Of a stretch of DNA of 50,804 nt, positions 1 to 50,804 are shown piece by piece. Source of the stretch: Candidatus Woesebacteria bacterium GW2011_GWB1_33_38 (GTDB taxonomy: Bacteria > Patescibacteriota > Microgenomatia > UBA8517); NCBI GenBank assembly GCA_000990005.1, contig LBPF01000005.1, positions 1 through 50,804 of the forward strand. The letters are read 5' to 3'. The position numbers and the translations under genes are program-made. Positions within the stretch are counted from its first letter, which is position 1; each line of letters begins with the position of its first letter. Under the pieces are notes generated by a model. It saw only the letters and a list, made by a program, of their open reading frames with translations, was not told the origin of the DNA and made no database searches.

Positions 1-99
1 CAGATTGCAGGAGTTTTTGTAGTAAAACTTAAATTTGAGATTTGGGCGTAATTGAGGACATATACAATAATTTTACCAACGCAAATTACTAATTAAGCC
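1..99. repeat. Left copy of an exact 99-bp terminal inverted repeat (partner 50706-50804)
   Basis: Reverse complement of the last 99 nt equals the first 99 nt; identity stops exactly at base 99 (ccGATAT versus ccTGGAT). Confidence 0.95.
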
Positions 100-230
100 G
101 ATATATTCATGAAAAATTAGATACTGAATATCATGAATTTACAAACAAAGGTCATTTTGGATGGGATACAGGAATGAAGGAATTTCCTGAATTAGTTAAG
201 ATACTCAGTAATAAAATTAGATCACTGTAA
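93..230 (+). pseudogene. C-terminal fragment of an RBBP9/YdeN-like alpha/beta hydrolase
   Basis: Frame reads RYIHEKLDTEYHEFTNKGHFGWDTGMKEFPELVKILSNKIRSL*; N-terminus replaced by the 99-bp repeat with an in-frame TAA at 90-92. Confidence 0.6.
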
Positions 231-1043
231 CGGAATTTCAGTAGGGGCAACTGTTGGTTCCATGGTTGGAGTTATGGTTGGTTCAATCGTAGGAGTTTCG
301 GTAGGCTTTGGACTCGGAGTACTTGTTGGTATTGGAATGGGGGTTGTTGATAATACTTCTAGGTCTTGCACATCTTGAATAATTAAAAGTTTTTGTTTTT
401 GTGAGTAGTTACCTGTTGCTAGTATTCTTTTACCTATTAGTTTGTCTAAAGTTATATAGTCAGGAGCTTGGAGTGTTACTGCTTCATCTGAGGAGGTTAA
501 TAGAAAAAATTTAATTGGTACAGATGCTGTTTTCTTTAAAGTTCCTTTAAGTGCAGTTTCCCTCCAGTCTGAAACAGGTGTTGGAGATGTTGTAACTGTG
601 TTGTTGTTTGACTTAATGTTTAAAAATGGAAAAAGTGTTGGAAATACAACTCCACCTAAACCAAAAACTAAAGAAAATAAAGCAACAGATATTGCAATTG
701 CAGTAATTGGTTTGGCTTTAAACTTAAACTCCAATCCTTCATTTGCCATTATTCTTTTCCACCATGCTTTGATATAAACAAGAGGATTAGTAACTTTCAA
801 ATTAACTAAATCAGGTACATCCCCAGTTTTTACTTTTTGATTTTGTGAAGTTGTGAAAGATATTGCAGGAACATCAACTTCTCCTTCTTTGATAAACCTA
901 CCTTCTGAATTTCTTGTTTGTTTCTTTGCAGTTACACTTCTGACTGAAACCACTGCTTCTGAAGTATCTTTGTTAATTACAGGATTTGGTGGTGTAGTTG
1001 CACCAACATTATCATCCGTATTTTGATTGTTTCCATCATTCAT
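222..1043 (-). CDS. Single-TM protein with Pro/Thr-rich C-terminal tail, hypothetical
   Basis: 273 aa ORF; hydrophobic segment AIAISVALFSLVFGLGGVVFPTLF; PTPSPKPTETPTIEPTITPT tail. Confidence 0.75.
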   Translation of the reverse strand: MNDGNNQNTDDNVGATTPPNPVINKDTSEAVVSVRSVTAKKQTRNSEGRFIKEGEVDVPAISFTTSQNQKVKTGDVPDLVNLKVTNPLVYIKAWWKRIMANEGLEFKFKAKPITAIAISVALFSLVFGLGGVVFPTLFPFLNIKSNNNTVTTSPTPVSDWRETALKGTLKKTASVPIKFFLLTSSDEAVTLQAPDYITLDKLIGKRILATGNYSQKQKLLIIQDVQDLEVLSTTPIPIPTSTPSPKPTETPTIEPTITPTMEPTVAPTEIPLQ

Positions 1044-1110
1044 GACTATAATTTAATATTAGTACGATAAATTTGTAACTGCAATAGATCCATATGTTTT
1101 GTTGTTTCTT

Positions 1111-1131
1111 CCATCCGCCTAGGGCGGATGG
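1111..1131. repeat. GC-rich perfect palindrome CCATCCGCC-TAG-GGCGGATGG
   Basis: 9-bp stem, 3-nt loop. Confidence 0.9.
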
Positions 1132-1339
1132 ATTCCTCCTGCCCCCAAACTCTCAGGAGTACCTGCCAAAAAGGAGTGAAAAAGCGAAGCAATAAAAACT
1201 AACGCTTTACCACATACTTTTGTCTAGCTTTTTCCGACCCACAAAGCGACGGCTGGAATTTGCTTTTAATTATTAGTGTTTTAGCCGTCGCGCCAATGAT
1301 TTAAAATTAAAGTCACTAGTACAGAAGAAGGGTATAAAT

Positions 1340-1860
1340 TAAGGACGGGGGCAGATAAAAAGGAACACCCCGATTCAGGAGCAACACTTTCTAAACATAA
1401 TTTAGTGATGAGCCGAGTGCTGTGCAACAGCACCAATTACTAGCACTCGGCGGGGCAGGGACTATGTTAGTTTCTAAACCAGAAACACAACCTGCAAGTT
1501 GCCCCCTAGGGCGACCTTGCGACTGAAATGGGGTCGCCTTCTCCTTCTTTTGGGTGGGTGGGAAAGACACTAAACATATAAATTGTTCAATTTTGTCCCT
1601 ACGGCTAGCCGTTAACCGTCCAGCGGACGGTAACACGGACAAAAGGCCGATATTTCGGCCAGTTAACGGTGTTCATCGACCTTCTTCCTGTATACCGTTA
1701 ACTACCGTCCCGATGTATATCGGGACTACAAATAAACCCCTTTACCTTAAGTTCAATTGGGTTAGCGAACCCCACCGCAGTGGGGTGAGCGAGAAGTCCG
1801 AGTATGTTTGTGTTTGCGAAGCTCCGCGAAGCGGAGCTGAGCGGAAGATCCGCCACATGG
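1340..1860. other. GC-rich, hairpin-dense non-coding island (candidate structured RNA or repeat cluster)
   Basis: Successive hairpins, e.g. GCCGAGTGCT..AGCACTCGGC, ACCGTCC-AGC-GGACGGT, GGCCGATATTTCGGCC, GTCCCGAT..ATCGGGAC; ORFs here look non-protein-like. Confidence 0.5.
1765..1853 (+). repeat. Two tandem units GCGAA-[hairpin]-TGAGCG..AAG.TCCG with different stem sequences
   Basis: Unit 1 1765-1800 stem CCCCAC/GTGGGG; unit 2 1816-1853 stem GCTCCGC/GCGGAGC; flanks conserved. Confidence 0.75.
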
Positions 1861-1958
1861 CATGTTAAAATATAATTTGCAAAATAACTTAGTTATTTTG
1901 TACCGTGTAATATTTTCGAGCAAGATCGAATACATGGACACTATTATAGGTTATATTC

Positions 1959-2029
1959 GCGGGTATAGTACAATGGTAGTACATGAGATTTCCAATCTTA
2001 TGACGCGAGTCCGATTCTCGCTACCCGCT
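1959..2029 (+). tRNA. tRNA-Gly(TCC)
   Basis: Acceptor GCGGGTA/TACCCGC, anticodon loop TTTCCAA, T-loop TCCGATT. Confidence 0.92.
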
Positions 2030-2048
2030 CATACTATAGGTCTTATAT

Positions 2049-2127
2049 GGTGGCTGTAGCTCAGTTGGTTCAGAGCGTCTGCTTGTGGAGCAGAAAGTCG
2101 TGGGTTCAAGTCCCATCAGTCACCCCA
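2049..2127 (+). tRNA. tRNA-His(GTG), encoded CCA
   Basis: GTGGCTG/CAGTCAC acceptor with extra 5' G, anticodon GTG, TTCAAGT T-loop, CCA. Confidence 0.92.
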
Positions 2128-2132
2128 AAATT

Positions 2133-2759
2133 ATGCAACTAATAAATTATTTAAAAGAATGGTCTTTTTATTTCTCAATTGAAAAGCAGTTATCTGACAG
2201 TTTTAATTATGTTTATCCATCCATCATAAATAAAGGTATTATTTCTCCCCACTATATAAACGTAGTGTTCTCTTCTTGTACACAAATAGAAAGTATCTTA
2301 AAAGGGCTGGCGGATAATTTAAAAATAGACTACTTATCATCTAAAAAAAGTCGCGATATATGGAAGTTTGATGATCATGGTAAGAAAGTACTAATGAGCT
2401 GTTTAGATAAAAAATCAAATAAAGTTAACATATTTGATCTTCCAAATAGAAAAATCTTATTTTTGGGAAATGATTCAACAAGATGGATGTTTGAACCTTG
2501 GTGTTTTTTAATAGATCCAGAGATTAATGTCCCAGAGTGGTGGAACGGATATAATTCTCTGAAGCATTCTTATGCTAACAACTTTAATAGGGGAACCTTA
2601 GACCTGGCGTTATCGTGTACGGCAGCCTTAGGAAGTATATTAGTTTTTATGGAATACTTGTACAAGGTAGAAAATTCAAGAGGGCCTTATTATTTCCCGA
2701 GTGAGTTATTTATGGTAGAAGGTATTGCAAGGGGAAAAATTGGTGGAAGTGAATTTTAA
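2133..2759 (+). CDS. Hypothetical protein
   Basis: ORF track starts inside tRNA-His; Met at 2133 is the sensible start; contains PEWWNGYNSLKHS. Confidence 0.7.
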   Translation: MQLINYLKEWSFYFSIEKQLSDSFNYVYPSIINKGIISPHYINVVFSSCTQIESILKGLADNLKIDYLSSKKSRDIWKFDDHGKKVLMSCLDKKSNKVNIFDLPNRKILFLGNDSTRWMFEPWCFLIDPEINVPEWWNGYNSLKHSYANNFNRGTLDLALSCTAALGSILVFMEYLYKVENSRGPYYFPSELFMVEGIARGKIGGSEF

Positions 2760-2836
2760 TATTCTCGTCACGACTATTTTTAAACTGATAGACAAACCTA
2801 TAGTTTATAATAGTTTATTCATGATATAATTCCTTT

Positions 2837-3784
2837 ATGCTTCTAGATAAAGTTAATGTTACTTTTAAAGCTGGTGATGGTGGAAATGGCAAAGTTTCTT
2901 TCAAGAAAATTGGCCGTGGTCCTGATGGTGGTAGTGGTGGTAAGGGTGGAGATTTATATGTTGTTGTTTCTTCTGACTTAACACTTCTTAACCAATTCAG
3001 TAGGCAAGACTTAATAGTTGCTGAACGTGGTATAGATGGTGGAAATAATAATCGACATGGAAGATATGGAGATGACATAGATATAATACTCCCAATAGGC
3101 ACCTCAATTGTTAATTCAGATACTGGTGAAGAAGTAATTGAATTGTCAGTAGTGGGACAAAGAATTAAACTTTTAAAAGGTGGCCATGGAGGTTGGGGAA
3201 ATTTTGAATTTAGGAGTGCTAGAAATACAACCCCTTTAAAAGCACAAGACGGTTTTCCAGGGGAAACCTTAAATGCCATACTTAATTTAAAATTAATTGC
3301 TGATTATGGTTTAATAGGACTTCCCAATTCTGGTAAAAGTAGTCTACTTAATGAATTAACAGGAACAAGTGTTAAAACTGCAAACTATGCCTTTACTACG
3401 CTTTCACCCAATTTAGGAGTATATGGAGATAAAATAATTGCGGACATTCCAGGATTAATTGAAGGAGCATCAGACGGCAAAGGGCTTGGTATTAATTTTC
3501 TAAAACACATCGAAAAAGTTAAGGTGTTAATTCATTGTATAGATGCAACATCAAATGATTACAAAAGGGATTACAAGGTGGTTAGAGATGAATTAAAAAA
3601 ATATAATAAGCAAAGCTTGCCACTTCGTGGTAAAGAAATGCTAAAGAAAAAAGAAATAATCATATTAACTAAATCTGATTTATTAGCCAGAAAGATAATT
3701 CCTACAATTAACAGGAAAAAGGCATTACTTACCTCTATTTACGATTTTGAAAGCATTAAAAACCTCAAAGAATTACTTTCTTGA
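2837..3784 (+). CDS. obg: GTPase Obg, without C-terminal OCT domain
   Basis: GDGGNGKVSFKK..GPDGGSGGKGG glycine-rich domain; GLPNSGKSSLLN, DIPGLIEGASDGKGLG. Confidence 0.95.
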   Translation: MLLDKVNVTFKAGDGGNGKVSFKKIGRGPDGGSGGKGGDLYVVVSSDLTLLNQFSRQDLIVAERGIDGGNNNRHGRYGDDIDIILPIGTSIVNSDTGEEVIELSVVGQRIKLLKGGHGGWGNFEFRSARNTTPLKAQDGFPGETLNAILNLKLIADYGLIGLPNSGKSSLLNELTGTSVKTANYAFTTLSPNLGVYGDKIIADIPGLIEGASDGKGLGINFLKHIEKVKVLIHCIDATSNDYKRDYKVVRDELKKYNKQSLPLRGKEMLKKKEIIILTKSDLLARKIIPTINRKKALLTSIYDFESIKNLKELLS

Positions 3785-5065
3785 AACAGTATAAAAGATT
3801 GGATGGTATAGAAAAATTGCGGGGACATCCTCAACTATAAATCTTTGGAAATCTAGATAAATCTTTTTCCTGGTTTCAGTATCCAATTCCGTTCTCCCAT
3901 CCTCAAGAAGTTTATCTATCCTTGCATTTTTATACTTACTGATGTTAGTACCTTCCTGTGTTGAGTGCCATAAACTATATTGATCTGGGTCTTTAGGGGT
4001 ATCAACTGTTGCTAAAAAGACGTCGAAATCTTGCGGAATGTTTGGTGTAACTTCTATTTCTGTGTTTACACCTATTTCTTTCCATTGTCTCGCAACTTTT
4101 TCAGCAGTTCCTAGTAAATTGGGCAAGGTTGAAATCTTGACTGAGATATCTTTTGCATCTTTAGCCTTTTCATTATCTATTAAGTATTTCTTAACTTGTG
4201 GGTTATAGGCCCAAGAATATGGTGATATTGAACTAATAGCTCTCACTTCACTAAAAGTTTCTTTGTCTAACGCATATGAAAGCGCTTGTCTAATGGTTTT
4301 GTCTTTAAACTTTTCACTCTCTGTATTAAAAAATATTGCAACAAAGTTATTGTAACCAATATCTTTATTTATGTGTAATGTTTTCCAGCTAGTAAACTCA
4401 TCAAGATCCTGAAGTCCTTCAATCATATCTACCTCACCCAGTTTTAATGCCAACTTAAGACGTTCTTCAGTAGGATAAAACTTATATATTATTTTATCTT
4501 TTTGCTTATTCTTAATGGTTAATTTTTGAACATTACCACCAACTAAAGATATATTTTGTACTTTATAATCTCCCAATCCCAAAAGCCCTTTCTTAAAAAT
4601 AGGCTTAGAGAGTATTATTGGAAAAGCTGAAAAATTACTTTGTAAATTAAATTTAATTTCTTTTTCATTTAAAACTTGAATTGTTGCATCCGAAAATTCA
4701 TAATTTATATCTTGAGCAATTAGGTCTTTATCATCCTGCCATTTTACATTCGCTCGAAGTTTGAATGTCCAGGTTTTACCACCATCTGAAGTTTCCCATG
4801 ACTGAGCCGTATCAGGAACTACATTACCATCAGCCTCAACTCTAGTTAATCCCCTTGAAATCTTACCTGTTATTTTTTCTGGAAGTGTGTTTGTTGTAAA
4901 CCTACCAACCATACCAATTTTTACTGTTGTTGAATTTATTGCTGGGACAAAAAAGTTAAGTAAAATAAAAAAGGCTATACCAACACCAACACTAACAACA
5001 ATAATGGCCTTAAATTTATTTACAAAGGCTTGAATAAGTCGAAATATGTATCTTACTGATAACAA
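3773..5065 (-). CDS. ABC transporter substrate-binding protein, family 5
   Basis: LRANVKWQDDKDLIAQDINYEF, IRQALSYALDKETF, KDPDQYSLWHSTQEGTNISKYKNARIDKLLEDGR. Confidence 0.85.
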   Translation of the reverse strand: MLSVRYIFRLIQAFVNKFKAIIVVSVGVGIAFFILLNFFVPAINSTTVKIGMVGRFTTNTLPEKITGKISRGLTRVEADGNVVPDTAQSWETSDGGKTWTFKLRANVKWQDDKDLIAQDINYEFSDATIQVLNEKEIKFNLQSNFSAFPIILSKPIFKKGLLGLGDYKVQNISLVGGNVQKLTIKNKQKDKIIYKFYPTEERLKLALKLGEVDMIEGLQDLDEFTSWKTLHINKDIGYNNFVAIFFNTESEKFKDKTIRQALSYALDKETFSEVRAISSISPYSWAYNPQVKKYLIDNEKAKDAKDISVKISTLPNLLGTAEKVARQWKEIGVNTEIEVTPNIPQDFDVFLATVDTPKDPDQYSLWHSTQEGTNISKYKNARIDKLLEDGRTELDTETRKKIYLDFQRFIVEDVPAIFLYHPIFYTVSRK

Positions 5066-5066
5066 G

Positions 5067-5273
5067 TTAGGTAAAAAGTAATATAACAGACATAGTTAAA
5101 AATATTGCAGTAACTACAAAAGTTAATTTAAAAACCATTTTTTCTATTCCACGCCTAGTAAACGAAGACGAGTTTGATCCCCTACCAAAACCAGTACCTC
5201 TGACTTGTAGTAAAACAAAGATAATAAGAATAAAGGCAGATAGGCTTTGAATGACTTGGATAACTTCTTTCAT
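5067..5273 (-). CDS. secG: Preprotein translocase subunit SecG
   Basis: 68 aa, two TM segments, VIQSLSAFILIIFVLLQVRGTGFG. Confidence 0.85.
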   Translation of the reverse strand: MKEVIQVIQSLSAFILIIFVLLQVRGTGFGRGSNSSSFTRRGIEKMVFKLTFVVTAIFLTMSVILLFT

Positions 5274-5297
5274 ATCAGAATCTATTATACTTAAAAA

Positions 5298-5699
5298 TTA
5301 CTTGATTAGCCAATATATGAAGGATGAAATAATTGAGTGCAAAAAGGAGAAGGCAACAACTGCCAGAAAGCCCGCAAAAGCTATAACAGGTAAATCAATC
5401 CAGAGGCTGGTGTAGCCTCCAAAGTCAAAGCTAACTATTTTAAAGCCAGGAACGACCATGGTAACTATGTAAAGAACTGCCACTGCAGCTACCCAACGAA
5501 AAAGACCAAAAGTAATTAAATTAACAGGTAAAAGAAGAATATTAATAATTGGTTTAGCGATCAGTGATGCAATTGTTAACCCAAGGCCAGTTAATAAAAG
5601 TGTCTCAATTCCCTTTTCAAAGACCATACCAGAAGCTATAGAAGAAACTAAAAATATTGATACAGAATCAATTACAAAATGCCTTAATATTCGTTTCAT
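5298..5699 (-). CDS. Phage holin family (4-TMS) membrane protein
   Basis: Four TM segments; LIAKPIINILLLPVNLITFGLFRW. Confidence 0.8.
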   Translation of the reverse strand: MKRILRHFVIDSVSIFLVSSIASGMVFEKGIETLLLTGLGLTIASLIAKPIINILLLPVNLITFGLFRWVAAVAVLYIVTMVVPGFKIVSFDFGGYTSLWIDLPVIAFAGFLAVVAFSFLHSIISSFIYWLIK

Positions 5700-5751
5700 T
5701 ATTTAAGTATTAAGTATTTAGGGTAATGTGTCAAGTTTACTGTACCAAACT

Positions 5752-6855
5752 CTAATAAATATACTCGTTTTTTACTTGTTTCCACCCGACACGGTCAGTA
5801 TTTACTAAACTTTTAATTTCATTAGTTTTATCTATACGTCTTAATGCTCGTTTTACTCTCGATTGAAACTTTTTTTCGTACCTGTTTCTAGGTATTTGTG
5901 TTAAATACACAGACATAGCTTCTTGTAATGTCCTTACATCGAGCTCTTTTTCATTAGCTAAAATATCAATTTTGTAGGCTTCAGGCGAAAGTACAGGTTT
6001 ATATTCTCGAACAGACCTTATGAGTGGTGGTCTACCATAAAAAATCATTTTGTTAGTTTCATCAGGCTGCGAGACATACTTAAAGTCAGGAGGACCCTCA
6101 ACTTTTAATGTTGATCTTGCCTCTGCATCATTTTGTCTTTGTATGTAATCTGCAATTCTTTCTGCGTGTTTGGGAGCCCAAATAGCAGTAATTTCTCCTA
6201 TTTTAGACCTCAGGGCTTCTTGCATTAAACCACGGGCAGTCACCAAGTGTCTCCCATCATTAGAATCGTGTCTTTTATATTCTTCAGGGTCAATATTTCC
6301 ATATTCATATTTAAATTCAGCACCTTGACCAGTAAAAGCCCTTCTATTTTCTGCTGATTGATGTTTCGCAATGCTTGCACCAGAAAATAACCAATAAACC
6401 GCCTTGTTTGCCGTATCAGTTGCTATTAGGTTTCGTTGTAATCGACCAGCTGTTTTTGCAATAAAGCCATAGAACGGAGCTATAAACGAATCAGCGTTTT
6501 TAGTTGAACTTTTGTCGTCGTCTGGCATAAGTGTTTCGCTGTTATCACCTCCCAAAAGCGCCTTTGCAAATAATCCGAGAGGTCCGTTAGTATTAAATAA
6601 ATATCTTTCTAAATCTGGCATACAATATTCAGGGGCTATAGGGCCAGTAGTAGCTTCTATCTGAGTCTGTAATTGTTCTCTCCAATTGACAGGTAATTTA
6701 TATTCAGTTCCTGCTTGTTCAGAATCGTGATGGTCAAGTTCCAAAATGTTAATCTGATTTCCATGATAATTTTGTTTATAAGTTACTAGTTTGTGTTCAC
6801 GTCTTTGATCGGGAATATCAAGATTTTGGATTGGTATTGCAACTTCGCCTTCCAT
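5752..6855 (-). CDS. Hypothetical protein
   Basis: 367 aa continuous ORF; no family confidently recognised. Confidence 0.7.
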   Translation of the reverse strand: MEGEVAIPIQNLDIPDQRREHKLVTYKQNYHGNQINILELDHHDSEQAGTEYKLPVNWREQLQTQIEATTGPIAPEYCMPDLERYLFNTNGPLGLFAKALLGGDNSETLMPDDDKSSTKNADSFIAPFYGFIAKTAGRLQRNLIATDTANKAVYWLFSGASIAKHQSAENRRAFTGQGAEFKYEYGNIDPEEYKRHDSNDGRHLVTARGLMQEALRSKIGEITAIWAPKHAERIADYIQRQNDAEARSTLKVEGPPDFKYVSQPDETNKMIFYGRPPLIRSVREYKPVLSPEAYKIDILANEKELDVRTLQEAMSVYLTQIPRNRYEKKFQSRVKRALRRIDKTNEIKSLVNTDRVGWKQVKNEYIY

Positions 6856-6899
6856 TAAATAAGTGTATTTTAATTGATGTTAAATGGCAATTATATAAA

Positions 6900-6913
6900 A
6901 AAAGATGTTTATA
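6900..6913. repeat. Target-site duplication of IS element, left copy
   Basis: aaaagatgtttata, identical to 8215-8228. Confidence 0.8.
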
Positions 6914-8214
6914 TGTCACTCCAAAGTAGAAATGTCCTCCCTATAATTATCAAAACTTAAAGTTTCTCCAAGGGTGTTTTTTGGGTGGAATGAAATTTGT
7001 TTTATGTGCTGTTAAAACTAGTGGGTTTATTTTCTGTTTTGGTGGTTTTGTTGTGAGTGTGAAGTAATTTAGATATTTATCTTTGTGTTTAATCTTAATT
7101 TTATTATTTAAGTGTTCTTCAATCTGAACTTCCTGCCTTTGGTATATAGTTACAGGTTGAGTTTTTTCAAGTTGAAATAGTTTACTTTTAAACTTTATGG
7201 TGAAATCATTATGCATAATTCTTATATTTTTAACAGAAAATGTTGATTTTAAATTTAACATCTCTGATCTTGTCAGTTTTCTGTGTAGGTTTTCAGGTTT
7301 ATTTGGAACTACTGAAAACTTTTTATTAAATTTAGGAACAAAAACATCTTTTAAGAAAGTGTTTCCACCTTCTATTGTGTTTATGTTGTTTAGTTTTAAC
7401 TCTTTGGTTAGTCTATCCTGCAGTGTTTGAAACAGCCTCTCAACCCTTCCTTTGGCCTGTGGAGTGTTGGCACTAATCATTTTGATATCTAATATGTTTA
7501 AAGCCTTTTGAAATTGTGTCAAAAGTTCTAGATTATCAACTGCATTTTTAAAATTAACTTTATATGTTGAATATTTATCAAGGTAAATTGATATTGGTTT
7601 ACCAAATTCTTTTATATATTCCTTCCAAAATTTAAACACAGCAAACACACTTTCATTCAGATCAAACTTTAATTTTATAGTTCCTGTTGCATCATCAATT
7701 GAAGCATTTCTCCAAAGTAATCTTTTCTTTGTCTAAATGAAAAGTATTTATGCCTTCTTCTTTTCTTTGGTTTCCAAATTCCTGTTTCAACCATCCAAAG
7801 CCTTAATGTTTCAGGTTTAACTTTAATATTTTCAATTTCAAAAAGTTTCTCAGAAGCAAGTGTTGGTCCAAAGTCAGAATATTTATTTTTGACAAGATCA
7901 ATTGCTAGAAGTTTTTCTGATTTGAAAGAATTATTACTAGTTCTGCCTTTTAGTTTATGTACAACAGCCAGAGAACCCTCTTTTCTAACAGAAGCTTTAA
8001 TCCTTCTTATCTGTCTTGCAGAAACAGAAAGCAACTTTCCTGCAACTGCATTTGTAATAGTCCCTGAAATTGCCCTTTTAATAATTTCAAGCTTATATTT
8101 TTCTTTTTCCTCAAGCATGTCATGGCTAGAGGAGAATAATACCCCAAAAGAAGTAATTTAATCAGAGGACATTTTAACTTTGGCGGATTAGGACATTTCT
8201 ATTTTGGTCTAACA
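6914..8214 (-). mobile_element. ISNCY/IS1202-like insertion sequence, decayed
   Basis: Ends TGTCACTCCAAAGTAGAAATGTCC and TGTTAGACCAAAATAGAAATGTCC in inverted orientation, about 14-bp duplication outside, transposase fragments inside. Confidence 0.85.
6950..8118 (-). pseudogene. DDE transposase split into two frames (7675-8118 and 6950-about 7705) with an internal deletion
   Basis: HTH half ends KDYFGEMLQ, then the other frame resumes ASIDDATGTIKLKFDLNESVFAVFKFWKEYIKEFGKPISIYLDKYSTYK and NTPQAKGRVERLFQTLQDRL; FDGS..CCLL segment missing. Confidence 0.85.
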
Positions 8215-8228
8215 AAAAGATGTTTATA
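8215..8228. repeat. Target-site duplication of IS element, right copy
   Basis: aaaagatgtttata. Confidence 0.8.
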
Positions 8229-8260
8229 TTTAAAAATTTTGGTATACAATATAAATTGAT

Positions 8261-8491
8261 ATGGAACAAAATAAAGGAATCCCTGACTCAAAGTATTCTG
8301 AGACTTTTGATAAACTTTCTGGACTATCGATTAAAGCTAATGATATTAACGATTTAAGAATTAAGATAGAACCTTTAATGCATAAAATTGGTATAGAACC
8401 AGGTATGCACGAAGGTAAATCTCTAGATGCAAATTCTAATCTGATGATGATTCCACATATCAATGGTTCTTTGGTCAGATATATAAATTAG
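8261..8491 (+). CDS. Hypothetical protein
   Basis: 76 aa ORF just outside the IS. Confidence 0.5.
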   Translation: MEQNKGIPDSKYSETFDKLSGLSIKANDINDLRIKIEPLMHKIGIEPGMHEGKSLDANSNLMMIPHINGSLVRYIN

Positions 8492-8533
8492 CCTCAGGTC
8501 CAAAAGAAAATAATACATTATGTAGACGCACTC

Positions 8534-9214
8534 ATGGCAAGCACAGATCGTTATCTATCTGATGTTTTTGTTGGTAAGGATATTGGTGCTTTATTTAAGA
8601 AGGTTGAAGAGGATAGAAAAAAGGTAGAGAATGAATTTGATAAGCGTTATCCATCAAATAAAGATTGGTTGGATCCTTTTACTAATCCTCATTCAAAAGT
8701 GTTTGGTAGGGATATTGCCGAGTTTTTAGAAAACAGAGAGGGTTTTGCGGGAAAACAATTAGCTGTGTTGATTCGACCAGAGTTTAGGGATTTAGATGCA
8801 ACTACAGTGGAGGGAGAACTGTTGCCCAAAAAGGATGAAACAGGTTTTGTTGATTTTTATCTAGTATCAAATGGTAACGAATTAAGGCTGAATACCAATG
8901 ATATATTAAGTGTTCGTATTGAAGATACTTCTTTTCCGAAGTATAGAGAGATATTAAACGACTTACGTCGAGATGGTTTTATTAACGTATCGGGTTTGGA
9001 TGCTATTGGTGAAGATGCTGAACTAGCTTATTTATCTCCAGATCTTCAAAAAGGTATCTGGAATTTGGAAAAAGCAAGAAATGAAGAATATACAGATCTG
9101 AGAGGTATTTTTGTTATGGAAGCCAGAGGATCTGGCGATGATTACCGTTGGGAAGTCGACACTTCCTCAGTTGAATCATGCAACCTTTTTGTCAAACCCA
9201 GGATAGTTTATTAA
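8534..9214 (+). CDS. Hypothetical protein
   Basis: 226 aa ORF with protein-like composition. Confidence 0.7.
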   Translation: MASTDRYLSDVFVGKDIGALFKKVEEDRKKVENEFDKRYPSNKDWLDPFTNPHSKVFGRDIAEFLENREGFAGKQLAVLIRPEFRDLDATTVEGELLPKKDETGFVDFYLVSNGNELRLNTNDILSVRIEDTSFPKYREILNDLRRDGFINVSGLDAIGEDAELAYLSPDLQKGIWNLEKARNEEYTDLRGIFVMEARGSGDDYRWEVDTSSVESCNLFVKPRIVY

Positions 9215-10443
9215 TTTAATATATTTTTTAACACTAATTTATGATGGTATCTTCTGGCAAATCTGTGGGCTTCATCTCGAATACGAGAAACTAATTGCAG
9301 GGTCCAACCTTGCAATCTAACTTTTTTGCTGTTTGGAAGAACAAGTCTATCAGGGTTTTTGGCTATACCAACAACGGGGATTTTAAATTGTAAAAATTCT
9401 TTGTCAAAAATTTTTACTTGTCCCAATCCCCCATCAACAATAATTAAATTAGGTTTCCCCCAATCGTCTAAATGCTTGATTCTTCTTTTGGCAATTTCTT
9501 TCATAGAATCATAGTCACTATTTCCTTTTGACTGTTTAATTTTAAAATGTCTGTAATATTCATGTTCCATTTGGCCATCAATTGCAACAACCATTGAAGC
9601 TGTAGCTGAAGAACCTGATAAATGTGCGATATCAAAACACTCTATACGATGCAAGGAAATAGGTAATATGTAATAAGTAATAAGTAATTTTCTTAAGTTT
9701 TTTAGTTCTTCATTTCTTAAGTCTTCTGTAAGATTTGGGTTAGTTAAAAAACTTTTTTCATCAATTCTTTTTTGTGTAATATAGTCTAAAGCTTGTATTT
9801 TGTCTCTAATTATTTTAGCTTCTTCATATTTTTCTAGTTTAGAAAGTGAATTCATTTCCTTTTCAAGTAACTTTCTAACTACATTAAACTTTCTAGACAA
9901 AATAAGTTTTATATTTCTTATGTTTTTTCTATATATCTTTATATCTTTGTCACTTAATATCTTGTTAGGACAAGGATTACAAAGACCTAAATGACTATAT
10001 AGACAAGGTTTTTTAGCTAATTTATGATCTGAAAAAGGAAATACTCTTCTAATTAATTTAAGAATTGTTTTTACATTAGAGCTATTAGGAAATGGTCCAT
10101 AGTTACCATTTTTACGAGAAGTGATAACTCTTGGATATTCTTCATTTGTTATTTCAATATATAAGGCATGTTTATCATCTTTTAATAAAATGTTGTATTT
10201 TGGTTTCCAAATTTTTATTAAATAGGATTCTAATAGAAGCGATTCAAGGTCAGAATTTACTCTAATAAAAGTTATTCTATCTGCTTCCTCAACCATTCTT
10301 CTGGTTTTTATACCTAGATTTACTTGGAAGTAACTTAAAAGTCTGGACTTTAAATTTACCGATTTTCCGATGTAGATTCTGGTTTTGCTTTTCCAGAATG
10401 TATAAACACCCGGAACGCTTGGCCAATTTTTGTTAATTTCCAT
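9211..10443 (-). CDS. uvrC: Excinuclease ABC subunit UvrC, short form
   Basis: GIY-YIG-like PGVYTFWKSKTRIYIGKSVNLKSRLLSYF; IECFDIAHLSGSSATASMVV; RIRDEAHRFARRYH. Confidence 0.92.
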   Translation of the reverse strand: MEINKNWPSVPGVYTFWKSKTRIYIGKSVNLKSRLLSYFQVNLGIKTRRMVEEADRITFIRVNSDLESLLLESYLIKIWKPKYNILLKDDKHALYIEITNEEYPRVITSRKNGNYGPFPNSSNVKTILKLIRRVFPFSDHKLAKKPCLYSHLGLCNPCPNKILSDKDIKIYRKNIRNIKLILSRKFNVVRKLLEKEMNSLSKLEKYEEAKIIRDKIQALDYITQKRIDEKSFLTNPNLTEDLRNEELKNLRKLLITYYILPISLHRIECFDIAHLSGSSATASMVVAIDGQMEHEYYRHFKIKQSKGNSDYDSMKEIAKRRIKHLDDWGKPNLIIVDGGLGQVKIFDKEFLQFKIPVVGIAKNPDRLVLPNSKKVRLQGWTLQLVSRIRDEAHRFARRYHHKLVLKNILN

Positions 10444-12233
10444 TTTTTTAATCTAAATAAAATTGTAACGATAATTGATATAGTAACAATAAAAACGAAC
10501 AACAAATTATAGATCAAAATTTCTTTTTTTGTTGTTTTAATTGTTATCTCCTGATCTTGCACTAAGACTTTAACAGTATCTGGTGTTTTTGTAGCTAAAA
10601 ATGAAAAAGGTATGTCAATTGAAGACTTATAGCTACTAAAAGGGAGCAAATTATTAATTGTTGTATTTGTATTAACCTCTGTTTTGTCAAAATATACCTT
10701 CGGAGTTAAGTTGTAAATTGCAGTTGGACCGTTGTTTATTATTTCAAATTCTAATTTATTAGAGACCAAAGGTATCCAGCCTGACAATTTGGCATTTAAT
10801 AAAAGTTTTGTATTTCGCTCCTTAGGCAATTCACCAAAGGATACAAAGACATCCTTTTGTGGATTAGTTCCCAGTTTGTAGCTTCCTGCTGCATATGGAA
10901 ATTTTGAATTTTGTCCGTGCATTACAAATGAAAAATGCCTTAGATCAAGTTTATTAAAATAATCAACTCCTCCTGTAGTTGAACCCCAGGTTGGATCAAT
11001 TGGAATCCAGGCACTTTTTTCCGAGTCAAAATATTCAGGCCAGGCATGGAGAACATCATTAACCAAAGAAAGTGGTTGAATATCAGGATTTTCAGTATAG
11101 GCAAATCCGTTGACTTCTCTTGCAGGGATTCCTGCGGCACGAGACAAAGCTATAAAAAGGTCGGTAAACTCCATACAAATAGCATTATTTTCATACTGGA
11201 GGGCCTTAAGGGCACCAAATCTTTCTACATTTGGTTGAACTCGTTGAAAATCATATTTTAACTTTGTTGATACAAAATCATAAATTGCCTTGGGGGTTTT
11301 TAATTCTTTGGCCAATTTAATTATTTCAGGGTTATCTGATTGCCAGTACTCATCAGTTTTTAATGAAGCATTTAAAGATTCTTGGGATGGAGTCAAGAAA
11401 GCCCTAAGGGGTGAAAATATTTGAACATTGCCCGAAGCTACAACATCAACTCTCTCACGAGACTTTAGTGTATAAGTTGCAATCCAATTTCCATCTAAAT
11501 CTACTTTTATATCAGTGGGTTTTGGAACTAAATTTGTATAATATACTCTCTGAAATGCAGTATCTGGAGGTAATGTAATTTCAGTTAAAGCCTCATGGGT
11601 TAGAGGGTTTTCAAGATGGTAATTTAGAGTAAATGAAAAGACTTGAAATTCACCAAAACCTGCCGTAATCCCAGTTTTAGTTACATCAGTCTTATTAAAT
11701 TTGTAGTGAACATAGCCATTGTACTTAAATTTTTCGCGAGGTAGAGGTGAAATATAAGCTTCTTGACCTAATTTTTCTGGGATCAGTAAATTTACATAAT
11801 AATTATTAAAGGTTGTATTCTCAGACAATCTAGGGATTGATATTTCCCATACCTCACCCGTTCTAATTGCAAAAGAACTTTCTTCAAAACTGATCCAGAA
11901 ATTTCTTGACTTGTCTTTTCCAACAACTGCATCGTTAAATTTAATAGCAATTATTGTTTTTGATTCATTTGTAGTAGTTTCAACCACCAATGGACCGTTT
12001 GTGTCATAGCCTAAAATATTTTTAGGATTAATAGAATCTAAAATGATTGTGTAAGAAGTTGCATAGAGGTTACTAAAAACATTAGTTAATATTATTTTGT
12101 TTGTAACCTCAGTAATACCTGATTCTTTGACTGAATAAGTTACATCAACATCTGTTGTGAATTCCCCCTCAGCCCTTGCAGGGCAAGTGAATAGTGAAAA
12201 CAATAAAACTAAAACAGCAAAAATCCTTTTCAT
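10356..12233 (-). CDS. Transglutaminase-like domain protein with signal peptide and C-terminal TM
   Basis: AICMEFTDLFIALSRAAGIPAREVNGFAY..HAWPEYFDSEKSAWIPIDPTWG. Confidence 0.88.
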   Translation of the reverse strand: MKRIFAVLVLLFSLFTCPARAEGEFTTDVDVTYSVKESGITEVTNKIILTNVFSNLYATSYTIILDSINPKNILGYDTNGPLVVETTTNESKTIIAIKFNDAVVGKDKSRNFWISFEESSFAIRTGEVWEISIPRLSENTTFNNYYVNLLIPEKLGQEAYISPLPREKFKYNGYVHYKFNKTDVTKTGITAGFGEFQVFSFTLNYHLENPLTHEALTEITLPPDTAFQRVYYTNLVPKPTDIKVDLDGNWIATYTLKSRERVDVVASGNVQIFSPLRAFLTPSQESLNASLKTDEYWQSDNPEIIKLAKELKTPKAIYDFVSTKLKYDFQRVQPNVERFGALKALQYENNAICMEFTDLFIALSRAAGIPAREVNGFAYTENPDIQPLSLVNDVLHAWPEYFDSEKSAWIPIDPTWGSTTGGVDYFNKLDLRHFSFVMHGQNSKFPYAAGSYKLGTNPQKDVFVSFGELPKERNTKLLLNAKLSGWIPLVSNKLEFEIINNGPTAIYNLTPKVYFDKTEVNTNTTINNLLPFSSYKSSIDIPFSFLATKTPDTVKVLVQDQEITIKTTKKEILIYNLLFVFIVTISIIVTILFRLKKWKLTKIGQAFRVFIHSGKAKPESTSENR

Positions 12234-12275
12234 TTAACTATTGTAACAAATGCCATGAAGTATTATAACTAACTA

Positions 12276-12662
12276 ATGACTAAAGTTTCTAAACAAACGT
12301 CAATAACCCTAGAGAATTTGATACCTGCGATCAAAGACGCAATTTTACCTGAAATAAATAAAAAATTTGCTGAGATAGACCTTCAATTTTCTAAAGTAAG
12401 TAAACAATTTAAGTCCGTCAGAAGTGATTTAGCAGCAGTAGTACATAAAGTAAATGACTTAAATGAAAAAGTTGATGATATAGCTGAAAGTATAAAATAT
12501 TTACCCACCACCGAGATTTATTTAGCGAGTCAAGACAAACTCATGGGTGAATTGAAAAAATCCGAAGAAGCAGCAACTATAACGACTCAACATTATATAG
12601 ACACTAGCGACAGAATTGATAAAATCGACAATTATTTAAATTTTAATTCGAATATAATGTAA
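12276..12662 (+). CDS. Coiled-coil hypothetical protein
   Basis: 128 aa, heptad-like KVNDLNEKVDDIAESI. Confidence 0.65.
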   Translation: MTKVSKQTSITLENLIPAIKDAILPEINKKFAEIDLQFSKVSKQFKSVRSDLAAVVHKVNDLNEKVDDIAESIKYLPTTEIYLASQDKLMGELKKSEEAATITTQHYIDTSDRIDKIDNYLNFNSNIM

Positions 12663-12672
12663 AATATTTACC

Positions 12673-13291
<619 letters not shown>

Positions 13292-13313
<22 letters not shown>

Positions 13314-13489
13314 GTGTATTGGGAGAGTATAGCCCTAAATTTTGGAAAGGACTAATAAAACAGAATGGGGAATTAGACCAACTTTGTTCAACAATATTAC
13401 TAACTCCTGACATCCAAAACTCAAAAAGAATGGTAGTTTATGATAGCGATCTATCGACCATGATAAAACAAAAAATAGACAAGGTTTAA
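13292..13489 (+). CDS. Hypothetical protein or frameshifted C-terminus of the preceding gene
   Basis: Overlaps the preceding ORF by 22 nt in another frame; GNACLGVLGEYSPKFWKG. Confidence 0.5.
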
Positions 13490-16263
13490 AGGTATTTTCC
13501 TGTTATGGAATTTAGGTTTTTTTTGATGTCTTTTGGTGTCCCTACTGCAATAAGTTCTCCTCCTTTATCTCCTCCTTCAGGTCCTAAATCAACTATCCAG
13601 TCTGAATTTTTTATAACATCTAAGTTATGTTCAATTACACAAACGGTATTTCCCTTTGCGACTAGGAGTCGCAAAACTTTAAGAAGTTTTTCCACATCTG
13701 CAAAATGAAGTCCTGTTGTAGGTTCATCCAAAATATAAAATGTCTTTCCAGTTGATCTTTTCGAAAGTTCTGTTGCAAGTTTTACTCTTTGTGCTTCTCC
13801 ACCTGAAAGAGTTGTTGCTGGTTGACCTAATTGCATATAACCTAAACCCACATCCTCCAAAGTTTCCAATTTTTCATAAATCTTAGGATGAGATGAAAAG
13901 AAACTTAACGCATCACATACTGTTAAGTCTAAAACTTCTGAAATGTTTTTAGATTTATATGTGATTTCTAATGTTTGTGAATTATAACGTTTGCTATGGC
14001 AAACTTCACAAGATACCCAAATGTCACTCATAAATTGCATCTCAATTTTTGTCTGTCCTTGGCCTTCACAAGCTTCACATCTACCTCCTTTTAAATTAAA
14101 TGAAAATTGGCCTTTTTTAAAGCCTAAGGTTTTTGCTTCGCGAGTTAGGGCAAAGATATCTCTAATTGGATCAAATAATCCAGTGTAAGTTGCAGGGTTA
14201 CTCCTTGGAGTTCTACCTATTGGAGACTGGTCTATTAATATAGCTTTATCTATATTTTCAATGCCTTCAATCCTTTTGTGAGCCCCTACATCATCTTTGA
14301 AAAAAGGATTAAAATGTTGTTGTAGTGCAGGATAAACTGTCTCAACTAAAAGTGTTGACTTTCCTGATCCAGAGACTCCTGTAATACAGATAAACTTACC
14401 CAGGGTAAATTCAACATCAATATTTTTTAAATTAAACTGTTGTGCACCATATACTGTTAATTTAGAATCAGGAATTAATAATTGATTAGAAATTGGAACC
14501 GAAATTTTTCGTCTATGTGAAAGGTACGCTCCAGTTATTGATTTTTTGTTATTCATAATCTCGTGAGGAGTTCCTGAGGCGACCAGTTCCCCTCCATTTT
14601 TACCTGCTCCTGGGCCAAAATCTGCCATGAAGTCAGCTTGTCTCATCATTTCTTCATCGTGTTCAACTACAACTACACTATTTCCCAAATCTCTTAAATG
14701 TTTTAGAGTATCAATTAATTTTTGATTGTCTTTTTGATGGAGACCAATTGTGGGTTCATCTAATACATAAAGAACTCCTGTTAAACCAGATCCAATTTGA
14801 CTTGCAAGGCGTATTCTTTGGGCTTCTCCTCCTGAAAGCGTACCAGCAACCCTATCAAGAGTTAAATAATCAAGGCCTACCGATTGTAAAAATTTAAGTC
14901 TACCTTGAATTTCACTAATTATTAATTTGCCTATCTCTATTTCTTTTGAATTAATTAACTTATTTTGTATCAATGAATCAATCCATTGATACAAGTTTGT
15001 AACTGAGAGATGAGTAATTTCTGATATATTTTTGCTATTAATAGTTATTGCTAAACTTTCTTTTTTAAGTCTTGCACCTTCACAACCTTCACAAATCTGC
15101 TCTCTCATGTATTTCTCGAATTCAAATTTTACGTATTCTGACTCGGTTTTTTTATATCTTGATTCCATTCTCCTAACAACATCTCTTTCTATAATTATTC
15201 TTTTTTCTCGTCCTAAATCCTTAAATGGAGTATGGGTATTTATATTATTTACTTCACATAAATTAATAATTTTTTGTGAATACCATGTTTCTCTTTCAAA
15301 CATTGAGGAAAACGGTAATATTGCCCCTTCCATGATTGATAATTCTTCTGAAAAAACCAAGTTAGGCACAACTTTTAATAGCTTTCCTAAACCAGTACAA
15401 ATGGGGCATGCTCCATGTGGAGAGTTAAAAGAAAAGCTTCTAGGTTCTATCTCTGGCAAAGAAATATTGTCTTTTGGGCAAGAAAATTTTTCTGAATAAA
15501 GGTGGTCAGTAAAATCTGTAGGATATTCAGGGATGGTAAAAGAAGGGTCTTTAACTTCGCAGGTAATTACATATCCATCCGAAAGTTTTAAAGCTTGGCT
15601 AACAGAATCAAAAAGTCGTGATTGCAAGGTCTGACCTTGCAATGTTAGTTTGTCAACAACAACGTCAATTGTATGTTTATTGGTCTTGATAAGTGTGAAA
15701 TCATCATTTAGTTCTTTAAAATGACCATCTATTCTTACCCGTGAATAGCCTTTAGACCTTAGATTTTCAAAAAGTGCAGAGAATTCTCCTTTTTTGTCTT
15801 TAACAACTGGAGACAAAAGGTAAAACTTGCCACGTTTTGACATAATCTGGTTAACCATTTCTTCTAACGATTGTTGAGCTATCTCATCACCACAAACAGG
15901 ACAATGTGGGTGTCCAACCCTAGCAAACAATAGTCTTAAGTAATCATATATTTCAGTCACAGTTCCAACTGTTGAACGAGGGTTTCTAGCAGTTGTTTTT
16001 TGATCAATTGAAATTGCAGGAGAAAGCCCAGTTATTGAATCAACATCTGGCTTATCCATAATACCTAAAAACTGACGGGCATAGGTAGAAAGACTTTCTA
16101 CATATCTCCTTTGACCTTCTGCATATAAAGTATCGAAAGCAAAAGAACTTTTTCCACTACCTGATACACCTGTTAAAACAACAAGTTTATTTTTGGGGAT
16201 ATCAAGGTTTACATTTTTTAAATTGTGTTGTCTTGCCCCTTTGACTGAGATAAAATCATTCAT
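13486..16263 (-). CDS. uvrA: Excinuclease ABC subunit UvrA
   Basis: GVSGSGKSSFAFDTLYAEGQRRYVESLSTYARQFL; TLSGGEAQRIRLASQIGSGL. Confidence 0.97.
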   Translation of the reverse strand: MNDFISVKGARQHNLKNVNLDIPKNKLVVLTGVSGSGKSSFAFDTLYAEGQRRYVESLSTYARQFLGIMDKPDVDSITGLSPAISIDQKTTARNPRSTVGTVTEIYDYLRLLFARVGHPHCPVCGDEIAQQSLEEMVNQIMSKRGKFYLLSPVVKDKKGEFSALFENLRSKGYSRVRIDGHFKELNDDFTLIKTNKHTIDVVVDKLTLQGQTLQSRLFDSVSQALKLSDGYVITCEVKDPSFTIPEYPTDFTDHLYSEKFSCPKDNISLPEIEPRSFSFNSPHGACPICTGLGKLLKVVPNLVFSEELSIMEGAILPFSSMFERETWYSQKIINLCEVNNINTHTPFKDLGREKRIIIERDVVRRMESRYKKTESEYVKFEFEKYMREQICEGCEGARLKKESLAITINSKNISEITHLSVTNLYQWIDSLIQNKLINSKEIEIGKLIISEIQGRLKFLQSVGLDYLTLDRVAGTLSGGEAQRIRLASQIGSGLTGVLYVLDEPTIGLHQKDNQKLIDTLKHLRDLGNSVVVVEHDEEMMRQADFMADFGPGAGKNGGELVASGTPHEIMNNKKSITGAYLSHRRKISVPISNQLLIPDSKLTVYGAQQFNLKNIDVEFTLGKFICITGVSGSGKSTLLVETVYPALQQHFNPFFKDDVGAHKRIEGIENIDKAILIDQSPIGRTPRSNPATYTGLFDPIRDIFALTREAKTLGFKKGQFSFNLKGGRCEACEGQGQTKIEMQFMSDIWVSCEVCHSKRYNSQTLEITYKSKNISEVLDLTVCDALSFFSSHPKIYEKLETLEDVGLGYMQLGQPATTLSGGEAQRVKLATELSKRSTGKTFYILDEPTTGLHFADVEKLLKVLRLLVAKGNTVCVIEHNLDVIKNSDWIVDLGPEGGDKGGELIAVGTPKDIKKNLNSITGKYL
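15621..15643. repeat. Palindrome ATTGCAAGGT-CTG-ACCTTGCAAT inside uvrA
   Basis: 10-bp perfect stem, 3-nt loop. Confidence 0.85.
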
Positions 16264-16282
16264 GGATGTATAATTATACAGT
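16264..16282. promoter_or_regulatory. Symmetric bidirectional promoter for uvrA and uppP
   Basis: Perfect palindrome TGTATAATTATACA gives TATAAT on both strands, 8-9 nt from each start codon. Confidence 0.65.
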
Positions 16283-17059
16283 ATGAATCTATTTCAGGCA
16301 CTGCTGTTATCTATAGTCGAAGGTATAACTGAATTTTTACCTATTAGCTCCACTGGACATTTGATTTTAGTTTCAAATCTACTTAAAATTCCTCAAACTG
16401 AATTTGTTAAATCTTTTGAAATTGTAATCCAGCTTGGAGCAATTTTAGCAGTAGTAGCTATTTACTTTAGAAAAATCATAACCAATTTAGATGCTAAATT
16501 GTGGAAAAATATTATAGTTGCCTTTTTACCATCTGCAATATTTGGTCTTATTTTTTACAAATACATCAAGTTGTACTTGATTGGCAATTCTACAGTTGTA
16601 ATTTGGAGTCTATTAATCGGTGGCATAGTAATGCTACTATTTGAGAAATCCCACATCGGGAGTGGATTACTATTGTCACCTCGGGATATTTCGTTTAAAA
16701 AATATTTTTTAATAGGATTATTTCAGATACTATCGATGATTCCAGGGATATCAAGAGCCTTTGCCACAATTTTTGGAGGCATGGCAGTCGGTATGAATCG
16801 AAAAGAAGCCGTAGAATTTTCATTTTTATTAGCAATTCCTACAATGCTTGGTGCTACTGTGCTAGATTTAGCAAAGTCCGATATGTCCGTCTGGTCTGCT
16901 GTAGACGGTAGACTATTAGCTATTGGCTTTGTTGGTAGTTTCATTACAGCCTATATCGTAATTAAATGGCTAATCACCTTCGTTCAAACTCACAATTTTG
17001 TTGTTTTCGGATGGTATAGAATTATATTGGCACTTCTATTTTTCGTATTCGGTCTCTAA
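16283..17059 (+). CDS. uppP: Undecaprenyl-diphosphatase UppP/BacA
   Basis: SIVEGITEFLPISSTGHLIL; GLFQILSMIPGISRAFATIFGGMAVGMNRKEAVEFSFLLAIP. Confidence 0.95.
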   Translation: MNLFQALLLSIVEGITEFLPISSTGHLILVSNLLKIPQTEFVKSFEIVIQLGAILAVVAIYFRKIITNLDAKLWKNIIVAFLPSAIFGLIFYKYIKLYLIGNSTVVIWSLLIGGIVMLLFEKSHIGSGLLLSPRDISFKKYFLIGLFQILSMIPGISRAFATIFGGMAVGMNRKEAVEFSFLLAIPTMLGATVLDLAKSDMSVWSAVDGRLLAIGFVGSFITAYIVIKWLITFVQTHNFVVFGWYRIILALLFFVFGL

Positions 17060-19004
17060 TTTCGGCCGCAAGTTCAAAGTTTAGGTCGTGGGCGGCAAGA
17101 ATCATTTCTTTCTTTAAATCTTTAATATATTTATTTTTGTCCATAGGTGTTAAACAATTTGTATCGATTGCTAGGATTGGTGTTACTAATTCCTTATTTC
17201 TCTCTACTAACTTCTCCCTTAATGGTTTTGAAATTGATTTTGGTGTAATTCCATATTTTTTGTTCATAGCAATTTGATATTCTCTTCTTCTTTTTACTTC
17301 TGAAAGAGCTCTTTCCATGCTTCCAGTAATGCGATCGGCATACATTATAACTCTTCCTTTTACATGTCTGGCTGCTCTTCCCATTGTTTGAATAAGTGAG
17401 GTCTGACTTCTTAAAAACCCTTCTTTATCAGCATCAAGTATCGCAACAAGCCCAACCTCAGGTAAATCAAGTCCCTCTCTTAAGAGATTAATACCAACTA
17501 AACAATCATATTTTCCATTTCTTAAATTATCTAAAATATCAGTTCTATCGAGAGTTTTAACATCAGAATGCAGGTATGCAACCTTTAAACCCTGTTCTTC
17601 AAGATATGCTGATAAGTCCTCTGCTGTGCGTTTTGTGAGTGTCGTTACCAAGACTCTTCTTTTTTCTTTTACTTCCTTCTTAATTTCCTCTATAACATCT
17701 GCTACTTGATGAGTTGTGGGTTTAACAGTAACTTCAGGGTCTGGAATTCCTGTTGGTCTTAGAAGTTGTTCAGTAATATTACCCTCTGACATTGATAGTT
17801 CCCATTCATCTGGAGTAGCACTAAGCGAGATGAAATTGGGAATTTTTCGCATGAATTCATCAAATTTTAAAGGCCTGTTATCAAGTGCCGAAGGAAGTCT
17901 AAAACCATAATCTATTAATGTTGTTTTTCTTGAAAAGTCACCTGCAAACATGCCTCTAACCTGTGGGAATGTAATATGACTTTCATCTACAACTACCAAC
18001 CAATCATCTAAGTTTTGTTTTTTAAAATAATCAAGAAGTGAGTAAGGAGCATCTCCGGCATTTCTACCATCAAAGTATCTTGAATAATTTTCAATTCCTT
18101 TGACATATCCTATCTCTTTAATCATTTCTAGATCATAGGTGACACGTTGACTCAGTCTTTGGGCTTCCAAAAGTTTATTTTGTTTTCTTAACTCACTTAC
18201 ACGCTTATCAAGATCTATTTTAATTTGATCAAATGCAGATTTATGAGTCTTAGGGTCAGTAATAAAATGTTTGGCAGGATATAATGTGAACGGTGAACTG
18301 TGAACAGTGATCAGTGAGCCACTAACAGCATGGATAGAGGAAACTTTTTTGATTACACCTTCCGATTCCTCAATCCTAATTCCTATATCTTGATATGCCG
18401 GATAGACATCAATTATTTCTCCCCTTACTCTAAATGTTCCCCTATTAAATCCAAATTCAGACCTTTCATACTGCAAATCCAAAAGTCTATTAATTACTTG
18501 GTCTCTAGTAACTTTCATTCCTGTTACAAATTCAAAGGCAAATTTGCCATATTCATTTGGAGATCCAATGTTATAGATACAAGAAACTGAAGCTACTACA
18601 ATACAATCTTTTCTAGTCAAAAGATTTGTAGTCGCTGCAAGCCTGAGTTTATCTATTAGTTCATTAATTGCAGAATCTTTTTCAATATAAGTATCAGTTG
18701 ATGGAATATAACTTTCTGGTTGATAATAATCATAGTAAGAAACAAAATAACTTACCGCATTTTCAGGAAACAAGTCTCTCATTTCCTGATAAAGTTGCGC
18801 TGCCAAAGTTTTATTATGAGAAATGATTAGTGTTGGTTTTTGCAACTTTTCAATTACATTAGCAACTGTAAAAGTTTTTCCAGATCCAGTTACACCCAAA
18901 AGTGTTTGGTATTTAACTTTCTTTTTAATATTACTAACCAATTTATCAACTGCCTTTTGTTGTTCTGGGATTAGTTTATGTGGGCTGCTTAACTTAAAAT
19001 TCAT
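17022..19004 (-). CDS. uvrB: Excinuclease ABC subunit UvrB
   Basis: TLLGVTGSGKTFTVANVI; YYDYYQPESYIPSTDTYIEKDSAIN; GINLLREGLDLPEV. Confidence 0.97.
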   Translation of the reverse strand: MNFKLSSPHKLIPEQQKAVDKLVSNIKKKVKYQTLLGVTGSGKTFTVANVIEKLQKPTLIISHNKTLAAQLYQEMRDLFPENAVSYFVSYYDYYQPESYIPSTDTYIEKDSAINELIDKLRLAATTNLLTRKDCIVVASVSCIYNIGSPNEYGKFAFEFVTGMKVTRDQVINRLLDLQYERSEFGFNRGTFRVRGEIIDVYPAYQDIGIRIEESEGVIKKVSSIHAVSGSLITVHSSPFTLYPAKHFITDPKTHKSAFDQIKIDLDKRVSELRKQNKLLEAQRLSQRVTYDLEMIKEIGYVKGIENYSRYFDGRNAGDAPYSLLDYFKKQNLDDWLVVVDESHITFPQVRGMFAGDFSRKTTLIDYGFRLPSALDNRPLKFDEFMRKIPNFISLSATPDEWELSMSEGNITEQLLRPTGIPDPEVTVKPTTHQVADVIEEIKKEVKEKRRVLVTTLTKRTAEDLSAYLEEQGLKVAYLHSDVKTLDRTDILDNLRNGKYDCLVGINLLREGLDLPEVGLVAILDADKEGFLRSQTSLIQTMGRAARHVKGRVIMYADRITGSMERALSEVKRRREYQIAMNKKYGITPKSISKPLREKLVERNKELVTPILAIDTNCLTPMDKNKYIKDLKKEMILAAHDLNFELAAEIRDRIRKIEVPI

Positions 19005-19030
19005 AGACGTATTTTAACATAACATCTGTT

Positions 19031-19064
19031 AGGTTCGGAACCCGAACTTACGGGTTCCGAACCT
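19031..19064. repeat. Palindrome AGGTTCGGAACCCG-aactta-CGGGTTCCGAACCT between uvrB and lexA
   Basis: 14-bp perfect stem, 6-nt loop; related sequence at 35239-35269. Confidence 0.9.
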
Positions 19065-19126
19065 GTAAGTACATGAGATAGAAAGATATAGTTGACTCAT
19101 TCGGTCTTTATTTGTATATTTTAAAT

Positions 19127-19762
19127 ATGGCAGTTTCAAGAACAGCTCCAGTAATTTACAAAAGGCAGGCCCAAATTTTGGACTTTATCAAACAGTCGAT
19201 TGAAAACACTGGTTTTGCCCCAACTTTAAGAGACATCGCAAATGCAATTGGTGTTAATTCTCTAGCTACTGTTCATGAACATATTCAAGGATTAGTTGAG
19301 AAAGGGTTGTTAAAAAGAACTTCAGGCAGACTTAGAAAAATGGAATTAACAACTGACATTAATATTAATAACGAGGGAATAACTGTTCCAATATTAGGCT
19401 ACATTGCAGCAGGATCTCCAATTGAACCCATGATTGACCCTAATGCTCACATGTCAATTCCTCCTAATTTTGCCAGTAAAACCAAAAGAGTTTATGTACT
19501 TCAGGTTAGAGGCCAATCAATGATTGAAGACCACATTGATGATGGTGATTTTGTAATTTGTGAACAAACTGAAACTGCAACAAACGGCGAAATTGTAGTA
19601 GCACTTCTCAAGAATGGCATGGCCACATTAAAAAGATATTTTAAAGAAGCGACACGCATAAGGCTTGAGCCTGCAAATGCTACAATGTCTCCTATCTTTG
19701 CAAAAGAAGTTGTAATTCAAGGAAGAGTTGTTGGACTAATTAGAAAATACAAATCCTTCTAA
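19127..19762 (+). CDS. lexA: LexA repressor
   Basis: wHTH N-terminus FAPTLRDIANAIGVNSLATVHEHIQGL; cleavage site YIAAGSP; QVRGQSMIEDHIDDGDFVI. Confidence 0.94.
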   Translation: MAVSRTAPVIYKRQAQILDFIKQSIENTGFAPTLRDIANAIGVNSLATVHEHIQGLVEKGLLKRTSGRLRKMELTTDININNEGITVPILGYIAAGSPIEPMIDPNAHMSIPPNFASKTKRVYVLQVRGQSMIEDHIDDGDFVICEQTETATNGEIVVALLKNGMATLKRYFKEATRIRLEPANATMSPIFAKEVVIQGRVVGLIRKYKSF

Positions 19763-21400
19763 TAAATTTCTACCTGACATTTGTGAGGGAATAGGTATTT
19801 TTAACAAATTTAAAACAGTAGGTGCAACATCAGCTAAAATCCCAGAGGGAAGAGTTTCACCTCTGCCAGTAAAATCTTTTGCTATTATTATAAGTGGAAC
19901 AGGATTAGTTGAATGTTCAGTCTCAATCTGTCCTGATTGAGAATTAATCATTTCTTCTACATTGCCATGATCTGCTGTTATAACTAAAGCTCCATCGTAA
20001 GCTAGTACAAAATTTGCAAGTCTTGCTACACACTCATCAGTAACCTGGCAAGCCTTAACAGCAGAACCAATGTTACCAGTGTGACCGACCATGTCTGGGT
20101 TTGCATAATTTATCAAAATAAATTTATAATCCAGATTTGTTTTTAATCTTTCTAAAACTGAGTCAGTTAATTCAATTGCACTCATTTCGGGCTTTAAATC
20201 ATAGGTTGCTACTTTTGGCGATGGCACAATCAAGTGTTCCTCAAGTTCAAAAGGCATTTCTTGTTGGCCATTAAAATAAAAGGTTACAAATTTTTCTTTC
20301 TCACTTTCTGAAGCTCTTAGCTGTCTTAATCCATTATCAGAAATTGCTCGTCCAATCGGCGTATCTACACTTTCTGGCGGGAAAGCAACCTTTGCACCCT
20401 CATTAACTAATATTTTTTCATATTCCGTCATAGTGGCAAAATATAAATTATTAAGTCTGACTGGTCGTTTAAAGGGAGAGACTTGAACCATTGAATTTTG
20501 ACTATCAATATGCTTTTTTAAATATTTAACTCTAAACGGATCGAATGAAGAGCGATTTGTGGCCTTAGAAAAATCGTTAAACACAAAAGACCTTGATAGT
20601 TGTCTTGGTCTATCAACTCTAAAATTAAAAAATATAACCGAGTCATTATCAGCTATAAGTTTTACAGGTTTACCGTCCCTACCCATAATTAAGGCAGGAT
20701 CTATAAATTCATCCGTTTTACCATTATCATAAGAGGCTTCAATTGCTTCTTCTGGAGTTTTAACCAAATTACCTTCACCTTTAGTTAAGGCGTTATATGC
20801 TTTTTCAGTTCTATCCCATCTAAAATCTCTATCCATGGCCCAATAACGACCCATTAAAGTTGCTATTTGACCAACTCCTTCTCTATTAATAACTTCTTTT
20901 ATTTTATTAAGATAAATTTTAGCGGCAGTTGGCGGAGAATCCCTACCATCAGTAAAAAGGTGTAAATATACTCTGTTAAATTTATTTCTGCTACATAATT
21001 GTAAAAGAGCAAATAAATGTTCTAAATTTGAATGTACCCCACCTGCTCCAATTAGACCCATTATGTGAAGATTTGATTTAAATTTATTAGCATGTTCAAG
21101 TGCTCCTAACAATGCCTTATTATCAAAAAATGTTCCCTCAGCAATGGACATATTAATTCTCATTAAATCCTGATAAATGATTCTTCCAGCTCCAAGATTT
21201 AAATGTCCTGTTTCAGTATTGCCTGCTTCACCGCGTGGTAAACCAACGGATTCTCCTGAAGCTTGTAACTCGGTATGAGGATAGCCAACTGTATATCTAT
21301 TCATGTTAATACAATTTGCAATTGAAATTGCATTACCTGCAGAAGGCGCAGAAATTCCCCAACCATCTAAAACTGTCAATATTACAAATTTTGGAGTCAT
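19736..21400 (-). CDS. gpmI: 2,3-bisphosphoglycerate-independent phosphoglycerate mutase
   Basis: VILTVLDGWGISAPSAGNAI; TADHGNVEEMINSQSGQIETEHSTNPVPLI. Confidence 0.95.
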   Translation of the reverse strand: MTPKFVILTVLDGWGISAPSAGNAISIANCINMNRYTVGYPHTELQASGESVGLPRGEAGNTETGHLNLGAGRIIYQDLMRINMSIAEGTFFDNKALLGALEHANKFKSNLHIMGLIGAGGVHSNLEHLFALLQLCSRNKFNRVYLHLFTDGRDSPPTAAKIYLNKIKEVINREGVGQIATLMGRYWAMDRDFRWDRTEKAYNALTKGEGNLVKTPEEAIEASYDNGKTDEFIDPALIMGRDGKPVKLIADNDSVIFFNFRVDRPRQLSRSFVFNDFSKATNRSSFDPFRVKYLKKHIDSQNSMVQVSPFKRPVRLNNLYFATMTEYEKILVNEGAKVAFPPESVDTPIGRAISDNGLRQLRASESEKEKFVTFYFNGQQEMPFELEEHLIVPSPKVATYDLKPEMSAIELTDSVLERLKTNLDYKFILINYANPDMVGHTGNIGSAVKACQVTDECVARLANFVLAYDGALVITADHGNVEEMINSQSGQIETEHSTNPVPLIIIAKDFTGRGETLPSGILADVAPTVLNLLKIPIPSQMSGRNLLEGFVFSN

Positions 21401-22656
21401 TCAAGTTCTAATTCAATTGCAGACAGTCTATTGTATTTTGCAACTCTCTCGCCTCGTGCCGGAGCACCAAATTTGGCATAATCAGAAGCGATTCCAACTG
21501 CAAAATCAGCAATAAAACTATCATTTGTTTCTCCTGACCTGTGGGAAGTAATTATTTTCCAATTTGCATCTTTGGTCATTTTAACAACCTGCAATGTCTC
21601 AGTAACAGTACCAATCTGATTAGGTTTTATTACGGCACCGTTACAGGCTTTTTCAGCAATTGCTTTCTGAACTCTTTTTGGGTTTGTGACCAAAAGATCA
21701 TCTCCAACAACTATGACTGACCCTGAAAGTTCAGAGGTTAATTTTTTCCAGCTATCCCAAGCATCTTCCTGAAAGGCATCCTCCAAAATAGCTAATCTAT
21801 AATTATTAATAAGTTCTTTGTAATAATCCAACAATTGGTTATCAGAAAGTGAACTTGACCTATCTCTGATAGTATAATCACCACTTTTATAAAAACTGTT
21901 AGCGGCCACATCTAAACCTAGAAAGACGTCCCTACCAAGTGAATAATTTGTTTCTCTTACAGATTCCACAAAGACTTCAAAGGCATCAGCATTGGTGAAT
22001 AAATTAGGGGCATATCCTCCTTCATGACCCACTGAATGAATGGCACCACGACGAGCTAAGTTTTGTCCGATTGTTTGATATATTTCAACACCCATTTGTA
22101 AACCTTCCGAGAATTTTTTATTAGTGGCAGGAATCATCCAAAATTCCTGAAAATCTAAGTTGCCTGCTCCATGAAGACCACCATTAATCATGTTTAATAG
22201 TGGTGTTGGTATTTTGATACCCTTTTTCATTCCCCGCTCAACTGTTAAGTCATTAATCCAAGTATAAAGAGCTTTGTTTTCAGAAATGGCAGCAATTTTA
22301 CAAACTACTTGAGAAATGGCTAAGATTGCATTTCCTCCATATTTTGTTTTATTCTCAGTTCCATCAAGAGATATTAATTTTTGATCTATCTCAGTTTGTT
22401 TTGTCGGGTCCATTCCAACTAACGCTGGTCCGAGAACAGAATTTATATTTTCTACAGCTTTTAAAACACCATCACCATGATACCTTGTTGCATCTTTGTC
22501 TCTTAATTCAAGAGCTTCGTGACTACCTGTTGATGTGCCAGCTGGTACGGAGGCTGTGGCAAAACGTCCATCATCTAATTGGCTATAACATTCAACTGTA
22601 GGAATACCACGACTATCAAGTATTTCCCGAGACCAAATACGTTTAATCATACTCAT
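21397..22656 (-). CDS. eno: Enolase
   Basis: SREILDSRGIPTVE; SHRSGETNDSFIADFAVG. Confidence 0.97.
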   Translation of the reverse strand: MSMIKRIWSREILDSRGIPTVECYSQLDDGRFATASVPAGTSTGSHEALELRDKDATRYHGDGVLKAVENINSVLGPALVGMDPTKQTEIDQKLISLDGTENKTKYGGNAILAISQVVCKIAAISENKALYTWINDLTVERGMKKGIKIPTPLLNMINGGLHGAGNLDFQEFWMIPATNKKFSEGLQMGVEIYQTIGQNLARRGAIHSVGHEGGYAPNLFTNADAFEVFVESVRETNYSLGRDVFLGLDVAANSFYKSGDYTIRDRSSSLSDNQLLDYYKELINNYRLAILEDAFQEDAWDSWKKLTSELSGSVIVVGDDLLVTNPKRVQKAIAEKACNGAVIKPNQIGTVTETLQVVKMTKDANWKIITSHRSGETNDSFIADFAVGIASDYAKFGAPARGERVAKYNRLSAIELELE

Positions 22657-24935
22657 ATATTTTTTTCTGTTTCAGAGATCATTTTTCTAACTCTATTAAT
22701 AGCATCAGGGTTAACTGAAACGCTTGTAACTCCAGCTTTAACCAAAATTTCAATCATTTCATCGTAAGTACTTGCGGCTTGGCCACAAATCGATGAAGTT
22801 ATTCCATACTTATGACATATTTTAATTATTCTTTTCAAGGCCCAAATTACTTCAGGTTGCATTTCATTAAATTCAGTTGCAACAGTTGAATTGTCTCTAT
22901 CTGTACCCTGAAGTAGCATTGTTAAATCATTACTACCAATTGATATTCCATCAATACCAACTTTAATAAATTCTTCAAGTAAAATAACATTAACAGGTAT
23001 CTCAACCATCATCCAAAATTTAAATGTTGGGTCATCAAAAAGTCCAGCAGCGTTAACAAGTCTTCTGACTCTTCTTAATTCGTCGGGTGAGCGGACAAAC
23101 GGAATCATAATGTGAAGATTATTGTATTTTTCTCTGACTCTTTTTAATGCTGTAAGTTCTAGATTAAATACTTCAGGATCTGAAATGTATCGAAATGCAC
23201 CCCTGAAACCTAACATAGGATTAGGTTCTTTAGGTTCCCAATGAATACCACCCTCTAAACTTCTATATTCGTTTGTCTTAAAATCAGTAGCTCTATAAAC
23301 TACCTGTCTGGGGTAAAACGAGTCAGCAAAAGTAGTTAAACTTTTAATTAGTTTCTCAATAAAAACATCTTGTGTTTTTCGCTTTATTGCTTCTTTGGGA
23401 TGGATTCCAATATCAGCAATTATAAATTCAGCACGAAGTAACCCAACACCGTCAACATTCATCTTGGAAACCTCTCTGGCTCTATCAGGTTCAGCCAGAT
23501 TAACATAAACTTTGGTGGCAGTCTTTAATTCAGTTAATGGCTTAGAGTCTACTGTCAACTGTAGGCTATCAGCTGTAGACAATTTTTGTCCTCCTTCGAA
23601 CACTTCCCCTGTTTTCCCATTTACTGTCACAATTTGTCCTTCTTTTAATATTTTAGTGGCCATTTTTGTTCCTACTACACACGGGGTACCCATTTCACGA
23701 CTAACAATTGCGGCGTGAGAAGTCATCCCTCCTTCATTTGTAATAATGGCAGAAGCCTTTTTCATTGCAGGAACATAATCAGGAGAGGTCATTGGAGCTA
23801 CCAGTACATCTCCTTTTTCTATTCTATCAATCTCTTTTGGAGATCGTAAAATTTTAACAACACCTGTTCCAATTCCAGGTGAAGCAGGTATGCCTTTTAA
23901 AACAGGTGATAAGTTATTAGATATAGAGTTATTAGTGCCCTTTATATCCTTATCACTTTTGGACTTTATATCTTGTATCGTGGTAACTGGTCTTGTTTGA
24001 ACAATATACAATTTATTCTTTTCTCTAGCCCATTCAACGTCTTGAGGATAGTAATAATGCTCTTGAAGTTTTTGGGCAAGTTTAGCAAGTGAAATAATTT
24101 CTTCATCAGATAATTTAATTTTCTCTACAAGTTTTTTATTAACCGCAATTTCCTCAGTTATATTATTCTTTTTGGTCAAAAGTTTTTCTTGGGTATTTAC
24201 TTCTTTGGAAAGAATTGCAAAAGTATCTTTTTGGACCACATAGTGATCAGGAACGTAACTTCCCTGAACTATCATTTCTCCCAACCCCCAAACAGCATCA
24301 ATTACAATCCTATCTTTCAAGTTGGTGACAGGATCAATTGAAAACATAATTCCAGACACTTCAGATTGAATCATTTTTTGAACAATCACAGAAATACCGA
24401 CCTTTTCGTGTTTTATCTTATTTTGTACTCTGTAATAGATTGATCTGGGTGTAAAAAGCGAGGCCCAACACTCCCTAATTGCAATTTGAAGATTTGCTTC
24501 ACCTTTAATATTTAAAAGTGATGTTTGCTGGCCAGCAAAACTCGTTCCTGGCCTGTCTTCTGCTGTTGCTGACGATCTAACAGCTACCAAAGCATGGGAA
24601 AATCTTCCTGATAATTTTCTGTATGCAATATTTACTTCTTTAAACACACTTTCAGGGAATTTACTGCTATTAATTATCTTTTGTATTTTTTTAGAGGCAC
24701 TCTCAAGCTGGGCTGGATCATTAACATCAGTTACTGCCAAGATATCATATATTTTAGAAGATATATCATTTTCAGATAAAAATAAATCATAGGCCGGCAC
24801 AGTAACCGCAAAACCATCAGGAACAGGAAAACCAGCTTTGGTCATCTCACCTAAATTTGCGCCTTTTCCACCAACCAAAGAAAGATCTTCTTTATCAATA
24901 TCTTTAAATTTAACAACTAAAGGCAGTGAAGTCAT
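22653..24935 (-). CDS. ppsA: Phosphoenolpyruvate synthase
   Basis: VGGKGANLGEMTKAGFPVPDGFAVT; GGMTSHAAIVSREMGTPCVVG; SSICGQAAS. Confidence 0.93.
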   Translation of the reverse strand: MTSLPLVVKFKDIDKEDLSLVGGKGANLGEMTKAGFPVPDGFAVTVPAYDLFLSENDISSKIYDILAVTDVNDPAQLESASKKIQKIINSSKFPESVFKEVNIAYRKLSGRFSHALVAVRSSATAEDRPGTSFAGQQTSLLNIKGEANLQIAIRECWASLFTPRSIYYRVQNKIKHEKVGISVIVQKMIQSEVSGIMFSIDPVTNLKDRIVIDAVWGLGEMIVQGSYVPDHYVVQKDTFAILSKEVNTQEKLLTKKNNITEEIAVNKKLVEKIKLSDEEIISLAKLAQKLQEHYYYPQDVEWAREKNKLYIVQTRPVTTIQDIKSKSDKDIKGTNNSISNNLSPVLKGIPASPGIGTGVVKILRSPKEIDRIEKGDVLVAPMTSPDYVPAMKKASAIITNEGGMTSHAAIVSREMGTPCVVGTKMATKILKEGQIVTVNGKTGEVFEGGQKLSTADSLQLTVDSKPLTELKTATKVYVNLAEPDRAREVSKMNVDGVGLLRAEFIIADIGIHPKEAIKRKTQDVFIEKLIKSLTTFADSFYPRQVVYRATDFKTNEYRSLEGGIHWEPKEPNPMLGFRGAFRYISDPEVFNLELTALKRVREKYNNLHIMIPFVRSPDELRRVRRLVNAAGLFDDPTFKFWMMVEIPVNVILLEEFIKVGIDGISIGSNDLTMLLQGTDRDNSTVATEFNEMQPEVIWALKRIIKICHKYGITSSICGQAASTYDEMIEILVKAGVTSVSVNPDAINRVRKMISETEKNI

Positions 24936-24952
24936 ATTATTAACTATATCAT

Positions 24953-25984
24953 CTAATGGACCGGTTGGGAAAGAGATTCTTTTAATTTAATAATCCAGGG
25001 CTCGGGTCCGGGGTCATCATTCCTTAATAATGATAAATGTAAGCCTAACCAAGCACAGTAATGCGCTAGTTCCAGTGCTTGAACCAGCTTAGTAGACCCC
25101 TTAAGTGAATAGGTTAGGTAGTTATTTCCTTGTTCATCAAAAATCTTCTTGGTTATTTTAAACCTTTCTTTGACTCTTGGGTGTACAAAATCACTTTCAA
25201 AAAATAGATATTTAAATTTATCTTTAATATAACTAGGTTGTTGGGTGGCCTCAATTAAAACGTGATTCACTTCTGGAAAATCATAAAATTGGGTAAATGT
25301 CCTACCTATTTCACACATTGCATTTCTGCCTGCGTTTAATGCTCCTAAGAAAGGTCTTCCAGATAACAGTATCGGCAAAAAGTCACTTAATTTTTTTGCC
25401 ATTTCTAATACATTCCAGACTTCTCTAATTTTAGTTAGTTCCCCAAGTCCGGCAAAAAGCTCATCCTTGCTCAATTTTAGAATCCCCAAATTAGCTAAAG
25501 TGCCAGAAAGAGCTCCAAAAGATATTCCCAATCCAACCTTGGGATAATCTGAAGGATTAACAGACTTACTTTCAACATAAACACCTTCAATTTCCTTATT
25601 AATAATCATGTCTTTTAATTTTCCATTTGTCGTTACTGCAATCATTTTTGCTCCAACTTTTTTGGCGTCATTAAAAGCAGAAAGAGTTTCCTCAGTATTT
25701 CCTGAATATGAATTTAATATAACAAGTGTGTCTTTATTCACCCAAATCGGAAGATCATAATCATTATGGATATCAATATCGTAAGGCACCTTAAAATCTT
25801 CTTCATATAAACCTTCAAGAATTTTGGCCGCATTCGATGAGCCCCCCATCCCGCTTATTACGATAGCTTTGGGAGTAAATTTTGTTAAATTGAATCTCAT
25901 AGCTTCCTCGAACGTTTTTTTAATCTGTTCAGGGAATAAATTAAGCGAATCCTCAATCCCTAACGAATCAAGTGTGTTTGTCAT
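24953..25984 (-). CDS. Bifunctional phosphoglucose/phosphomannose isomerase (SIS domain)
   Basis: GMGGSSNAAKILEGLY; LVILNSYSGNTEETLSAFNDAKKVGAKMIAVTTNGKL. Confidence 0.88.
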   Translation of the reverse strand: MTNTLDSLGIEDSLNLFPEQIKKTFEEAMRFNLTKFTPKAIVISGMGGSSNAAKILEGLYEEDFKVPYDIDIHNDYDLPIWVNKDTLVILNSYSGNTEETLSAFNDAKKVGAKMIAVTTNGKLKDMIINKEIEGVYVESKSVNPSDYPKVGLGISFGALSGTLANLGILKLSKDELFAGLGELTKIREVWNVLEMAKKLSDFLPILLSGRPFLGALNAGRNAMCEIGRTFTQFYDFPEVNHVLIEATQQPSYIKDKFKYLFFESDFVHPRVKERFKITKKIFDEQGNNYLTYSLKGSTKLVQALELAHYCAWLGLHLSLLRNDDPGPEPWIIKLKESLSQPVH

Positions 25985-25986
25985 AT

Positions 25987-27351
25987 TTATATTTTTTCTT
26001 TACCACCCAGAGACTCAATTGTTGTCACTAATTCTTTTATTTTTTCCTCCAAAAGTTTGTCATTATCAGCTTCAACATTCAATCGCAGTAAAGGTTCAGT
26101 GTTTGAAGGTCGAACATTAAACCACCAATCACTAAACCACACACTTACACCATCAAGCCAATCAACAGATTTAGAAATTTCTCTATATTTTTCTTCAATT
26201 TTTTTCATAACATCCTGTTTATCTTCTACTATAAAATTAATTTCACCCGAATCACGATATTTATTATATTCATTATACAATTCTGATAATTTCTTATTCT
26301 TGATAGACATAAGCTCACTAACCAATAACGCGGCTATTATTGCTGAGTCAGCAAAAAAATTTTCTTTAAAAAAGTAATGTCCAGAATGCTCACCGCAGAA
26401 ATCGGCATCATTTTCTCTCATCGCAGTTTTAATAAGTGTATAGCCTACTCGAACACGAACAGGTTTGCCACCATTTTTTTGTACTATTTCTGGTACCACA
26501 CGTCCAACGATGGCGTTGTATAAAATTGTTGCCCCTGGATGGTTTTTTAAAATATTTTCTGCAATAATTGCAGTCATTATCGTTCCAGATAAAGTTCTAC
26601 CTTTTTCATCAATCATAAAAACCCTGTCAGCGTCTCCGTCAAAAATCAAACCAAAATCAGCTTTTATTTCCTTTACTTTATTTGTACAATCTAATCGATT
26701 TTTTTCTTCTATTGGACTGGGAACGTGATTAGGAAAAGTGCCATCTAGCTCATAAAATAATCTAGTTACCTTCCATGGTAATATTTCTTCTAATTTGGGT
26801 AAATAATAGCCAGCCATCCCATTGCCTGTATCTGAAACCACAATATACGATTTCATTTTGGATAAATCTATAAATTTTAATAAATGATCAATCCATCTCT
26901 GTAAAACATCTCTCTTTTCCAGAGTTCCCTTTTTATCTGAGTTAATCATTAAATTTTCATCAGACAAAGCTATTTCCCTAATTTTTAATATTTCATTCAC
27001 AGGGAGTGAACCCTTCTTTGCCATTTTAATACCGTTATATTCAGAAGGATTATGTGAAGCACTAATAGTAATTGAGAGATCTTCATCGTATACACCAGCA
27101 GCATAAAAAAGCATATCTGTCGAAAGGTAGCCCAAATCAAATACATCTACACCCGAGTTTATAAAAGTCTCCATAAACAATTGATGAAATTTAGGAGAGG
27201 TCACTCTCATATCATGTCCTATTTGGACTCTTTTAGGATTGAATAATTTTATTATTGCCTGAGCAATTCTCACTAAACCTTCTTCATCTAATTGCTTACC
27301 AGCTACTGCTCTAATATCGTAATCCCTAAAAATTGAAGGGTCAATTATCAT
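25987..27351 (-). CDS. Phosphomannomutase/phosphoglucomutase
   Basis: TISASHNPSEYNGIKM; IFDGDADRVFMIDEKG; RPSNTEPLLRLNVE. Confidence 0.95.
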   Translation of the reverse strand: MIIDPSIFRDYDIRAVAGKQLDEEGLVRIAQAIIKLFNPKRVQIGHDMRVTSPKFHQLFMETFINSGVDVFDLGYLSTDMLFYAAGVYDEDLSITISASHNPSEYNGIKMAKKGSLPVNEILKIREIALSDENLMINSDKKGTLEKRDVLQRWIDHLLKFIDLSKMKSYIVVSDTGNGMAGYYLPKLEEILPWKVTRLFYELDGTFPNHVPSPIEEKNRLDCTNKVKEIKADFGLIFDGDADRVFMIDEKGRTLSGTIMTAIIAENILKNHPGATILYNAIVGRVVPEIVQKNGGKPVRVRVGYTLIKTAMRENDADFCGEHSGHYFFKENFFADSAIIAALLVSELMSIKNKKLSELYNEYNKYRDSGEINFIVEDKQDVMKKIEEKYREISKSVDWLDGVSVWFSDWWFNVRPSNTEPLLRLNVEADNDKLLEEKIKELVTTIESLGGKEKI

Positions 27352-27366
27352 AGATTTTAATGTTAC

Positions 27367-27912
27367 TTAGCTTAAACGTTTTAGTATAAATAAGTCAAGA
27401 GCTAGCTTTAAATCAACCTTACTCGTTTTTGACTTAACATCAATTTCTGCAAGTTCTGAAATTAATAATCCCACCCCTGGGGTGGGATTTGTTTGGTATC
27501 TTTTCTTAAGTTTCCAAGCAATCATGGCAAATATATATTCTACTGCGTTAGTTTTTAATAGCTCATGGAAACCTTTAATTGTCATATTATCCAAAAATTT
27601 CCACAGAAGAATCGGTAGTTCATACTTTTCTGTTTTATCAGGATTTAACATCTTTAATGCACTTGCAGGGTGAGAACCTGCTATGTAAACAACCAGAGTT
27701 CCTGGAAGTTTTTTGATTAGATTAAGTTCCTTCTTACCTATTAGTTTGTAATCCCTAATTATAATTAACTTTTCCGTACCAAAAAGTGACGGTGTGTCTT
27801 CAATTTTGTCATTAACTATCTCCCAACCTCTTTTTTTGGCTACTGTAATAAATTTAGTAAGCCTTGCGTAACTTTTCTCCGTATCTGTTCCATGTAAAAC
27901 TATTATTTTCAT
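27367..27912 (-). CDS. DNA polymerase III delta subunit-like (HolA-like, short)
   Basis: MKIIVLHGTDTEKSYARL; ELAEIDVKSKTSKVDLKLALDLFILKRL. Confidence 0.6.
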   Translation of the reverse strand: MKIIVLHGTDTEKSYARLTKFITVAKKRGWEIVNDKIEDTPSLFGTEKLIIIRDYKLIGKKELNLIKKLPGTLVVYIAGSHPASALKMLNPDKTEKYELPILLWKFLDNMTIKGFHELLKTNAVEYIFAMIAWKLKKRYQTNPTPGVGLLISELAEIDVKSKTSKVDLKLALDLFILKRLS

Positions 27913-27930
27913 ACTTGTAAGGTTCAACCT

Positions 27931-28377
27931 TTAAAGGTTGTCTAATTTGACAATCATTTGTTTAAGTTTATCTTTAAAATTATTATGCCCTCTTCTCGTA
28001 TGTGGTGTTAATGCTCCTGAAAAATTTTTGGGGATGTGGGAAAGTTCATGCAAAAGTACTTCATCCTGTTTTCTTTTATCAAGTTTATCAAAATACTCTG
28101 AAATAACTTCAACGATGTAAGCAGGCTCTACATTTAAAGTTGTTTGCCAAAGTCTCGGCAAACCCCAAGTTCTAGCATAAGCTCTGGCCTTACTGCCATG
28201 TGATCTATAGAAAAATATTCTGCCATAACTAAGCCACTCCAAATCCAAATCTGTTATTAGCTTTTTAACTCTTGCTTGAATTTCAGAGTCAAGATCCCAC
28301 TTAACCCCGGAAGATCTCTGACCCCTCTTTAATTTGTTCATCAAATTTAATAGCAACAGTTTCACCCTTTGGGGCAA
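27931..28377 (-). CDS. Putative metallopeptidase (HELSH..GH)
   Basis: DEVLLHELSHIPKNFSGALTPHTRRGH. Confidence 0.75.
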   Translation of the reverse strand: MPQRVKLLLLNLMNKLKRGQRSSGVKWDLDSEIQARVKKLITDLDLEWLSYGRIFFYRSHGSKARAYARTWGLPRLWQTTLNVEPAYIVEVISEYFDKLDKRKQDEVLLHELSHIPKNFSGALTPHTRRGHNNFKDKLKQMIVKLDNL

Positions 28378-28546
28378 AACTTACTTTTTTAAAACCAATT
28401 TGAATATACTCTATTTTTGGTTGAATTGAATCTTTAAGCCTGTCCATGACACGAATACTATCATTGATTGAGAGATCAGAAATCAAGGTAACAATCGAAA
28501 CACCAGTTTTTTCATAATATTTTGAAACTGTACCTATTTTAAACAT
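28301..28546 (-). CDS. Small EF-Tu domain 2-like protein
   Basis: IGTVSKYYEKTGVSIVTL..LSINDSIRV..FAPKGETVAIKFDEQIKEGSEIFRG. Confidence 0.6.
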   Translation of the reverse strand: MFKIGTVSKYYEKTGVSIVTLISDLSINDSIRVMDRLKDSIQPKIEYIQIGFKKVSFAPKGETVAIKFDEQIKEGSEIFRG

Positions 28547-29066
28547 CTTTAGAAAATACTTTCATGGCGTGAGTCATAGCAATTGCAAGCGCGTCTGCAG
28601 CATTATCAAAGTGAGTTTTTTTCTTGTTTTCACTTTTAACTTTATTGCCCAAAATCTTTCTTACATGAGCTTGAACTTCTTTTTTCTTGGCTCTCCCTGA
28701 TCCTGTTATTAATTTCTTTATAGTTCCGGGGGCATATTCAGCTACAAAGATATTTAATTTTCTAGCAGCCAGGAGCATTACTCCTTGAGCTTGACCAACT
28801 GCAATTACTGTTTTGGCATTTGTGGCAAAGAATACTTTTTCAAAAACAAAAACATCAGGCTTAAACTTTTCAATAAGTTTTAAGGTTTTCTCAAAAATTA
28901 TTTCAAGTCTTTCTTCCTTTAGAAGTGATTTGTCTGTTTCAATTAATCCCCATTCAATAACCTCAAGGCCTTTGCCTGTAATTGCTGATACGTCAGTTAC
29001 GTTTATACAACCAAAACCTGTAGTGGCTGTCCCTGGATCAATACCTAGAATTTTCATACTTATCAA
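28539..29066 (-). CDS. ruvC: Holliday junction resolvase RuvC
   Basis: ILGIDPGTATTGFG; GTIKKLITGSGRAKKKEVQAHVRKIL; DNAADALAIAMTHA. Confidence 0.95.
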   Translation of the reverse strand: MISMKILGIDPGTATTGFGCINVTDVSAITGKGLEVIEWGLIETDKSLLKEERLEIIFEKTLKLIEKFKPDVFVFEKVFFATNAKTVIAVGQAQGVMLLAARKLNIFVAEYAPGTIKKLITGSGRAKKKEVQAHVRKILGNKVKSENKKKTHFDNAADALAIAMTHAMKVFSKDV

Positions 29067-29080
29067 GTATATATGAAGTC

Positions 29081-29497
29081 TTACTTTTTTGCTTTTGAAG
29101 TTTTGGTCTTTTTGACTTTTTTGGACGTTTTTACTTCTTTTTGTAATTTTGATTTTTCTCTAGCATTACTCCTCCAGTAAATTTTATCAATCTCCTTAGG
29201 TGCTTTGTTTCTGGTGTAGTAAAGTTTTGCTCTTTTTACTCCTTTTGTACCCTTTTTGATAACTTCAATCTTTTCAATTGTAGGAAGATCAACTGGAAAA
29301 ATTCTCTCAATTCCAATTGCAGCTTCACCAATTCTTCTAACTGTAAACATCTTACGGCCAGTTTCACCTTTAATAGCAAGTACCATACCATCAAAGAAAG
29401 CTACTCTAGTTTTGTCACCTTCTTTAATTCTTTGGAAAACTTTAATTCTGTCCCCAATTCCAAACTCAACTTCCTTGTGTTTAATTTTTAATGCCAT
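29081..29497 (-). CDS. rplS: 50S ribosomal protein L19 with Lys-rich tail
   Basis: FGIGDRIKVFQRIKEGDKTRVAFFDGMVLAIKG; GIERIFPVDLPTIEKIEVIKKGTKGVKRAKLYYTR. Confidence 0.92.
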   Translation of the reverse strand: MALKIKHKEVEFGIGDRIKVFQRIKEGDKTRVAFFDGMVLAIKGETGRKMFTVRRIGEAAIGIERIFPVDLPTIEKIEVIKKGTKGVKRAKLYYTRNKAPKEIDKIYWRSNAREKSKLQKEVKTSKKVKKTKTSKAKK

Positions 29498-29510
29498 GAG
29501 AAGTATTATA

Positions 29511-29885
29511 CTATTTATTTTTGAGCCCGCCTAGTACCATTGGTAAACTTAGAAGCTGTCTTCTGATTGGATCAAGAATAAGACCCATTGATTCAAGCGT
29601 TACGGCACCTAATAAGTTACTATCACCTTTTTCTCCAAAAATAACTGGAGCATGGCCTTTTTCCTCGCCGTATGAATATAAAGCTCCACCCATTTTTCTA
29701 GTGATTAAATCTCCATTAGCAAGAGAAAACTCTTTTTCAGACATTGGTTTTATGCCAAGTTTTTTTAAAATTTCGGCATCAACCACAGAATAAACTGCCC
29801 CAGAATCAACCATGAAGTAGACACTCTCAAAAACATTAGGTTTTAGTGGATTTGCAATCTTTACTCTCAAATTTGTTATTCCCAT
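29511..29885 (-). CDS. Retropepsin-like aspartic protease family protein
   Basis: FMVDSGAVYSVVDAEILKKLGI; LLGAVTLESMGLILDPIRRQLL. Confidence 0.82.
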   Translation of the reverse strand: MGITNLRVKIANPLKPNVFESVYFMVDSGAVYSVVDAEILKKLGIKPMSEKEFSLANGDLITRKMGGALYSYGEEKGHAPVIFGEKGDSNLLGAVTLESMGLILDPIRRQLLSLPMVLGGLKNK

Positions 29886-29901
29886 ATGTATCTATTATAC
29901 A

Positions 29902-32900
29902 TCACTCTTTCAAAACAATTTCTACTTGTTTTTCAAAACTTTTACTCCAAGCAATTTTTTGTTTTGGGGTGACTTTTTTACTGGATTCCTCGAAAAACAA
30001 TACAATTTCATCTTCTCCTACATTCTCCTCAAATAGATTTTTAAGTTCCAAGAGTTTTTCTTTGGAAGTATTAGCAGGAATATTAATTAAATGATTATTT
30101 TCAACTTTATATTCCTCTAATTTTTCAGCTATGAATGATATCTCTTCTTCTCTTGATTCAACTTTGCCTATAATTAAAACTACTTTTCCGTCCGTTAGTA
30201 AATTTTTACAATCTTGATATAGTTTGGGGAATACTACCATATCAATAATTCCAGTTGTGTCTTCGGCTTTAACAAAGGCCATTTCAGCGTTACTCCTTTT
30301 TGTTGTAATTACTCTTACCTCTCTAATAACTGCCCCAATTTTAACCTCTTCCCCTTTTTGCTCAACTGGGTCTAATTCTGAAATTTTACAATTAATTTCA
30401 TTTTCAAGAGGATCTAGGAGTTCATTTAAAGGTTTTGCAGAGATAGAAAAACCCAAGAGATTTCTCTCAAAATTTTCTCTTTCTTCATCATCATAATCAT
30501 CAACTGAATTGTCAATAATAGAAGTATCAGATACAAAGGCAGAGATTTTTTCTTCATCCTCTACTGAAAATAATCCTGATTGGCCATTATTTTCTTTAGG
30601 TTTAGAAAGCTTACTTTTAATTACATCCATAGCAGATAAAAGAGCAGTTCTTTTGCCAAAACTATCCATTGCTCCAACTTTAATTAAACTCTCTAATACT
30701 TTTTTATTTACTTTTCTAGCATCAACCCTATTTATAAAATCAGAAAAAGATTTGAATACTCCTGCTTTTCTAGCTTCAAGAATTATTTCTATAGCAACAC
30801 TACCAACATTTTTGATTGCTGACAATCCAAATCTTATGTCTTTGCTGTCTATAATTGAAAAATCAACTCCACTTTCATTGATATCAGGAGGTAAAATATT
30901 AATATTCATTTTCCTACATTCATGCACAGCCTGACTTACCTTCTCACTATCATTACTTTCTGCCGAGAGTAGTGCATTCATGTATTCAACTGGATAATTT
31001 GCTTTCATATAGGCTGTGTAGTAAGCCACCATGCCATAGCTGGCTGCATGAGCTTTGTTAAATCCATAAGCCTGAAAAGGCTCAAAAAGTTTCCATAGTT
31101 CTTCAGCAAATTTTTCTGTTTGTCCATTTGTAATAATTCCCTTAACAAATTTATCTTTTTGGGCTGCCATTTCCTCAGGAATTTTCTTTCCCACCGCTTT
31201 TCTAAATTTATCAGCTTCTTCCCAGGTATAACCAGCTAAATCAAGCGCACAAAATAAAAGATCGTCTTGATAAACAATTAGTCCATATGATTTTTGTAAA
31301 AACTTTTCCATTCGAGGATCTAAATATTTAACCAACTTAGGATTGTTTTTTCGATTGATATATTCAGGTATAACAGCAATTGGACCAGGTCTATATAACG
31401 CTACCATGGCCATAATATCCTCAATTCTAGTTGGCTTTAGTTCTTTTAAAAACTTGGTCATACCTGAACCGTTTAATTGAAAGGTCCCCATAGTTTCACC
31501 ACGGGAAAGCATTTCGAATGTTTTGGCATCGTCTATTGGAATTTTATAAAGATTTATATCAATGCTACGCGTATCCTTAACAATTTTTATGGAATTACCT
31601 AAGATTGAAAGATTTCTAATCCCCAGAACATCAAATTTAATTAGACCGACATCTTCACAGGCATGCATTTCATATTGAGTAATAACCTTTTGACCCTTAG
31701 GTTCAAGCTGAATTGGCGCAAAGTCAGTAAGTTTAGTTGGAGCCACAACTACTCCTGCAGCATGAACTGAAAGGTGTCTAGCATTCCCTTCAACGGCTTT
31801 TGCAAGATCAATAATTATTTTAGTATCTGCATCATTTTCATAAAGTGCTTTTAAATCTGGAGTGTCACTAACTGCTCTTTCCATAGTCATCGGAAAACCC
31901 TGAGAGCCAAGAGGAATTAATTTTGCAATTTTGTCTCCTATTGCATACGGATATCCCAAAACTCTAGCAATGTCGCGGACAGCAGCTTTAGCCAGCATTC
32001 TTCCAAAAGTACAAACCTGAGCCGTTTTTTCTACACCATAAGTATCTGTTATATATTTAATAACATCCTCCCTCCTGTTATCTGAAATATCAAAATCAAT
32101 ATCAGGAGGTGATGGTCTGTAGGGATTTAAAAATCTTTCAAACGGTAAACCATAGGTTAATGGATTTACGGTTGTAATTCCTAAAACATATGAAACAAGA
32201 CTTCCTGCAGCGGAGCCTCTTGTGTTGGTAACAATTCCATTATCACTACACCAATTAACCATATCCATAACAATTAAAAAATAAGGAGCATAACCTTTGG
32301 CATTTATGATAGAAAGCTCATATTTAAGCCTCTCTTTTACTTCTACTGTTATTTTATCTATCTTTCTGGGTAATTTTTCCCAAGAAAGTTCTTCTATATA
32401 TTCTTTGTCAGTTTTCCCTTGGGGAAGATTAAATTTAGGAAAAAACCAGCTACCAATTGGAATCTCAAGTTCGCACTTGTCAGCAATTTTGACAGTATTT
32501 TCAATCGCGTCAGGTAAGTCCTTAAAAATATCAACCATTTCATCAGGACTTTTTACATAAAAATCGGGATTATCTATATAACGCAAGCGTTTTATGTCGG
32601 AGACGTTTTTACCGGTTGCGATACAAACTAAAGCATCCTGTGCTGGAGCATCTTCCTTTTTAATGTAATGGGCATCATTAGTTGCAACTAAGGCAATTCC
32701 CAGATCTCGGCTGAGTTTAACTGCACCTTCTTCATACTTTTTGCCCTCATCGGCCATTTTTTGTAAAACATTTCGAAGTTCTAAATTGGGAATATCAGTT
32801 AAAATCTTTTCATATCCATGTCTTTGGATTTCTATATAAAAGTCATCTTTAAAAGTATTTGCATACCACTGAGTTAACTTTCTGGCCTCCTCATAATTAC

Positions 32901-33333
32901 CATCAATTATAAACTGAGGTATCTCAGCAGCTGGACAACCAGAAGTACAAATAAGGCCATCTTTATGTTTTTCTAATATTTCTTTTGTAAATCTGGGTCG
33001 ATAATAAAAACCTTCCATGTGAGCAATTGAAGTTAATTGCATTAAATTTTTGTAGCCAGTGTAATTTTTGGCAAGTAAAGTTATATGAAAATTATCCTTT
33101 ACCTTTTCGGTCATATCGCGAGTTACATAACCTTCAAGACCAATAATTGGCTTAACTTCTTGTTTTTTACCTTCTTTAAAAAATTCAATAGCTCCATACA
33201 TTGCCCCATGATCTGTCATGGCAATTGCATCCATCCCATTTTCTTTAACAAAGGTCATCAATTTCTTTATCTTTGAAAGTCCATCAAGAAGTGAATATTC
33301 AGTGTGATTGTGAAGGTGAACAAATTTAGCCAT
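29902..33333 (-). CDS. dnaE: DNA polymerase III alpha subunit
   Basis: FVHLHNHTEYSLLDGLSKI; GRGSAAGSLVSYVLGIT-like TRGSAAGSLVSYVLGITTVNPL; PDIDFDISDNRREDVIKYI. Confidence 0.97.
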   Translation of the reverse strand: MAKFVHLHNHTEYSLLDGLSKIKKLMTFVKENGMDAIAMTDHGAMYGAIEFFKEGKKQEVKPIIGLEGYVTRDMTEKVKDNFHITLLAKNYTGYKNLMQLTSIAHMEGFYYRPRFTKEILEKHKDGLICTSGCPAAEIPQFIIDGNYEEARKLTQWYANTFKDDFYIEIQRHGYEKILTDIPNLELRNVLQKMADEGKKYEEGAVKLSRDLGIALVATNDAHYIKKEDAPAQDALVCIATGKNVSDIKRLRYIDNPDFYVKSPDEMVDIFKDLPDAIENTVKIADKCELEIPIGSWFFPKFNLPQGKTDKEYIEELSWEKLPRKIDKITVEVKERLKYELSIINAKGYAPYFLIVMDMVNWCSDNGIVTNTRGSAAGSLVSYVLGITTVNPLTYGLPFERFLNPYRPSPPDIDFDISDNRREDVIKYITDTYGVEKTAQVCTFGRMLAKAAVRDIARVLGYPYAIGDKIAKLIPLGSQGFPMTMERAVSDTPDLKALYENDADTKIIIDLAKAVEGNARHLSVHAAGVVVAPTKLTDFAPIQLEPKGQKVITQYEMHACEDVGLIKFDVLGIRNLSILGNSIKIVKDTRSIDINLYKIPIDDAKTFEMLSRGETMGTFQLNGSGMTKFLKELKPTRIEDIMAMVALYRPGPIAVIPEYINRKNNPKLVKYLDPRMEKFLQKSYGLIVYQDDLLFCALDLAGYTWEEADKFRKAVGKKIPEEMAAQKDKFVKGIITNGQTEKFAEELWKLFEPFQAYGFNKAHAASYGMVAYYTAYMKANYPVEYMNALLSAESNDSEKVSQAVHECRKMNINILPPDINESGVDFSIIDSKDIRFGLSAIKNVGSVAIEIILEARKAGVFKSFSDFINRVDARKVNKKVLESLIKVGAMDSFGKRTALLSAMDVIKSKLSKPKENNGQSGLFSVEDEEKISAFVSDTSIIDNSVDDYDDEERENFERNLLGFSISAKPLNELLDPLENEINCKISELDPVEQKGEEVKIGAVIREVRVITTKRSNAEMAFVKAEDTTGIIDMVVFPKLYQDCKNLLTDGKVVLIIGKVESREEEISFIAEKLEEYKVENNHLINIPANTSKEKLLELKNLFEENVGEDEIVLFFEESSKKVTPKQKIAWSKSFEKQVEIVLKE

Positions 33334-33341
33334 TTAATATT

Positions 33342-34556
33342 TTAATTAAAATTCTCCTCAATTAATTTTTGACCGTTTTTTAGTGAATACATTAAAATTA
33401 GGATAACACCAAGTGAAAGAATTGTTAAGAGGGTTTTGACACCAAAAAACTCGGAGATTACACCTGAAAACATAACTGGAAAAATTGTGGCAATTGTAAT
33501 TAAAAACCACAAATTTCCAAAAACTCTACCGCGTAACCATTCTGGCGTATTTTCTTGCAAAAAAGTAAGTGTGGGAATGTTTACACCAACAAATCCAATT
33601 CCAACCAATACAACAAGAATTGGAGTTGAGGCTAATTTCCCAAATACTAATCCTAGAACTGACAAGCCTAAAATTGCTAAGGATAAATCAATAATTTTTT
33701 TCTTTCTCCAGCCGATTTTTAATAATTTGGAAAGGAATAATGAACCAATTACTGCACCAATCCCCGCAGGAACTACCACCAGAAGTCCCACATAACTTGT
33801 TGATACATTTAAAATCTCACTGGCAATACTGGGAAGGTTTGCAGTTATTATGGCTAAACCAACTTGAATAGAAAACAGTAGAACAATTGGATAAAGAATA
33901 GTTTTTTTATTTTTGATAAATTTATATCCATCTATCAAGTGATCAAAAAAGATTTTTATCAGATCCTCCCAATTTTGCGGAAGTTCTTTCTTTGGTTGCA
34001 TTTTAGGAAGCAGATAAACAGCTAAAAACGCAATAAAAAGTAAGCTTGATGCTAAAATTAAACTTCCTTCAAAGCCTATCAGCTTCTCAATTATTCCTGC
34101 AAAACCAAAACCAATAACCAGTGCTAGTTGCTGAGTCAAAAAGAAAAGACTGTTGGCTTTAGTTAGTTTTTCCTTGGAAACAAGTGAAGGTAAACTTGCA
34201 TTTTCTGCAGGAACATAAAATTGATTTAAAAATGAATAGGCAAGTACAACAGCAAAAAGTAAAAATACAGAATAATTATGACCAAAAATGTATAAAAATA
34301 TAACCACGGCTTGTAAAAAATTTGTAATTATTAAAGTTTTCCTGCGACTTACCAAGTCAACCACTCCTGCCCCAATTGGACCAAAGAATATAGCAGGGAG
34401 AGCATAACTAACCCAAAGGAGTGAAGTTGCAATCGATGAACCTGTTGCATTAAAAAGTTTAGCCAAAAGAAGAAAATTCATCATATTTACAGTAACTTGT
34501 GACAAAATTTGTGAAACCCACAAACGGTAAAAATTAATTCCCATGTAGTTTTCCAA
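33342..34556 (-). CDS. MFS transporter
   Basis: About 12 hydrophobic segments; GPIGAGVVDLVSRRKTLI. Confidence 0.88.
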   Translation of the reverse strand: MENYMGINFYRLWVSQILSQVTVNMMNFLLLAKLFNATGSSIATSLLWVSYALPAIFFGPIGAGVVDLVSRRKTLIITNFLQAVVIFLYIFGHNYSVFLLFAVVLAYSFLNQFYVPAENASLPSLVSKEKLTKANSLFFLTQQLALVIGFGFAGIIEKLIGFEGSLILASSLLFIAFLAVYLLPKMQPKKELPQNWEDLIKIFFDHLIDGYKFIKNKKTILYPIVLLFSIQVGLAIITANLPSIASEILNVSTSYVGLLVVVPAGIGAVIGSLFLSKLLKIGWRKKKIIDLSLAILGLSVLGLVFGKLASTPILVVLVGIGFVGVNIPTLTFLQENTPEWLRGRVFGNLWFLITIATIFPVMFSGVISEFFGVKTLLTILSLGVILILMYSLKNGQKLIEENFN

Positions 34557-35871
34557 GAAGTATTGTATTTATTTGTTTCGGATCTCCTTTGCCATTTAAT
34601 ATTTTTTGTACTTGGCCAATTAGAAATCCTACTACTTGACCTTTACCGTTTTGATAAGATTTAACTACCTCAGGATTTTCAACTAGTACACTTTTGATAG
34701 CCAATCCCACTTCGGGAGTGGGACTAAAATCAGTTTTTGTAAGTTCTACTAATTTTTTAACTAACCCTGCGGGTTCAGGATATGATTTATCTAAATTTTG
34801 ATTAATCATTGCATTAGCTATGGTTTTAGCCATATCTGGGGATAATTTTGAAGCTTCCTCAAAATAGTTTGCTTTTGTCAAATCTGAAACTAAAATTTCT
34901 ATATATTCTTTTGATAAATTGTATTGTTCTAAAAACCGTTCTCGTTTTGTTTGTGGCAATTCCGGCACTTTATCACTTAATATCTTTATATCTTTATCAC
35001 TTACCTCTATTGGAGGAATATCTGGTTCAGGGAAGTATCTATAATCCATAGCTTCCTCTTTGATTCTCTGACTAACAGTTGCTGACCTTGCCTCATTCCA
35101 GCCTCTTGTCTCTTGAACAATTTTTTTGTTGTTTGAAAGTAAGTCTTTTTGTCTTTCAATTTCATAAAGCATTGCCTTTTTCAAAAACCTAAAAGAGTTA
35201 ATATTTTTAAGTTCCACTTTGTAATTTGGCAACGTTACAGGTTCGGAACCTGTATTAGGTTCCGAACCTAATAGAAGTAACGAGATGTTTGCTTCCAGCC
35301 TCATACTCCCTTTTTCCATATCAGCAGTAGAAATTCCCAAGTACCTTATTATTTTTTGAAGTTCCTGTAAAAATAAAATAACTTCATCTACATCAGAAAA
35401 ATCTGGTTCTGTCACAAGTTCAACAAGAGGTACGCCTGATCTATTAAAGTCAATCAATGAAACTTTCTTTCTATTAACCTCAGTATGTTGTAGTTTTGCG
35501 GTATCTTCTTCCATGTGAACTCTGCGAATCCGAATATCTTCAAATTTTCCTTCGTAGCAAAACGGGTCGTCATACTGACTTATCTGGTATCCCTTTGGAA
35601 GATCTGGATAGAAATAATGTTTTCTGTCAAAAGTAGAATATTTATTTATTTTGCAGCCCAAAGCAAGACCTAACATAATGCACCAATCAATTGCTTTTTT
35701 GTTAGGAACTGGTAATGCTCCGGGCAATCCTAAACAAACGGGGCAGGTTTGTGTATTTGGTTTTTTGCCAAAATGATCAGCAGGACAACCACAAAACATT
35801 TTGGAATTTGTTGCAAGTTCAATATGTACTTCAAGACCTATAACTGGTTTATATGTTTGGTTTAATTTCAT
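34534..35871 (-). CDS. gatB: Asp/Glu-tRNA amidotransferase subunit B
   Basis: VIGLEVHIELATNSKMFCGCP; CPVCLGLPGALPVPNKKAI; MRYFPEPDIPP-like DYRYFPEPDIPP. Confidence 0.97.
   Translation of the reverse strand: MKLNQTYKPVIGLEVHIELATNSKMFCGCPADHFGKKPNTQTCPVCLGLPGALPVPNKKAIDWCIMLGLALGCKINKYSTFDRKHYFYPDLPKGYQISQYDDPFCYEGKFEDIRIRRVHMEEDTAKLQHTEVNRKKVSLIDFNRSGVPLVELVTEPDFSDVDEVILFLQELQKIIRYLGISTADMEKGSMRLEANISLLLLGSEPNTGSEPVTLPNYKVELKNINSFRFLKKAMLYEIERQKDLLSNNKKIVQETRGWNEARSATVSQRIKEEAMDYRYFPEPDIPPIEVSDKDIKILSDKVPELPQTKRERFLEQYNLSKEYIEILVSDLTKANYFEEASKLSPDMAKTIANAMINQNLDKSYPEPAGLVKKLVELTKTDFSPTPEVGLAIKSVLVENPEVVKSYQNGKGQVVGFLIGQVQKILNGKGDPKQINTILLGKLHGN
34705..34723. repeat. Palindrome TCCCACT-TCGGG-AGTGGGA inside gatB
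   Basis: 7-bp stem. Confidence 0.75.
35239..35269. repeat. Inverted repeat AGGTTCGGAACCT-gtatt-AGGTTCCGAACCT inside gatB
   Basis: 13-bp perfect stem, 5-nt loop; translates as part of LGSEPNTGSEPVT. Confidence 0.9.
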
Positions 35872-37261
35872 GATATTTTGTTACCAACTGAAACTGGTGT
35901 CCAATATTTAGTAATTTGTCTTCTGAAAAGTGAGGTCCAACTATCTGCATACCAATAGGAAGATTATTTTTTGAAAATCCTGTTGGGATTGCTAAGGATG
36001 GAACTCCAGCTGGATTTTGAGTAACTGTGTAAATATCTGCTAAATAATTTTTAATAGGATCATTAATTAATTCTCCAATTTTAATCGGTAGTGTAGGTGA
36101 GACGGGTGAAATTATTGCGTCACAACTTTTAAAAATATTGTTATATGTTTCAATTAAAACAGTTCTAGCTTTTTGAGCTTGATTATAATATTCGTCGTAA
36201 TAACCAGAAGAAAGAGAATATGTTCCTATTAATATTCTCCTTTTTGTCTCTTCTGTAAATTTGTCTCTCCCGTTACCATATCTTATACCATCATATCTAC
36301 CTAAATTGGAGCTGGTCTCACTTGGGGCAATAATATAATAAAGTGCTACACCAAAATCAAAAAGGGGGAAAGATACTTCTTTAATTTTACAACCTAATTT
36401 TTTAAGTTCCTTAACCGCATTTTGAATTGAAGTCTCGACCTCTTTATCAAGTCCTTTAACAAAAAACTCTTTAGGCACACCGATTGTGTAATCTAATTTA
36501 TTATTAATTATTTCTGAATATTTTGGAACTTCTATGTTTGATGTATTACCATCATATGGATCATAACCTGCAATATTTTCTAAAATATATGCACAATCTT
36601 CGGCGGTTTTTGCCATAGGTCCAACAGTGTCAAAGGATGACGCGTAAGCAATAGCACCATATCTACTAACACGTCCATAAGTAACTTTTAATCCAGTTAT
36701 TCCACACCATGAGGATGGATTTCTTATAGATCCTCCTGTATCTTCTCCTATTGAATAGGGTACACATCGTGTTGCTACACTAACTGCTGGACCACCACTT
36801 GACCCACCTGCTGAAAGTTCTAAATTGTATGGATTTTTCACAGGACCTATATCATTATTTTCTGAACTTCCACCATGACCCCAAGCATCTAAGTTGTTTT
36901 TGCCAAGTAAAATTCCCCCAGCGTCTTTTACCTTTTTATAAACAGTTGAGTCGTATTGTGATTGATAATCAATTAAGACATTTGAACCAGAGGTTGTTCT
37001 TGTACCCTTAGCTTGATAAATATCCTTCATGGTAAATGGTAAACCATAAAGTGGGTTATCGACATTTTTTATATTCTTATCTTTTTCTTTTGCACTGTTT
37101 AAAACTAGCTCATTTGAAACTGTAGAGATAAAAGAGTTTGTCTTGGTCTTTATCTCATTAATTCTTGCAATACTTTCAGAAACAAGATCGACAGATGAAA
37201 AGTCACCATTTCTTAAGCCCACTGCTAATTCTTTAATACTTTTATCAATTAATTGCTTCAT
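35849..37261 (-). CDS. gatA: Asp/Glu-tRNA amidotransferase subunit A
   Basis: GGSSGGPAVSVATRCVPYSIGEDTGGSIRNPSSWCGITGLK. Confidence 0.97.
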   Translation of the reverse strand: MKQLIDKSIKELAVGLRNGDFSSVDLVSESIARINEIKTKTNSFISTVSNELVLNSAKEKDKNIKNVDNPLYGLPFTMKDIYQAKGTRTTSGSNVLIDYQSQYDSTVYKKVKDAGGILLGKNNLDAWGHGGSSENNDIGPVKNPYNLELSAGGSSGGPAVSVATRCVPYSIGEDTGGSIRNPSSWCGITGLKVTYGRVSRYGAIAYASSFDTVGPMAKTAEDCAYILENIAGYDPYDGNTSNIEVPKYSEIINNKLDYTIGVPKEFFVKGLDKEVETSIQNAVKELKKLGCKIKEVSFPLFDFGVALYYIIAPSETSSNLGRYDGIRYGNGRDKFTEETKRRILIGTYSLSSGYYDEYYNQAQKARTVLIETYNNIFKSCDAIISPVSPTLPIKIGELINDPIKNYLADIYTVTQNPAGVPSLAIPTGFSKNNLPIGMQIVGPHFSEDKLLNIGHQFQLVTKYHEIKPNI

Positions 37262-37539
37262 TCTAGTATTGCATCTACAACAAAATAACCATTATGAACT
37301 CTCTTCGCATTTTTCAAGGCATCTTCTTGACTCAAAATCCTGTTAGTATCAATTGCATCTTCTCTTGTTACATTTTTTAAATTTGTAGAGTTTGAAGTTC
37401 CTTTTATGTCTTTCAAATTTAATTCTTGGATTTTAGAAACAAGTTTGACAATCGAGTCAAATTCATCTGAAAATTTTTTTAAATGCTTAGGTAATATCTC
37501 AATCTTGGCTAATTTTGCAATTTTTTTCACATCAGTCAT
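37258..37539 (-). CDS. gatC: Asp/Glu-tRNA amidotransferase subunit C
   Basis: VKKIAKLAKIEI; size and operon position. Confidence 0.85.
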   Translation of the reverse strand: MTDVKKIAKLAKIEILPKHLKKFSDEFDSIVKLVSKIQELNLKDIKGTSNSTNLKNVTREDAIDTNRILSQEDALKNAKRVHNGYFVVDAILE

Positions 37540-38333
37540 TTGAGTAATTTTTTCCTTTCAATTTTAATCTTTTTAATATCTCCCTCAATTGGCAAATCTT
37601 CAGGCATTGTACCACCGATTTCTTGAATTGTTTTTCTCACTTTTTGACCTACAACCATATGTGCAAATGTCGCATGCCCTTCACCTTTTATTTTTTCATT
37701 TCTGATTTTATCATCAGCTTGAGTAATCCTAAATAAATTTGCGGCAAGTTCAGTTGCACCTGCTCTATCCAAAACATCGTCTTTTCCAATTCCTTTTTTC
37801 TTTTGCAATGTTTTTTTGTGCATTCCATACAGGCCTAAATAGCCGGCATCGTGGAATTTTCCAAAATTTTTAACACCAGCACTTTGCGCGGTTGAATTTA
37901 ATTCTTTGTTATGAACTTTGATCTTTCCACGGAGAAACAATCTTTGTTCCGTTTCTTTTAATCCTTGGAATATCTCTTGTTTTCTGGTTTGTATTGCAAA
38001 ATAAGTTTGAGCAGAAGCTATGATTTTTTTAGAAGAATCTCCGTTTTGAGTTATTAAATAACATGCGTATCTAGACAATCGATAATCTTTTACTTCTCGT
38101 TTTGCGCCTGACCCAACAATAACCATATTATTGACATCAATAAAATGGTATTGGATCGTCTGATTGCTCTTTTTACATGCAATTTTTGCTTTTTCAATCA
38201 CTTTTTCAAAATTTTGCCAGTTTGAATAATCTATTAGACTCATCAATTCACGAGCGAGCCAATATTCAACACCATTTTCGTCAATTTTCTTGATTTCTTC
38301 AAAGTGTTTACTTGGAGATTTGAACTGGATCAT
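37536..38333 (-). CDS. dinD: DNA damage-inducible protein D (DinD)
   Basis: FEEIKKIDENGVEYWLARELMSLIDYSNWQNFEKVIEKAK; DYRLSRYACYLITQNGD. Confidence 0.9.
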   Translation of the reverse strand: MIQFKSPSKHFEEIKKIDENGVEYWLARELMSLIDYSNWQNFEKVIEKAKIACKKSNQTIQYHFIDVNNMVIVGSGAKREVKDYRLSRYACYLITQNGDSSKKIIASAQTYFAIQTRKQEIFQGLKETEQRLFLRGKIKVHNKELNSTAQSAGVKNFGKFHDAGYLGLYGMHKKTLQKKKGIGKDDVLDRAGATELAANLFRITQADDKIRNEKIKGEGHATFAHMVVGQKVRKTIQEIGGTMPEDLPIEGDIKKIKIERKKLLK

Positions 38334-38351
38334 TACTTAATAATACTTCAA

Positions 38352-39284
38352 CTAACTCATTTTTTGTAGTATGGCAATTCTTTCTGAAATTGGAGGATGG
38401 GTATTAAAAAGATTTGCAAATCGGCCCACATTACCTTTAATTCCCATTTTAAAGGGGCTAACTATATAAAGATGGGCTGTAGCTTTATTTGCAGCCTCAA
38501 GTGGTTCTTGATCACTTGAGATTTTCTCTAAAGCAGTAATTAATCCTTGCGGTTGTCTTGTAATTGCAACACTACCAGCATCTGCCATAAATTCTCTTCT
38601 CCTTGAAATTGCAAGTTGTATAAGCTGGGAAATAATAGGAGAAAGAATTGCAAACAGTATTCCTAAAACCAAAACTACAGCACCAAGACCACTTTTTTCA
38701 TTACTATTTGAAGATCTTCTCCCATGAAAACTACTACGAAGGAAAAAATCTCCAAGAAGCGCAATTAAGCCAACCATTACGGAAACAATTGACATTAAAC
38801 GGACATCATAATTTTTAATATGAGTTAGTTCATGTGCAATAACACCTTCAAGTTCAGTTCTTGTGAGTTTCTCAATTAAACCAGTTGTAACACAGACAAC
38901 TGCATGATCATAATCTCTGCCTGTAGCAAAGGCATTAGGAGCTGAATCTTCGATTATATATAATTTTGGGAGTGGAAGCCCTGCTCCAATGCAAACATTT
39001 TCAGCAACTGAGGTAAATAAATTGTCTTCCTGCTTAGTTGCAGGTCTTGCACCTGAAATACCAAGAACTATTTTATCTGAATAGTAGTAACTTATAAAAG
39101 TAGATATACCTGAAATTATTAAGGCAATACCCGCAAACCCCAGTCCACTTGCTTCATAACCATTATAAATTCCAATGGCTGAAGTTATAAAATAAGTAGA
39201 AATAGCCACGAACACAAAAAACAAAACAGCAATTATTGCCGACTTTATCTTGTTTGCCGACTGCACCTCATATATATTCTTCAT
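38352..39284 (-). CDS. htpX: M48 family metalloprotease HtpX
   Basis: GVIAHELTHIKNYDVRLM; ISRRREFMADAGSVAITRQP. Confidence 0.93.
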   Translation of the reverse strand: MKNIYEVQSANKIKSAIIAVLFFVFVAISTYFITSAIGIYNGYEASGLGFAGIALIISGISTFISYYYSDKIVLGISGARPATKQEDNLFTSVAENVCIGAGLPLPKLYIIEDSAPNAFATGRDYDHAVVCVTTGLIEKLTRTELEGVIAHELTHIKNYDVRLMSIVSVMVGLIALLGDFFLRSSFHGRRSSNSNEKSGLGAVVLVLGILFAILSPIISQLIQLAISRRREFMADAGSVAITRQPQGLITALEKISSDQEPLEAANKATAHLYIVSPFKMGIKGNVGRFANLFNTHPPISERIAILQKMS

Positions 39285-39285
39285 A

Positions 39286-39510
39286 TTACTTTATGAATTG
39301 CTCAAATTCAGATTTACTCATCCCTGATTGGCTTAAAATACTTTGAAAAGTACCAAAGGCAATTTGTTTGTGTATTGGAATAATTACTGTTTGTAATTTA
39401 CCATTCCAAAATCCACGCATCTTTAAATGGCTTCCTTTTTGTGATATCTGACTAAAATTAGCTCGTCTAAAAGCATTTACTGTTTCTCTTGAAGTATATA
39501 ATTTAGGCAT
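39286..39510 (-). CDS. hicA: HicA family toxin
   Basis: MPKLYTSRETVNAFRRANFSQISQKGSHLKMRG..VIIPIHKQIAFGTFQSILSQSGMSKSEFEQFI. Confidence 0.85.
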   Translation of the reverse strand: MPKLYTSRETVNAFRRANFSQISQKGSHLKMRGFWNGKLQTVIIPIHKQIAFGTFQSILSQSGMSKSEFEQFIK

Positions 39511-39622
39511 ATATAGCAGATATCTCAGGTTCTGTTGGTACAAAATAATTTGGAATTTTTACATCTTCATCTTCAAGCAATAATTCTTGCCACACAATCG
39601 CCTTCAAGTCTGTTTTTGACAT
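39503..39622 (-). pseudogene. hicB: HicB-like antitoxin with internal deletion (39 aa)
   Basis: MSKTDLKAIVWQELLLEDEDVKIPNYFVPTEPEISAIYA*; overlaps the hicA start by ATGCCTAA; has HicB-like start and end but no central fold. Confidence 0.6.
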
Positions 39623-39641
39623 AAAGATATTATATCATTTC

Positions 39642-40202
39642 TTAAAGATTTACTTTTATAGATTTCATTTCATCAGAACTAACTTTCAAGAAATCTCCAC
39701 TTTCTGGTGTTTCTAGACCTTTTAGTTCTTCAAATTTAAATAGATTGGCTACTAAATTTGTAGGAACCGTTGCTCTTTTAACATTGTAGTCAGCAGTTAA
39801 GTCGATCAAAAGTCTTCTTGAATACATAACTTTATCTGATGTATCTCGAAGTTCTCCCATTAAGTTTTCTACAACCGTATTTGCTTTAAGCTCTGGATTG
39901 CTTTCAACTACGATCTTTAAACCAGATAATACTTCTGATATTTGTTTCGTTGCGTCTTGACCTTTAGAAACTAATTTGCGAGCGCTAGATAACATTTCAA
40001 GAATTCCTTTTTCGTGTGTTAAATAACCTTTAACCGAGGCTTCAAGGTTTGGAATTAAATCAGCCTGTCTTTTAAGTTGATTTCCAATTTCTTGAATTGA
40101 TGCTTTAATTCTAGTTTTACTGGATACAAAAAAATTGTATGTACTAACTATCCAAAAAACTACTAATACAAGTAATCCTAATAATATGTAAATAAAATTC
40201 AT
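39642..40202 (-). CDS. lemA: LemA family protein
   Basis: N-terminal TM; IGNQLKRQADLIPNLEASVKGYLTHEKGILEML. Confidence 0.9.
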   Translation of the reverse strand: MNFIYILLGLLVLVVFWIVSTYNFFVSSKTRIKASIQEIGNQLKRQADLIPNLEASVKGYLTHEKGILEMLSSARKLVSKGQDATKQISEVLSGLKIVVESNPELKANTVVENLMGELRDTSDKVMYSRRLLIDLTADYNVKRATVPTNLVANLFKFEELKGLETPESGDFLKVSSDEMKSIKVNL

Positions 40203-41861
40203 TTAAATATTCACCTCCTTTTTGAAATCTTCTAACGATAAACAGTTTATCACATCTTTTTTAGTAGCCCAACCCCGTCTGGCTACATTTACACCATATT
40301 TCATATTATCCATCATTGTAATCTCATGAGTATCTGTACCGAGAGTCATTTTTATTCCTAGTTTTACAGCATCTCTGACCAAAGTATCAGGCAGATCCAA
40401 ACGCATAGGATCAGCGTTAATTTCAAGCCATTTATTATTTTTTAAACAGAAGTCAAAAATTTTCTCCCAATCAAGTTCAATTCCTTCTCTCTCGTTTATT
40501 TTTCTTGCAGTAGGGTGGGCAAAAATTTTCACTTTAGGGTAGGAGAGTGCAGTCAAAACTCTTTTAGTCATCTCATCTCTTGAGAGATCAAAAACCGAAT
40601 GGATTGATATTAAGGCAAAATCTAAGGTTTCAAGCCCTTTAAGAGATACAGGCAAACTACCATCTTTATTAATATCAATCTCAAGAGAGTTGAATACTTT
40701 AAGTCCCCAATCATTTTCACGAACATATTCCTCTTTCTGTTTGAGTAAATCAGTTACTCTTTCAAGGCTATGTCCACTTTTGCTGGGATTATGTTCTGTG
40801 AAAGCTATATATTCGTACCCTAATTCCTTACTCCTCTTTACTAATTCCTCAGCAGTAGATACTCCTAAATCATGACTCGTTTCAATATCGAAGTCTGAAT
40901 GTATTTGTAAATCACCCTTAATATCTTCTTGTTTTATCAAAAGCGGTAGACTATTAGCTATTGACGCCTGTATTTCCCCTGTATCCTCTCTAAGTTCTGG
41001 TTCAATGTAGTCTAGTCCTAAAAAGTTATATAACTCTTCTTCTGTTTTAAACTTTTTGTCTGGCTTTATTCCATATTCTGATAACGAATATCCAAGTTTC
41101 AAAGCATGTTCTCTTAAGGCTATATTATGATGTTTGCTACCTGTAAAATGTTGTAATGCTGAACCATACTGTTCTGGAGTTGTGACAAGTAAATCTACTT
41201 GCACATCTCCGGGAAGTAAAATTGAAGCCGTATGTTCACCCTGTTCAATAACTTTCTGAGTTTTTGGATATTTTGTAAAATATTCAGTTATTTTTGCATT
41301 TTGATTTTTAAATTTTGATTTTACTAATATATCAATATCCCCTACTGTTGCAACTTTACGTCGTAGTGACCCTAAAGTATCAATCTTAATAACATTAGAG
41401 CCTTCTTTTAGCCATTCCATGACCTCAGATGCAATATTTTCGGCATATGGAAGTAGATGTCTTTTAGTTTTGTTTATTATTTTATCTGATTCTTTTAACT
41501 TTTCATCAATTTCCTTTTTTGAAAGTTCTTGAAGCATTTTCATGGCGGTTTTAAGACCGACTTTTGGAAGAGCCATGAGTCTAAATGCTTCATCAGGTAT
41601 CCCTTTCATGACTTCTTCAAAATGTTTAGATTTACCATTTTTAAAAATTTCATCAAGATGGGAAGCAATTGAGGGTCCAATTGATGGAACTTGATCTAAC
41701 TTTCCATCATCCCAGAGATCTTTAAGTTCTGAAGTTGAATGTTCTACTGCATCTGCAGCACGATTGTAGGCAATAATTTGAAATTTGTATTTTTGCTCGT
41801 TTTTGTATTGGTAACTAGAAGCAACATTTCTTAAAAGTTCAGCAATTTGGAGATTGGTCAT
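40203..41861 (-). CDS. polX: DNA polymerase X family (PolX with PHP domain)
   Basis: HhH region, GSLRRKVATVGDIDILV, and PHP motifs DLQIHSDFD, ITMMDNMKYG. Confidence 0.92.
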   Translation of the reverse strand: MTNLQIAELLRNVASSYQYKNEQKYKFQIIAYNRAADAVEHSTSELKDLWDDGKLDQVPSIGPSIASHLDEIFKNGKSKHFEEVMKGIPDEAFRLMALPKVGLKTAMKMLQELSKKEIDEKLKESDKIINKTKRHLLPYAENIASEVMEWLKEGSNVIKIDTLGSLRRKVATVGDIDILVKSKFKNQNAKITEYFTKYPKTQKVIEQGEHTASILLPGDVQVDLLVTTPEQYGSALQHFTGSKHHNIALREHALKLGYSLSEYGIKPDKKFKTEEELYNFLGLDYIEPELREDTGEIQASIANSLPLLIKQEDIKGDLQIHSDFDIETSHDLGVSTAEELVKRSKELGYEYIAFTEHNPSKSGHSLERVTDLLKQKEEYVRENDWGLKVFNSLEIDINKDGSLPVSLKGLETLDFALISIHSVFDLSRDEMTKRVLTALSYPKVKIFAHPTARKINEREGIELDWEKIFDFCLKNNKWLEINADPMRLDLPDTLVRDAVKLGIKMTLGTDTHEITMMDNMKYGVNVARRGWATKKDVINCLSLEDFKKEVNI

Positions 41862-41968
41862 TAAAAATAATTATACCAGAATAGGTTTATACTATTTTAT
41901 CTGCAAAACCTACCGAGCAGGAAGAAGAAAAATAATGGACATTTTAGCTTCAATATAAAAGTTCTGGG

Positions 41969-42226
41969 CGGGATCGACGAGACTCGAACTCGCAACCTCT
42001 TCCGTGCAAAAATCTTTCTGTTTCCAAAAAGCTTGGACTATCTCATTCCGCCAGTGGCGGACCAGGTATATAGTCTCTACACGTTTACGATACGAATGGT
42101 ATCGATTTAGCTCGGGATTATCATTTTAAAGATTTCCCCGAATTAGCCAGGTTTACATCTAACTATTGCTAGAAAGAGCTGCCACTAAAGACAGGGAAGC
42201 GCTCTAACCAATTGAGCTACGACCCC
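41969..42226 (-). tRNA. tRNA-Asp(GTC) interrupted by an intron; exons 42191-42226 and 41969-42006
   Basis: Joined exons give GGGGTCGTAGCTCAATTGGTTAGAGCGCTTCC-CTGTCAC-GGAAG..GAGTTCGAGTCTCGTCGATCCCG, a 74-nt cloverleaf. Confidence 0.93.
42007..42190 (-). ncRNA. Group I intron (IC3-like), 184 nt, in the tRNA-Asp anticodon between positions 35 and 36
   Basis: 5' exon ends in U, intron ends in G; P4 TCGGG/CCCGA, P7 GACTA/TAGTC, P8 CCGCC/GGCGG, P9 CTTTTTG-GAAA-CAGAAAG; core AATTCGGGGAAATC..ATAATCCCGAGC..AGAGACTA..ATAGTCC. Confidence 0.9.
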
Positions 42227-42306
42227 GCCAAGAACTTTACTTATCAATTTTACTATAAAAAGCACTCAATCTCTACCAATAATAATTTTTGGCAAAAATT
42301 ACCTAA

Positions 42307-42411
42307 ATCGGCAAAGTGGCAAAGATTCTGGGAGTCTCTATCAAAACCCTTCAACGATGGGATAAAAAGGGAAAATTTATATCTTTACGTCTAGGCAGTG
42401 GTAGATTTTGA
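42307..42411 (+). pseudogene. MerR/IS607-type helix-turn-helix remnant
   Basis: Frame reads IGKVAKILGVSIKTLQRWDKKGKFISLRLGSGRF*, no start codon (preceded by TAA). Confidence 0.65.
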
Positions 42412-42552
42412 TGGAGCAGTAGAGTTAATATGAAAAATGTCAATAATTCCTCAGTCATTGAAAGCCTTAAAATTCTAAATTTTATACCTCTTGACTTCAA
42501 GTAGCTTCTAGTTTAAATTGCTACTATTAACTTCTGCCCTGAAGAAATAGGG

Positions 42553-43086
42553 GTGATTTATATTAAAAATATAGATATCAAAAAAATCTTAAAAACTATT
42601 AAGCTTAACGAATCTACAATTTCAATGATTTTGGGTGCTTTAGTTATAGTAATTGTAGGAAGCTTAGTTATTAAATATATAAAAAATGCAAAAGGAACTA
42701 TACCTCAGGAATTATTAGGTCAACCAAATTCTATAGAATTAACTCAAAAAACTCACACGGTAGCAAAGGGTGAAAATTTATGGGATTTGTCTGTGAAATA
42801 TTATGGTGATGGATTTAAATGGGTAGACATTGCAACTGAAAATAAACTAGCTGACGCCTCAATCATTGAAGAGGGACAAAAATTAGTTATTCCAGAACTT
42901 GAAACAAAAGAGACTGAAGCAATAACATCAACAACATATGAAGTAGTTGAAGGAGATACTCTTTGGAACATTGCGGTTAGAGCCTATGGAGATGGATATA
43001 GTTGGGTGAAAATTGCCAGTGAAAACAAGTTGGTTAACCCAAATATCATACATGTCGGGAATATGTTGGTACTACCTAGAGGATGA
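42553..43086 (+). CDS. LysM domain protein with N-terminal TM
   Basis: Two LysM repeats THTVAKGENLWDLSVKYYGDG and TYEVVEGDTLWNIAVRAYGDG. Confidence 0.9.
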   Translation: MIYIKNIDIKKILKTIKLNESTISMILGALVIVIVGSLVIKYIKNAKGTIPQELLGQPNSIELTQKTHTVAKGENLWDLSVKYYGDGFKWVDIATENKLADASIIEEGQKLVIPELETKETEAITSTTYEVVEGDTLWNIAVRAYGDGYSWVKIASENKLVNPNIIHVGNMLVLPRG

Positions 43087-43116
43087 TATAATTAGTCTCG
43101 TAAGTATTAATAAATT

Positions 43117-43187
43117 GCGGGATTAGTTAAACAGCCTAACGCTACCTTCCCAAGGTAGAGAAACGAGTGCGACCCTCGTATCCCGCT
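43117..43187 (+). tRNA. tRNA-Gly(CCC)
   Basis: GCGGGAT/ATCCCGC acceptor, CTACC-TTCCCAA-GGTAG anticodon arm. Confidence 0.9.
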
Positions 43188-43194
43188 CAATTGG

Positions 43195-43882
43195 TTATTT
43201 ATCCCGTGTTTTAGGCATTTTATGACTTAGAAGTTTCTTTACTTCACGATCAAAATCTGAGATATAGTTTTTGTATTTATCTTTTCTATATTTTTTATAT
43301 TCTTTGTACTGCAAAGTGCATTTTATTTTGAACAGTAGCAAAAAACTTATGTGTTAACTCTGTATCAACTTTATAATCAATACTAGTAGCATAGATATCA
43401 GTAACTTTTTGGTAAAACATTCGTTCACTACTTCTAATGTCTCTGACTCTTTGTAAGAGTTCCTGAAAGTATCTTGCACGGCCACCGCCCTGTTTAAGTC
43501 GTTCATCATCCATAGTAAAACCTTTTATCAAGTATTCTCTAAGTCTTTCTGTTGCCCGTTTACGAAATTGGGTTCCCTGTTCAGACCGAACCCGATAACC
43601 AACAGCTAAAATAGCCTCTAAATTATAATGTTTTATACTTCGTGAAACTGATCGTTCTTTTTCCATGCGAAGTATCCGGAAATTCCGGATAGTTGATTTT
43701 GTATCTAATTCCTTTTCGATAAATACGTTGATTAAATGCTCGTTAATTGTACGAATGTCAACTTGATATAACTCAGAAATTTGTTTTTGTGTTAACCAAA
43801 CATTTTCATTTTCAATTCGAACATAGATTTTCTGATTATTATCAATACTTTTGTAAATTGCTATTTTATTATTCATTTTCAT
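43195..43882 (-). pseudogene. RhuM family protein with internal deletion and frameshift
   Basis: ORF 43295-43882 ends HKFFATVQNKMHFAVQRI*; 43195-43305 in another frame reads KEYKKYRKDKYKNYISDFDREVKKLLSHKMPKTRDK*. Confidence 0.75.
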
Positions 43883-44876
43883 TTTTTAATTCCAAGGATT
43901 TTATTTCTGGCAAGGCTCTGCCTGTTACACCCTGAAGGTCTCCATACATTCCATGAGTGTGGTCAATTACTTTTCTAATTTCTTTTTCCTGTCTCGCCCA
44001 TTTACTACTAAACCACCTTTTTTCGCGTTCAATATCATCTTGCAAAATACTAAAACTTTCCACAATTCCTTCAACACGAAGTTTAAATTCATTGCCTGTT
44101 AAATATTCATAAAGAACCTTCATTTTTTCGTCTACATTTACACCATTTTGTTTTTCATGGTAGATATTCACAAGATTAAAGCGAAGTGACATAGCAAGTA
44201 AAATAAAGTTTGATGGATTACAAATCCATACTCCATTTTTAAAACCCATGCCTTTCTGTTTTAAATCTTCAGAAAGATTAACTGAAACCAATACAGCCAG
44301 GTCAGCTTTGGCCTGCCTTTGATCTTCTTTAAGTTTAGAGATCCAAATATCTGACCATTTGGCATTTTTACTTTCCCAAATAATTGTTCCACAATTTCTA
44401 TTTAATTTATCAACAACTTCTTGCAGTAAATCAGCACCTTTAACCCCTTTTTTAACTTCAGATATTGTGTCTTGAGGAAATTCCTTTTTTAGCTCTTCTT
44501 CAAGAGTTAATTCCAAACTTTCCCCTTGTGTTTGCTGTGAACCCTGTTCTAACTTTCTTTTTAATTCTTCATTTGCCTTTAAAACATCTTGCATTTTTTT
44601 GAAATTTTCCAAATCTTTAAGTTTATGTTCATCCTCAATTCTTTGCCTTTCTTCTTCTTTTATTTTTTCCCTATCTTCCAAAAGTTTTTTCTTCATTTCA
44701 ATCTCTCTGGTTTCATCTTTTTCTCTTAAAGCTTTTATCTCATCAAGATATTTATCAATTTCCACTCGTGCTTTTCTTCTTTCCTCCAAACCCACAGACT
44801 CTTTAATATCATGAGCAAGTTCTTCAGCAACATCAATAACTGTCCCACAGTTTTTACATTTGATTGTATTTGCCAT
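43869..44876 (-). CDS. DUF2130 family protein
   Basis: N-terminal CxxC; coiled coil; GTIIWESKNAKWSDIWISKLKEDQRQAKADLAVLVS. Confidence 0.88.
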   Translation of the reverse strand: MANTIKCKNCGTVIDVAEELAHDIKESVGLEERRKARVEIDKYLDEIKALREKDETREIEMKKKLLEDREKIKEEERQRIEDEHKLKDLENFKKMQDVLKANEELKRKLEQGSQQTQGESLELTLEEELKKEFPQDTISEVKKGVKGADLLQEVVDKLNRNCGTIIWESKNAKWSDIWISKLKEDQRQAKADLAVLVSVNLSEDLKQKGMGFKNGVWICNPSNFILLAMSLRFNLVNIYHEKQNGVNVDEKMKVLYEYLTGNEFKLRVEGIVESFSILQDDIEREKRWFSSKWARQEKEIRKVIDHTHGMYGDLQGVTGRALPEIKSLELKNENE

Positions 44877-44894
44877 ATGTTATAATTTATTTAA

Positions 44895-45097
44895 TGAAAT
44901 TTAGTATAAGACTATTATATCTTTATTTATTTGCTTTCATAGGTTTACTTGTGTCAGTTATCGGTTCCATCCAACTTGTAGATTTAGGCATAAACATTAG
45001 ACAACGCCAAACTTCAACAGCTCTTGCTATGTTAATTGTGGGTCTTCCACTTTATAAATACCACTGGAAACTTATTTCTCACCGAACTGAGTCTTAG
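44895..45097 (+). CDS. Small membrane protein, possibly internally shortened
   Basis: LYLYLFAFIGLLVSVIGSIQLVDLGINIRQRQTSTALAMLIVGLPLYKYHWKLI. Confidence 0.6.
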
Positions 45098-45248
45098 GAA
45101 GTTTGTAAGTGTTTTTCTTGGCTTCTTCAACTGTCATATCCCAAGCCTTGGCCAATTCTTCAAAAGATTTGTTTGTCAAAGAGGATCCTGTAGCATCAGG
45201 TTTACCCATATTGTCATCGGGAATATCACATCCACAGTTATAACACAT
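45072..45248 (-). CDS. Small Cys-motif protein (58 aa), not in ORF track
   Basis: MCYNCGCDIPDDNMGKPDATGSSLTNKSFEELAKAWDMTVEEAKKNTYKLPKTQFGEK*. Confidence 0.7.
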   Translation of the reverse strand: MCYNCGCDIPDDNMGKPDATGSSLTNKSFEELAKAWDMTVEEAKKNTYKLPKTQFGEK

Positions 45249-45331
45249 ATTTATAAATTCTTCGGAATTTAATTATCAAATTCCAATTACCAATTTATCA
45301 AACAATAAATAAAAATGAAAGCATTAAAACT

Positions 45332-45718
45332 CTAAATTTTGTTTTTACTTATTATTGCTGTAAATATTTTAATTAGCTGCATCGACTCATCAATTATCCA
45401 ATTCTGGATATCTTTTAAACTTAAATCGTCACCAATGTCGCATAACCTAGCCCACAATCTACTTTCTTTGGCTTCTTTTCTTGATATTTTAATTCTATGA
45501 TAGAAATCTTTTTTACTTATTGATTCATTTGCTTCGATATAATTTGCTGATACAGAACCAGAAGATCTAGCAAGTTGTTTTCCGTATTCAATATTTGTAA
45601 TACTTCGTGATAATTTCTTAATAAAATCCCTACAAGTTTTTGAATATTCAAATGTTCTCTCCTCTAAATCATAATGTTTAGTATTTTTGTCATTATTATT
45701 TTGATATTGTTTGTTCAT
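45332..45718 (-). CDS. Four-helix bundle (23S rRNA intervening-sequence type) protein
   Basis: LARSSGSVSANYIEANESISKKDFYHRIKISRKEAKESRLWARL. Confidence 0.9.
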   Translation of the reverse strand: MNKQYQNNNDKNTKHYDLEERTFEYSKTCRDFIKKLSRSITNIEYGKQLARSSGSVSANYIEANESISKKDFYHRIKISRKEAKESRLWARLCDIGDDLSLKDIQNWIIDESMQLIKIFTAIISKNKI

Positions 45719-45724
45719 TGATGC

Positions 45725-46459
45725 TTGGTTATTGGAATTTATATTTATGTTATCATAATTCTAATGAAATTAACTTTAGTCAAGAAGATAGAAGAAGCTA
45801 AAAATACAAAATCGTTCTATTTCAAATCAGATGAAAAAATATCTTGGATTCCAGGACAATATATTTATATAACTCTTTCTACACTTAATTATCCAGACGA
45901 AAGAGGAGCAACACGTCATTTTACAATTTCATCTTCCCCCACTGAAGGAGATTTGATTCAAGTAACAACGAGAATACGAGAAGCGTCAGGCTACAAAAAA
46001 ACACTTGATGAATTATCTGTTGGTTCTGTTGTTGAAGCTCGTGGTCCAATGGGTAGCTTTGTTCTCACTAATCACTATTCACCAATCACTAATCACTTGT
46101 TCTTGGCTGGTGGAATTGGCATTACCCCCTTTCGTTCAATGATTAAATATAATATTGACAAAGGACTAAATATACCTATGTATTTAATCTATTCTAATTC
46201 CGACTCTGACTTCACATTCAAAAAAGAATTGGATGAGTGGCAAAAAGAGAATAAAAATATTAAAGTTACTTATTTTAATTCCTCTGTTTCTGGCCATCTT
46301 GACGCCCAAAAACTTAATATCTTAATATCTGATCACTTTATATCTTCTGTTTTTTGGGTTGTCGGTCCCAACATCTTCATCGATGCCATGGAAGAAATCT
46401 TAGAAGAACTCAAAATCTCAAATGATCAAATCAAAACTGAGAAATTCACAGGATATTAA
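45725..46459 (+). CDS. FAD/NAD(P)-binding oxidoreductase, ferredoxin reductase-like
   Basis: WIPGQYIYITLS..RHFTISSSPTEGDLIQVTTR; FLAGGIGITPFRSMI. Confidence 0.88.
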   Translation: MVIGIYIYVIIILMKLTLVKKIEEAKNTKSFYFKSDEKISWIPGQYIYITLSTLNYPDERGATRHFTISSSPTEGDLIQVTTRIREASGYKKTLDELSVGSVVEARGPMGSFVLTNHYSPITNHLFLAGGIGITPFRSMIKYNIDKGLNIPMYLIYSNSDSDFTFKKELDEWQKENKNIKVTYFNSSVSGHLDAQKLNILISDHFISSVFWVVGPNIFIDAMEEILEELKISNDQIKTEKFTGY

Positions 46460-46460
46460 T

Positions 46461-46658
46461 TCATTCCTCAACTATTATCTTTTTGCTTTTCAATTTGTAA
46501 TCAGCATATATCTTAGCAATTTTAAATAAAGATTGTGTAATAGTGCCTTCTGGTTTAGGCAATAGTCCAAGATAATTGTAAATATTAGTGTCACTTTGTT
46601 TTAATTCTTCTTCTGTTAGGCCCGATTCAATTACTACTTTTTCTTTGTTTTTACACAT
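46461..46658 (-). CDS. Small hypothetical protein
   Basis: 65 aa ORF. Confidence 0.45.
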   Translation of the reverse strand: MCKNKEKVVIESGLTEEELKQSDTNIYNYLGLLPKPEGTITQSLFKIAKIYADYKLKSKKIIVEE

Positions 46659-46729
46659 ATATGGCGATATATTAATACTTTATTGATTTGTTTCTTGATT
46701 TATATCTGATTTTTTGATATACTATAGGC

Positions 46730-47629
46730 ATGAATAATTTAGTCCTAACTAAATCAGAGCAAAAGACATTCGATTTACTGCTTCAAAAATCAGATTTGGT
46801 AGTTAATCGTGATGAAATAGCTCAGGCTGTGTGGGGTGAAAATTGGCTTTCTAAGTATTCAGATTGGCAAATTGATAGACTTATATATCTACTTAGAAAT
46901 AAATTGCCTTCTAATTATAAAATTAAAACCTTGAGAAATAGTGGATACATACTTTCTAACTCAGATGTGATCATTCCGCAAACAAAGATAAATATAGTTG
47001 AAGGTACTCTTCCAACCCACGAATATCTTGAATATATGAATAACACAAAAAACAAACGTAAAGTATTAAAAGATTTGTTTAAAAGCATTAAATTAAACCG
47101 ACAATACAAAAATGTGTTAGTTATTAATTCATATTCGTTTGATAATGTTGCTAGTGTAAATAAAAACTTACCCAAAACTTCGGTTTTTTTTTCTAACTTT
47201 GACAGTAGGGCATTAAAGCTACATCAGAATGAAATTGAAAAACTAAAATTAAATAAATTCTCAACAGTTTTGGATGATATTAGAGATTCTGTCTTTAAAG
47301 ATAAATTATTTGATTTAGTAATTAACGACTTTAGGTTGAATTTTAATACCAGCAATGATCAAAACGTTAAAACTATGCAAAACATATTTAGAATTATAAA
47401 AAATAATGGTCAAGTCATAATCTCAGTTGTTATTGACCCAAGAAATAAATCAACTAGAAGTGCGCCATGGAAATTTAGGGCAGAAGAAAACTTAACTAGA
47501 CTTTGCTACACACCACGATACTATGGAAATTTGTTTAAGAAAACAGGTTTTAAAATATTAAAAGAATTTGATCAGAAAAATGGAAGTAAATGGAACCTTC
47601 CATACAAAAGGTATCTTCTGACGAAATGA
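46730..47629 (+). CDS. OmpR/PhoB-type winged helix fused to a methyltransferase-like domain
   Basis: LTKSEQKTFDLLLQKSDLVVNRDEIAQAVWGENW..IKTLRNSGYIL, then DKLFDLVINDFRLNF..MQNIFRIIKNNGQVIISVV. Confidence 0.65.
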   Translation: MNNLVLTKSEQKTFDLLLQKSDLVVNRDEIAQAVWGENWLSKYSDWQIDRLIYLLRNKLPSNYKIKTLRNSGYILSNSDVIIPQTKINIVEGTLPTHEYLEYMNNTKNKRKVLKDLFKSIKLNRQYKNVLVINSYSFDNVASVNKNLPKTSVFFSNFDSRALKLHQNEIEKLKLNKFSTVLDDIRDSVFKDKLFDLVINDFRLNFNTSNDQNVKTMQNIFRIIKNNGQVIISVVIDPRNKSTRSAPWKFRAEENLTRLCYTPRYYGNLFKKTGFKILKEFDQKNGSKWNLPYKRYLLTK

Positions 47630-47644
47630 TATAATTACCCTTAC

Positions 47645-47715
47645 GCTGGTGTAGCTCAACGGTAGAGCAGTGGTATCGTAAACCATCGATGGCAGTTCAA
47701 TTCTTCCCACCAGCT
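47645..47715 (+). tRNA. tRNA-Thr(CGT)
   Basis: GCTGGTG/CACCAGC acceptor, loop ATCGTAA; one T-stem mismatch. Confidence 0.85.
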
Positions 47716-49085
47716 CACTTCACTCGTTGATAGATTGGTAATATTACTTTCACAGTAGTTCCTTTATTTAATAGGCTTTCAATCTTTATCTCTCCACCTT
47801 GGGTCTTTATAATTCCTTGGGTTATAGCTAAACCTAATCCCGAACCTAGTATTTTAGCTGTTTTTAAGCCTCTGTAAGCTGAGCTTGAAGGGGCTCTGCC
47901 CCTATAAAATCTTTCAAAAACATGAGATAAATCTTTTTTAGAAATACCTACACCTTCATCAGTAATCAATATGACAGCATTTTTATTCAATTGTTTTAAT
48001 CTTATTAAAACGGATTTGTGACTAGGGGTGTATTTAATTGCATTATCAATTAAATTTAAAACTGCTCGACTAATTTTGCTTTCGTCACCATATATTTTTA
48101 TATTTTTGCTAACATCAACTTTTACATCAACTTCTTTTTGTAAACCAAGTTTAAAAGCTATTTCTGAAAGTTCACTAATTGTATCTGACAAATCAAACCT
48201 TTTGTTATTAATCGTATTTTTAGACATGCTGATCCAGGCAAGATCGAGAAGATTACTAACTAGCTTTGAAATCCTATCTGTATCTATTAACGTTTCTTTT
48301 AACGTGCTTTTATACTCCAATTTTGATCTATCTTTAGATAAAGAAATTTCTATTCCACTTTTTAATGTCGCAATCGGTGTTTTAAGTTCATGTGCGATGT
48401 CTTCGATAAATTGCCTCTCTCTTTTAAAAGACTGGTGTAATCTATCTAACAAATTATTAAAAGTTAATGAAAGTTTTTCTATTTCATCTCCTGATTTGGG
48501 ATTAGATAACCTGATGTCAAGATTTTCTGTTGTGATATCATCCATTTTATTAATTATCAATGAAATTGGTTTAATAATCCGCTGAGTAAATAATATTGCA
48601 CCAAAAATTATAGGTAATATAAAGATAACAAAGATAATAATTAAAGTAGACATTAATGAATTTAAAGATTTTTGTATTGCTTCGATTGGATGAGCAACCA
48701 AAAGTACCTCAATTAATTTATTGTCAACCCATGTAGGCTTTATTAAAAATCTCATAGGTGTAGTGCCCATGTTTTGATTAATAAAAGTAATCGATCTATT
48801 TTTTTGCGCTATTTTAAACAAATTATTATAAACAATAGATGAAGCATTCAAATCGATTGAACTCTTGGTTACATTTCCATTCTGATCAAGAAGTATTGTT
48901 ACCATACCAGAGACATCATTAAACTGATCTAAGTTATGGGTGTGAAGCGATAAGTTTTTGTCTACTTCTTGGTAAATAATTTTATCCGTTACGGTATAAA
49001 AACTTGCAAAAATAACGCTTATTGCAACAATTAAAATTGAACTAAAAAGAATAATTATTTTAAAGCGGATACTCTTTGTATTCAT
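47715..49085 (-). CDS. HAMP-domain sensor histidine kinase
   Basis: FIEDIAHELKTPIATLKSGIE; NLIDNAIKYTP; ITDEGVGISKKDLSHVFERFYRG; GSGLGLAIT. Confidence 0.95.
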   Translation of the reverse strand: MNTKSIRFKIIILFSSILIVAISVIFASFYTVTDKIIYQEVDKNLSLHTHNLDQFNDVSGMVTILLDQNGNVTKSSIDLNASSIVYNNLFKIAQKNRSITFINQNMGTTPMRFLIKPTWVDNKLIEVLLVAHPIEAIQKSLNSLMSTLIIIFVIFILPIIFGAILFTQRIIKPISLIINKMDDITTENLDIRLSNPKSGDEIEKLSLTFNNLLDRLHQSFKRERQFIEDIAHELKTPIATLKSGIEISLSKDRSKLEYKSTLKETLIDTDRISKLVSNLLDLAWISMSKNTINNKRFDLSDTISELSEIAFKLGLQKEVDVKVDVSKNIKIYGDESKISRAVLNLIDNAIKYTPSHKSVLIRLKQLNKNAVILITDEGVGISKKDLSHVFERFYRGRAPSSSAYRGLKTAKILGSGLGLAITQGIIKTQGGEIKIESLLNKGTTVKVILPIYQRVK

Positions 49086-49744
49086 ATGATATATCCAACT
49101 CCGTGAACAGTTTTAATTAATTTATTTTCATATCCGCTATTTATCTTTTTTCGCAGTGTTACAACCAACACATCGACAATGTTACTCATTACATCAAAAT
49201 TATAATCCCAAACGTGCTCAATTATTTTGGTTCTTGTTGTAACCTCTCCCTCACTTCTCATTAAAAGTTCCAAAATTGCAAATTCTTTAGGTGTTAATTT
49301 AATTTGTTTTTTCTCCCTAGTTACAACATGACTGAGTGGATTTAAAATCAAGCCTTGAACCTTTAACACAGGAGATGGATTTTGATGGCTTCTTCTTATT
49401 AGCGCATGTACTCTAGATTTAAGTTCTACAAATGAAAATGGCTTGGTTATGTAATCATCAGCTCCGCTATCCAAACCTGTTATTTTATCCTCTGTAGTAG
49501 ATTTTGCTGTAAGAATTATTATTGGAGTTTTGTTTCCTTTTTTTCTTAAATTCTTGCATATCTCAATACCATTAATTTTGGGTAACATTAAATCGAGAAT
49601 TATTAAGTCATAGCTTTCACTGCCTGCTAAATATTGACCTTCTTCACCGTCATACGCCTGATCAACAGCAAAACCACCCTCAACTAATCCTTTTTTAATA
49701 ATATCGTTTAGTCTTATCTCATCCTCAATAATTAATAATCTCAT
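49082..49744 (-). CDS. OmpR-family response regulator
   Basis: MRLLIIEDEIRLNDII; LIILDLMLPKINGIEI; GADDYITKPFSF; wHTH C-terminus. Confidence 0.95.
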   Translation of the reverse strand: MRLLIIEDEIRLNDIIKKGLVEGGFAVDQAYDGEEGQYLAGSESYDLIILDLMLPKINGIEICKNLRKKGNKTPIIILTAKSTTEDKITGLDSGADDYITKPFSFVELKSRVHALIRRSHQNPSPVLKVQGLILNPLSHVVTREKKQIKLTPKEFAILELLMRSEGEVTTRTKIIEHVWDYNFDVMSNIVDVLVVTLRKKINSGYENKLIKTVHGVGYII

Positions 49745-49850
49745 AAGTGAAGTATACTTACTACCATCCATTTAATATACGGTCATAAACACGATATGGC
49801 TTTGGTCCAACTAATCCTTTTTTGAAGAGAATAAATACCCTATCCTTCGT

Positions 49851-50234
49851 CTATTTACTTTTATCAACAATCTCTCTAATTATTGTATCAATTTCAGTAG
49901 GAAGATTACCAAGATTTGCTTGAGGGAAGAATCGGGAAAGGATAACAGGACGCATACCTGAAATATACATTATTCCATCCTTCTGATAGACGTTTATTTT
50001 ACAGGGTAAACAAAGACCTATTTTGATATCAGCCTGAAGCACAGCGTAGGCACTTTTGGCATTGCAGATTTCGATAATTTTAAAGGGTTCAATCTCAAAG
50101 TCCTTCTCTTTCAAGGTGGTTGTGACATTATGTATGTAAAGAACACGAAATCCGGCATTCTTTGTTTCCTGTTCAACCGCTTTTACGGCTTCATCAAATA
50201 ATTTCTTTGTTATAACTGTGTAATCAAAATTCAT
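49851..50234 (-). CDS. DUF302 domain protein
   Basis: AGFRVLYIHNVTTTLKEKDFEIEPFKIIEICNAKSAYAVLQADIKIGLCLPCKINVYQKDG. Confidence 0.85.
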   Translation of the reverse strand: MNFDYTVITKKLFDEAVKAVEQETKNAGFRVLYIHNVTTTLKEKDFEIEPFKIIEICNAKSAYAVLQADIKIGLCLPCKINVYQKDGIMYISGMRPVILSRFFPQANLGNLPTEIDTIIREIVDKSK

Positions 50235-50271
50235 AAATATTCTTTTTTAAAACGAAGATATTGTAGCATAA

Positions 50272-50527
50272 TTATATCGCCATATTTTCTGCAACAAATT
50301 TATGTTGTCATATTTATATCAAAAGATACAGTAGCATCACTTTCTAATTTTCCTGCTTTATCTTTAACGGTTATTATAAATGTAGCAGGTCCAATTGTTA
50401 GAGGATTTGGGCTAGTAGAAATAGTGATGCCACCGCCAGTAGAACTTGAAGCGGAATTAATTTTGTAACCCAAAATTGCAATCATTCCAACTAAAATTGA
50501 TATCGCTATTATTAATATTTTATTCAT
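50272..50527 (-). pseudogene. YtkA/FixH-like protein with internal deletion
   Basis: ISTSPNPLTIGPATFIITVKDKAGKLESDATVSFDINMTT*; out-of-frame KFVAENMAI* follows at 50272-50301. Confidence 0.6.
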
Positions 50528-50712
50528 TTAGTTTTTAACTATCTTGCACTCGTTTTTATTGTTAGCTTTAATTAAGTGATAAAGCGAAAACAAAAGTAAC
50601 ATTACAGCTAAGTATGACAATTCCATACCACGAAATGGCAAATAGGCAATACTTCCACTTAAACCTAAAAGTGCAAGTATAGGTAAACCACAAGATGCAC
50701 ATCCAGGCTTAA
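50528..50712 (-). pseudogene. C-terminal part of a CASCG-motif small membrane protein truncated by the terminal repeat
   Basis: KPGCASCGLPILALLGLSGSIAYLPFRGMELSYLAVMLLLFSLYHLIKANNKNECKIVKN*. Confidence 0.65.
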
Positions 50713-50804
50713 TTAGTAATTTGCGTTGGTAAAATTATTGTATATGTCCTCAATTACGCCCAAATCTCAAATTTAAGTTTTACTACAAAAACTCCTGCAA
50801 TCTG
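50706..50804. repeat. Right copy of the 99-bp terminal inverted repeat
   Basis: Exact reverse complement of 1-99. Confidence 0.95.

Follow-up and report, generated by a model that had tools for sequence, protein, structure and literature searches.

The window analysed here is a stretch of 50,804 nt that makes up the complete contig C5 (LBPF01000005.1) of Candidatus Woesebacteria bacterium GW2011_GWB1_33_38, whose 845-kb genome is 97% complete. Between lemA and htpX it carries, on the minus strand, a hicA toxin gene preceded by a much shortened hicB:

38352..39284, minus strand: htpX (M48 peptidase), the downstream neighbour (Pfam Peptidase_M48, E 3.5e-32)
39286..39510, minus strand: hicA, 74 aa, HicA toxin, apparently intact (Pfam HicA_toxin, AF2, Foldseek, family residues)
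39427-39435, minus strand: codons of the HicA GSH motif, residues 26-28 (read from the sequence)
39503..39622, minus strand: hicB remnant, a 39-codon ORF whose ends align with full-length HicBs of relatives
39503..39583, minus strand: the C-terminal 26 codons of hicB and stop, kept, LLLEDE...SAIYA (alignment with intact HicBs)
39583..39584, minus strand: hicB deletion junction, 99 nt (33 codons) gone compared with relatives (alignments with relatives and the sister species)
39584..39622, minus strand: the N-terminal 13 codons of hicB, kept, beta1 strand, ...AIVWQE (alignment with 36 intact HicBs)
39629..39634, minus strand: TATAAT, a -10-like element 6 nt 5' of the hicB ATG (sequence and its spacing in homologous loci)
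39642..40202, minus strand: lemA, the upstream neighbour (Pfam LemA, E 3.1e-32)

The 39-aa ORF reads MSKTDLKAIVWQELLLEDEDVKIPNYFVPTEPEISAIYA and overlaps hicA by 8 nt (39503-39510), as a first-pass annotation of this DNA had described. The same annotation saw in it the start and end of a small HicB without the middle, and the alignments bear this out. The first 13 codons correspond to the start of HicBs of 67-83 aa and the last 26 to their end, with best BLOSUM62 scores of 45 and 80 against HicB ends, compared with 35 and 49 for the best of 500 shuffles. As both ends outscore every one of the 500 shuffles, the resemblance to HicB is not due to chance. Between WQE and LLLEDE, 33 residues are absent relative to the intact HicBs L009, L010 and L046, which amounts to 99 nt, so that the reading frame is preserved, again as claimed.

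The strongest conservation in the family, vASqGkTxxEAxxNLxeA, falls within the absent block, and close to half of the gene has gone with it. Small HicBs fold as beta-beta-beta-alpha-beta, a partial RNase H fold (PMC10865869), and the HicB domain neutralises HicA by masking its catalytic His (PMC11594946). Because an AF2 model of an intact HicB (L018, Desulfuromonadales), predicted from the single sequence, was poor (pLDDT 52, with meaningless Foldseek matches), the missing secondary structure was read by combining the published fold with the alignment; on this reading the block comprises beta2, beta3 and most of alpha1. The 39-aa ORF has no match in Pfam or NCBIfam. Class 2 hicBA modules are defined by a small HicB of 60-90 aa (Gerdes 2024, PMC10865869) with a complete partial RNase H fold; the ORF of the window has the Class 2 position, upstream of hicA and overlapping it, but with 39 aa and without beta2, beta3 and most of alpha1 it has neither the size nor the fold.

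HicA relatives were gathered from the order, class and phylum, and the adjoining gene was read for each. The partner HicBs of the closer relatives measure 67-83 aa in 36 of 36 measurable cases, which leaves the 39 aa of the window as the sole outlier, and in most relatives hicB overlaps hicA by the same 8 nt. This overlap is shared, for example, by G049 and G016, of the same family, and G081, of the same class. The HicAs of G016 and G049 are 57-59% identical to that of the window and their HicBs 56-61% identical over its kept C-terminal part, but all three HicBs, which lie near Pfam DUF7387, retain the 33-residue central block. The intact HicBs L009, L010 and L046 also match DUF7387 (PF24113, of unknown function), with only L046 passing the cut-off; this points to DUF7387 as a family of HicB-type antitoxins.

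A search for homologous mini antitoxins, which the first-pass annotation had proposed, came back empty: no second 39-aa HicB was found in 374 genomes of the class or among 50,697 records from phages and 72,556 from plasmids. Lacking independent short homologues, a conserved family of mini-HicBs was rejected. A single further short match turned up, in G070, and it belongs to another decayed pair of the same subfamily, in which hicB has an in-frame stop and hicA is down to 22 aa through an internal deletion; decay by internal deletion thus does occur in this family. This third decayed case (L139, G070:C91, reverse complement of about 1365-1645) has TAA as the hicB stop, and its hicA is reduced to MSKLY-QASMTTAEFQSFVR. 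No intact HicB of this subfamily was found elsewhere in the genome of the window, and a second intact copy supplying the antitoxin was therefore rejected. A search for spread found no HicA relatives on viral contigs.

HicA itself shows none of this damage. It passes the Pfam HicA_toxin (PF07927) cut-off of 27 with 38.7 bits (E 1.1e-9) and keeps the GSH noted in the first reading, with the catalytic His28. Compared with 50 relatives, the near-invariant family positions are kept, and the one notable departure, L14F, recurs in three of the 50. The AF2 model (pLDDT 92.5; alpha-beta-beta-beta-alpha plus a C-terminal helix) is a confident dsRBD model that agrees with solved HicA, its best Foldseek matches being 1whz (TM 0.83) and then the HicA of 6g26 (TM 0.66), the structure of a HicAB complex. 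Between the window and the sister species, dN is 0.023 and dS 0.245 (dN/dS about 0.09). The idea of a decayed HicA was rejected, since near-invariant residues, predicted fold and structure matches are all kept, and HicA looks like an intact protein with putative RNase activity. The first-pass annotation supposed that the toxin of a broken pair has to be inactive or under some other control. This is reasonable, but neither the family residues nor the AF2 model or the Foldseek matches revealed an inactivating change.

The position of the TATAAT, 6 nt 5' of the start codon, hints at a leaderless mRNA for hicB; this spacing is the commonest among homologous loci (14 of 37, including that of the window). 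A generic promoter scan did not list the 39629..39634 site, so any -35 element is weak. Across the homologous hicBA loci of Patescibacteria-like genomes, TATAAT commonly ends at this same distance 5' of the hicB ATG, which suggests that leaderless hicB mRNAs may be found across these genomes. There is no obvious Shine-Dalgarno at the hicA start, and this start overlaps the end of hicB; hicA is thus probably translated by coupling to hicB. The frame-keeping deletion of the window would preserve this coupling, which would be lost in the sister species.

Tracing the insertion site in the family demonstrates that hicBA is absent between lemA and htpX in all 28 family relatives whose loci were read around htpX. 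In these, lemA lies upstream of htpX, separated by no more than about 150 nt in 23 and by other genes in five. The insertion is limited, among the family relatives read, to the genus of the window, which indicates that the module arrived in this genus. Other genes are inserted in the lemA-htpX gaps of L110, L111, L113, L114 and L118, and the gap may therefore be a tolerant insertion site; these inserts include MFS-like transporters and a NUDIX-like gene, named by sequence appearance only. Just downstream of htpX, the window also encodes a BRO-N domain protein (37536-38333, Pfam E 5.3e-9), a domain that is frequent in viruses and mobile elements.

The sister species, Candidatus Woesebacteria bacterium GW2011_GWB1_33_22 (G001, LBOW01000004.1), is the sole other species of the genus that was compared. 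Its locus has the same order, lemA-hicB'-hicA-htpX, and its HicA is 95% identical. Its hicB contains 19 nt beyond that of the window, GAAAATTGGTTTGTGGCCA, on the N-terminal side of the junction. These code for the next HicB residues, ENWFVA, and are therefore ancestral. After them follows the same right-hand sequence as in the window, TTATTGCTTGAAG, but out of frame, so that the frame breaks after 19 HicB codons and the ORF, hicB', stops after 22. Thus hicB is broken in the sister too, by a different deletion of about 80 nt that shifts the frame, compared with 99 nt in frame in the window, and the right-hand junction is common to both. Either the window lost 19 nt more from the 80-nt form, restoring the frame, or two independent deletions happen to stop at almost the same right-hand position. 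The deletion ends may be due to microhomology, which would be GAA/GAA for the window and one A for the sister. Rescue of the sister frame by a +1 frameshift at GCT_TGA was considered and set aside as unsupported speculation.

Divergence between the two species dips over the module. dS is 0.67 in lemA and 0.88 in htpX, 0.25 in hicA and only 0.04 in the hicB remnants, which differ at one of 120 nt, within the N-terminal 13 codons, the C-terminal part being identical in nucleotides. To find one synonymous difference or fewer in the remnant is improbable at the flank rates (P 2e-5 or less) and mildly so at the hicA rate (P 0.03). Positions 39501-39650 contain one mismatch in 150 nt, against about 15% in the flanks. 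The near-identical stretch (39495-39660 in the window, compared with L006/L017) spans the hicB remnant and its promoter. Because the sister has the C-terminal remnant in another frame, selection on the protein does not explain its nucleotide conservation; the simplest cause would be recent recombination, or a transfer that carried the module from one species to the other.

What, then, is this locus? I consider it probable, with good though not complete confidence, that it is a Class 2 hicBA module in decay, in which HicA is left as a structurally intact orphan. On this account the genus acquired, between lemA and htpX, a full-length hicB of about 72 aa that reached 8 nt into hicA. The middle of this hicB, which forms the RNase-H-like domain that binds the toxin, was later deleted (99 nt here, 80 nt in the sister). 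The 39-aa product would be incapable of folding as a HicB and is unlikely to neutralise HicA. The 39-codon frame may still serve as a leader, in that ribosomes starting at its ATG would end inside the hicA start and give coupled translation of hicA. HicA, now without a partner, is presumably tolerated because too little of it is expressed natively; alternatively, the host may be insensitive to it or a different antitoxin may act in trans. The choice left by the first-pass annotation between a minimal antitoxin and a broken pair tips to the latter, given the frame-breaking deletion of the sister and the 36 partners of 67-83 aa, and its mini antitoxin finds no support.

Several observations speak against decay. 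HicA bears no signs of it, with its near-invariant residues and a dN/dS of about 0.09, and since an uncontrolled RNase should be costly, one would not expect the antitoxin to disappear ahead of the toxin. The remnants are almost identical between species although the genes around them are far diverged, and the deletion of the window keeps frame and overlap exactly, which chance would achieve one time in three. A HicA conserved as in a still working pair would also fit an assembly error, or one of several population variants, in which most cells have a full-length hicB and the join was made across a variable middle. Both genomes are drafts (14 and about 20 contigs), that of the sister is a MAG, and two different deletions share one right-hand junction. 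However, the block is absent from two separately assembled species, with different left ends, and flanks and junctions are clean with the neighbouring genes intact; I regard an artefact or variant as unlikely. A variant of the decay account, in which the pair is broken and another HicB of the genome restrains HicA in trans, seems less likely again. The genome does have three other HicA loci (C1:95133, C10:1173 and C6:36950), each adjoined by a HicB-like partner, but these HicBs are of other subfamilies (scoring no more than 30 bits against the profile for the present one), and each has its own HicA alongside; cross-neutralisation would be hypothetical.

A further reading is a working minimal HicB created by the in-frame deletion, with the beta1 strand and the acidic C-terminal tail (LLLEDED...SAIYA) binding and blocking HicA. 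Frame, start, promoter and hicA overlap are all kept, only one nucleotide of the ORF differs from the sister while the flanks diverged, and an intact HicA calls for something to restrain it. The sister, however, is unable to make such a protein and conserves the same nucleotides out of frame, no other mini-HicB came from the class genomes, phages or plasmids, and the secondary structure that contacts the toxin is absent. This makes a minimal antitoxin very improbable. That the conserved stretch instead works as RNA or DNA, as an RNA antitoxin or control element, is harder still to credit. It would explain the near identity from 39501 to 39650, and the minus-strand RNA fold has a z-score of -1.98, but neither the sister sequence (z -0.55) nor the plus strand (z 0.10) gives a significant fold, and recent recombination between the species accounts for the identity more simply. 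With no Rfam match and weak fold statistics, a conserved RNA element was rejected.

Small Class 2 hicBA modules have already been described, and hicB genes that are truncated and non-functional have been noted in databases (PMC10865869); the locus adds a new decayed example to them. It resembles those truncated genes in having a damaged hicB beside hicA, but their damage is described as stemming from stop codons whereas that of the window stems from an internal deletion. What is unusual in this decayed module is the order of loss. In both related species the antitoxin gene broke down while the toxin gene still looks intact, although decay would be expected to run the other way round. A 39-aa product that neutralised HicA would be the smallest HicB, and beta1 with the C-terminal tail would be enough; the evidence points to decay. 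The locus thus raises the question of whether chromosomal HicA is toxic at native levels in these tiny-genome bacteria.
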